Part shown: positions 1-41,012 of the stretch, in pieces | Numbering within the stretch: the first letter of the stretch is position 1 | Layout of the letters: each line of letters begins with the position of its first letter | Assembly (NCBI GenBank): GCA_947447005.1 | Contig: CANFHO010000013.1 | Coordinates: forward strand, 1-41,012 | DNA length: 41,012 nt | Origin: Chitinophagaceae bacterium | GTDB taxonomy: Bacteria > Bacteroidota > Bacteroidia > Chitinophagales > Chitinophagaceae | Direction of reading: 5' to 3' | Notes under the pieces: generated by a model | Databases searched by the model: none | Told to the model about the DNA's origin: nothing | The model's input: the letters and a program-made list of their open reading frames with translations, nothing else | Translations under genes and position numbers: made by a program

Positions 1-370
1 CACCTTCACTTCCAAGGAAAACAATTGCACGTGCCAGACTTTTTACATCGATACCGGAATGTTGATAGAAACGTTCATCTTCAGTTGCAATTAGCGCCTT
101 AACAACGTTTTGGGAGATATCTTGATATTTTACATTGATCCTGTCTTTCAAATAGAATTTCCCCATCAAAGTTCCATCATCTGCGTATACCTCAGATGAC
201 GACATCATGGATGGGTTTTGAAGTTCTTCAATGGAAGGAAGTTTTCCAAAAAGACCTGCATAAATCAATATGATTAATAAAAAAATAGCGGCCCATCCAT
301 AAAGGAATATCTTCCAAAATATTTTGACAGGCTTTGATATTGCTGTTTGCTTCTGTGAAGGCGATCTCAT
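1..370 (-). CDS. Penicillin-binding protein 1A-type transglycosylase/transpeptidase, N-terminal fragment
   Basis: This is the first ~123 codons of a minus-strand gene that continues beyond the left edge. The ATG is at 368-370. A short basic cytoplasmic tail (MRSPSQKQ...KPVK) is followed by one transmembrane helix at about residues 20-40 (IFLYGWAAIFLLILI), as in bitopic class A PBPs. The periplasmic part contains ALIATEDERFYQHSGID, which is motif 1 of the GT51 peptidoglycan glycosyltransferase domain; its glutamate is the catalytic base in this family. Class A PBPs polymerise lipid II and cross-link peptidoglycan at the inner membrane. The transpeptidase domain is not in the window, so full bifunctionality is inferred. 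It lies 45 bp downstream of the porW/sprE-like gene in the same direction and is probably cotranscribed. Confidence 0.88.
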   Translation of the reverse strand, partial: MRSPSQKQTAISKPVKIFWKIFLYGWAAIFLLIILIYAGLFGKLPSIEELQNPSMMSSSEVYADDGTLMGKFYLKDRINVKYQDISQNVVKALIATEDERFYQHSGIDVKSLARAIVFLGSEG

Positions 371-415
371 GTGGTAAAGCTATTAAAAAGGGATGTCATT
401 CATGGAAAGGATTTC

Positions 416-3358
416 CTAAAATTTTCCGGGAAGTTGAACCCTGATAAAACGCAGATAATTTTCAATATTTTTTTCTTCTTGAATTCGTTTCAGGTTTGCT
501 GAAGAAACCATCAAGAAGGAATATTTTTCCTTGGGTAGCCACGGGAATAATTCTTTAGGCCCCATTTGTTTGACCAAATCAAAATAGTCAATGGCTTCAA
601 CTGTATTTTGAAAGGTTGAAATCAATAAAAATGGAATATCGCCTATTTTGTCCTGTTTTACCTCAAGTGCTTTATCTGCGAATCTTCTGGCATGGAAACC
701 TGCCAATGCACGTTTGGCCTCATTTTGATATACCACATCTACATTGGTAAGAATCATAATGATATTGGTTTTTTCATCTGCATTGAAAATATAGTCTTCA
801 ACTTTTTTCACTATAGGCACCGTTTTTAAGGCAGATGTATCTATTTGAGCTTTGATGACTGGAACAACTTTAGGTACGGTCACGGAAGGAGCTTTTTTTA
901 TTGCCGCTTGCTCAATCTTTTGGGTTTGTGTTAAATGCTCAGATACATATTCCTGTTTTTCTTCAACTGCTCTTGTAACCTGCATGCTATTGAGCTCGTT
1001 TTCAATATCAGATCGTCTGTTTAAGACATCCGCAATGATACCAGCTTTCTCCGCCAATGGTGAAGTAGGGTATAGCGCTGGTATTTTATTGAGTGTTGAT
1101 ATGGCAAGACTATCCTGTTTTTGTTTGATGTAATAGACTGCTTCTATGTAAAGAAGTTGTGCTGACCAAAGATTCTCACCAAAAGTTGAATCTGCTATTT
1201 TTTTGGCTTTTAAAGCCTGCTCAAATTTTCCGGAAAGAAAAAGGTCATAAATTTTATCATATGTTTTTGTTGCTGCAACTGATTTTTCTTTCTGCATTCT
1301 CGCTGCAGCATCTGGATCCTTTAGTACAAGATTGAATTCGCTGGACGGGAATTGTTTTGCCAGCAATTGCTGATAAAAGCCTGACTTTGAGAGATTTCCT
1401 GATTGTTTATAGCAATAGGAAAGGTCGTAAAGTACTTTTTCCAAACCAGGGAAAAGAGGGTCTTCTGCAAGTATTTGTTCATTCAGCTTGATGGATTCTA
1501 TGCAGTCTCCTAGTTTTTCTTTGTAGATGACTGCCGTTTTTCTCATTGCATCATGTTCATTTGATAATGAAGCAGTGAGTTTATCTGATGTCAATGGTAT
1601 CCCCTCCCGAAGTGTCTCAATGGTTGTTTCAACAGTTTGATCTGTATCATTTCCTGTACTATCTTTTTGTCCGGGATTTATTTTTGTATTAAGAACAGCA
1701 TTCAGGGCAGAAATCCTCCTCCAATTATCAACATTGGGACGATCTCCCCATTTGTTTTTGAAGGCGATTGATCCTTGTGCTTTTAGGGTTGGGTTATTAA
1801 AATACCATTCACCTTTTTTGTTGTCTGTCGGAAAAATACTTCCTGTATTTGCATCTAAGATGCTAGGCTTACTCGAACTCCCAGTATTCAATTTCGTTTC
1901 TTCCTGCAATCCTTTCTCTTTTCTAAGCTTTTTAAGTTGGTCTTTCAGATATTCTTCTCTTTCCTTTTCAGGCATTTTTGCTATGCGTTGAAGACTATCT
2001 TCTTGTTTTACTATTTTTAAATTTTTTATTAAATCACCCACAATTGACTTTCTCAGGTTAATTTCCTCGGCATTGGGAAGAAGGTCAATTCTAATGCTGT
2101 CGTAATATAATTTTGCCAATTCATATTTTTGGGTTGAAAAGGCAAGATTGGCAATGGCAATGCTGTTGATGTTTTTCTGGTCAGGATCATTCTGGCTGAA
2201 TTCATTGCTTTTCAATAAATCAGAAATGGCATTTTCAACATTTGACCTCTTTATCTCTATTTCAGCAGCAGAAGCATATATAAGTCCTTTATAATTGGCA
2301 TATTTTTCTTTTTTTGCCATGCCTAAAAGTGCTTGTATATTGTTTTCTATGCGTTTGTTTTCATCTGTTTCTTTTGTAGTAAGGCCTATTTGTTGGATCC
2401 TCGCATAAGCTTCCATAATGGGGTCTATCGTAAGTGCAATCGCGCTTTCATAAGCTTTGTAGGATTGTTCTGGTTTATTTGCTTTCTTATATAATTGTGC
2501 AATCAAAAAATTTCTGCGCGCTTTTTCAAGTATATTGGCACATGTGCCGAATGATTTACCCAAATAAATGGCAGCAGAGTCATATTGAAGTTTCTTATAA
2601 AACCACAATCCCTTCAATTCCATCAAATCATCTTTCAGTCTGGATGGGAATTGAACATCGTTGTTTAGGGTTTCAATTAAACTTTTTGCATCATCATCCT
2701 GCTCGATTTCCATCAAGGTTTTGACGATCCAAAGCAATGATTCGTTCCTGGCTGCATTTTTGCCAAGTAAGCCTTGAACACCTGCTTTTTCTTTGGTTGA
2801 GATGGTATATATATTTCCAGCACCGTTGACGTTGCTTCCTATGTTTTTTTCAAAGCCTATTTCATCTTTATTTCTGGGTTGAAAATTATAGTTGATGTAT
2901 TGGAACACATCATAAGCTGAATCAAATTTCTTTTCATAAAAATATGCTTGTCCCATCAACAGGAACATGTCATCTACCCAGTCATTCCGCAGGTCATGAA
3001 GCAGCACGCCATTGTTGGTTTTGATGATCACAGAATCCAATTCTGCTTGCTGTGAAGCTGTTTGATCCAGGGAGAAATTATAAACAGATAATAAATTGCT
3101 GAAAGTGTCCTTGTAGGATTGTTTTGCAGAAAGAAGAACTGTTTTTAATTTATTATTGGCATTAAAATAGAAGTTATAATGCGATGTGATGTTTTCCTTA
3201 ATCCTTTTTACTGGATTGATTTTTTTGTCTGGGGTCAGCTCTGAAGGTAATTTTCTGTTGTCGTAAAGTGGATTTTTTTTAAGGTCGTACGTTATATTGC
3301 TCTGTCCTGACGCAACAATTGCACCAGATAGGGCTAATGCAACAAACAGCGTTTTCAC
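416..3358 (-). CDS. porW: PorW/SprE-like TPR protein of type IX secretion and gliding
   Basis: A large tetratricopeptide protein of about 980 residues. The N-terminal region (YDLKKNPLYDNRKLP..., HYNFYFNANNKL, DDMFLLMGQAYFYEKKFDSAYDVFQYI) matches my recollection of the SprE/PorW family of Bacteroidota, needed for type IX secretion and, in gliders, motility. Degenerate TPR-like helices fill the middle. A lysine/glutamate-rich coiled-coil-like stretch (KMPEKEREEYLKDQLKKLRKEK) lies near the centre, and a compact C-terminal domain of ~120 residues ends in ENYLRFIRVQLPGKF. The frame is open to a TTG at 3472, but I prefer the GTG at 3356-3358. It yields a clean signal peptide (MKTLFVALALSGAIVASGQS) and leaves room for a promoter before the divergent gene at 3498. 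Characterised SprE/PorW proteins are lipoproteins; I see no lipobox cysteine here, so this one would be soluble periplasmic or anchored otherwise. Confidence 0.78.
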   Translation of the reverse strand: MKTLFVALALSGAIVASGQSNITYDLKKNPLYDNRKLPSELTPDKKINPVKRIKENITSHYNFYFNANNKLKTVLLSAKQSYKDTFSNLLSVYNFSLDQTASQQAELDSVIIKTNNGVLLHDLRNDWVDDMFLLMGQAYFYEKKFDSAYDVFQYINYNFQPRNKDEIGFEKNIGSNVNGAGNIYTISTKEKAGVQGLLGKNAARNESLLWIVKTLMEIEQDDDAKSLIETLNNDVQFPSRLKDDLMELKGLWFYKKLQYDSAAIYLGKSFGTCANILEKARRNFLIAQLYKKANKPEQSYKAYESAIALTIDPIMEAYARIQQIGLTTKETDENKRIENNIQALLGMAKKEKYANYKGLIYASAAEIEIKRSNVENAISDLLKSNEFSQNDPDQKNINSIAIANLAFSTQKYELAKLYYDSIRIDLLPNAEEINLRKSIVGDLIKNLKIVKQEDSLQRIAKMPEKEREEYLKDQLKKLRKEKGLQEETKLNTGSSSKPSILDANTGSIFPTDNKKGEWYFNNPTLKAQGSIAFKNKWGDRPNVDNWRRISALNAVLNTKINPGQKDSTGNDTDQTVETTIETLREGIPLTSDKLTASLSNEHDAMRKTAVIYKEKLGDCIESIKLNEQILAEDPLFPGLEKVLYDLSYCYKQSGNLSKSGFYQQLLAKQFPSSEFNLVLKDPDAAARMQKEKSVAATKTYDKIYDLFLSGKFEQALKAKKIADSTFGENLWSAQLLYIEAVYYIKQKQDSLAISTLNKIPALYPTSPLAEKAGIIADVLNRRSDIENELNSMQVTRAVEEKQEYVSEHLTQTQKIEQAAIKKAPSVTVPKVVPVIKAQIDTSALKTVPIVKKVEDYIFNADEKTNIIMILTNVDVVYQNEAKRALAGFHARRFADKALEVKQDKIGDIPFLLISTFQNTVEAIDYFDLVKQMGPKELFPWLPKEKYSFLMVSSANLKRIQEEKNIENYLRFIRVQLPGKF

Positions 3359-3497
3359 CCCAAAGAGTCTTATATGGTAAATAAAAGTGGCCACAGGTTG
3401 TAAAACTACGTCTAATCCGCCTATTTTAAAAGAGCAGGTTTTTGGAATTAACATTAACTTTATCATGTCCAAGTGTGCTAAACAATAATATTACCCA

Positions 3498-3896
3498 ATG
3501 AGTTCAGTTACAGGGAAGCAAAGCAGGTTTAAACGACTTACCAACAGGTATCGTCTGGTGATCATGAATGACCATACGTATGAAGAGGTGGTAACTTTCA
3601 AATTGACCCGTTTGAGTGTGTATGTGGTTTCGTGTTTTGTGTTTGTGATGTTGGTAGGGTTGACAACTGCGCTCATTATTTTTACTCCCATGAAATATTA
3701 TATCCCCGGATATGGCAGTCAATCTGAAAGGAAAGAATTAGCCAGGCTCAAGCTAAAGGCGGATGAACTGGAGAAACAAATGCATTATCGCGAAGCATAT
3801 TGGGAAAATGTAAAGAACATTCTTCAGGGTAAAACCGCTTTGAGCCTTGATACAACAAGCATTTCCATCCCTGATATGGAACAAACACCTGATTAA
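3498..3896 (+). CDS. Small membrane/coiled-coil protein resembling the N-terminus of M23 peptidases
   Basis: 132 residues. A basic cytoplasmic segment (KQSRFKRLTNRYRLVIMNDHTYEEVVTFKLTRL) precedes one transmembrane helix at about 41-64. A short periplasmic part follows, with FTPMKYYIPGYGS and a charged coiled coil (SERKELARLKLKADELEKQMHYREAYWENVKNIL). This arrangement is the N-terminal anchor of the Bacteroidota M23 (LytM-type) endopeptidases that often sit beside bactofilin genes. Here the frame stops before any peptidase domain, and the bactofilin begins 14 bp later, so no catalytic part is present nearby. It is either a natural peptidase-less adaptor linking bactofilin filaments to the envelope or the remnant of a truncated peptidase. 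The start is the ATG at 3498. The family resemblance is from memory. Confidence 0.7.
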   Translation: MSSVTGKQSRFKRLTNRYRLVIMNDHTYEEVVTFKLTRLSVYVVSCFVFVMLVGLTTALIIFTPMKYYIPGYGSQSERKELARLKLKADELEKQMHYREAYWENVKNILQGKTALSLDTTSISIPDMEQTPD

Positions 3897-3910
3897 TTAA
3901 ACAATTACAC

Positions 3911-4336
3911 ATGTTCAATTCAAGTAAAAAAGCACACATTTTTGATAGTTCCAATAGCAACAGTCTTTTTGGAAAGGGAACATCTATGAATGGAGATATA
4001 TCTTCACAAGGGGATATACGTATTGATGGCCAACTTCAAGGAAATCTTCAGGTTTCTGGCAAGCTGATTGTGGGTGAGCAGGCAACCATCAAAGGAGAAA
4101 TCAAGGCCAATCAGGCGGAGATATACGGAAAAGTACATGGGAAATTGATTGTTGATGAGTTATTGAGCATCAAAGGTTCTGGGTTTGTAGAAGGGGACTT
4201 ATACGCTGGTAAATTGAATATAGAACCAACTGCAACCTTTAATGGGGTCTGCCATATGTCTGCCCCTGCTCATGTGGTAGACATACACAAGGAAGAAAGT
4301 TCAAAAAACGAACTACAGAATGTCGCTTCAAAATAA
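3911..4336 (+). CDS. Bactofilin (polymer-forming cytoskeletal protein)
   Basis: 141 residues dominated by the right-handed beta-helix repeat of bactofilins: GDISSQGDIRIDGQLQGNLQVSGKLIVGEQATIKGEI and further glycine-spaced strands to about residue 115. Short disordered tails flank the core, and the N-terminal MFNSSKK...SLFGKGTSMNG is typical of the family. Bactofilins self-assemble without nucleotide into filaments at the inner membrane and act as scaffolds for cell-wall enzymes or shape determination. The upstream gene is a membrane coiled-coil protein 14 bp away, a likely partner. The gene overlaps the start of the atpZ-like gene if that one begins at 4320. Assignment is secure at family level; the cellular role here is inferred. 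Confidence 0.93.
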   Translation: MFNSSKKAHIFDSSNSNSLFGKGTSMNGDISSQGDIRIDGQLQGNLQVSGKLIVGEQATIKGEIKANQAEIYGKVHGKLIVDELLSIKGSGFVEGDLYAGKLNIEPTATFNGVCHMSAPAHVVDIHKEESSKNELQNVASK

Positions 4337-4541
4337 AAAAATGCCCAATTCGGATTGGATGAAATATGCCGGATTGGCAAGTCAGTTTTTTATTACCATT
4401 GCTGTTATGCTCTTCATAGGGTGGAAAATAGATAGCTATTTTTCTATTAAAACACCCTTTTTAATTTGGTTATTGCCATTGCTTTCCATTGTTGCCATCC
4501 TCATTAAAATGATAAAAGAAACAAATAAACCATCAAAATGA
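4320..4541 (+). CDS. AtpZ/AtpI family small membrane protein
   Basis: 73 residues with two transmembrane helices (GLASQFFITIAVMLFIGWKID and TPFLIWLLPLLSIVAILIKMI) joined by a short loop carrying the DSYF motif. This is the hairpin architecture of AtpZ/AtpI proteins, which are linked to F1Fo ATP synthase assembly or to Mg2+/Ca2+ transport. The ATG at 4320 overlaps the bactofilin end by 17 bp; an alternative ATG at 4341 would start just after it. The last four bases overlap the next gene (ATGA), which suggests translational coupling. No other ATP synthase subunit follows, which is unusual for this gene. Confidence 0.82.
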   Translation: MSLQNKKMPNSDWMKYAGLASQFFITIAVMLFIGWKIDSYFSIKTPFLIWLLPLLSIVAILIKMIKETNKPSK

Positions 4542-4921
4542 TATTGCGAAAAGTTCTTCAGCCAATTTTAGGATTGTTTATTCTGGTGAATTCTGTTTGT
4601 GGATTGTTATTTAAATGGCTACAAACAAAAGGGCTTGATCCATTCGTTTTCATGACTGGGAACATTATCGTATGTCTGCTTACACTGGTCTCATTTTATA
4701 TGCTTTATAAGGGTATGAAAGCCAAAACAACATTGCAATTCATGTCTTCTGTATATGGGTCTTTTCTGATGAAATTGGTTGTATGTGGCCTGGTAGTGGT
4801 ATTGTATGCAACATTATCAGATGTCGTAAATTCGCCTGCAATTTTTGCTTCCCTTTTTCTTTATTTGGTTTATACTTTCATTGAAATGAAGGGCTTATTG
4901 TTGTTGCTTAAAAAGGATTGA
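4538..4921 (+). CDS. Four-helix membrane protein, AtpI-like position
   Basis: 127 residues, almost entirely hydrophobic. Four predicted helices lie at about 9-26 (ILGLFILVNSVCGLLFKW), 37-59 (FVFMTGNIIVCLLTLVSFYMLY), 76-95 (SFLMKLVVCGLVVVLYATL) and 101-120 (SPAIFASLFLYLVYTFIEM). Size, helix count and position directly after AtpZ resemble subunit-I-like proteins that precede atpB in Bacteroidota ATP synthase operons. I do not recognise diagnostic residues, so function is not assigned. It is coupled to the preceding gene by a 4-bp ATGA overlap, and its TGA stop is followed one base later by the TTG start of the SprT-like gene, so the three are probably one transcript. Confidence 0.72.
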   Translation: MILRKVLQPILGLFILVNSVCGLLFKWLQTKGLDPFVFMTGNIIVCLLTLVSFYMLYKGMKAKTTLQFMSSVYGSFLMKLVVCGLVVVLYATLSDVVNSPAIFASLFLYLVYTFIEMKGLLLLLKKD

Positions 4922-4922
4922 T

Positions 4923-5546
4923 TTGTCAAAGAAAGAAGCTCCTTTAAATGCCTTGGAATCTTTTATGCCGCAAGGTTCTTTTCAATTGATTGAACCCTAT
5001 TTACTGAATTATAAAGTACATCTAACAATAACGAGGTCCAGAAAAACAATCTTGGGCGATTATCGCAATGCTGTTGCAGGCAAAACCCATCGTATTACTG
5101 TCAATGGCAATTTGAACAAATATGCATTTCTAATTACACTGCTTCACGAATTGGCTCATCTGATTACATTCATTCGTTTTGGTAATAAAGTTGCATCTCA
5201 TGGGAAAGAATGGAAGTCGCAGTTTTCTGACCTGTTAGCTCATTTTGTACAAGCCCAACTTTTTCCTGATGATATCAAAATGCAGTTGCAAAAATCCATG
5301 TCGAGCCCTGCTGCAAGCTCATGTGCTGATACAGCATTAATGCGCGTGTTACGAAAATATGATGTGCAGAAAGAAGGTTTTTGTTTGGTTGAAGAGTTGG
5401 CAGAAGGTGAACATTTCAGAATTAGCGGAGGTAGAATATTTAAAAGACTTCATCAGCAGCGGAAGCGCATTCAAGCAATGGAAATTGCCACAAAAAAAGT
5501 TTATTTGTTTAGCCCTGTGTATGAAGTTGAAAAAATAATATCCTAA
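4923..5546 (+). CDS. SprT-like zinc-metalloprotease-fold protein
   Basis: 207 residues with the SprT-like signature HELAH at 75-79 and a downstream third-ligand candidate histidine in SHGKEWKSQF (His93). SprT-like domains have a zincin fold; the eukaryotic SPRTN relatives cleave DNA-protein crosslinks, while the bacterial role is unknown. The C-terminal ~70 residues are variable, and the sequence there (RVLRKYDVQKEGFCLVEELAEGEHFRISGGRIFKRLHQQRKRIQAME) suggests a small basic domain. Start is a TTG at 4923-4925, one base after the stop of the preceding gene; no better ATG precedes the conserved core. The gene ends in a stop-codon overlap with the convergent acetyltransferase. Confidence 0.85.
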   Translation: MSKKEAPLNALESFMPQGSFQLIEPYLLNYKVHLTITRSRKTILGDYRNAVAGKTHRITVNGNLNKYAFLITLLHELAHLITFIRFGNKVASHGKEWKSQFSDLLAHFVQAQLFPDDIKMQLQKSMSSPAASSCADTALMRVLRKYDVQKEGFCLVEELAEGEHFRISGGRIFKRLHQQRKRIQAMEIATKKVYLFSPVYEVEKIIS

Positions 5547-6019
5547 AGAACTTTACGCATCCAAATATCACAACCATGGTGACCAGTATTCCCTAAAGGG
5601 CCGGTTAGATATTCAAATCCAAATTTTTCATAAACACCAATCGCCTTTGATAATTCTGGCATGGTTTCAATATACATATTTTTGAAGCCAAGTTCTTTTG
5701 CTTTGCTGATGCATTTCATGATAATTGCAGCACCATTGCCGTTTCCACGAACCTCAGGCATGAGATACATTTTTACCAATTCACATGTTTGAGCTGGTAG
5801 ACCATCACTAGGGAAGATTCCACCACCTCCCCAGATTTCACCATCTTTTTCTGCAATAAAATAGGCAGATCCTGGTGTTTGGAAGAGTTCATAAAGGTGA
5901 TCCGTTGAAGCATCATAATATACAGTACCAGGCTTGTTTGCTCCGAATTCTTCGAGACAAGATCTAATGATTTTTGCAATGAAAGGATTGTCCTCTGGTT
6001 GGATACTTCTAATATGCAT
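5543..6019 (-). CDS. GNAT family N-acetyltransferase
   Basis: 158 residues from the ATG at 6017-6019 (MHIRSIQPEDNPFIAKIIRSCL). The longer open frame to 6061 begins with TTG and would overlap thrC, so I reject it. GNAT features include the acceptor-side region, the beta4 strand ELVKMYLMPEVRGNGNGAAIIMKCI with the R-x-x-G-x-G acetyl-CoA pyrophosphate loop (RGNGNG), and the C-terminal YEKFGFEYLTGPLGNTGHHGCDIWMRK. Members transfer an acetyl group from acetyl-CoA to a primary amine; the substrate cannot be read from sequence. The gene follows thrC by 38 bp in the same direction and may be a late member of the thr transcript. Its TAG stop overlaps the TAA stop of the convergent SprT-like gene. Confidence 0.88.
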   Translation of the reverse strand: MHIRSIQPEDNPFIAKIIRSCLEEFGANKPGTVYYDASTDHLYELFQTPGSAYFIAEKDGEIWGGGGIFPSDGLPAQTCELVKMYLMPEVRGNGNGAAIIMKCISKAKELGFKNMYIETMPELSKAIGVYEKFGFEYLTGPLGNTGHHGCDIWMRKVL

Positions 6020-6057
6020 ATTCGTCTCTGTAAAATTTATAGTCGAATATACAAAGA

Positions 6058-7359
6058 TCAATGCATGATCTCAAGTAATATGCTCTTAACGTCTTCATAT
6101 ATTGGTTCAGTAATGATAGATTTTTTTTCACTTTGCATGATTTTCTCAACGTGCTTGGGGACTTCAATCTTTTTTCCAATTATTTTTTCAACAACGGAAG
6201 GGAATTTCAATGGATGTGCAGTTGACAGAATAATTCCTTTTTGCCCAGGATTTTTTTGAAGCCATTGTAACATACCTCCAAAGGCTATTGCCGTATGTGG
6301 ATCTAAGATATAGTTGAAATCTTTATAGACATTTGAAATAATCTCTTCTGTTTGTAAGTCGGAAAAAGCATAACTACTCATATGATTTCGAATCGTATCA
6401 ATATTATGTTCAAACATCTCCAATATTCTTACAAAATTGCTAGGATCGCCAACGTCCATTGCATTTGAAATGGTTTGAGTTGACACTCGTGGTACATAAT
6501 TTCCAGATTCGATATATCTGGTAAAAACATCATTTGAATTGCAAGCTGCAATAAACTGATTTACAGGAAGTCCTGATAGACTTGCCAACAGACCAGCACA
6601 GATATTTCCAAAATTCCCACTAGGTACACAGAAAGCAGGAGGAGTCTCTTGTTCCCATTGAGAAAGGGCAATCGCATAATATATTTGTTGCGAAAGCCAT
6701 CTCGAAATATTGATTGAGTTTGCTGAAGTGAGTAATCCATGTTGTTTTAGGTCTTGGTCGGTAAATGCCATTTTTACCATGCGTTGGCAGTCATCAAAAT
6801 CTCCTTTAACTTCTAATGCATGAATGTTTTGTCCTAGACCGGTTAGCTGTTTTTCTTGAACCTCACTCACTTTTCCTGAAGGATATAAAATGATAACCTC
6901 TGTGCCCGGAACTTTGTAAAATCCGTCAGCAACTGCACCTCCTGTATCCCCACTGGTAGCAACCAATACATAAATTTTCTTTTCTTGAGATTGAGCAAAA
7001 TAACCAAGACATCTGCTCAGGAATCTTGCTCCCAGGTCTTTGAATGCCAGGGTAGGGCCATGAAACAACTCAAGTGAATAAATCGAGTCATTGATTTTTT
7101 TAAGAGGAAATTCAAATGAAAGCGCATCCGCCATGATTTTGTTCAATTCATTCTTTGGTATGCAATCTCCTACAAATGGTTTCATGATTTCATACCCAAT
7201 ACTCACTTTGTCCAATCCTTTAAGACTAGAAATAAAGTCTTTCGACCATAACGGAATATGTTCCGGAAAATACAATCCTTTATCAGGAGCTTGTCCTAAT
7301 ATAGTAGCTTCTTTGAAATCTACTTTGGGTGATCTGCAATTCAGGCTATAGTATTTCAT
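6058..7359 (-). CDS. thrC: Threonine synthase
   Basis: 433 residues, a normal length for the family. It is a PLP enzyme converting O-phosphohomoserine and water to threonine and phosphate, the last step of threonine biosynthesis. The N-terminus MKYYSLNCRSPKVDFKEATILGQAPDKGLYFP is typical of the fungal/bacterial type. The PLP lysine is Lys107 in LFHGPTLAFKDLGARF; downstream VATSGDTGGAVADGF and the phosphate-binding FCVPSGNFGNICAG are conserved. The start ATG overlaps the thrB stop in a 4-bp ATGA, indicating translational coupling. It is the third gene of a thrA-thrB-thrC operon. Confidence 0.97.
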   Translation of the reverse strand: MKYYSLNCRSPKVDFKEATILGQAPDKGLYFPEHIPLWSKDFISSLKGLDKVSIGYEIMKPFVGDCIPKNELNKIMADALSFEFPLKKINDSIYSLELFHGPTLAFKDLGARFLSRCLGYFAQSQEKKIYVLVATSGDTGGAVADGFYKVPGTEVIILYPSGKVSEVQEKQLTGLGQNIHALEVKGDFDDCQRMVKMAFTDQDLKQHGLLTSANSINISRWLSQQIYYAIALSQWEQETPPAFCVPSGNFGNICAGLLASLSGLPVNQFIAACNSNDVFTRYIESGNYVPRVSTQTISNAMDVGDPSNFVRILEMFEHNIDTIRNHMSSYAFSDLQTEEIISNVYKDFNYILDPHTAIAFGGMLQWLQKNPGQKGIILSTAHPLKFPSVVEKIIGKKIEVPKHVEKIMQSEKKSIITEPIYEDVKSILLEIMH

Positions 7360-8285
7360 AGTTCCTCTTCTGTTTGTGTAATTCCTTGTTTGTTGAGTTT
7401 TGTAACATATGTTTTGAAATCTATTCCTACTCGTGTGTAAATTTCCTGCATTATAGATTCTACCTGTAGTGCTGTTTCCAATGATTTATTCAGCATGAAT
7501 ATCGATGGGCCGCTGCCGGAAATACCACCTCCAAGCGCACCTGTAGCAATGCATCTTTTTTTTACTTCATCAAATGCAGGGATAAGTATACTTCTCACTG
7601 GTTCAATAATAACATCTTCCAACGAGCGTCCAATTAATTCATGATCGCCTTTCATGAAACCAGCCACCAGACCTGCAATATTTCCCCATTGTTTAATGGC
7701 TTTTTTCAATGATACTTCTTCTTTTAAAATTTGACGTGCGTCTGATGTTTTTACTTCAATCTGAGGATGAACAACAGTTATAAAAAGTTCAGGCGAATCG
7801 ACTTGAATTATATCCAATGGATAAATAGATCTGATGAGTGTTACCCCTCCTAATAAGCATGGTGTAATGTTATCGGCATGTTTTACCCCGCTCGCTACCT
7901 TTTCTCCATTCATTGCAAAACGTATCAGATCATCCTGACTAAATTGATTATCCAATAGCATATTTGCTGCTTGAACTGCACCCGCTGCACTTGCTGCACT
8001 CGATCCCAATCCGCTTCCAGGTTTGATTTTTTTATCTATGGTTAGTTTGAAGCCATGAGCCAGATTCGCAACATCCATCAATGATAGCAGTGCGGCTCCT
8101 GCCACATTGTTTTCAGGTACGGTTGTAAGATTGTAAGCATCTAGATGTATTATTTCCAGGCCTTTTTTCAGCGTTTTCTCTAGTTTCATCAAATCGTATG
8201 GAGCTTCTAATGCTAGTCCCAATATATCAAAACCGCAAACCAGATTTGCAATGGTGGCTGGTGATTTTATTGTGATTGATTTCAT
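7356..8285 (-). CDS. thrB: Homoserine kinase
   Basis: 309 residues of the GHMP kinase family. It phosphorylates homoserine with ATP to O-phosphohomoserine, the substrate of the adjacent threonine synthase. Visible motifs are the N-terminal SPATIANLVCGFDILGLAL, the glycine/serine-rich ATP phosphate loop GSGLGSSAASA at about residues 90-100, and the C-terminal GALGGGISGSGPSIFML, which is GHMP motif 3. The ATG at 8283-8285 sits 10 bp after the thrA stop, and the gene end overlaps thrC by 4 bp. Length and motifs are ordinary; I see no damage. Confidence 0.96.
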   Translation of the reverse strand: MKSITIKSPATIANLVCGFDILGLALEAPYDLMKLEKTLKKGLEIIHLDAYNLTTVPENNVAGAALLSLMDVANLAHGFKLTIDKKIKPGSGLGSSAASAAGAVQAANMLLDNQFSQDDLIRFAMNGEKVASGVKHADNITPCLLGGVTLIRSIYPLDIIQVDSPELFITVVHPQIEVKTSDARQILKEEVSLKKAIKQWGNIAGLVAGFMKGDHELIGRSLEDVIIEPVRSILIPAFDEVKKRCIATGALGGGISGSGPSIFMLNKSLETALQVESIMQEIYTRVGIDFKTYVTKLNKQGITQTEEEL

Positions 8286-8295
8286 GTGTAATGGA

Positions 8296-10743
8296 TTAAT
8301 TATTTATTGATCTTAATATATCCGCAAATACACCACTGGCCGTTACTTCAGCACCTGCTCCGGCGCCTTTGATTACCAATGGCTGTTCCGCATATCTTTC
8401 CGTTTGAAAGAGTACAATATTGTCTTTCCCATATAAATGATACATTTCGCTTTCTGGAGAAATATGTTGTAAGCCAACTTCTGCTTTTCCATTGTTGAAG
8501 GATGCCACAAATTTTAATTTAGCATTGTTTTTTTGTGCCTCTTGCAGCAATGATGAAAAATGATTTTCATGCTTTGCCAATTCGATATAGAAATCTTCAA
8601 CAGTTCCTTGCATACATGATGCAGGCAAGAAGGAGTTACAAAGTATTTCATCCATTTCCAACGGCATTCCACTTTCTCTGACCAATATCATAATCTTACG
8701 CATTACATCCTTACCACTGAGATCCAGTCTTGGGTCTGGCTCTGTATAGCCTTCAGCCTGTGCTTGCTTTACAACACTGGCAAATGTGTTTTTGCCATCA
8801 TAGTGATTGAAAACAAAATTGAGCGTTCCGCTTAACACGGCATGGATGCTCTTGATGCTATCTCCACTTCTTGTCAAATCATTCAATGTGCCAATGATGG
8901 GCAAGGCGGCTCCTACATTTGTTTCGAAAAGAAATTTGCAATTGTATGAAACAGCCATCTCTTTTAATGACCTGTATACTTCATAGCTGTCAGATGCTGC
9001 AATCTTATTGCATGCTACAACCGACATGGATCTTTTCAGCGCATGTGTATATAGCTGGGGAATCATTTCATTGGCTGTCATATCAACCAATACACTATTT
9101 CTAAGGTTTAAGGAAGTCATTTTTTCTACAAACTTTACAGGGTCTGCTTTTTCAGCGCCATTGAGTTTTTGTTCCCATTTTTCAATGGCGAGACTATCAC
9201 TTGAAATCAACATTTTTCTGCTGTTGCAAAGTCCCTTGATATTTATTTTTAATTTTTGTGATTGCTCAATACTCTCTGCCTGATGGATAATTTGTGCGAT
9301 CAGTTTTCTTCCAACATTTCCTGTTCCGATGATGAAAAGGTTCAATTCTTTTTTTGCACTTTCAAAGAATGATTCATGTAATACATTCAGTGTTTTTTCA
9401 AGGTCAGATGTTTTTATGACTGATGAAATATTTCTTTCGTTGGATCCTTGTGCTATTGCACGAATGTTGATGCCATTCCTTCCCATGGCAGAAAACATTC
9501 TTCCGCTGATACCGGGGTGACTTTTCATGCTATCTCCAACCAATGCTACAATCGTATAGTCGTTTTCAACAAGGATTGGTTCAATGGAACCCTGTGCTAT
9601 TTCAAGTTGGAATTCTGCTGCAAGGCTTTGTTGGGCCAGATTCGCATCTTTATCTAACACCCCCACACAGATCGAATGTTCGGAGGCTCCTTGGGTAATG
9701 AAATTGATATTGATACCAGTATTGTTCAAGGTACTGAACATCCTTTTTGAGAATCCAGGAATTCCAATCATTCCGCTTCCTTCTATGTTGATCAGTGCTA
9801 TCCCTTTCAAATTTGAAATGCCTTTGATGACGTCCCTGTCAGCATTTCCTTTGTCATTGATTATACTACCTTTTTCCTCAGGCTTATTGATATTCTTGAT
9901 GGCAATCTGAATTTTTTTCTTGAATACCTCTTCTAAGGCAGGTGGGTACATGATGCTAGCCTCAAAATGCGAAAGTTCCATGGCTTCTTCATAGTTCAGT
10001 TCTTTGATCACTCTTGCATTTTTTACAAGTGATGTATCGGCCGTAGTGAGGCCATCGTTAGAAGTCCATATTTCAAGCAAGGAAGCATCTTTTAATACAG
10101 CAATAACGGAAGCAGATTGATCTGAGCCCCCTTTTTTCAGATGAAGATTGCTTCCTTTTTTTGATCGTGCAATACCGCCAGGAATGATATAAATAGTTTC
10201 TTTTTGCTGTGGCGACAGGTTTTTCAGATTTGCACTGGATAGCGAAATGTTGATCTGAACGCGACTATCTTTTGTTTCTGCAACGAATATATCCCTGGCA
10301 TCTTGCCAAGTGATTGCATTGTTTTGAGCTTTGGAATAAGCAGCAACCAGGAATGAGTCAAGAATGGCAGCATAACACTGGATACTGTCTAGGGTATTGG
10401 CCGGACATTCACCTATCAGTGATATTCCCTTGCATAGATCATCAATTTCATTAAAACGTTGTTTGATGAAACTGAGTGTGCTGCTTTGTTCTTGCACTGG
10501 AATCAATTTTCTCGCCAAATCGAGGTATTCTTTTTCCAGGATGGCCAATTCATCTGAAAAAGAAGCATGTTTGTTTTCTGCTTTTCGGGCAAGTTCTATC
10601 AATTGTTTTTCCGTTTCAGGGTTGGCGCTGACAATGATATGTGAGATTGAATGATCTGCTAATGAATCATGTATGATGCGTGCAACTTTTATATAGCCTT
10701 CATGGCTGTTGAAAAGACTGCCTTCGAATTTTAAAACTTTCAT
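8296..10743 (-). CDS. thrA: ThrA-type fusion: degenerate aspartokinase domain, ACT domains, homoserine dehydrogenase
   Basis: 815 residues from ATG at 10741-10743 (MKVLKFEGS); the open frame extends to a TTG at 10824 without homology. Order: aspartokinase-like 1-290, two ACT-type regulatory domains at about 305-380 and 395-460, homoserine dehydrogenase 468-815. The dehydrogenase looks intact: NAD(P) loop FIIGTGNVGRK (470-480), NK at 579-580, TNVGAALPIIGTL, and YTEPDPRLDLSGKDVMRK (666-683). It reduces aspartate semialdehyde to homoserine. The kinase half is unusual. The usual KFGG(T/S)S is KFEGSL (5-10), the GE-x-x-S aspartate site is replaced by AAILDS (125-130), LGRGGSD is LKKGGSD, WTDVDG is WTSNDG, and FGAK is FEAS. 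I infer a kinase-dead regulatory domain, with aspartate phosphorylation supplied by another LysC-type enzyme. Confidence 0.92.
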   Translation of the reverse strand: MKVLKFEGSLFNSHEGYIKVARIIHDSLADHSISHIIVSANPETEKQLIELARKAENKHASFSDELAILEKEYLDLARKLIPVQEQSSTLSFIKQRFNEIDDLCKGISLIGECPANTLDSIQCYAAILDSFLVAAYSKAQNNAITWQDARDIFVAETKDSRVQINISLSSANLKNLSPQQKETIYIIPGGIARSKKGSNLHLKKGGSDQSASVIAVLKDASLLEIWTSNDGLTTADTSLVKNARVIKELNYEEAMELSHFEASIMYPPALEEVFKKKIQIAIKNINKPEEKGSIINDKGNADRDVIKGISNLKGIALINIEGSGMIGIPGFSKRMFSTLNNTGININFITQGASEHSICVGVLDKDANLAQQSLAAEFQLEIAQGSIEPILVENDYTIVALVGDSMKSHPGISGRMFSAMGRNGINIRAIAQGSNERNISSVIKTSDLEKTLNVLHESFFESAKKELNLFIIGTGNVGRKLIAQIIHQAESIEQSQKLKINIKGLCNSRKMLISSDSLAIEKWEQKLNGAEKADPVKFVEKMTSLNLRNSVLVDMTANEMIPQLYTHALKRSMSVVACNKIAASDSYEVYRSLKEMAVSYNCKFLFETNVGAALPIIGTLNDLTRSGDSIKSIHAVLSGTLNFVFNHYDGKNTFASVVKQAQAEGYTEPDPRLDLSGKDVMRKIMILVRESGMPLEMDEILCNSFLPASCMQGTVEDFYIELAKHENHFSSLLQEAQKNNAKLKFVASFNNGKAEVGLQHISPESEMYHLYGKDNIVLFQTERYAEQPLVIKGAGAGAEVTASGVFADILRSINN

Positions 10744-10828
10744 GCGATTGGTGATTATATAGTGAACGGTTAGGATAGGAACTTCCTGTGTGTCATGGCC
10801 TAAGCCCAATGGATAATATGGCAAATTT

Positions 10829-10885
10829 CAACCCTTAACGGGTTGTTGTTGTAAATGTGGTAGTCGTTGCAGAAAATATCTGCAA
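10829..10885 (-). promoter_or_regulatory. Paired hairpins in the thr leader (attenuator region)
   Basis: Read on the minus strand, the leader contains TTGCAGA-TATTT-TCTGCAA (10867-10885, 7-bp stem), immediately before the threonine codons, and CAACCC-GTTAA-GGGTTG (10829-10845, 6-bp stem), which includes the last threonine and arginine codons and places the leader stop codon in its loop. A ribosome stalled at the threonine run would cover the space between them, while one reaching the stop would melt the second. This geometry suits translation-dependent control, but I cannot identify the terminator form by eye. Confidence 0.5.
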
Positions 10886-10921
10886 AATTGAGATTACATT
10901 GTATGTTTTTATGACTTCCAC
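10835..10921 (-). CDS. thrL: Threonine-rich leader peptide of the thr operon (putative)
   Basis: A 28-codon frame upstream of thrA, starting at GTG 10919-10921 and stopping with TAA at 10835-10837. Its C-terminal half reads ATTTTFTTTTR: eight of the last ten residues before the stop are threonine, and isoleucine codons also occur earlier. This is the classical composition of thr-operon attenuation leaders (ThrL of Enterobacteria is Thr- and Ile-rich). A TTG at 10883-10885 is an alternative start giving 16 residues. The frame begins ~16 bases after a consensus TAnnTTTG promoter, and 91 bases separate its stop from the thrA ATG. Two hairpins overlap it (10867-10885 and 10829-10845). I see no GC-rich hairpin with a U-run, so the downstream switching mechanism is unclear. 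The composition is directly visible; the regulatory role is inferred. Confidence 0.68.
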   Translation of the reverse strand: MEVIKTYNVISILQIFSATTTTFTTTTR

Positions 10922-10936
10922 GCTCTTTTGATGATA

Positions 10937-10963
10937 CAAATATAATGAAAATCGGGAATTGCA
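10937..10963 (-). promoter_or_regulatory. Promoter of the thr operon
   Basis: On the minus strand TATATTTG at 10937-10944 is an exact match to the Bacteroidota -7 element TAnnTTTG, with a TTG 17 bases upstream as the -33 element. Transcription would begin about 5-8 bases downstream, only about ten bases before the GTG of the threonine-rich leader frame. Confidence 0.65.
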
Positions 10964-11019
10964 ATATTTATTTTAATTTTACACCCGTTTGATTGCCATT
11001 TCCTCTAATAAATAAGAAT

Positions 11020-13596
11020 ATGTATAATTTATCTGCAACGGAGTTGAAGAAATTCAACAACGAGGTTGGCATCAAATACCAGCTTTATAACAGCCTCTTC
11101 ACATCTCTCCCTTTTCATAAAATTGAAAAGACGGGCATCTTGTTATCTCTTTTGCAATCCAATTGTGAAGATGGTTTCAAGAAAAAACAGAGCCCCATTG
11201 AAATTATCAATGAGTTTTTCAGCCGTCATACCACATACCAAAATGAACAACAGCAATTGGATGTATTGTTCAGATTTGTTCAATATGTTGAACGACAGGT
11301 TGTATTGTTTGATGCACTTGAAGATGCAGCTTTCACCCGATTGAATGATATGCATGGAGTAGGTACGGTAAAACATTTGGAAACGGAAGTTGATCTTCAT
11401 GAAAAGCAATCGCAACTGCATAAAAAAATGAAGGACTTTGCTGTGAGACTTGTTCTGACCGCACATCCTACTCAATTTTATCCAGGTTCAGTATTGGGAA
11501 TTATCAATGACCTATCAAAATCAATTGCGGAGAATAATCTCTCTCAGATAAATATCTATCTACAACAATTGGGTAAAACGCCATTTTTTAAAAAGCTAAA
11601 ACCAACACCATACGACGAGGCCATCAGTTTGGTCTGGTATTTGGAAAATGTGTTTTATCATGCCAGTGGAAGAATAGTCAATGAATTAAAAAATCATTAT
11701 CACGATATTTTTGATATCAACAATCCGCTTATAAAAATGGGCTTTTGGCCAGGCGGGGATAGAGATGGAAATCCTTTTGTGACAAGTGATATAACTTTGC
11801 GTGTAGCAGAAGCTTTGAGAGGAAGTATTATAAAATGTTATTATCTGGATATCAGGAAACTAAGAAGGAGACTGACTTTTGAGGGAGTTGAAAATAAGTT
11901 ACATGAGTTGGAAAATAAGCTTTACAATAATATTTTCATCCCCGGACAAAGAACAAATTTAACTAAGGATGAAATTCTTCAAACCTTATCAGAGATCAAG
12001 GAAACCATTTTGTTCAATCACAATGGGTTGTTTCTGAATCTGGTTGAAGGACTCATCAACAGAGTTCAATTGTTTGGCTTGCATTTTGCTTCACTTGATA
12101 TCAGGCAAGACAGTTCTGTTCATACCAAAGCAATAGCTGCTTTATCCAATGCTGCAGGACTTTCAGAAAATTATCTGGAACTTTCTGATGAAGATAAAAT
12201 TGATTGGTTGTCAGCTTTGTCATCATCCATCGATTTGAATGATGCATTAGAGCCAATTGTAATAGATACAATTAATTCTGTAAAAGCAATCAAGGATATA
12301 CAAACATTCAATGGTAAACCTGGTTGTGAGCGATATATTATCAGCCAGTGCAATAGCGCAGTAAATATCTTGGAGGTATTTGGTTTGTTTATTCTAGGTG
12401 GTTGGAAAAAAGATTCTATTTCAGTTGATGTGGTTCCTTTGTTTGAAACAATTGAAGATCTTAAGAATGCTGCTGGTGTAATGAATAAACTATATAGTTT
12501 TCCATTGTACAGAGATCATATTAAGAAAAGAAAAGATAAGCAAACTGTAATGTTGGGTTTCAGTGATGGAACAAAAGATGGTGGCTATTTGATGGCCAAT
12601 TTTAGCATTTATAAGGCTAAGCAAGAGCTCACAGCCATCTCCGCAAAATATGGTATTGATGTAATGTTTTTTGATGGCAGGGGAGGTCCTCCCGCACGTG
12701 GTGGAGGTAAAACACATAAATTTTATGCATCCATGGGAAGTGATATTGCCAATAAGGAAATTCAGTTGACTGTTCAGGGACAAACAGTCAGTTCTAATTT
12801 TGGTACCACTGATGCTGCTCAATTCAATATTGAACAACTGATTCATGCTGGTATTGGGAATGATATATTTTCTGATGGGAAAAATACATTCAATGAACAG
12901 GAAAAAATGTTGATGCAACAATTGGCAGATGAAAGTTTCAAATCTTATAAGTCATTGAAAGAAGATCCTCAATTTCTGAACTATCTTGTTCATGTGAGCC
13001 CATTGCGCTTTTACGCTGAAACCAATATTGGCAGCCGACCCACTAAACGTGGAGGAAGCAGCAGATTGTCGTTGCAGGATCTTAGGGCCATTCCATTTGT
13101 TGGTGCATGGAGTCAATTGAAACAAAATGTTACAGGCTATTATGGAGTTGGAACCGCCATTAAAAAGATGGAGGAGTTGGGGATGATGCAAGATTTGAAA
13201 GCATTGTATCAGCGATCATCATTTTTTAGAACATTGATTGACAACTGTGAGATGGCTATGAAAAAATGTTTTTTCCCTTTAACTGCATACCTTTCTGATC
13301 ATCCAACCTATGGTGAGTTATGGAGAAAGATAGAAGCGGAATTTGAACTTACGCGTAAATACATTTTGATGATGTCTGGTAAAACAGAGTTGATGGCTGA
13401 CTACCCCATTGAACAGATATCCATTCAAACACGTGAGCGAATCGTTTTGCCTATTACAACCATCCAACAATATGCCATTTCAAAAGTGAGAGAAATGGAG
13501 GAGCATAATATACAATCTCCATTGAGAAGTAGTTATGAAAAGCTTGTAATGCGATGTTCATTTGGAATTATCAATGCAGGAAGAAATTCAGCTTAA
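11020..13596 (+). CDS. ppc: Phosphoenolpyruvate carboxylase
   Basis: 858 residues from the ATG at 11020 (MYNLSATELKKFNNE); the frame opens at a TTG at 10993. It catalyses PEP + bicarbonate to oxaloacetate + phosphate, the anaplerotic reaction feeding aspartate-family amino acids. Key residues are visible: VLTAHPT with catalytic His149, GGDRDGNPFVT, LDIRQDSSVHTKAI, the GFSDGTKDGGYL segment, and the mobile loop DGRGGPPARGGG with Arg554. HPT is followed by QFYPGSV, as I recall for Bacteroidota enzymes. The C-terminus ends RNSA, close to the RNTG of the E. coli enzyme. It is divergent from the thr operon, so the two units that make and use oxaloacetate-derived carbon share one intergenic region. 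Confidence 0.97.
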   Translation: MYNLSATELKKFNNEVGIKYQLYNSLFTSLPFHKIEKTGILLSLLQSNCEDGFKKKQSPIEIINEFFSRHTTYQNEQQQLDVLFRFVQYVERQVVLFDALEDAAFTRLNDMHGVGTVKHLETEVDLHEKQSQLHKKMKDFAVRLVLTAHPTQFYPGSVLGIINDLSKSIAENNLSQINIYLQQLGKTPFFKKLKPTPYDEAISLVWYLENVFYHASGRIVNELKNHYHDIFDINNPLIKMGFWPGGDRDGNPFVTSDITLRVAEALRGSIIKCYYLDIRKLRRRLTFEGVENKLHELENKLYNNIFIPGQRTNLTKDEILQTLSEIKETILFNHNGLFLNLVEGLINRVQLFGLHFASLDIRQDSSVHTKAIAALSNAAGLSENYLELSDEDKIDWLSALSSSIDLNDALEPIVIDTINSVKAIKDIQTFNGKPGCERYIISQCNSAVNILEVFGLFILGGWKKDSISVDVVPLFETIEDLKNAAGVMNKLYSFPLYRDHIKKRKDKQTVMLGFSDGTKDGGYLMANFSIYKAKQELTAISAKYGIDVMFFDGRGGPPARGGGKTHKFYASMGSDIANKEIQLTVQGQTVSSNFGTTDAAQFNIEQLIHAGIGNDIFSDGKNTFNEQEKMLMQQLADESFKSYKSLKEDPQFLNYLVHVSPLRFYAETNIGSRPTKRGGSSRLSLQDLRAIPFVGAWSQLKQNVTGYYGVGTAIKKMEELGMMQDLKALYQRSSFFRTLIDNCEMAMKKCFFPLTAYLSDHPTYGELWRKIEAEFELTRKYILMMSGKTELMADYPIEQISIQTRERIVLPITTIQQYAISKVREMEEHNIQSPLRSSYEKLVMRCSFGIINAGRNSA

Positions 13597-13626
13597 AAGG
13601 AGAAAAGAGAATTGAGAATATTTTTT

Positions 13627-14130
13627 TCAGTAATCTTCTTTTTTCTCCACTTCTAATGAAAGCATCATATAACAAAGACCGAAAACCAGCACAATTCTAT
13701 TCGCACTTGAAAGTCCGTTCCATGTGGTGCTTTGCCACATTCCGAACCATTCACCACCTATCACTTCAAATCCAATAAACCATAGTGCAATTCCAATTGT
13801 AATTCCAATGAATGCATTTTTCTTTGCTTTTTTAAATAAAGGCTCATTCAGATGAATTGCTTTATACATAGAAAATGTACTGCTTAATAGCAATACAGAC
13901 ATCATTGCTTCCATTAATATGATGATGATATATGCAATATGATGTAGGATTGGGCTCGTAATGGATCTGTATTTGATTGTACTGTCTGGGAATATGGTAT
14001 CCATCATCAATACATGCTTTACAAATTCGAAGTTCGTCCAGTAATCTGTTATGTTTCCCAAACTGATTAGTAGACTTAAAAGGCCTATCCCAAATACAGT
14101 AATAAGCTGTACATATCTTTTTGTATGCAT
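13627..14130 (-). CDS. DUF2165 family membrane protein
   Basis: 167 residues with four hydrophobic helices: near 7-26 (VQLITVFGIGLLSLLISLGN), 62-84 (ILHHIAYIIIILMEAMMSVLLLS), 107-127 (AFIGITIGIALWFIGFEVIGG) and 143-160 (ANRIVLVFGLCYMMLSLE). The motif combination MMDTIFPDSTIKYRSI and GGEWFGMWQSTTWNG is characteristic of the DUF2165 small integral membrane family, whose function is unknown. The ATG at 14128-14130 is clear. Its 3' end faces ppc with only 30 bp between the stops. Confidence 0.87.
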   Translation of the reverse strand: MHTKRYVQLITVFGIGLLSLLISLGNITDYWTNFEFVKHVLMMDTIFPDSTIKYRSITSPILHHIAYIIIILMEAMMSVLLLSSTFSMYKAIHLNEPLFKKAKKNAFIGITIGIALWFIGFEVIGGEWFGMWQSTTWNGLSSANRIVLVFGLCYMMLSLEVEKKEDY

Positions 14131-14185
14131 CGAATTAAAATTATGTAGTTAGTATTTTAGTGTGTTTCTTACAGATCTTTTGTTT

Positions 14186-14647
14186 TTATTCAGTTTCAAT
14201 GTGATCGGAATGAACTTTTTTTTCAATGAACTCAAATAGCCATGTTACAATTACAAGCAAGATTGTCAATACAATTGGAATGATGTACATATTGCTTCCG
14301 ATCAATATACTGATGCCACTTACTGCCCAAATGAATGCTGCTGTTGTTACACCAGTTACCTTTTTGTCTGATTTGACAATAGCACCAGCACCTAAAAATC
14401 CAATACCTGTTGCAATTTGCCCAATGATTCTGGTAGGATCTATGTTGACATTCTTTTCTGCTAAATAAAATCCAAGGGAAGAATAAAGTGTGCATCCTAC
14501 ACATATTAAAATCAATGTTCTGATTCCTGCAGGTTTGTGTCTTTTTTCTCTGCCATATCCTATAATTAAACCGCACAATGTGGCTGTAATAAATTGTGGC
14601 AGAAGTCTTTGTATAAAAAATTCATATTCATTGGTAATAAAACTCAT
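14186..14647 (-). CDS. MgtC/SapB family membrane protein
   Basis: 153 residues. The N-terminal MgtC/SapB membrane domain is evident: LIIGYGREKRHKPAGIRTLILICVGCTLYSSLGFY, then RIIGQIATGIGFLGAGAIVKSDKKVTGVTTAAFIWAVSGISILIGSNMY, with the family hallmark arginine and G-x-G-F-L-G-A-G-A. Helices lie near 18-28, 41-60, 73-90, 97-116 and 120-139. The C-terminal cytoplasmic ACT-like domain found in longer MgtC proteins is absent, so this is a short SapB/YhiD-type member. The family is tied to Mg2+ limitation and acid adaptation or ATP synthase modulation in other bacteria; the role here is not known. Start is ATG 14645-14647. Confidence 0.9.
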   Translation of the reverse strand: MSFITNEYEFFIQRLLPQFITATLCGLIIGYGREKRHKPAGIRTLILICVGCTLYSSLGFYLAEKNVNIDPTRIIGQIATGIGFLGAGAIVKSDKKVTGVTTAAFIWAVSGISILIGSNMYIIPIVLTILLVIVTWLFEFIEKKVHSDHIETE

Positions 14648-14718
14648 CGGAATAGTTTGATGTTAAATTACTTTAATTGAAATGATTTTTAGCTGGTTTA
14701 GCTGAAATTTCTCTTTAA

Positions 14719-14751
14719 TTGAATGCGGAATGGAATGATTCTTTACCTTTG
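14719..14751 (+). promoter_or_regulatory. Promoter of the RNA-binding protein gene
   Basis: TACCTTTG at 14744-14751 matches TAnnTTTG exactly, with TTG at 14719-14721 22 bases upstream. Transcription would start near 14757, leaving only about ten untranslated bases before the ATG at 14766. Confidence 0.6.
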
Positions 14752-14765
14752 GTGAAATCTATTTC

Positions 14766-15107
14766 ATGAATATTTTTGTTGCTGGACTTCCCTACGATCT
14801 TGATGATGCCGAATTAATGGAAATATTTGAGAAATTCGGACAGGTAAATACGGCTAAAGTAGCGATGGATAAATTGACAGGAAAGAGCCGTGGGTTCGGT
14901 TTTGTGGATATGCCTGTGAGAGAAGAAGCGATGGATGCGATTGAGAACCTGAACGATATTTCACTTGGGAAGAAACCATTGGTAGTTAAAGCTGCTGAAG
15001 ATCGTCCACCTTCAGGAGGTGGCGGCAATCAGGGAGGCGGAGGTTTTAACCGCAGGCCTGGCGGCGGCGGTGGAGGCGGTTTCGATCGCGGACCAAGAAG
15101 ATTCTAA
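14766..15107 (+). CDS. RRM RNA-binding protein with glycine-rich tail
   Basis: 113 residues: a single RNA-recognition motif at about 1-76 followed by a Gly/Arg-rich tail. RNP2 is IFVAGL (3-8) and RNP1 is KSRGFGFV (about 39-46) with both aromatic positions present. The tail GGGGNQGGGGFNRRPGGGGGGGF...RRF resembles RGG-type tails of cyanobacterial and Bacteroidota Rbp proteins, which bind RNA with low specificity and are often abundant or cold-induced. It is a single-gene unit, with a consensus promoter and a strong terminator. Confidence 0.94.
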   Translation: MNIFVAGLPYDLDDAELMEIFEKFGQVNTAKVAMDKLTGKSRGFGFVDMPVREEAMDAIENLNDISLGKKPLVVKAAEDRPPSGGGGNQGGGGFNRRPGGGGGGGFDRGPRRF

Positions 15108-15116
15108 TGAATACCG

Positions 15117-15149
15117 TATAAAGGTGCCTTTTGGCACCTTATTTTTTTA
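15117..15149 (+). terminator. Rho-independent terminator of the RRM gene
   Basis: AAGGTGCC (15121-15128), loop TTTT, GGCACCTT (15133-15140), followed by a T-rich run (ATTTTTTTAT). The 8-bp stem is perfect. The 3' arm and T-run overlap the stop codon of the convergent GH78 gene (15139-15141), so the two genes share this end. Confidence 0.9.
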
Positions 15150-17010
15150 TGACTACTTCTAATTCATCATTCACGCCTTCAAATATCCAGGTTGTATTTT
15201 GCTTTACCGGGATACGTTTTATTCCTTGATATGATTTAACAGATATATTATCTGAAAATTTAGGCAGGATTATTTTCGCGAATACCCCCTTTGGTAGTTT
15301 TAATTTAAATCTATATTCAATATCATTCTGGGAGATGGATTCAACTATTGCACCTTTTAAAGTGGGTAGGGTGTATTCTGCGTTTTTCAGGTGACCAATT
15401 TGAGGTTGTATCAACACGTTGCTGAATGCAGGTGAAATAGGTTTTATCCCCATCAATTTAAACGCAATGATGTTTGCAGGGGCAGCTCCCCATGCATGAT
15501 TCCAATCTTGATTTGGTTTGAATTTAATATCCCATGCTTCAGTTGTCATTCCTGCTCCTAATTCAATCATATGATACCAACTTCTGTCGCTTTTGCTTGT
15601 CATTAATTGTAAGGCTTGTTCAGCTCCGTCTGAATTGTATAACCCGTCCAACAGGAACTGCGAACCATATACACTACAAGCCATACCTTTTGATTTTATA
15701 TAATCTAACACTTTTGGCTTGTTTTCGTCTTTTACAAGTCCGAAATCAAGTGCAAAAAAATTGGCATGTTGCGAACTGTGTGTGGTTGTATCTCCATCTT
15801 TAATCAGTCCAGTTTCATTATCTGTAAAATACGTATTAAAAATCTTGAATAAATTATTGGAAGCAGTTTCAAAGTATTTTATATCATCCTGTTTTTTTAA
15901 TATTTCTGCAAATCTTTTCATGATGAGCAGTGATTTGTAATGAAAGGCATTGATGATGCTGTTGTATGTGCAAAAAACAAAGCCATCTGATTCTCCAATA
16001 TAACTGGGGCCCAGGATATTATTGCCTTTCTGAGGCCAATCTGTAATATCTCTCAGTCCCTGTTTAGCATCAAAAGTTATGTAGTGAATAGAGTCAAGGA
16101 ATGATTTGCGTTGTGGGTTTGCTGTAGTGCTAATCAATCCATTGGGTTGCTTGAATGCGTCAAGTGTTTTAAGTTTCAGTAGATCATAATATTTTTTGAT
16201 TAATTCAGTGTTGCCAGTGAAGATGTAATCGTTGTATACAATTTGATGCATTTGAAGATGCCATTCTGTAGGCCAGGTTGGGTGGGCCATAAGATGTTCA
16301 ATGGTGTTTCTTGCTAATCCATAGCCTGTGTCAACTGCATAATGTGAGAGTTGATTGATCAATGCATCTGCTTCATATGGAATTCTTTCCCTATCTCCAT
16401 CAATGTAGTAGCCTGAGAATGAAGTGGCTTTGATGGTATGTTTACATAAATTCCATACTAGATTTAGAATAGTGTCTGAACTGCTAAATGATGAATTGTT
16501 GTCGTTAAATGGATAGAAAAATATAGTTCTGTTTAAAGTGAAGTCATCTATTTGTTTTTGAAATTTTTCAACCTCAACAAATCTGAAAGGAATTAATATA
16601 CCCATTGATTCAGGAAGTCTTACTGCATTTCCAGAAGTGTTCTTTAGATTTGCAACATTGGGGAAATAGATATTGGAATCGCCTATGTTTTTTTTGACAA
16701 AGACATATTTATTGCTTCTGATATTTCCCCCAGGTTTTCTGTCAATCTGCCCACTTGCATCCAGCTTTTCACCCATCATAACTACAATAGAGTCGCCTAC
16801 ATGAAGACTTTTTACTGATACAAGTATTTTGCCGAAAAATGGTTTTTTAAAGTCATATAAAGTATTCCCGTTGTTCAATTTTTTAATTTCACTGGGAATT
16901 TGTGTTTGGGAGGCAAACTGTTTGTTTTGAGCAAAAATTTTCCCAATAGAAAAGGGTATCATCAGTAACAAAACAAGTAACCTTTTCACTGAGTAATTTT
17001 TTAAGTTCAT
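15139..17010 (-). CDS. GH78-type alpha-L-rhamnosidase
   Basis: 623 residues from ATG 17008-17010. A signal peptide (MNLKNYSVKRLLVLLLMIPFSIGKIFAQ) indicates export to periplasm or surface. An N-terminal beta-rich region (about 30-180) precedes an (alpha/alpha)6 catalytic domain with GH78 landmarks: GYYIDGDRERIPYEAD (general-acid region), AHPTWPTEWHLQMHQIVYNDYIFTGN, GLRDITDWPQ, MTTEAWDIKFKPNQDWNHAWGAAPANIIAFKLMGI, and a C-terminal beta-sandwich. The protein is short for GH78 (often 700-1000 residues), probably lacking accessory domains. Predicted activity is hydrolysis of terminal alpha-L-rhamnose, for example from rhamnogalacturonan; linkage is not readable. It belongs with the GH97, GH105 and SusC/D genes across the tRNA. 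Confidence 0.85.
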   Translation of the reverse strand: MNLKNYSVKRLLVLLLMIPFSIGKIFAQNKQFASQTQIPSEIKKLNNGNTLYDFKKPFFGKILVSVKSLHVGDSIVVMMGEKLDASGQIDRKPGGNIRSNKYVFVKKNIGDSNIYFPNVANLKNTSGNAVRLPESMGILIPFRFVEVEKFQKQIDDFTLNRTIFFYPFNDNNSSFSSSDTILNLVWNLCKHTIKATSFSGYYIDGDRERIPYEADALINQLSHYAVDTGYGLARNTIEHLMAHPTWPTEWHLQMHQIVYNDYIFTGNTELIKKYYDLLKLKTLDAFKQPNGLISTTANPQRKSFLDSIHYITFDAKQGLRDITDWPQKGNNILGPSYIGESDGFVFCTYNSIINAFHYKSLLIMKRFAEILKKQDDIKYFETASNNLFKIFNTYFTDNETGLIKDGDTTTHSSQHANFFALDFGLVKDENKPKVLDYIKSKGMACSVYGSQFLLDGLYNSDGAEQALQLMTSKSDRSWYHMIELGAGMTTEAWDIKFKPNQDWNHAWGAAPANIIAFKLMGIKPISPAFSNVLIQPQIGHLKNAEYTLPTLKGAIVESISQNDIEYRFKLKLPKGVFAKIILPKFSDNISVKSYQGIKRIPVKQNTTWIFEGVNDELEVVIKK

Positions 17011-17017
17011 TTTGGTA

Positions 17018-17025
17018 TATATTTG
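17018..17025 (+). promoter_or_regulatory. Candidate -7 element for tRNA-Ala
   Basis: Plus-strand TATATTTG matches TAnnTTTG exactly and would start transcription near 17031, about 15 bases before the tRNA. It overlaps the 5' leader of the divergent GH78 gene. No convincing TTG is seen at the expected -33 distance. Confidence 0.5.
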
Positions 17026-17036
17026 CAATGTGTTAT

Positions 17037-17044
17037 CAAAGATA
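17037..17044 (-). promoter_or_regulatory. Candidate -7 element for the GH78 gene
   Basis: Minus-strand TATCTTTG matches TAnnTTTG exactly, 26 bases before the GH78 ATG. It lies in a short inverted repeat, TTATC-AAA-GATAA (17033-17045), directly against the tRNA. The matching -33 region would fall inside the tRNA gene and has no TTG, so support is moderate. Confidence 0.45.
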
Positions 17045-17045
17045 A

Positions 17046-17118
<73 letters not shown>

Positions 17119-17127
17119 CAAAATCGA

Positions 17128-17153
17128 GTCAGCAAAAAATGCTGGCTTTTTTT
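17128..17153 (+). terminator. Terminator after tRNA-Ala
   Basis: GTCAGCA (17128-17134), loop AAAAA, TGCTGGC (17140-17146), then seven T. The 7-bp stem contains one G-T pair. It sits nine bases after the tRNA and closes a single-tRNA transcription unit. Confidence 0.88.
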
Positions 17154-17212
17154 ATGTGCCAAACATATTTTTTTAATATTTTAATCAAATTTATAGTCGT
17201 TTATAATAAAGA

Positions 17213-19135
17213 ATGTTTGCTATGATTCAAAAATTCAGGTTACTACTTTGTTTGCTACTGATTGGGTGTAACGGTTTTGCGCAAAATGACACATATCAAA
17301 TTTTGTCTCCTGATGGTAAGATGTTGGTAAATATTGCACTCACCCAAGAGAAAGGGTTGATTTATCGTTTGTCTTATTTGCAGCAGCCCGTTATTTTGGA
17401 TTCTAAGTTCGGTATCAATGTGAATGGGGAAAATTGGGAACGAAATATTGTGATTAAGACCATTACCGCTAAAGCTGTAGATACAGTTTGGCTGCCCATA
17501 TATGGAGAGCGTTCAAAGGTGAAAGACAAATACAATGAATCTGTATTTTATTTGAACAAAGAAGACAATAACAATAAACAATTAAAGATAATAGTCAGAG
17601 TGTATAACCAAGGATTGGCTTTTAGGTACTTGGTTCCTGAATTAGAAAATGGCGGACCTTTGATAAAAATTACCGGGGAGTCAACTGAGTATCGTTTCCC
17701 AGATTCTACCAAAGCTTGGTATACTTCTTTTGCTCAACAGGAGTATCAATTATTGGATTTGAATAAAATGCTGAATGAATCTGAAAGGCCTCTGACATTG
17801 GAATTACGTAATGGGCTTTATGCTTGTTTGGGTGAAGCGGAAATGGTGAATTATTCAAGAACCAAATTCAAAGCTATTGTTAATGTGCCGAATACTCTTA
17901 AAGGTGTTATGTATGACAATGTAGAAGAAATTGCCCCCTTTGCCAGCCCCTGGCGATATGTGATGGCGGCAAAAAGCCCCGGAGAATTGTTGGAGAACAA
18001 TGATTTGATTCAGAATTTAAATCCCCCCAATCAAATTGTCAATAGCAGTTGGATCAAACCAGGTAAAGTATTTCGAGAAGTAACCCTATCTACTGTGGGA
18101 GCCAGAACAGCCATAGATTTTGCAAGCAAACACAACCTGCAATACATATTATTTGATGCTGGTTGGTATGGTTATGAATATCATGATTCCTCCAACGCAA
18201 GTAGAGTTAGTGTTGATCCCAAACGAAATCCTTTGAATGCATTAAACATACAAGAAGTAATCGCATACGGTAAAACAAAGGGCATTGGTGTGATTCTTTA
18301 TGTAAACCAACGTGCACTTGCAAAACAATTAGATAGTATTTTACCTATTTATCATGCATGGGGTGTTGCTGGCATAAAATTTGGATTTGTACACGTCGGA
18401 TCTTTTAGGTGGACCGCTTGGATGCACGAAGCAGTACGCAAATGTGCCCAATACGAATTGATGGTAGACATTCATGATGAATATCGCCCAACGGGCTTTA
18501 GTAGAACATATCCCAATCTTATGACTCAGGAAGGGATTTTGGGGAATGAAGGTTTCCCTACCGCAACACATAATACCATTCTTCCATTTACAAGATTTAT
18601 AGCAGGAGCAGCCGATTATACTTTTTGTTATTATAGACAAGATTTTAAACAAACAGGTGCGATTGAAAATGGGGTGCCAAGAAATAAGTTTATCAAAACA
18701 ACGGCCGCTCATCAATTAGCACTGGCAGCTATTTTTTATAGTCCCTTGCAACATATGTACTGGTATGATAAACCTTCCGATTCTCAAGACGAACCCGAAC
18801 TGGCTTTTTGGGATCATATTCCAACGGTTTGGGATCAAAGCAAAGTATTGGCTGGGTATATTGGTCAATATATTGCGATGGCTAGAAAAGCAGGTAACGA
18901 TTGGTTTGTTGGGGCTATTACCAATAACGATGCGAGGGAGTTGAATCTGTCTTTAGATTTTTTGCAATATGGTCAAGAATATGAAGCCACCATTTTTAGA
19001 GATGACCCTGCTGCAAATATTCGCACTCATGTTGCCATTCAGAAAATAAAAGTAAATAGCACAACAATTTTGCATGTAAAACTCTTGGCATCAGGAGGAC
19101 AAGCAATTGAACTGAAACCCATCCTGAAAAAATAA
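17213..19135 (+). CDS. Glycoside hydrolase family 97 (alpha-glucosidase/alpha-galactosidase)
   Basis: 640 residues with a signal peptide (MIQKFRLLLCLLLIGCNGFAQ; a lipoprotein reading at GC19-20 is possible). GH97 architecture: N-terminal beta-super-sandwich (about 25-270, beginning DTYQILSPDGKMLVNIAL), a (beta/alpha)8 barrel (about 280-560), and a C-terminal beta domain. Family landmarks are WIKPGKVFRE, YILFDAGWYG, GIGVILYVNQRA, GVAGIKFGFV, VDIHDEYRPTGFSRTYPNLMTQEG (residues 418-441) and GNEGFP. Characterised GH97 enzymes split into inverting alpha-glucosidases (SusB, catalytic-base Glu) and retaining enzymes with an Asp nucleophile. The VDIHDE motif here carries aspartates, which suggests the retaining, possibly alpha-galactosidase, branch. 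The start is ATG 17213 or 17222. It converges on the GH105 gene. Confidence 0.93.
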   Translation: MFAMIQKFRLLLCLLLIGCNGFAQNDTYQILSPDGKMLVNIALTQEKGLIYRLSYLQQPVILDSKFGINVNGENWERNIVIKTITAKAVDTVWLPIYGERSKVKDKYNESVFYLNKEDNNNKQLKIIVRVYNQGLAFRYLVPELENGGPLIKITGESTEYRFPDSTKAWYTSFAQQEYQLLDLNKMLNESERPLTLELRNGLYACLGEAEMVNYSRTKFKAIVNVPNTLKGVMYDNVEEIAPFASPWRYVMAAKSPGELLENNDLIQNLNPPNQIVNSSWIKPGKVFREVTLSTVGARTAIDFASKHNLQYILFDAGWYGYEYHDSSNASRVSVDPKRNPLNALNIQEVIAYGKTKGIGVILYVNQRALAKQLDSILPIYHAWGVAGIKFGFVHVGSFRWTAWMHEAVRKCAQYELMVDIHDEYRPTGFSRTYPNLMTQEGILGNEGFPTATHNTILPFTRFIAGAADYTFCYYRQDFKQTGAIENGVPRNKFIKTTAAHQLALAAIFYSPLQHMYWYDKPSDSQDEPELAFWDHIPTVWDQSKVLAGYIGQYIAMARKAGNDWFVGAITNNDARELNLSLDFLQYGQEYEATIFRDDPAANIRTHVAIQKIKVNSTTILHVKLLASGGQAIELKPILKK

Positions 19136-19267
19136 CATATCACTTTATCAATCATAAAATCAGAAATCAATTTATAAGATAATTGATAAGTTTATTATGT
19201 TGTTCATTTTCAGTTTTAATGATTTGATCTTTAGGTAACATTGTTATAGTTATACTTCTATCAAAAT

Positions 19268-20623
19268 TTATTTTACATAAAATATCATTGCACTATCATT
19301 AATCTTGAATTCTCCTTTATCCAGAAGTCTGTACATTTCAGAAGCTGCTAACAGCAAAGGGCCATAACCGTGTGCAGCAAACTTGCTAACAGGTCTGTGA
19401 TAATAAAAAGCAGGATCAAAAGCCATCCCTGTTCCAACACAGGTACCTTCAACCTGACCTTCTTCATTTACTTTCGATGATGCTGCGTTCCATGCAAGTG
19501 CTGCTGTTGGTGCATATGCCATTTTATCAATCCATCCCTCATTACACCCTTTAGAAATGCAATATGAATAAATGGCAGTAGCTGAAGTTTCTAGATAGGA
19601 ATCATTTTTATCAAGAAGTTGATGCCAGAATCCACTACCATCTTGAAATTTTACAATTCCTGCTACATGTTTTTTGAAAAGATCCAACACAAATGATCTT
19701 TTCGGGTGATCTTCTGGAAGTGCATCCAACATTTCAGTCATGGTTAATAATGCCCATCCATTTGCTCTTGCCCAATGGAATGCAGGATGAACAGTCATCC
19801 CTTCAACCCATCCATGCATATAGAGTCCTTTTTCTGGCACAAACATTCTTCTTGTATATGCTTCAAGTTGATAAATTGCTTCATCAAAATACGACTTGTC
19901 TTTTTTCAATTTACCTATTTGAACCAATGATGGTAATGCCATGTAAAGGTCATCCAGCCACAACGAATTTGTTAAGGGTCTATTTCTTGCAATGGTTTTA
20001 TCAATAAGTCTGAATTCCTTTTTCATAATGTAATCCACAAAAAAATCAATTTGACCATCCAAACTATCATCCATTCCTGAAAGTTTTGATTTGATCATGG
20101 AAGCTGTAACGGCCCCACCATCATCGAGCGCATGGGGGGATACAGGCTGTCTCAATGGAAATTCCTTCACATTGGCATAGAACCCAGCATTATACTTTTC
20201 TCTGAAAAAAGGTGCCCATGTAGCTATAAAGCCTTGTCGCTCTTTTACATAGTTTGCATAGGATTTTTCCCCAATGTTTTTATATGCATTCAATAAGGCA
20301 CTATACACAACACCCCATTCATAGCTGGTGATTCTGAATACACCTTTTTTTAATGAAACATTCAAATTGATTTCGGATGGTTTGGTAATGTTTTTTTGTG
20401 TCACTGTATCAATCAGTTCACAAGGAGTATTCTTTTGTATATAGTTGAAAACCCTGTCCAATACTTGCTTTGTCGTGTTTTTTGTGGGAATGGAATAAGG
20501 TGTTGTATAATCTGCCGGGAGTAAATGAAGGGGAGTGTTTACATCATCTTTTACTTGGCTGTATATTGGCATTATTCCAATATGCAAGCACAATAAGAAT
20601 AAAAAAGGGAATACGCTTCTCAT
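19268..20623 (-). CDS. GH105 unsaturated rhamnogalacturonyl/uronyl hydrolase
   Basis: 451 residues with a signal peptide (MRSVFPFLFLLCLHIGIMPIYSQ). The (alpha/alpha)6 barrel resembles YteR/GH105: DDGGAVTASMIK, LWLDDLYMALPSLVQIGKL (the W-x-D-D-x-Y-M motif carrying the catalytic aspartate), LYMHGWVEGMTVHPAFHWARANGWALLTMTEML, DGSGFWHQLLDKNDSYLETSATAIYSY and a C-terminal GTGMAFDPAFYYHRPVSKFAAHGYGPLLLAASEM. Such enzymes hydrate and release the 4,5-unsaturated uronic acid left at the non-reducing end by pectate or rhamnogalacturonan lyases. No polysaccharide lyase is present in the window, so the upstream depolymerase must be elsewhere. It is transcribed away from the SusC/D pair. Confidence 0.92.
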   Translation of the reverse strand: MRSVFPFLFLLCLHIGIMPIYSQVKDDVNTPLHLLPADYTTPYSIPTKNTTKQVLDRVFNYIQKNTPCELIDTVTQKNITKPSEINLNVSLKKGVFRITSYEWGVVYSALLNAYKNIGEKSYANYVKERQGFIATWAPFFREKYNAGFYANVKEFPLRQPVSPHALDDGGAVTASMIKSKLSGMDDSLDGQIDFFVDYIMKKEFRLIDKTIARNRPLTNSLWLDDLYMALPSLVQIGKLKKDKSYFDEAIYQLEAYTRRMFVPEKGLYMHGWVEGMTVHPAFHWARANGWALLTMTEMLDALPEDHPKRSFVLDLFKKHVAGIVKFQDGSGFWHQLLDKNDSYLETSATAIYSYCISKGCNEGWIDKMAYAPTAALAWNAASSKVNEEGQVEGTCVGTGMAFDPAFYYHRPVSKFAAHGYGPLLLAASEMYRLLDKGEFKINDSAMIFYVK

Positions 20624-20983
20624 GATAAATTGTATGTTTCATAAAAGTAAAGTCTATTCTGCAAAGAACTATCATACCCAGAAGATACTTGGTATAGGAA
20701 TTGCTGCTTTTTAAATTTTTTTTATAATGGGAACGATTGCGTAAAAAAAAGCGTTCAAGTGATTCGTGCTATAGTGGAATTAATCTAAATTCAACCCCAC
20801 AAACGATAAGTGTGCAATTGACACATCCCTTTTTTAGGGTAAACATTACACGCTATCTATATTTTAACCCTCAAAATTATAAAAAAATCAACATGAGCTT
20901 TCATGTTTATTTAGCCTTGCATTAGTGGCTTTCCTCAATTTACAATCATCATACATTTATCTATTAACCAAACAAACTGAATC
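20624..20983. promoter_or_regulatory. Divergent intergenic region between the GH105 gene and susC
   Basis: This 360-bp non-coding AT-rich stretch contains an imperfect -7-like TATATTTT before susC (in the ...CTATCTATATTTTAACCC... segment near 20855-20870) and a perfect 7-bp inverted repeat, AACATGA-GCTT-TCATGTT (20890-20907), about 77 bases before the susC ATG. It probably holds the promoters and regulator site of the polysaccharide locus. No regulator gene is adjacent. Confidence 0.4.
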
Positions 20984-23900
20984 ATGAATCGAAAGAGTTT
21001 GCTATTTACACGCTTGCTATTTGCAGGTGTACTACTAGTGGCCGGTTCCTTGCAAATGTCCTTTGCACAGAAATCAGGTTCACACGTTATTGAAGGTACC
21101 GTTACCGGAGAAAAAGGCGAAGTTCTACAAGGGGTAGTAATCGAAGCCAAAAATTCTAACGCAACTACTTTAACCGACGCGTCAGGTAAATTTAAAATCA
21201 CCGTAAAAGAGAAAGGTGCTTTGAGTGTTAGCTCTTCTGGCTATGCTACTCAATCAATTGCTTTTACAGAGTCCACCTCTACATTAAACATTGTTCTTGC
21301 CATTGATACCAAAGGCTTGGATGAAGTTGTTGTAGTGGGATACGCAACAGTTAAAAAGAAAGATTTGACGGGTGCTGTTTCAGGTATCAGTTCAAAAGAT
21401 ATTCGTTCCAGGCCAGTGAATAATGCGGTGCAAGCAATGCAGGGAAAGGTTGCTGGTGTGGATATCTCATCAAACGAACGTCCTGGTCAGGTTGGTTCCA
21501 TTACCATTCGTGGTGTACGTTCCTTGACGGCATCTAACTCTCCATTATTTGTGGTAGATGGTATTCCTTTGATCACAGGCGGTATTGATAACATTAACCC
21601 TGGTGATATTGAAACAATCGATGTTTTGAAGGATGCATCAGCAACGGCCATCTTTGGTTCACGCGGTGCAAACGGTGTTGTAATCGTAACTACCAAACAA
21701 GGTAAGGCTGGAAAAACAACCGTAAACTTCAACCACTCTTTAACTTCTGAAAATATCCATGATAATAGGGAAATGTTCAATGCCTCTGATTATATCACCT
21801 ATAAACGTTGGGCATATTACTATTCTGGATTGAATCAAACCACAGGGCTGAGCACCTATCCAAGAGGTGATCAACCAACCATCGCAACAGATAAAACGTT
21901 TTTTGCTGCAAGTGCTGATCCGGTTGCCTGGGAAAATATCAATAAAGGATGGGCTACAGGAACCTGGGACGGTAGCAAGGTTTCTACTACTGATTGGACA
22001 GGTTTAGTAAAGCAAAACTCCATTACATCTGATAATGTGGTTAGTGTAAGTGGTGGGTCAGATAAAGTAAAATCGTATGCTTCATTTGGGTATCTTAATA
22101 ATACAGGTACAATCAAGGGTCAATCATTTGAAAGGTATACGGCAAAAGCAAATGTTGATATCTCAGCAACCAAATGGTTGTCAATCGGTAGTAATATCAA
22201 TATCTCTTATGGCAGACAACAATATGGTCAGTCTGGATTTGGAGTAGCTACAATCGGTAGTCCTGCAGGTGGTTTATATGGATCTGCAACTTCATTGTTC
22301 CCATATGCACTACCATATGATGCAGCAGGAAACAGGATACTTTTCCCAGGCGGTGATGCTGCGGTTAAGAATGTAGTAGATGAGTGGAAGTACAATATAG
22401 ACGAAAGAGTCACATTAAGAGCTTTTGGAAGCTTGTACTCTCAAGTTAATTTCGGAAATATTTCCCCTATTTTGAAGGGACTTAAATACCGTATGAACTT
22501 CGGTCCGGATATCTCTAATTACAGGGATGGAGTGTATGTTGATGCCAACTCAGTTGCAAATGGTGGTAGTACAAGCTATGCTTCACTGTTGAACAACAGA
22601 ACATTCTCTTATACCTTGGACCATTTGTTGTATTACGACAAATCTATTGGTGATCATACGTTTGGATTAACATTGCTGAATAGCCAAACTGCTTATAATT
22701 GGGAATCAAGTAGCATCACCGGAAATGGTGTACCATTTGCAGCTCAAAAGTGGAATGCACTCACTAGTGGTACTGTTACTGGTCAGTTGAGTACAAAAAC
22801 TGACTTGATTGAAAGAGCATTGCTTTCTTATATGGCGAGGATCAATTATAGTTACAAGGATAAATACTTGTTGACTGCCTCTGCCCGTCAGGATGGAGCA
22901 TCACAGCTTGCAGAAGGTCACAAATACTCTTTGTTCCCATCAGCCGCATTGGCATGGAGAATTGACAGAGAGAAATTCATGAAATTGTCTTGGGTTAATG
23001 AACTTAAGTTCAGACTTGGTGCTGGTGTAACTGGTAACTCAGCTATTGCTCCATATGCAACCCAAGGTGCTATCGTTTCTCTTTTCTATCCATTCTTTAC
23101 ATCGAATGTTGCGGGTGCAATCCCAAGTGCAGTTCTTGCAAACCAAAGTTTGGGATGGGAAAAAACAACACAGTACAATGCTGGTCTAGACTTCCAATTA
23201 TTGAAAAGCAGGATTTCTGGTACTGTAGATGTGTATACATCTTCAACAACTGATCTTTTGATGCAAAGGAATATTCCAAGTGTTACTGGTTATACAAGCA
23301 CATACCAAAACATTGGAGCAACAGCAAATAAAGGATTTGATATCAGCTTGACAACTGTTAATATTAAAAACAGAAACTTCAACTGGACTACAACTGTAAA
23401 TGCTTCCTGGCAGAAAGAACATATCGTTACACTTTCAAACGGAAAGCAGAATGATATTAACAACAACTGGTTTATCAATCAACCTATTGGAGTTATTTAT
23501 GGATATAAGCCAGTTGGTATTTGGCAAAAAACAGATGCTCCTGATTATGCAAAATTCAATGCCAATGGAAACGCCTTTTTCCCTGGAAATGTTAGGGTAG
23601 CAGATCTCAATGGTGATAACAAAATCGATCCAAACAACGATCGCACTATTATTGGTTATACAAGACCTCGTTGGATTCTGGGTATGACAAATACTATCAC
23701 ATACAAGGATCTTGAATTGTCGGTATTTATTTATGGCAGATTGAAATACCTCTATAACTATGGTGGAGAAGGTCAGGCTGCAAGAAGCGTACAAAGGAAG
23801 ATTAACTATTATAATGAAAACAATACAACAGGTGCGGAATTACAAAAGCCAATATTCAATGCAGGTGGTGCTTCTCAGGATGCATATTATCCTGCTTTGG

Positions 23901-24118
23901 GATATGTTGATGGCTCTTTCATTAAAATAAGAAATGTTTCCCTGGGGTACAATGTTAATGGTAAAAAGCTGACAAAGATTGGCGTTTCTAACCTTAAGGC
24001 ATACCTACAAATTCAAAATCTGGGAATGCTCTACTCCAAAACCAAGTTTATTGAAATGGATGTAGTTGGAAATACATGGAATAAAGGTCTCACTCTTGGA
24101 ATCAATGCTTCATTCTAA
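20984..24118 (+). CDS. SusC/RagA-type TonB-dependent outer-membrane transporter (locus 1)
   Basis: 1044 residues. A signal peptide (MNRKSLLFTRLLFAGVLLVAGSLQMSFAQ) is followed by a carboxypeptidase-regulatory-like beta domain (about 35-110, VIEGTVTGEKGEVLQGVVIEAKNS), and a SusC TonB-box-like region GLDEVVVVGYATVKKKDLTGAVSGIS. The plug (about 120-235) contains VRSLTASNSPLFVVDGIP, DIETIDVLKDASATAIFGSRGANGVVIVTTKQGK, and a 22-strand barrel continues to the C-terminal aromatic LTLGINASF. It imports oligosaccharides across the outer membrane together with the SusD lid encoded 11 bp downstream. The neighbouring GH78, GH105 and GH97 enzymes suggest rhamnogalacturonan-type substrates; specificity cannot be read from this protein. 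Confidence 0.97.
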   Translation: MNRKSLLFTRLLFAGVLLVAGSLQMSFAQKSGSHVIEGTVTGEKGEVLQGVVIEAKNSNATTLTDASGKFKITVKEKGALSVSSSGYATQSIAFTESTSTLNIVLAIDTKGLDEVVVVGYATVKKKDLTGAVSGISSKDIRSRPVNNAVQAMQGKVAGVDISSNERPGQVGSITIRGVRSLTASNSPLFVVDGIPLITGGIDNINPGDIETIDVLKDASATAIFGSRGANGVVIVTTKQGKAGKTTVNFNHSLTSENIHDNREMFNASDYITYKRWAYYYSGLNQTTGLSTYPRGDQPTIATDKTFFAASADPVAWENINKGWATGTWDGSKVSTTDWTGLVKQNSITSDNVVSVSGGSDKVKSYASFGYLNNTGTIKGQSFERYTAKANVDISATKWLSIGSNINISYGRQQYGQSGFGVATIGSPAGGLYGSATSLFPYALPYDAAGNRILFPGGDAAVKNVVDEWKYNIDERVTLRAFGSLYSQVNFGNISPILKGLKYRMNFGPDISNYRDGVYVDANSVANGGSTSYASLLNNRTFSYTLDHLLYYDKSIGDHTFGLTLLNSQTAYNWESSSITGNGVPFAAQKWNALTSGTVTGQLSTKTDLIERALLSYMARINYSYKDKYLLTASARQDGASQLAEGHKYSLFPSAALAWRIDREKFMKLSWVNELKFRLGAGVTGNSAIAPYATQGAIVSLFYPFFTSNVAGAIPSAVLANQSLGWEKTTQYNAGLDFQLLKSRISGTVDVYTSSTTDLLMQRNIPSVTGYTSTYQNIGATANKGFDISLTTVNIKNRNFNWTTTVNASWQKEHIVTLSNGKQNDINNNWFINQPIGVIYGYKPVGIWQKTDAPDYAKFNANGNAFFPGNVRVADLNGDNKIDPNNDRTIIGYTRPRWILGMTNTITYKDLELSVFIYGRLKYLYNYGGEGQAARSVQRKINYYNENNTTGAELQKPIFNAGGASQDAYYPALGYVDGSFIKIRNVSLGYNVNGKKLTKIGVSNLKAYLQIQNLGMLYSKTKFIEMDVVGNTWNKGLTLGINASF

Positions 24119-24129
24119 TACTAACAAAT

Positions 24130-26133
24130 ATGATAAAGATTAATAATTATATAAAATTAGCAACATTTGCCGCAGCCCTTTTTGTTGGCCAATCTTGTAA
24201 TAAGGACTTTCTGAAGGAAGAACTTAAAACGGCAAGAGGTAATGAGTTCTTCAAAACGGATGCTGGTATCCTGCAACTGGCTGCCGGTTCCTATTACCAA
24301 TCTTTCAGTGTTCCTGTGAATGGTGAGTGGTTTTATGCCGCTACAAACTATGGTACTGATGAATTTAAAATTGGTGGTGACCCATCGAACTCACCATGGA
24401 ATAACTACGATCAAACTTTCGGTTCTTTGGTGATTGGTTCGAACTCGAATGTAGCATCTGCCAACTACCAATGGGACGCTTTGTACACTGCAGTAGGTGA
24501 TGCAAACCTCTTAATTCAAAATGCCACAAACAGTACTTCAACTGCCACTGCTATTAAAAATACAGCATTGGGTGAAGGGTACTTCATGCGTGCATATAAT
24601 TATCTTAGACTTGTTACCCAATACGGAGCTGTTCCTTTGCAATTGGCGCCCCTTTCTGGTGTTCAATTGGAATTCACAAGGGCTTCTGAAAAAGATGTGT
24701 ATGCCCAAATCATTGCTGATTTTGGAAAGGCAAAAGATCTATTGCCTGCAACAGGCGGTCCACAACGTCTTACACAAGATGCTGCCAAACACTTCCTTGC
24801 TAAAACATACCTCTTCAGAGCTTCTGAAATAAATAGCGCTTGGAACTCTTCTTTTGTCGCAACTGATTTGGCTGCAGCTGTTTCACTTTCTGATGAAGTA
24901 ATAGCAAAGCATCCTTTGGCTTCAAATTTTGCTAGTTTATGGAATTTCACTGGCATGAATTCTGCAAATGAAACATTGCCTGAAGTGATCTTCTCTGCTC
25001 AACAAACCAATGATGTAAATACCAACTTGAGTACTGGTAATACACAACATCTTTATTTCATTTCAAGATATGATGTGCAAGATCAAATGGCTCGTGACTT
25101 GACAGGTGGTAGGCCTTTCAGCCGTTTGGCAACAACATATTATATGTATCGTATTTATGATTTGGTGAACGATTCAAGGTTTTGGAAATCCTTCAGAACT
25201 AAAAGTGCAATCAATTACAACAACGTTGCTCCAAACGTAAAAGGTGATCTTGGTATCATGTTTGTCATCAATCAACCTGGAGATACACGTTATTCATTGT
25301 CTAAGATCTGTAAAACCACTGCAGGTACCAGTCTTGTACAAGATGTGCTTGGAACTGGTAGGAATATCCCAACTACCTATGTGGCATATCCTAACGGAAG
25401 AACTACAGATGGTGCATTGGTTACTGACCTTACAACTGCAGGACAAAGTTTCCCTTCCTTGAGCAAACATATGGATGGTTCCAGGAATGCATTGAATGAT
25501 GTAGTTGGACATAGGGATTTCATCCTCGCACGTTCTGCTGAAACCTATTTGATTGCTGCTGAAGCTAAGATCAGATTGGCTAAACTAGGAACCGGAAGCT
25601 ATGCCGATGCATTGACTTACATCAACGCAGTTCGCGCCCGTGCACAATATGCATCTGGTGAAAACAGGGCCTCATACTATGATGGTGGAAATACTTTGTT
25701 GTCTGCTTCACTTCAGTCAGCCAATACAACCAACTCATTTTATCCAGGTAATTCTTATTACGAATCAAATAACATCCCAACAACTACTGCAGCAAGTTCT
25801 TCACTTGCCATTACAGATGTAAACACATTGCCAGCACAAGACCAAAATATTATTTCTACATTGGGCTTGTCTGCAACATACGACAAGATGTTGTGTTTCA
25901 TTCTCAATGAGCGTTCTCGTGAGTTGGCTGGAGAATATATTCGTTGGGCTGATTTGGCCAGGACAAAAACATTGGTATCAAGGGCTAAAGCTTTCAATGT
26001 GGATGCTTCACCATATGTTGCTGATAAGCACAACTTGCGTCCAATACCACAAACATTCCTGGATGGTGTTCAGGCGAATGGTGTTGCTTTGACGCCAACG
26101 CAAAAAACAGCTATGCAAAATCCTGGTTACTAA
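24130..26133 (+). CDS. RagB/SusD-type surface glycan-binding lipoprotein (locus 1)
   Basis: 667 residues. The lipoprotein signal peptide MIKINNYIKLATFAAALFVGQSC has Cys23, followed by an acidic/lysine export-type sequence (NKDFLKEE). SusD features include DAGILQLAAGSYY, the TPR-like WDALYTAVGDANLLIQ, AIKNTALGEGYFMRAYNYLRLVTQYGAVPL, FARASEKDVYAQIIADF-like regions (here FTRASEKD), TQDAAKHFLAKTYLFRA, and the C-terminal ETYLIAAEAKIRLA, YINAVRARAQYA and LNERSRELAGEYIRWADLARTKTL. It caps the SusC transporter and binds glycan at the cell surface. It is somewhat longer than the ~550-residue norm, with a Ser/Thr-rich insert near residues 520-570. A strong terminator follows. Confidence 0.97.
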   Translation: MIKINNYIKLATFAAALFVGQSCNKDFLKEELKTARGNEFFKTDAGILQLAAGSYYQSFSVPVNGEWFYAATNYGTDEFKIGGDPSNSPWNNYDQTFGSLVIGSNSNVASANYQWDALYTAVGDANLLIQNATNSTSTATAIKNTALGEGYFMRAYNYLRLVTQYGAVPLQLAPLSGVQLEFTRASEKDVYAQIIADFGKAKDLLPATGGPQRLTQDAAKHFLAKTYLFRASEINSAWNSSFVATDLAAAVSLSDEVIAKHPLASNFASLWNFTGMNSANETLPEVIFSAQQTNDVNTNLSTGNTQHLYFISRYDVQDQMARDLTGGRPFSRLATTYYMYRIYDLVNDSRFWKSFRTKSAINYNNVAPNVKGDLGIMFVINQPGDTRYSLSKICKTTAGTSLVQDVLGTGRNIPTTYVAYPNGRTTDGALVTDLTTAGQSFPSLSKHMDGSRNALNDVVGHRDFILARSAETYLIAAEAKIRLAKLGTGSYADALTYINAVRARAQYASGENRASYYDGGNTLLSASLQSANTTNSFYPGNSYYESNNIPTTTAASSSLAITDVNTLPAQDQNIISTLGLSATYDKMLCFILNERSRELAGEYIRWADLARTKTLVSRAKAFNVDASPYVADKHNLRPIPQTFLDGVQANGVALTPTQKTAMQNPGY

Positions 26134-26156
26134 TCTCCAATATTCAATGTTATACG

Positions 26157-26188
26157 AAAACAGGAGACCCCAAAAGGTCTCCTGTTTT
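26157..26188. terminator. Bidirectional terminator after susD
   Basis: AAAACAGGAGACC (26157-26169) pairs perfectly with GGTCTCCTGTTTT (26176-26188) over 13 bp with a six-base loop, and T-rich sequence (TTTTATTTTAT) follows. The flanking A/T runs make it usable from both strands; on the minus strand it could end the suf transcript. Confidence 0.92.
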
Positions 26189-26284
26189 ATTTTATATACC
26201 GATGAATATGCAAATCCAACAATTTACAAAATAGAGGATTCGACTAAGTGATTCAGCTAAAAATTGAGATGATTTGCTTGATTA

Positions 26285-26599
26285 TTATAGGAATCCAAGT
26301 TCGAGCTTGGCCTCCTCAGACATCATGTCTTTGTTCCAGGATGGAGTCCAGGTAATTTCTACAAACACATCATTCACTCCTTCCACTTCCCTTATTTTTT
26401 GGTCCACTTCATGGGGCAGCGATTGCGCAGCCGGACAGCTCGGCGCCGTTAATGTCATGATGATTTGTACATTATGGATGGGCACAATATTAACTTCATA
26501 GATTAATCCAAGCTCCCAAATATTTACAGGAAGCTCCGGATCAAATACAGTTTTGATTTTTGCTATTACTTCTTCTTTCAATTGGTCTTCCGTCTTCAT
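26285..26599 (-). CDS. sufT: SufT/MIP18-type iron-sulfur assembly factor (DUF59)
   Basis: 105 residues from the ATG at 26597-26599 (MKTEDQLKEEVIAKIKTVFDPELPVNIWELGLIYEV). This is the DUF59/MIP18 fold with the family sequence DPELPVNIWELGLIY and the conserved cysteine in MTLTAPSCPAAQSLP. Alternative in-frame starts upstream (26620, 26650) lie in or next to a palindromic element and lack homology. Proteins of this type assist maturation or transfer of Fe-S clusters; position at the end of the suf operon supports SufT. The gene is separated from sufE by 162 bp holding repeats, so it may depend on read-through or have its own promoter. Confidence 0.92.
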   Translation of the reverse strand: MKTEDQLKEEVIAKIKTVFDPELPVNIWELGLIYEVNIVPIHNVQIIMTLTAPSCPAAQSLPHEVDQKIREVEGVNDVFVEITWTPSWNKDMMSEEAKLELGFL

Positions 26600-26620
26600 A
26601 ATTTTTATTAATCTTTGCAT

Positions 26621-26664
26621 CCTTGCCCTGCCTTCGGCAGGTTTATCCACCAGAGGTGGGCAAG
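26621..26664. repeat. Branched palindromic (REP-like) element
   Basis: An outer stem CTTGCCC (26622-26628)/GGGCAAG (26658-26664) encloses two hairpins: CCTGCC-TTC-GGCAGG (26627-26641) and CCACC-AGA-GGTGG (26047 offset: 26647-26659). The shared bases mean the outer stem is 5-6 bp when all three form, giving a compact three-way junction in either strand. It is GC-rich in an AT-rich neighbourhood. The form recalls REP-type intergenic elements; copy number in the genome is unknown. Confidence 0.65.
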
Positions 26665-26680
26665 CTCTCTGTCTTGAATC

Positions 26681-26783
26681 TATTGCCTACTGCCTATTAC
26701 CTATTGCCTACTCTTTGCCTCCTTGCCTCTTTGCCTAAAATCTATTGCCTTTTCCTATTGCCTATTCCCTACTGCCTATTCCC
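26681..26783. repeat. Degenerate heptamer tandem repeat tract
   Basis: About 14 units of a 7-base motif with consensus TAYTGCC and variants TATTCCC, TATTACC and TTTGCCT on the plus strand; a few units carry insertions. The tract fills the sufE-sufT gap and its right end overlaps the last seven codons of sufE. Nothing in it resembles a gene. Confidence 0.85.
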
Positions 26784-27202
26784 TGTAACGTAACCGCATC
26801 CAACTTCATCTGTCTAATCATTGCCCTCAACCCATTTGATCTTGTTTGCGCCAGATGAGAACTTAATCCTATTTCGTTGATAAAATCCAAAGGAGCATCC
26901 ACGATAACCTGCGATGCTTGTCCTGACAAAACCGTGATCATCAAACTAACCAATCCTTTCACTATTACAGCATCACTATCTCCTTTGTAAAATATTTTAC
27001 CATCCTGATGAAATGAATGTATCCAAACACTCGATTGACATCCCTTTATCTTGAACTGCTCTGTTTTGTATTGTTCTTCCAATGGTTGAAGTTTCTTACC
27101 TAAATCTATCAGGTATTCATATTTTTCTTCCCATGTTTCAAACAAGGAAAAATCATCCACAAGGGATGCTTCAATTTCTTGTATGGATTTTGCTGAACTC
27201 AT
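26762..27202 (-). CDS. sufE: SufE sulfur acceptor
   Basis: 146 residues. SufE accepts persulfide sulfur from SufS and passes it to the SufBCD scaffold. The active cysteine is Cys55 in KIKGCQSSVWI, and the C-terminal GLSSHLAQTRSNGLRAMIRQMK is typical. The ATG overlaps the sufS stop as TAATG (1-bp overlap). The last residues (QGIGSRE) are encoded by the heptamer repeat tract, so the native stop seems to have been replaced by repeat sequence; the conserved domain ends before this and should be unaffected. Confidence 0.95.
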   Translation of the reverse strand: MSSAKSIQEIEASLVDDFSLFETWEEKYEYLIDLGKKLQPLEEQYKTEQFKIKGCQSSVWIHSFHQDGKIFYKGDSDAVIVKGLVSLMITVLSGQASQVIVDAPLDFINEIGLSSHLAQTRSNGLRAMIRQMKLDAVTLQGIGSRE

Positions 27203-28434
27203 TATTTTAACATGGTGATAGCCTTCTTCAAGGCAATGATCAATATATCTATCTCTTCAATGGTATTGTATATGGCAAAGGAAACCCTGGTGGTTCCTAC
27301 AATGCCTAAACGCGACATCAAAGGCTGTGCACAATGGTGCCCCGTTCGAACTGCAATACCTTGATTATCCAATAAGATAGCGAGGTCTTGAGGATGAACG
27401 CCATCTATTACAAATGAAACAACACTTACCTTGTTTTCAACATCTCCTATGATTTTCAATCCTTCGATTTGTTTTAGTTGTGATGTTGCATATCGAAGAA
27501 GCATCTCTTCATGATGACGGATTGTTGATTTTCCGTATTGATGAATGAAATCCAAAGCGGATTTTAGCGCAATGGCATCTGCTATATTAGGGGTACCTGC
27601 TTCAAATTTGAAAGGCAGTTCATTGTAAGTTGTTTTCTCGAAACTCACTTCTTTAATCATCTCACCACCACCTTGGTAAGGTGGCATGGATTCAAGCAAT
27701 GCACGCTTTCCATAAAGAATTCCTATACCTGTTGGGCCATACGTCTTATGGGTTGAAAAAGCAAAAAAGTCGCAATCCAATCTCTGTACATCAATATCAA
27801 GATGTACGGCAGATTGAGCACCATCCACCAAAACCAATGCCCCAAAGTCATGTGCAAGTTGTATTATTTCTTCAACAGGATTGATTACGCCTAAGGCATT
27901 GGACGCATGCACGATGGATACAAATGCTGTTTTTTCATTTAACATGGATTTAAATGCATCCATGTCGATGATACCATCGTTGTTGATTGGTATCACACGA
28001 AGCTTAGCACCTTTTTCTTCTGCAATCATTTGCCATGGAACAATATTGGCATGATGTTCTAAAGTACTAATAATGATCTCGTCACCGGCATTTAAAAAAG
28101 TACGTCCCCAGGAAGATGCAACAAGATTGATGCTTTCTGTGGTACCCTTGGTGTAAATGATTTCTTCTGATTCTTTTGCACCTATGAATTCCTTTACAGC
28201 TGCACGCGTAGCCTCAAATGCTGCAGTGGCCTCATCTGCAAGGGTATGCAGTCCCCTGTGAATATTGGCATTGTAAGTTGTATAGTAATTATTGATCGCA
28301 TCAATCACAGATTGAGGCTTCTGTGATGTAGCCGCATTGTCAAAGTATACCAATGTCTTTCCCTTTACCTTCCTTTGCAGGATGGGGAACTGAGACCTGA
28401 TGTTTTCTATATCAATGCGATTGTCTGATGACAT
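27202..28434 (-). CDS. sufS: SufS cysteine desulfurase
   Basis: 410 residues, the normal length. It is a PLP enzyme that removes sulfur from cysteine to give alanine and an enzyme persulfide. Motifs: YFDNAATSQKP, YNANIHRGLHTLADEAT, the PLP lysine Lys230 in FSTHKTYGPTGIGILYG, and the persulfide-forming Cys368 in RTGHHCAQPLM, typical of group II (SufS/CsdA) enzymes that need SufE. It lies 9 bp after sufD and is coupled to sufE. Confidence 0.97.
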   Translation of the reverse strand: MSSDNRIDIENIRSQFPILQRKVKGKTLVYFDNAATSQKPQSVIDAINNYYTTYNANIHRGLHTLADEATAAFEATRAAVKEFIGAKESEEIIYTKGTTESINLVASSWGRTFLNAGDEIIISTLEHHANIVPWQMIAEEKGAKLRVIPINNDGIIDMDAFKSMLNEKTAFVSIVHASNALGVINPVEEIIQLAHDFGALVLVDGAQSAVHLDIDVQRLDCDFFAFSTHKTYGPTGIGILYGKRALLESMPPYQGGGEMIKEVSFEKTTYNELPFKFEAGTPNIADAIALKSALDFIHQYGKSTIRHHEEMLLRYATSQLKQIEGLKIIGDVENKVSVVSFVIDGVHPQDLAILLDNQGIAVRTGHHCAQPLMSRLGIVGTTRVSFAIYNTIEEIDILIIALKKAITMLK

Positions 28435-28443
28435 ATTTTTTTA

Positions 28444-29733
28444 TTATATCTGAAACGACAGCCTCTCGGAAATCAATTCGTCGATATGAGTTCTTAAACC
28501 CTCATATTTGATCTGTTGAAGAATATCTCCAGCAAAGGCATGCAACAAAAGTGCTTTCGCATTGGTCTCTGAAATGCCTCTGGCACGTAGATAAAAGAGG
28601 GCCTCTTCATCAAGTTTTCCAATCGTACAACCATGTGAACACTTTACATCATCTGCAAAGATTTCCAATTGTGGTTTTGTATTGGCAGATGCATTCGCCC
28701 CAATCAATACATTTTTGTTTGATTGGTATGCATTCGTTTTTTGTGCATCTTTTCTTACAAATATTTTTCCATTGAAAATCCCTGATGAACTATCATCCAT
28801 GATGCCCTTGTACAATTCATTGCTAAAGCAATGTGGCATCTGATTGTCAACAATTGTGTGATTGTCAACCTGCGTATTGCCATTCAATAAGTATAATCCA
28901 TACATATGACTCTCACCGTATTCAGCTTCCATAATCATATTCAGATTATTTCTGACAATAGCACCTGAAAGACTGATAGTAATTGCTTGTGTCATGGCTT
29001 TTTCAAGCTGTCTGATATGGGTTGTGCCTGTATGACTTGAATGAGCTCCTTCATTTTGAAGTTTGATATAAAGCAAATTGGCATCCCTCTCAACACACAT
29101 TTCTATCACTTCATTTGAGAGTGACTCTGAGTTGCCTGTACTTACATAAGTTTCAATAATAGTTGCTTCAGCATTCTTGCCTAGATATCCAAGAATACGG
29201 GGCTGACTGAAAATCATCCCATTTGCATTATCCGTTACATGATAAATTACAATTGGCTGCGTCAACACAACATTTGGTTTCACTTTAATAAACACACCAC
29301 CTGCAGCAAATGCCCCATTCAATGCATTGATTCCATCAAGATGATAATCTTTGCTATGTCCCAGATGTTTTTTTACGAGTTCAGCATCCTCATCTCCTGC
29401 AGCAGTGTCCAATGGCTTAACAACAATGTTTCCTTCAGCTTCTATCAGATGGGTCAATGCTGCATTGTATAATCCATTGACAAAAACTATCCTGTTCGCC
29501 TCTTCCGTTCCTTTCAATGTTTGGAATTTGATTTCACTATTTGAAAGGGTAGGAGTGTATGTCAGCCCGTCTTTAAAAAGATTTCTGATTTTGGTATATT
29601 TCCACTCTTCGTGTTTGATTGCAGGCAATCCCATGGTGCTAAATGCATCTAGATTGCTTTGCTGAAATGCATGAAGATGCAGCGATGATGATTGCTGCGC
29701 ATATGCATCTGTAAAAAATTGTATAGCGTCCAT
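28444..29733 (-). CDS. sufD: SufD, Fe-S scaffold subunit
   Basis: 429 residues. SufD pairs with SufB to form the beta-helical scaffold of the SufBC2D complex, which assembles Fe-S clusters in the cytosol. The N-terminal MGLPAIKHEEWKYTKIRNLF is a family hallmark, followed by beta-helix repeats and the conserved C-terminal DVKCSHGCTIGKLDEEALFYLRARGIS with the histidine and cysteine that take part in the SufB-SufD interface. Its order after sufC and before sufS fits a Bacteroidota suf operon. Confidence 0.96.
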   Translation of the reverse strand: MDAIQFFTDAYAQQSSSLHLHAFQQSNLDAFSTMGLPAIKHEEWKYTKIRNLFKDGLTYTPTLSNSEIKFQTLKGTEEANRIVFVNGLYNAALTHLIEAEGNIVVKPLDTAAGDEDAELVKKHLGHSKDYHLDGINALNGAFAAGGVFIKVKPNVVLTQPIVIYHVTDNANGMIFSQPRILGYLGKNAEATIIETYVSTGNSESLSNEVIEMCVERDANLLYIKLQNEGAHSSHTGTTHIRQLEKAMTQAITISLSGAIVRNNLNMIMEAEYGESHMYGLYLLNGNTQVDNHTIVDNQMPHCFSNELYKGIMDDSSSGIFNGKIFVRKDAQKTNAYQSNKNVLIGANASANTKPQLEIFADDVKCSHGCTIGKLDEEALFYLRARGISETNAKALLLHAFAGDILQQIKYEGLRTHIDELISERLSFQI

Positions 29734-29753
29734 TTTCTTTTTGCAATTGATGA

Positions 29754-30512
29754 TTAAACGGCCTGGTCTGCTTCTGACTTAATAAAGTCGTATCCTCTCT
29801 CTTCCAATTCAAGTGCCAGTTCTTTGGTACCTGATTTTACAATTCTTCCGTTGTATAACACATGTACAAAATCAGGAACAATATAATCAAGCAAACGCTG
29901 ATAGTGTGTTACAACCAGGAATGCATTGTCTTTCGATCTCAATTGATTTACGCCATTGGCTACAATACGCAATGCGTCGATATCCAAACCTGAATCTGTT
30001 TCGTCAAGAATTGCCAACTTGGGTTCAAGCATAGCCATTTGAAAAATCTCGTTTCTTTTCTTTTCACCTCCAGAAAATCCCTCATTCAATGAACGACTTA
30101 ACAATGATTGATTGATTTCAACCAGATTCATTTTTTCTTTCATGATGCGAAGAAACTGTGCAGCATCCAATGGTTCTTCACCTTGATACTTTCGCTTTTC
30201 ATTCACTGCAGTTTTGATGAAATTGGTAGTACTAACACCTGGAATTTCAACAGGGTATTGAAAGGCAAGAAATAAACCTTCCCTTGAACGATCCTCTGGG
30301 GAAAGCTCTAAAAGATCTTTTCCAAGAAATTCAACAGAACCTCCGGTTACTTCATAATCAGCTCTACCTGCAAGAACAGATGCCAATGTGCTTTTTCCTG
30401 ATCCATTGGGTCCCATGATGGCATGGATCTCACCTGGCTTGATATCCAAATTGATTCCTTTGAGAATTTCCTTTTCTTCTATTCTCGCCTGAAGATTTTC
30501 AATCTTTAACAT
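29754..30512 (-). CDS. sufC: SufC ATPase
   Basis: 252 residues of the ABC ATPase fold. Walker A is GPNGSGKST (34-42), the signature is SGGEKKRNE, and Walker B with the catalytic glutamate is LAILDETDSGLD, followed by the H-loop in VVTHYQRLL. SufC drives conformational change of SufB/SufD during cluster assembly and has no membrane partner. The intergenic gaps are short (26 bp after sufB, 20 bp before sufD), consistent with one transcript. Confidence 0.97.
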   Translation of the reverse strand: MLKIENLQARIEEKEILKGINLDIKPGEIHAIMGPNGSGKSTLASVLAGRADYEVTGGSVEFLGKDLLELSPEDRSREGLFLAFQYPVEIPGVSTTNFIKTAVNEKRKYQGEEPLDAAQFLRIMKEKMNLVEINQSLLSRSLNEGFSGGEKKRNEIFQMAMLEPKLAILDETDSGLDIDALRIVANGVNQLRSKDNAFLVVTHYQRLLDYIVPDFVHVLYNGRIVKSGTKELALELEERGYDFIKSEADQAV

Positions 30513-30538
30513 ATTGATTCTTTTGTCTTTTAATGATG

Positions 30539-31987
30539 TTATCCTACACTGCCTTCTAAACTGATGGCAAGTAGTTTTTGTGCTTCTACTGCAAATTCCA
30601 TTGGAAGTTGATTCATAACTTCTTTTGCAAATCCATTGATGATTAATGCTACAGCAGTTTCTGTATCAAGTCCTCTTTGGTTACAATAAAAAATCTGGTC
30701 TTCTCCAATTTTTGAAGTGGTGGCTTCATGTTCCACCTGTGCTGTATTGTTTTTTACTTCGATGTAAGGGAATGTGTGTGCGCCGCATTTATCTCCCAAC
30801 AACATGGAATCACATTGAGAGAAATTCCTTGCATTATCTGCATTCTTGGCAACACTTACCAAACCTCTGTAAGAATTCTGACTTTTACCTGCAGAGATAC
30901 CTTTAGACACAATGCGGCTCCTGGTATTCTTACCAAGATGAACCATTTTGGTTCCCGTGTCTGCTTGCTGAAAATTATTGGTTACTGCAACAGAGTAAAA
31001 TTCTGCAATGCTATAATCTCCCTTCAAAATTACACTTGGATATTTCCAGGTAATACTTGATCCGGTTTCAACTTGTGTCCAGGAAATTTTTGAATGATCT
31101 CCAGCACAAATACCTCGTTTTGTTACAAAATTATAGATACCTCCTTTGCCTTCTTTATCGCCAGGATACCAGTTCTGTACAGTGGAATATTTCACTTCAG
31201 CTTTCTCCATGGCTACAATTTCTACCACTGCCGCATGAAGTTGATTTTCGTCGCGCATGGGTGCTGTACACCCTTCCAAATAACTTACATAGCTGGATTC
31301 TTCAGCTACAATCAGGGTTCTCTCAAACTGTCCTGTATTTGCTGCATTGATACGAAAATAGGTGGAGAGCTCCATCGGGCATCTTACTCCTTTGGGGATA
31401 AAACAGAATGAACCATCACTGAAAACAGCGGAATTCAATGCAGTAAAAAAGTTATCTGTGGCAGGTACTACTGAGCCAAGATATTTTTTAATCAATTCAG
31501 GATGTTCTTTTACAGCTTCACTCATGGAGCAGAAAATCACGCCTACTTTCGAGAGTTCTTCTTTGAATGTTGTGGCAACTGATACACTATCCATCACAGC
31601 ATCTACAGCCACTCCGGAGAGTCGCTTCTGTTCATCCAGGGAAATACCCAACTTCTCAAAAGTACTCCTGAGTTCTGGGTCTATTTCGTCGAGGCTGCTC
31701 AGAGATACCTTCTGTTTGGGAGCTGAATAATAAATTACATCCTGGTAATTAATGCTTGGATAATGAAGATTGGCCCAGGTAGGTTCTTCCATTGTAAGCC
31801 AATGCCGATATGCCTTCAGCCGGTATTCAAGCATCCATTCTGGTTCATTTTTTTTGGCTGAAATAAACCTTACCGTTTCTTCAGATAGTCCTTTTGGAGC
31901 TTCATCGGCTTCAATATCGGTCACAAAACCGTATTTGTATTCCGACGTTGTTATCTGTTCTAATATGTCTTCGTTTTCCTCTTGCAT
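30539..31987 (-). CDS. sufB: SufB, Fe-S scaffold subunit
   Basis: 482 residues from the ATG at 31985-31987 ([43 protein letters not shown]). The frame is open further, to 32098, but that extension has no homology. Conserved stretches include [65 protein letters not shown], the [23 protein letters not shown] segment containing a conserved cysteine, and the C-terminal [24 protein letters not shown], including the cysteine-bearing region implicated in cluster binding. It is the first gene of the suf operon. The 215-bp gap to galK must hold the operon promoter, but I see no consensus TAnnTTTG for it. Confidence 0.96.
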
Positions 31988-32202
31988 GTTCCTGACACTG
32001 ATTTTTGAACTGCAAAATTCATCATTTTGCGCCGTTATAAAAAGTATTGTAGGAGATAGGTGTGTGGATAACTTCCTTTTTTCCCAATATCGTAACAAGA
32101 AGAGATAGGTTTTGTTGAACGATGTGACTATTTAATGCCGTAAATCGCAAAAAAAGTGCACATTTTACATTAATTTGTATGCGATTATAATTTTCTCTTC
32201 TA

Positions 32203-33354
32203 ATGGTCATAAATAACTGGCTTTCAGCTTTTTTTGTCAAAGAATTTCAAACCGAGCCACGTTGTTTCAGGTCGCCTGGAAGAATCAATCTGATTGGTGA
32301 ACATACCGATTATAATGAAGGGTTTGTATTGCCAGCCGGTATTGATAAGTTTTGCTCTATTGCGATTGCCCCTTCCGGATCTGATTTTACCACCTTGATT
32401 GCAACCGACCTTGATGAGCATTGTATCACAAATCATTTTCCTGAAGAAAAGCATTCCAATGCATGGTCCAATTATGTTTTTGGGGTGGTTGCAGCATTTA
32501 AAAAAAGAGGTAAAAATATACCTCATTTTAACGCTGTAGTAAAATCTGATGTTCCTGTAGGTGCCGGACTATCATCTTCTGCTGCTTTGGAATCAGTTTT
32601 CGCTTATGCTTTCAATGAAATTTTTCAATGTGGGTTTGATCGATTGGAATTGACAAGAATTGCCAAAGAAGCCGAAAATGAATTCATCGGCTTGCAATGT
32701 GGCATTATGGACATGTTTGCTAGCATTCATGCAAAGCTGGATCATGTAATCAGGCTTGATTGCAGGTCACTGGATTTTGAATATGTACCAATGAAATTAG
32801 GAGGTAATAAAATTGTACTCTTTGATACCTGTGTGAAACATGAACTTGCATCCTCTGAATACAATACACGAAGATTGGAATGTATTTCAGTTGTTGATAA
32901 ATTAAATGAAAGGGGAGAAAATTTCCCATCCTTGCGCAATGTTTCCATGGAGATGTTGGAAAGTAATCGAAATCTTTTTTCAGACAACGAATTCAAACGG
33001 GCCAGATATGTGATTCAGGAAAATATTCGGCTGAGCAATTTTTGTGATGCTGTTGAAAGGGAAGATTGGAGTAAAGCGGGTTCGTTGCTGCTGGAAGCAC
33101 ATAATGGTTTGCAAAACGATTATGAAGTAAGTTGCACAGAACTCGATTTTCTTGTTGAAAATGTAAAAGAGTTGAATGGTGTTTGGGGCGCAAGGATGAT
33201 GGGTGGCGGTTTTGGAGGGTGTACTTTAAATTTGGTGGCAGAGGAAAAAGTAAATGAAGTTGTTCAAACAATTTCTGATGCTTATAAAAATCAATTTGGA
33301 ATAGATCTTAAATATTATATTGCAGGAACCAGTGATGGTGCTGCTGAATTTTAA
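32203..33354 (+). CDS. galK: Galactokinase
   Basis: 383 residues of the GHMP family. It phosphorylates alpha-D-galactose at C1 with ATP, the first committed Leloir step. The galactokinase signature SPGRINLIGEHTDYNEGFVLPAGID, the phosphate loop VPVGAGLSSSAALESVFAYAF, the catalytic-base aspartate Asp170 in QCGIMDMFAS, and motif 3 GARMMGGGFGGCTLNLV are all present. Start is ATG 32203. A near-consensus TTAATTTG lies at about 32170. Galactose-1-phosphate uridylyltransferase and epimerase genes are not in the window. The gene is followed 9 bp later by the mutarotase. Confidence 0.96.
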   Translation: MVINNWLSAFFVKEFQTEPRCFRSPGRINLIGEHTDYNEGFVLPAGIDKFCSIAIAPSGSDFTTLIATDLDEHCITNHFPEEKHSNAWSNYVFGVVAAFKKRGKNIPHFNAVVKSDVPVGAGLSSSAALESVFAYAFNEIFQCGFDRLELTRIAKEAENEFIGLQCGIMDMFASIHAKLDHVIRLDCRSLDFEYVPMKLGGNKIVLFDTCVKHELASSEYNTRRLECISVVDKLNERGENFPSLRNVSMEMLESNRNLFSDNEFKRARYVIQENIRLSNFCDAVEREDWSKAGSLLLEAHNGLQNDYEVSCTELDFLVENVKELNGVWGARMMGGGFGGCTLNLVAEEKVNEVVQTISDAYKNQFGIDLKYYIAGTSDGAAEF

Positions 33355-33363
33355 AAATAACAA

Positions 33364-34500
33364 ATGAAACGATTGCTTACTTTTTTGCTTATGGGATCCA
33401 CTTTATTGTCTTCTTGTGTTCTTTCTAATGAAGAAAATGTGGCTTCAACCGAAGTTGCTGCCAGAGCTGCTGCATTTAAAGATTCTATGGGTGGTAAATC
33501 AGTTGAACTCTATACCCTGGAAAACAAAAATGGTATGAAAGTTGAATTCACCAACTACGGTGCAACCATTGTTGCCATTCATGTGCCAGATAAAAATGGC
33601 AAGATTGAAAACATCTCATTGGGATATGATAGTTTGTCGGGCTATCAACAAGGAACTTCTTACTTCGGCTGTATCGTTGGTCGCTATGCAAACCGCATTG
33701 CAAAAGGGAAATTCAAGATTGATGGTGTTGAATACAATGCACCTCTTAACAATGGCGCAAATACCCTGCACGGTGGCGTGAAAAGCATCGATAAACAAGT
33801 ATGGAATGCCCGTAAAATCAATGATGGCATTTCGTTTTCTATCAAGATTGCTGATGGCGAAAATGGTTATCCCGGTAACATGACTATTAAAGTGGTTTAC
33901 TCACTGAGAGAAGATAACAGCCTCTCAATTGATTATACTGCTACAACAGATAAAACCACTGTAGTAAACATCACCAATCATGCATACTTCAATTTAACTG
34001 GAAATCCTGCACAAACCATTTTGGATCATTCTCTGCAATTGTTTGCAGATAAGTTTACACCTATTGATAGTACATTGATTCCCTTTGGTGATTTGAAAGA
34101 CGTGAAGGGATCTCCATTCGATTTTACTGCGTCAAAGAAAATAGGTGCTGATATTGGTGCAACAGATGAACAAATCGTTTTTGGAAAGGGATACGATCAC
34201 AATTTTGTTTTGAATGCATCAAAAGAAGAACTTAAACCCGCTGCAGTGGTAACTGAATCAACTTCGGGAAGAAAGCTGGAAGTGTTTACAACCGAACCAG
34301 GTATACAATTCTATTCCGGTAATTTCCTTGATGGCACACAGCATGGCAGGAATGTGAATTATCAATTCAGAACAGGATTCTGTTTGGAAACACAACATTT
34401 TCCTGATTCTCCCAATCAGCCTTCATATCCTTCCACCATCTTAAAACCCGGTGAAACATGGAAAAGTCAAACTATTTATAAGTTCTCAACAATCAAATAA
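33364..34500 (+). CDS. galM: Aldose 1-epimerase (mutarotase), lipoprotein
   Basis: 378 residues. It interconverts alpha and beta anomers of aldoses so galactokinase receives the alpha form. The lipoprotein signal MKRLLTFLLMGSTLLSSC has lipobox cysteine Cys18, placing the enzyme in the periplasm or outer membrane rather than the cytosol. Catalytic residues: His206 in NITNHAYFNLTG and Glu342 in CLETQHFPDSPNQPSYPS; GCIVGRYANRIAKGKF is also conserved. It sits between galK (9 bp) and xylB (3 bp) in one operon. Confidence 0.95.
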   Translation: MKRLLTFLLMGSTLLSSCVLSNEENVASTEVAARAAAFKDSMGGKSVELYTLENKNGMKVEFTNYGATIVAIHVPDKNGKIENISLGYDSLSGYQQGTSYFGCIVGRYANRIAKGKFKIDGVEYNAPLNNGANTLHGGVKSIDKQVWNARKINDGISFSIKIADGENGYPGNMTIKVVYSLREDNSLSIDYTATTDKTTVVNITNHAYFNLTGNPAQTILDHSLQLFADKFTPIDSTLIPFGDLKDVKGSPFDFTASKKIGADIGATDEQIVFGKGYDHNFVLNASKEELKPAAVVTESTSGRKLEVFTTEPGIQFYSGNFLDGTQHGRNVNYQFRTGFCLETQHFPDSPNQPSYPSTILKPGETWKSQTIYKFSTIK

Positions 34501-34503
34501 TTC

Positions 34504-35976
34504 ATGAAGTATTTATTGGGTATTGATGTAGGTTCATCTTCCGTGAAATGTTCCCTTGTTCAAGTGGAAGATGGCGCCTGTGTTGGAACAGCACATGCTC
34601 CTTCATCTGAAATGCAAATATCCTCACCAGAAAAAGGATTCGCAGAACAAGATCCAAACATGTGGTGGGAAGAATTCAAGCATGCACTGAACAAAGTAAA
34701 ACAGCAGGTTGCTTTTCAAAAAGATGAAATTGCTGCCATAGGAATTTCATATCAAATGCATGGACTGGTGGTGGTTGATAAAAATGGTGAACCTCTTCGT
34801 CCTTCCATCATTTGGTGCGACAGCCGAGCGGTTGAAATTGGCAATGCGGCTTTCCATCAATTGGGTGAATCCTTTTGCCTTTCTCATTACATGAATTCCC
34901 CAGGAAACCTGACTGCATCGAAGCTCAAGTGGGTTAAAGAAAACCAGCCTGAACTATACAAAAGATTCTACAAGATTATGTTGCCAGGTGATTACATTGC
35001 CTACAAACTCAGTGGTGAAATGAAGACAACCATATCGGGCTTGTCTGAAGGCATCATGTGGGATGCAAAAGAAAATCGTCTTGCAACTGACCTTTTGGAT
35101 CATTATGGTATTGATAAGGAATTGATATGTGATATCACACCACAATTCGGAATTCAATCTGTCTTGCATGCCTTGGCTGCCGAAGAACTTGGAATCAAGG
35201 CAGGTGTTCCCATTACATACCGAGCAGGCGATCAACCCAACAACGCATTTTCTTTGAATGTATTGGAGCCAGGTGAGATTGCTGCAACTGCAGGAACATC
35301 CGGAGTTGTATATGGTGTGATTGATCAACCTGCCTACGATCCTCCGTCTCGTGTAAATAGCTTTGTGCATGTGAATCATACAGAGCTAGAAAAACGTTTT
35401 GGTGTTCTTTTATGTATCAATGGCACAGGAATACTAAATAGTTGGATGCAGAAAAATGTATTCACAGGTTTGACGTATCCTGAAATCAATGCACTCGCTG
35501 CTTCTGCTCCTGTTGGGGCTGACGGATTGATGTGTTTCCCTTTTGGCAATGGTGCGGAACGTGTTTTGTGCAATGCCGATCCTGGTTCAACATTAAAAGG
35601 CTTACATTTCAATAGGCATGACAGAAGTCATGTTGCAAGAGCTGTGCAGGAAGGCATCGTGAATGCACTTTACTATGGAATGGAAATCATGGTTGATATG
35701 GGAATGCAAATTAAAACAGTGCGTGCCGGATATGCCAATATGTTTTTAAGCGATTTGTTCGCAGAAGCATTTGCAAATACAACTGGCGCAAGCATTGAAT
35801 TATTCAACACCGATGGCGCTCAAGGTGCTGCAAGAGCTGCTGGTTTGGGTGCAGGCATTTTCAAAAGCAAGCAAGAATGTTTCACAGGGTTGAAAGTGTT
35901 GAAAACAATTGAACCATCAAACGATTTAAGAAATCAATACAGTGATTCCTACGCACATTGGAAATCAAATCTATAA
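34504..35976 (+). CDS. xylB: Xylulokinase
   Basis: 490 residues of the FGGY carbohydrate kinase family. It converts D-xylulose plus ATP to xylulose-5-phosphate for the pentose phosphate pathway. The N-terminal nucleotide loop GIDVGSSSVKCSLV, the xylulokinase sequence AIGISYQMHGLVVVD, the catalytic Asp243 in RAGDQPNNAFSL, the phosphate loop AATAGTSGVVYG and the FGGY signature-2-like region (RAGYANMFLSDLFAEAFANTTG) are visible. Xylulose is the product of the adjacent xylose isomerase, which makes the substrate assignment secure. It begins three bases after galM and ends 37 bp before xylA. Confidence 0.95.
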   Translation: MKYLLGIDVGSSSVKCSLVQVEDGACVGTAHAPSSEMQISSPEKGFAEQDPNMWWEEFKHALNKVKQQVAFQKDEIAAIGISYQMHGLVVVDKNGEPLRPSIIWCDSRAVEIGNAAFHQLGESFCLSHYMNSPGNLTASKLKWVKENQPELYKRFYKIMLPGDYIAYKLSGEMKTTISGLSEGIMWDAKENRLATDLLDHYGIDKELICDITPQFGIQSVLHALAAEELGIKAGVPITYRAGDQPNNAFSLNVLEPGEIAATAGTSGVVYGVIDQPAYDPPSRVNSFVHVNHTELEKRFGVLLCINGTGILNSWMQKNVFTGLTYPEINALAASAPVGADGLMCFPFGNGAERVLCNADPGSTLKGLHFNRHDRSHVARAVQEGIVNALYYGMEIMVDMGMQIKTVRAGYANMFLSDLFAEAFANTTGASIELFNTDGAQGAARAAGLGAGIFKSKQECFTGLKVLKTIEPSNDLRNQYSDSYAHWKSNL

Positions 35977-36013
35977 CTAACTTCTAAATACTAACATCTA
36001 ACAACTTAAGAAC

Positions 36014-37342
36014 ATGTCAATCACACTCGGAAACAAGGAATACTTTCCTGGGATAGGAAAGATCGGATACGAAGGTCCAAAATCAGACAACCCATTGGCC
36101 TACAAATGGTACAACGAAGACCAGATTATTGCAGGAAAAACAATGAAAGAACATTTCAGGTTTGCTGTTGCCTACTGGCACAGTTTCTGTAACACAGGTG
36201 CGGATCCATTTGGCCCTGGTACAAAACAATTTGCATGGGATCAGGCTTCCAATGCGGTTGATCGTGCAAAGGATAAAATGGATGCCGCATTCGAATTCAT
36301 CACTAAATTGGGTGTGCCATATTATTGTTTTCATGATATTGATCTGGTGGATGAAGGTTCTTCTCTTTCTGAATATGAATCAAATTTATCAGCAGTAGTA
36401 GACTATGCTGATCTCAAACAAAAAGCAAGTGGTGTTAAATTATTATGGGGTACAGCCAATGTGTTCTCCAATCCACGTTACATGAACGGAGCCAGCACCA
36501 ATCCTGATTTTGCTGTGTTGACACATGCTGCAACACAAGTGAAGAATGCATTGGATGCTACCATTAAACTTGGGGGTGAAAACTATGTATTCTGGGGTGG
36601 TCGTGAAGGTTATATGACTTTGTTGAATACAGACATGAAACGTGAGCAGGAACATCTTGCACGTTTCTTGCATACTGCAAAAGACTATGCCAGAAAAAAT
36701 GGTTTCAAAGGAACATTCTTTATTGAACCAAAACCATGTGAGCCAACCAAACACCAGTATGATTATGATTCAGCTACTGTCATTGGTTTCTTAAGACAAT
36801 TTGGATTGGACAATGATTTCAAATTGAACATTGAAGTAAACCATGCAACGCTTGCAGGACATACATTCCAACACGAATTGCAGGTGGCGGCCGACAATGG
36901 AATGTTGGGAAGTATTGATGCAAACAGGGGAGATGCACAAAATGGATGGGATACAGATCAGTTCCCAATGAACCTGAATGAGCTCATTGAATCCATGTTA
37001 ATCATTCTTGAGGCAGGTGGTTTTGCAGGGGGTGGTGTGAATTTTGATGCAAAAACAAGAAGGAATTCAACCGATGCAGAAGATTTGTTCTACGCTCACA
37101 TTGGTGGTATGGATACTTTTGCAAGAGCGTTGGTGGTGGCAGACAATGTATTGCAACACTCTCCGTACAAGGAATTCAGGAAAAACAGGTATGCTTCTTT
37201 TGATGCGGGAGAAGGAAAACTGTTTGAAGAAGGAAAGTTGAGCCTCGAAGATCTGAGAGCCTATGCGTTCAAACACGGTGAGCCTAAGCAAACCAGCGGA
37301 AGGCAGGAGTGGTTGGAAAATATCATCAATCAATATATTTAA
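36014..37342 (+). CDS. xylA: Xylose isomerase
   Basis: 442 residues, the class II length. It isomerises D-xylose to D-xylulose using two divalent metals. Key residues: catalytic His107 with Asp110 in [12 protein letters not shown], metal ligand Glu238 in [56 protein letters not shown], and [15 protein letters not shown]. No transporter for xylose is encoded in this operon. A long palindrome follows the stop. Confidence 0.97.
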
Positions 37343-37667
37343 GCCAATCTTGCCTTCTTTTTAAAAACGATCCCCGTCAATTTTTGGCGGGGATCGTTGT
37401 ATGAGCCAATACAGATTGATCTGTTATAATGAAAATTATGAATATGTAATTCAATCTTTTAACTATATTTAATAGAAATATTTAAGGTAAAAAATACTAA
37501 AATTTAAATATTTCTAAATTTTTTATCCCATTTTTAGAAATATTTCTAAATGCCCAAAAAACTGCTTCCAAATCACTTTAATCTGTTAATAAAAGCTTAA
37601 TATTGATTCTGCTTTTTAGGCAGATTTATTATTTATTTAGGATTTTTTAACCAAAAAATTTGACTCA
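37343..37667. promoter_or_regulatory. Intergenic region before the second susC, with repeated palindromes
   Basis: This 325-bp non-coding stretch is about three-quarters A/T after the xylA palindrome. It contains three sites sharing AAATATTT: 37473-37485 (half site TAGAAATATTTAA), 37503-37518 (TTTAAATATTTCTAAA) and 37533-37550 (TTTAGAAATATTTCTAAA, a perfect 18-base palindrome). Their centres are 30 and 32 bases apart. They look like operators for a dimeric regulator. I see no gene in this stretch. Confidence 0.55.
37366..37398. terminator. Long palindrome, probable terminator after xylA
   Basis: AACGATCCCCG (37366-37376) pairs perfectly with CGGGGATCGTT (37388-37398), and the 11-base loop can extend the pairing by four more pairs including one G-T. 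The plus strand lacks a T-run after the stem; the opposite strand has one (TTTTTAAAAAG). It most likely ends or attenuates the galK-xylA transcript. Confidence 0.7.
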
Positions 37668-40600
37668 ATGAGAAAATTGGCAACTCTGTTGGCCATGTCC
37701 ATGCTTTTCTGCATGACGGCACTGGCTCAAACAAGGACCGTTTCCGGGCAAATCAAAAACGACAAGGGAGAATTAGTTCCTTTCGCCACGGTAACAGAAA
37801 CGGGTACCAGCAATGCAGTCAAGGCTGACGCCAACGGCGCATTCAAGATCGCAATTCAAAAAAATTCTTTGACCATTACTGCAACAGGTTTTGGTACAAA
37901 GGTTGTAAATGTAACAGGTACATCTGTAGCTGTTGTACTTGCAACACAAGAAGCACAAATGCAAGAAGTTGTGGTAACTGCACTTGGTGTACAAAAACAA
38001 CCAAGGGCGTTGGGTTATTCAACTGCAAAGGTTTCTGGTAAAGACATCACAACGGCTAAAGCTGTAAACATTCAAAGTGGTTTGACCGGTAAGGTTTCTG
38101 GTTTGAACGTTGCAACAGTAAACAATGGTGTATTCGCTGATACACGTATCACACTTCGTGGTATTCGTTCATTGACTGGTAACAACCAGCCTTTGCTCGT
38201 TATTGATGGTGTGCCAGTTTCACTTAGCTATTTAAGTCGTTTGAATCCAAACGATGTTGAAGATGTGAACATCCTCAAAGGTGCTTCTGCGGCATCATTG
38301 TATGGACCGGATGGTGTGAACGGTGTAATCATCGTTAAAACCAAAAGAGGTACAAAAAATGGTAGCCCAGTTGTTACCATCAGCAATACAACTCAGTTTG
38401 AGCAAATCTCATTCCTTCCTAAATTCCAAGCCCAGTTTGGTCAAGGATCTTCAATCGACGCCAATGGTTTCGGTGAATTCGATCCTATCGAGAACCAACA
38501 GTATGGTGATGAATTCGATGGTTCTATGAGAGATGAAGGTCGTAAAAATGCGGCTGGTGAAATCCAAAACTTGAAATATGCTGCAATCAAAGGCGAAAAA
38601 ATGAAATTCTTCAATACAGGTATCACCATGCAAAATGATGTATCTGTATCTGCAAAGGATTTTTACCTTTCTGCTCAAGATGTAAACATCGCGGGTACAC
38701 TTCCTGGCGATAAGAACAGAAGGACTTCTTTCAGCTTCAAAGGCGCAAAAGAGTATGGTAAATTCAATGCTGATTACACATTGACATATACAAAAGGTCA
38801 ATACGATGTAGCTGCAAATGGTGCTTATTGGGAGGTGTTCAATACAGCTCAAAACATCCCATTGACTAAGTACAAGAGTTGGAGAGATCCAAATTCATGG
38901 GGTAGTCCGAATCATTACTATGATGATTATTACACAAATCCTTACTATATTAAGGATAGACAAAGAAACAGAGGAACAAGTCATGACCTTATTGGTTCTG
39001 CTAGCTTAAACTACAAGATCTTATCTTGGTTGAGTGCTACTTACCGTTTGGGTACAACTGTTTCTAATAGCTATTACAAGAATACTCTTGAAGCATTTAC
39101 ATACTCTGACTTCGCTCAGCACAATGATAAGTACAATGCAACTGCAAACAACAACGTATTTGCGAGTGTATCTGATGGTGAGTCAGTGAGCTCCAGAATC
39201 AGTTCTGAGGCTTTCTTGACAGGTCAAAAAGATTTCGGAAAAATCAATGTTGATGGTTTGATTGGACAATCTTACCGTGAAACTTTCGCCAAATCAGTGA
39301 GCGTTTCTGGTAGCAACTTGATCATCCCTACATTGTATAACCTTTCTAACAGACAAGGTGAGCCAGGTGCAGGTGAGAGTTTCTCTGAGACTAAATTGAT
39401 GGGTGCTTTTGCTAAGTTCTCTGTGGGTTATGACAACTGGGCTTTCTTGGAGGTAACTGGTCGTAACGACTGGGATTCTCGTTTGCCTAAAAATGCACGT
39501 TCATTCTTCTATCCTGGTGCTTCTGCATCAGTTGTGTTGAGCGATGCGATTGAAGCCATCAAAAACAGCAAATTGATCTCTTATTTGAAAGTTAGGGGAT
39601 CAGTTTCCAAATCAGGTAACGTAAACTTGGGTGCATATTCTCTTGATCCAGTATATGGTGTTGCAGGTGGTTTCCCTTACGGAAGCTTGCCAGGTTTCAC
39701 TGCATCTTCAAGTGTAAACAACCCAGCAATCAAGCCTGAGTTTGTAAATTCTAAAGAAGTTGGTTTCGAATTGTCTTTGTTGAAAAACAGAATCAGTTTT
39801 GAAGCAACTGCTTATACGCAAGACAACTCTAACCAGATTTTGGGTATCCAAATCAGCCGCGCAACAGGTTATTCAACTTCTTTGGTGAATGCAGCTGATT
39901 TCACAAACAAAGGTTTGGAATTCGATTTGCGTTTGACTCCTTTGTTGAACCTTGGCCAATTCAAAATGGATTTGAAAACCAACTTGACTATCCAAGACAG
40001 CAAAGTGAATAAAGTGTACGAAGGTTTGAATGAGGTTTCTGCAGGTAACTCAAACTACGCAATCGTAGGTTATCCAGCGTTTATGTTCAAATTGACTGAC
40101 TATGTTCGTGATGAACAAGGACATGTTATTGTTGATGCAAAAACAGGTAACCCGAACTTGAACCCAACTCCGAAAATGTTTGGTCGTACCATGCCTAAGT
40201 ACATCCTTGGTGTGAACCCATCTTTGAACTACAAGCAATTTACATTGACAATCACCGCTGATTACAGAGGTGGTCACCAAGTGTATAATGGTATCGGTCC
40301 TGATATGGATTTCCCTGGTATCTCTATCCAGTCTGCAGAGAACAGCCGTATGAGGTTTGTTGTTCCAAACTCTGTATACAATGATGGTACTGGTAAATAT
40401 GTAACAAACACAGATGTAGTTGTTAGCCGTCCTGGTTATGCATTCTTCACTGGTGGTGTAACAAGGAGGTCAGTAAACTCTCAGTATCTGACAAGTGCTG
40501 CTGCTTGGAAGATCCGTGAAATCGCCCTTACATATGATGTTTCCTCTACCGTTTTACGTAAAGTGAAATTTGTGAAAGGCGCTTCAATCGGAGCAGTTGC

Positions 40601-40748
40601 TAGAAATGTGTTCATGTTCTTGCCTAAGAGCAACGTGTTCACAGATCCTGAATTCAACAATGGTACAGGTAATGGTGTGGGTGCAAACTTTTCTAACATC
40701 CTTCCTCCAGCCAGATTGTATGGATTTAACATCAGCCTGAAGTTTTAA
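37668..40748 (+). CDS. SusC/RagA-type TonB-dependent outer-membrane transporter (locus 2)
   Basis: 1026 residues. A signal peptide (MRKLATLLAMSMLFCMTALAQ) precedes a carboxypeptidase-regulatory-like domain (TRTVSGQIKNDKGELVPFATVTETGT), the TonB-box-like MQEVVVTALGVQKQPRALGYS, a plug with LRGIRSLTGNNQPLLVIDGVPV and EDVNILKGASAASLYGPDGVNGVIIVKTKRG, and a barrel ending in ARLYGFNISLKF. It pairs with the SusD-like gene starting 26 bp downstream. The setting behind galK-galM-xylB-xylA suggests a galactose- or xylose-containing oligosaccharide, but the intervening palindrome and own upstream region argue for separate transcription. Codon choice looks strongly selected (repeated GGT, AAC and TTC), hinting at high expression. 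Confidence 0.96.
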   Translation: MRKLATLLAMSMLFCMTALAQTRTVSGQIKNDKGELVPFATVTETGTSNAVKADANGAFKIAIQKNSLTITATGFGTKVVNVTGTSVAVVLATQEAQMQEVVVTALGVQKQPRALGYSTAKVSGKDITTAKAVNIQSGLTGKVSGLNVATVNNGVFADTRITLRGIRSLTGNNQPLLVIDGVPVSLSYLSRLNPNDVEDVNILKGASAASLYGPDGVNGVIIVKTKRGTKNGSPVVTISNTTQFEQISFLPKFQAQFGQGSSIDANGFGEFDPIENQQYGDEFDGSMRDEGRKNAAGEIQNLKYAAIKGEKMKFFNTGITMQNDVSVSAKDFYLSAQDVNIAGTLPGDKNRRTSFSFKGAKEYGKFNADYTLTYTKGQYDVAANGAYWEVFNTAQNIPLTKYKSWRDPNSWGSPNHYYDDYYTNPYYIKDRQRNRGTSHDLIGSASLNYKILSWLSATYRLGTTVSNSYYKNTLEAFTYSDFAQHNDKYNATANNNVFASVSDGESVSSRISSEAFLTGQKDFGKINVDGLIGQSYRETFAKSVSVSGSNLIIPTLYNLSNRQGEPGAGESFSETKLMGAFAKFSVGYDNWAFLEVTGRNDWDSRLPKNARSFFYPGASASVVLSDAIEAIKNSKLISYLKVRGSVSKSGNVNLGAYSLDPVYGVAGGFPYGSLPGFTASSSVNNPAIKPEFVNSKEVGFELSLLKNRISFEATAYTQDNSNQILGIQISRATGYSTSLVNAADFTNKGLEFDLRLTPLLNLGQFKMDLKTNLTIQDSKVNKVYEGLNEVSAGNSNYAIVGYPAFMFKLTDYVRDEQGHVIVDAKTGNPNLNPTPKMFGRTMPKYILGVNPSLNYKQFTLTITADYRGGHQVYNGIGPDMDFPGISIQSAENSRMRFVVPNSVYNDGTGKYVTNTDVVVSRPGYAFFTGGVTRRSVNSQYLTSAAAWKIREIALTYDVSSTVLRKVKFVKGASIGAVARNVFMFLPKSNVFTDPEFNNGTGNGVGANFSNILPPARLYGFNISLKF

Positions 40749-40774
40749 TTCATAACAACTTAAAAACAACGACT

Positions 40775-41012
40775 ATGTTAAAGACAAAATATATATTGAT
40801 CGCATCCATGGCATTGATGGCCATTACAGGATGTAAGAAAGATTACTTAGACATCAACAAAAACCCGAACCAGGCAACTGGCGCGGATATCACACCAGAT
40901 CTCACCATCACTGCACAAATGACCTCTACTGCCTCCAGGGTAAGTACTGGTTATGCATTCTTGCACCGTTGGATGGGTTACTGGAGTGCATCAGGTTCTT
41001 ATGCACTTGGTA
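40775..41012 (+). CDS. SusD/RagB-like lipoprotein, N-terminal fragment (locus 2)
   Basis: The first 79 codons of a gene that runs off the right edge. Lipoprotein signal MLKTKYILIASMALMAITGC has Cys20, followed by KKDYLDINKNPNQAT, the sequence typical of the SusD-like family near the mature N-terminus, and TPDLTITAQMTSTASR...FLHRWMGYWSASGSYA. It should cap the SusC transporter encoded just upstream and bind its substrate. Only the N-terminal part can be seen, so length and substrate are unknown. Confidence 0.93.
   Translation, partial: MLKTKYILIASMALMAITGCKKDYLDINKNPNQATGADITPDLTITAQMTSTASRVSTGYAFLHRWMGYWSASGSYALG

Follow-up and report, generated by a model that had tools for sequence, protein, structure and literature searches.

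A putative threonine-sensing leader peptide with conserved RNA elements upstream of thrA in Chitinophagaceae

The thrABC operon of a Chitinophagaceae bacterium is preceded by a short reading frame that ends in a run of threonine codons, followed by RNA elements (hairpin P2, box D, and hairpin P3). Sequence comparison among relatives supports the leader and its codon bias, the three RNA elements, and the conservation of all of these. This arrangement probably represents a cis-acting leader of thrABC, in which a ribosome on the Thr-rich peptide senses charged tRNA-Thr and the output lies at transcription elongation or termination.

The window (the whole stretch of DNA analyzed, 41,012 nucleotides) encodes thrA (bifunctional aspartate kinase/homoserine dehydrogenase I, the regulated gene; 8296–10743; NF006959, 878.6 bits with a cut-off of 726), thrB (homoserine kinase; 7356–8285; NF002288, 374.5 bits, cut-off 194), and thrC (threonine synthase; 6058–7359; TIGR00260, 267.3 bits, cut-off 167.1), all on the minus strand. 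The operon behind the leader is, by these family matches, a predicted threonine synthesis operon; ppc is divergent, and the leader lies between thrA and ppc. The kinase domain of the window ThrA carries altered forms (KFEGSL, KKGGSD, and WTSNDG) of KFGGTS, GRGGSD, and WTDVxG, which we take to be the functional motifs of aspartate kinase domains. These motifs are also lost in same-genus loci L096, L104, L106, L109, L110, and L114 and kept in L101, L111, and L115, with a tenth locus, L097, not counted because its reading frame had been set wrongly; the Pfam AA_kinase score is 81.4 bits in the window ThrA versus 161.2 bits in L016, with the Homoserine_dh and ACT_9 scores kept. The domain looks like one retained without catalysis, and the window's genome encodes another aspartate kinase with such motifs (L002).

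The predicted leader peptide frame spans 10835–10921 on the minus strand, with a GTG start (10921–10919), 28 codons (VEVIKTYNVISILQIFSATTTTFTTTTR), and a TAA stop (10837–10835). Its C-terminal end reads ATTTTFTTTTR; nine codons specify Thr, eight of them within the last 11, and four Ile codons lie earlier in the frame. An untranslated stretch of 91 nt separates the stop from the thrA ATG (10743). When 300 nt were searched for the best run of 12 codons, none of 2000 dinucleotide shuffles reached the window's eight Thr, the maximum being six. An earlier note on this DNA, made from the letters alone, had described a Thr-rich frame of 28 codons with a GTG (or TTG) start, ending 91 bases before thrA, and the sequence bears this out.

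A putative promoter −7 box, TATATTTG, is located at 10944–10937 (minus strand), with the leader GTG 15 nt further on and a possible −33 element (TTG, 10964–10962) 17 nt upstream and a putative transcription start near 10931; we take the box to be an instance of the Bacteroidota consensus promoter TAnnTTTG. A strict TAnnTTTG 60–170 nt before the leader stop is found in 13 of 74 leaders, the window among them (5.65 in shuffles and 0 on the opposite strand), and is absent from that interval in the remaining 61; in 10 of the 13 it lies 99–114 nt before the stop (107 nt in the window). The consensus box claimed by the note is present, in a form that is strict in a minority of relatives, and the promoter assignment rests on modest evidence and is less secure than the Thr-rich frame. 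The GTG start, which the note considered unusual, recurs: the first start codon after the box in the 13 boxed leaders is GTG in six, ATG in six, and TTG in one. Translation in Bacteroidia starts largely without a Shine-Dalgarno sequence.

The Thr run is conserved in most of the family loci, which contradicts the lack of conservation that the note had named as grounds for refutation. At least five Thr in 12 codons are present in 74 of 88 same-family thrA upstream regions, versus 4.0% of 1760 shuffles and none of the 88 opposite strands; among the 14 regions that fall short are leaders in which four Thr are accompanied by more Ile. (There were 96 thrA matches, and upstream sequence was inspected for 95, since G135 starts inside the gene; of the 90 family loci, L087, in which the thrA start is not in the match, was left out of the upstream set to give 89, and L051, on a short contig, to give 88.) Thr codons in the family frames are mixed among synonyms (ACA 231, ACC 170, ACT 151, and ACG 51), which points to selection on codons rather than on DNA sequence.

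Two predicted hairpins bracket or include the Thr codons, as had been noted earlier. P1 (TTGCAGA/TCTGCAA; 10867–10885, minus strand) is located just ahead of them (−8.7 kcal/mol; z = −4.66 for the 29-nt stretch), and P2 (CAACCC/GGGTTG; 10829–10845, minus strand) spans the last codons, with the stop codon UAA in its loop. Behind P2, and beyond what the note had seen, are box D (CAUAUUAUC; 10812–10820, minus strand; family consensus CAUAUYAYC) and P3 (U-(G)-GGC UUAG GCC-A, with one bulged G; 10796–10808, minus strand), the latter supported by the covariance model and by pair counts. The whole 195-nt leader is more stable than shuffles (z = −2.33; 3 of 200), and the leader-coding region is more folded than mononucleotide shuffles (z below −1 in 49 of 76 loci; −4.25 in the window). 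The P2–P3 stretch by itself (10790–10851) does not outfold shuffles (z = −1.07; 31 of 200), so that it is supported by comparison among relatives and not by folding energy. On the plus strand (10829–10845), P2 and the TTGTTGT that follows it, which is complementary to the Thr codons, resemble a terminator directed towards ppc and may shield that gene from antisense transcripts.

The compensatory changes that the note had thought worth seeking are found in both P2 and P3. An alignment of 85 rows (A3), in which 91.9% of P2/P3 cells are paired, contains 39 double-changed cells; shuffles give 7.0 (sd 2.3), and slid controls never exceed 11. Four rows are opposite-strand palindrome matches, and their removal leaves 78 distinct rows and still 39 cells. 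A further alignment of 39 rows, some of them shared with the first, has eight such cells versus 0.9 expected; its number of additional pair types is matched by 61 of 500 shuffles and so is unexceptional. Because both alignments had been fitted to the covariance model, these counts are biased in its favor, and relatedness among the rows is not preserved by the shuffles. The sequence of P2 falls into several classes (within the family, ACCC/GGGT and ATCCGC/GCGGAT; elsewhere, CCCC/GGGG and CGGG/CCCG). Its loop holds the stop codon in the window and in many relatives; in some, the stop lies behind the loop. P3 has the general form Y-bulged G-GGC/GCY-R; its outer pair, in 66 rows chosen for P3, is U-G in 33, C-G in 13, U-A in eight, G-U in three, and unpaired in nine. 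These 66 rows are drawn from 89, the 23 omitted being 18 that were weak, duplicate, or lacking the element and five without P3 by pattern; box D conservation among them is partly due to selection, the rows having been located via a loose form of the box. In a comparison that does not depend on this selection, the pattern ATAT[ATC][AG] within 30 nt after P2 is present in 25 of 28 Chitinophagaceae-like leaders (2.3 expected) and 16 of 26 from Flavobacteriia (3.4 expected from shuffles).

A covariance model of the element (R1) is ready for use in annotation. Of 90 family loci, 81 match it immediately before thrA (E ≤ 0.02); 22 of these had gone into building the model. Among loci retrieved through their ThrA from titled public records, 29 of 80 match (E ≤ 0.01), at least five being genomes used before; ten loci of the window's genus in that search were retrieved via the box pattern and are not independent. 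The window's 2.9-Mb genome has one match (E = 4.2e-13; next best 0.5). Nine family loci have no R1 match (L019, L051, L054, L070, L075, L078, L079, L089, and L091), and L087 has one; a Thr-rich frame and hairpin are visible by eye in L019, L054, L075, and L089, and no leader was found in 4 of the 90 (L070, L078, L079, and L091, the last searched over 600 nt upstream). L050, L051, and in part L064 share a similar stretch (GCGACGCAAC...AAAAGCTGGTAT; the end only in L064) that lies either in the interval from leader to thrA or immediately in front of thrA and looks like an inserted repeat element.

With groups assigned from public record names, 45 Chitinophagaceae-like loci include 30 with a Thr leader, 28 with P2 below −3 kcal/mol, and 25 with the ATAT box; 31 Flavobacteriia loci include 26 with a Thr leader, all 26 with P2 below −3 kcal/mol and 16 with the box after P2. 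Leader and P2 extend to Flavobacteriia, and leaders of this type are present in Flavobacterium loci such as L246 and L254. In family f35, four of five loci have a P2 around the stop whose sequence differs (ACGGG/CCCGT and similar), two of the five exceeding shuffles. A leader is also found upstream of thrA in L188. Several families of the class that were examined have no such leader upstream of thrA. A Thr-codon leader recurs in several Bacteroidia families. A class-wide R1 search under strict filters, with few members of the window's family drawn, matched 8 of 296 genomes, four of them from that family; one of the four outside it (G453, L134) lies before thrA, and the others seemingly do not. 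The looser pattern CATATYAYCN{2,5}GGGC matched 30 of 40 genomes, many of its matches being coding coincidences. Two contigs titled Pyrinomonadaceae (L237 and L242) encode ThrA 60–62% identical to the Chitinophagaceae query and are either misbinned contigs or cases of transfer.

The region between leader and thrA in the window has no U-run terminator on the minus strand; the sole terminator-like match is on the opposite strand, and 10744–10795 folds no better than shuffles (z = +0.30). The note's remark that a GC hairpin with a U-run is absent from the leader strand holds. A site corresponding to P4, a weak third hairpin of some relatives a few bases after P3, is located at 10772–10787 (minus strand; AGGA/UCCU, 8-base loop, without a U-run) of the window, where its fold is weak (−2.1 kcal/mol, matched by 3 of 40 shuffles). 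P4 is below −3 kcal/mol in 24 of 76 relatives versus 10.5% of shuffles, and scoring with a U-tail places 33 of 77 in the top 10% (7.7 expected), with 42% U in the tail versus 35% in the region; of the 89 rows, 12 were left out of the U-tail scoring and 13 out of the 76-row tests. The composition of 10744–10785 (31% C, 9.5% G) is compatible with Rho and is no test of it. P2 as the terminator was rejected, because a ribosome at the stop codon would then relieve termination when threonine is plentiful; the P2 of L144 was scored terminator-like by script, as were matches in L173, L178, and L180. A likeness of D–P3 to the complement of the 16S 530 loop was dropped because many D boxes carry C where pairing requires U.

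Strong terminators are present behind Thr leaders in some sister lineages. Family f59 has a Thr leader followed by a terminator in six loci, five by script (−16.0 to −23.1 kcal/mol) and one (L168) by its layout as read by eye; a complement of the terminator 5′ arm was found by script at the leader's end in L163, L164, and L166, and the best scripted complement lies elsewhere in L160 and L169. Within the window's own family, L167, L189, L190, and L191 have the layout of leader, terminator, and complement by eye, with leaders poorer in Thr (two to four in 12 codons, with Ile). By inference from this layout, regulation in the terminator-bearing lineages would lie at transcription termination. These sisters and the main group, which has no visible terminator, form a natural experiment on the output stage of the leader.

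The thr attenuator proposed in the earlier note stands in part. The window has a short frame rich in end-product (Thr) codons, and with Ile codons, before a biosynthetic operon, conserved and with covarying hairpins, one of which, P2, covers the last codons and the stop and would have to be disrupted by a translating or stalled ribosome; it has no intrinsic terminator between leader and thrA, and neither the window nor the family set reveals a mutually exclusive antiterminator helix. The sensing half, a leader whose Thr codons are read by the ribosome, is likely. We infer sensing, direction, and output of the switch as follows. When threonine is sufficient, the ribosome would reach the stop codon inside P2 and hold P2 open; when threonine is scarce, it would stall in the Thr run, which with its final codons supplies the 5′ arm of P2. 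P2 and the RNA that follows (box D and P3, plus P4 in some species) would therefore be in different states under the two conditions, and elongation into thrA would be favored on threonine starvation. Transcription elongation or termination is the most likely point of output, since like leaders in some relatives carry strong terminator/antiterminator pairs; for the exit in the window, a weak or factor-dependent terminator (for example, Rho- or pause-dependent) ranks first. To our knowledge, coupling of ribosome and RNA polymerase has hardly been tested in Bacteroidia.

Possible, though on balance unlikely, is an attenuator without any terminator, in which P2, D, and P3 form a local, put-like RNA switch acting on RNA polymerase or a termination factor, its folding decided by the ribosome on the Thr codons. 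If this were true, a leader with unchanged logic would have exchanged its expression platform inside a single bacterial family.

It is quite unlikely that the leader acts on translation by altering access to the thrA start codon, for example through pairing of box D with AUAUG. Box D does hold CAU, the complement of AUG, and the single-sequence folds of several relatives pair the two, but the D–start duplex (−2.66) is at chance level when compared with shuffles of the 12 nt before the ATG (−2.29) and with other 16-mers (−2.08), and the leader lies at a variable distance from thrA (66 nt in L075 versus 243 nt in L064, for example).

Very unlikely in the window is a complete four-segment attenuator as in E. 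coli thr or trp (1:2, a 2:3 antiterminator, and a 3:4 intrinsic terminator), even if P2 sits where the 1:2 hairpin would, with Thr codons in its 5′ arm. Elements of such a design are seen in Hymenobacter, where P2 surrounds the stop codon in L225 and L229 and where L225, L227, and L229 (four, six, and four Thr in 12 codons, respectively) have 8–11-bp downstream complements and a U-run terminator, all by eye (the pair in L225 is GCGGGCTGC:GCAGCCCGC); yet even these duplexes, with that of L140, are not clearly better than GC-rich shuffles, as 5, 8, 3, and 16 of 60, respectively, give as good a duplex. The window lacks the terminator, and a 2:3 helix is not enriched in 76 relatives: pairing of P2b–D with downstream RNA has a mean z of −0.08, with 8 of 76 in the top 10% (7.6 expected). 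Pairing of the P3 region with downstream RNA fared similarly (mean z 0.22; 6 of 76 in the top 10%), and a P2b–box D helix, which the consensus would allow when read by eye, is unsupported by column covariation. That analysis (66 rows), which could miss helices of variable place and sequence, ranks only the P2 and P3 registers at the top.

Still less probable is that D–P3 is the binding site of a regulatory protein or a DNA operator, with the peptide secondary. Recurrence of box D in Chitinophagaceae and Flavobacteriia, with no pairing partner by covariation, would suit such a site, but P2 and P3 covary as RNA and the Thr run varies synonymously. A functionless ACN repeat arisen by chance, ACA/ACC repeats being simple sequence, has next to no probability and is already contradicted by the shuffles, the family regions, the opposite strands, and the covariation described above.

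Vitreschak and coworkers are said to have treated attenuators, possibly including those of Bacteroidetes, in 2004. In the enterobacterial thr leader, a peptide with Thr and Ile codons precedes thrABC, and its stop codon is near the RNA switch. The window resembles this system (thrL; Rfam RF00506, Thr_leader) in both respects and differs from it in having no U-run terminator and in having box D and P3; we know of no counterpart of box D and P3 in the thr leader. At gathering score, Rfam models give no match at the leader, the only match in the window being a tRNA at 17046; RF00506 is not among the matches at E ≤ 1 in 20 relatives.

Leader-peptide attenuation has already been proposed in Bacteroidota. 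A study of Flavobacterium psychrophilum reports "strong clues" to it before amino-acid biosynthesis operons with structured 5′ regions, a likeness to the present case; it differs in that "thrA" and "threonine" are absent from its main text (PMC9723704). For B. thetaiotaomicron, small frames reminiscent of leader peptides are mentioned (PMC7366714). A thr leader in Bacteroidota is not described in the literature searched, most subscription journals lying outside that search. The Bacteroid-trp RNA (RF01692), described in Weinberg et al. 2010 (PMC2864571), is a Trp-codon leader with a terminator in four loci read by eye. Like the window, it has a leader peptide of Bacteroidota that contains codons for the end product (...NNTWWWSNLRQTS* in L278), and in L278 and L279 a segment at the stop codon can, by eye, pair with the terminator; it differs in its U-run terminator and in specifying Trp, not Thr. 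Under strict filters RF01692 matches none of 60 relatives and 4 of 119 class genomes, with none in the window's genome and none in the window at gathering score. The sister-lineage Thr attenuators (f59, L167/L189, L190/L191, and Hymenobacter) share with the window a Thr/Ile leader before thrA; they differ in that D–P3 is not seen in them by eye, a terminator precedes thrA, and, in part of them, an antiterminator segment lies at the leader's end.
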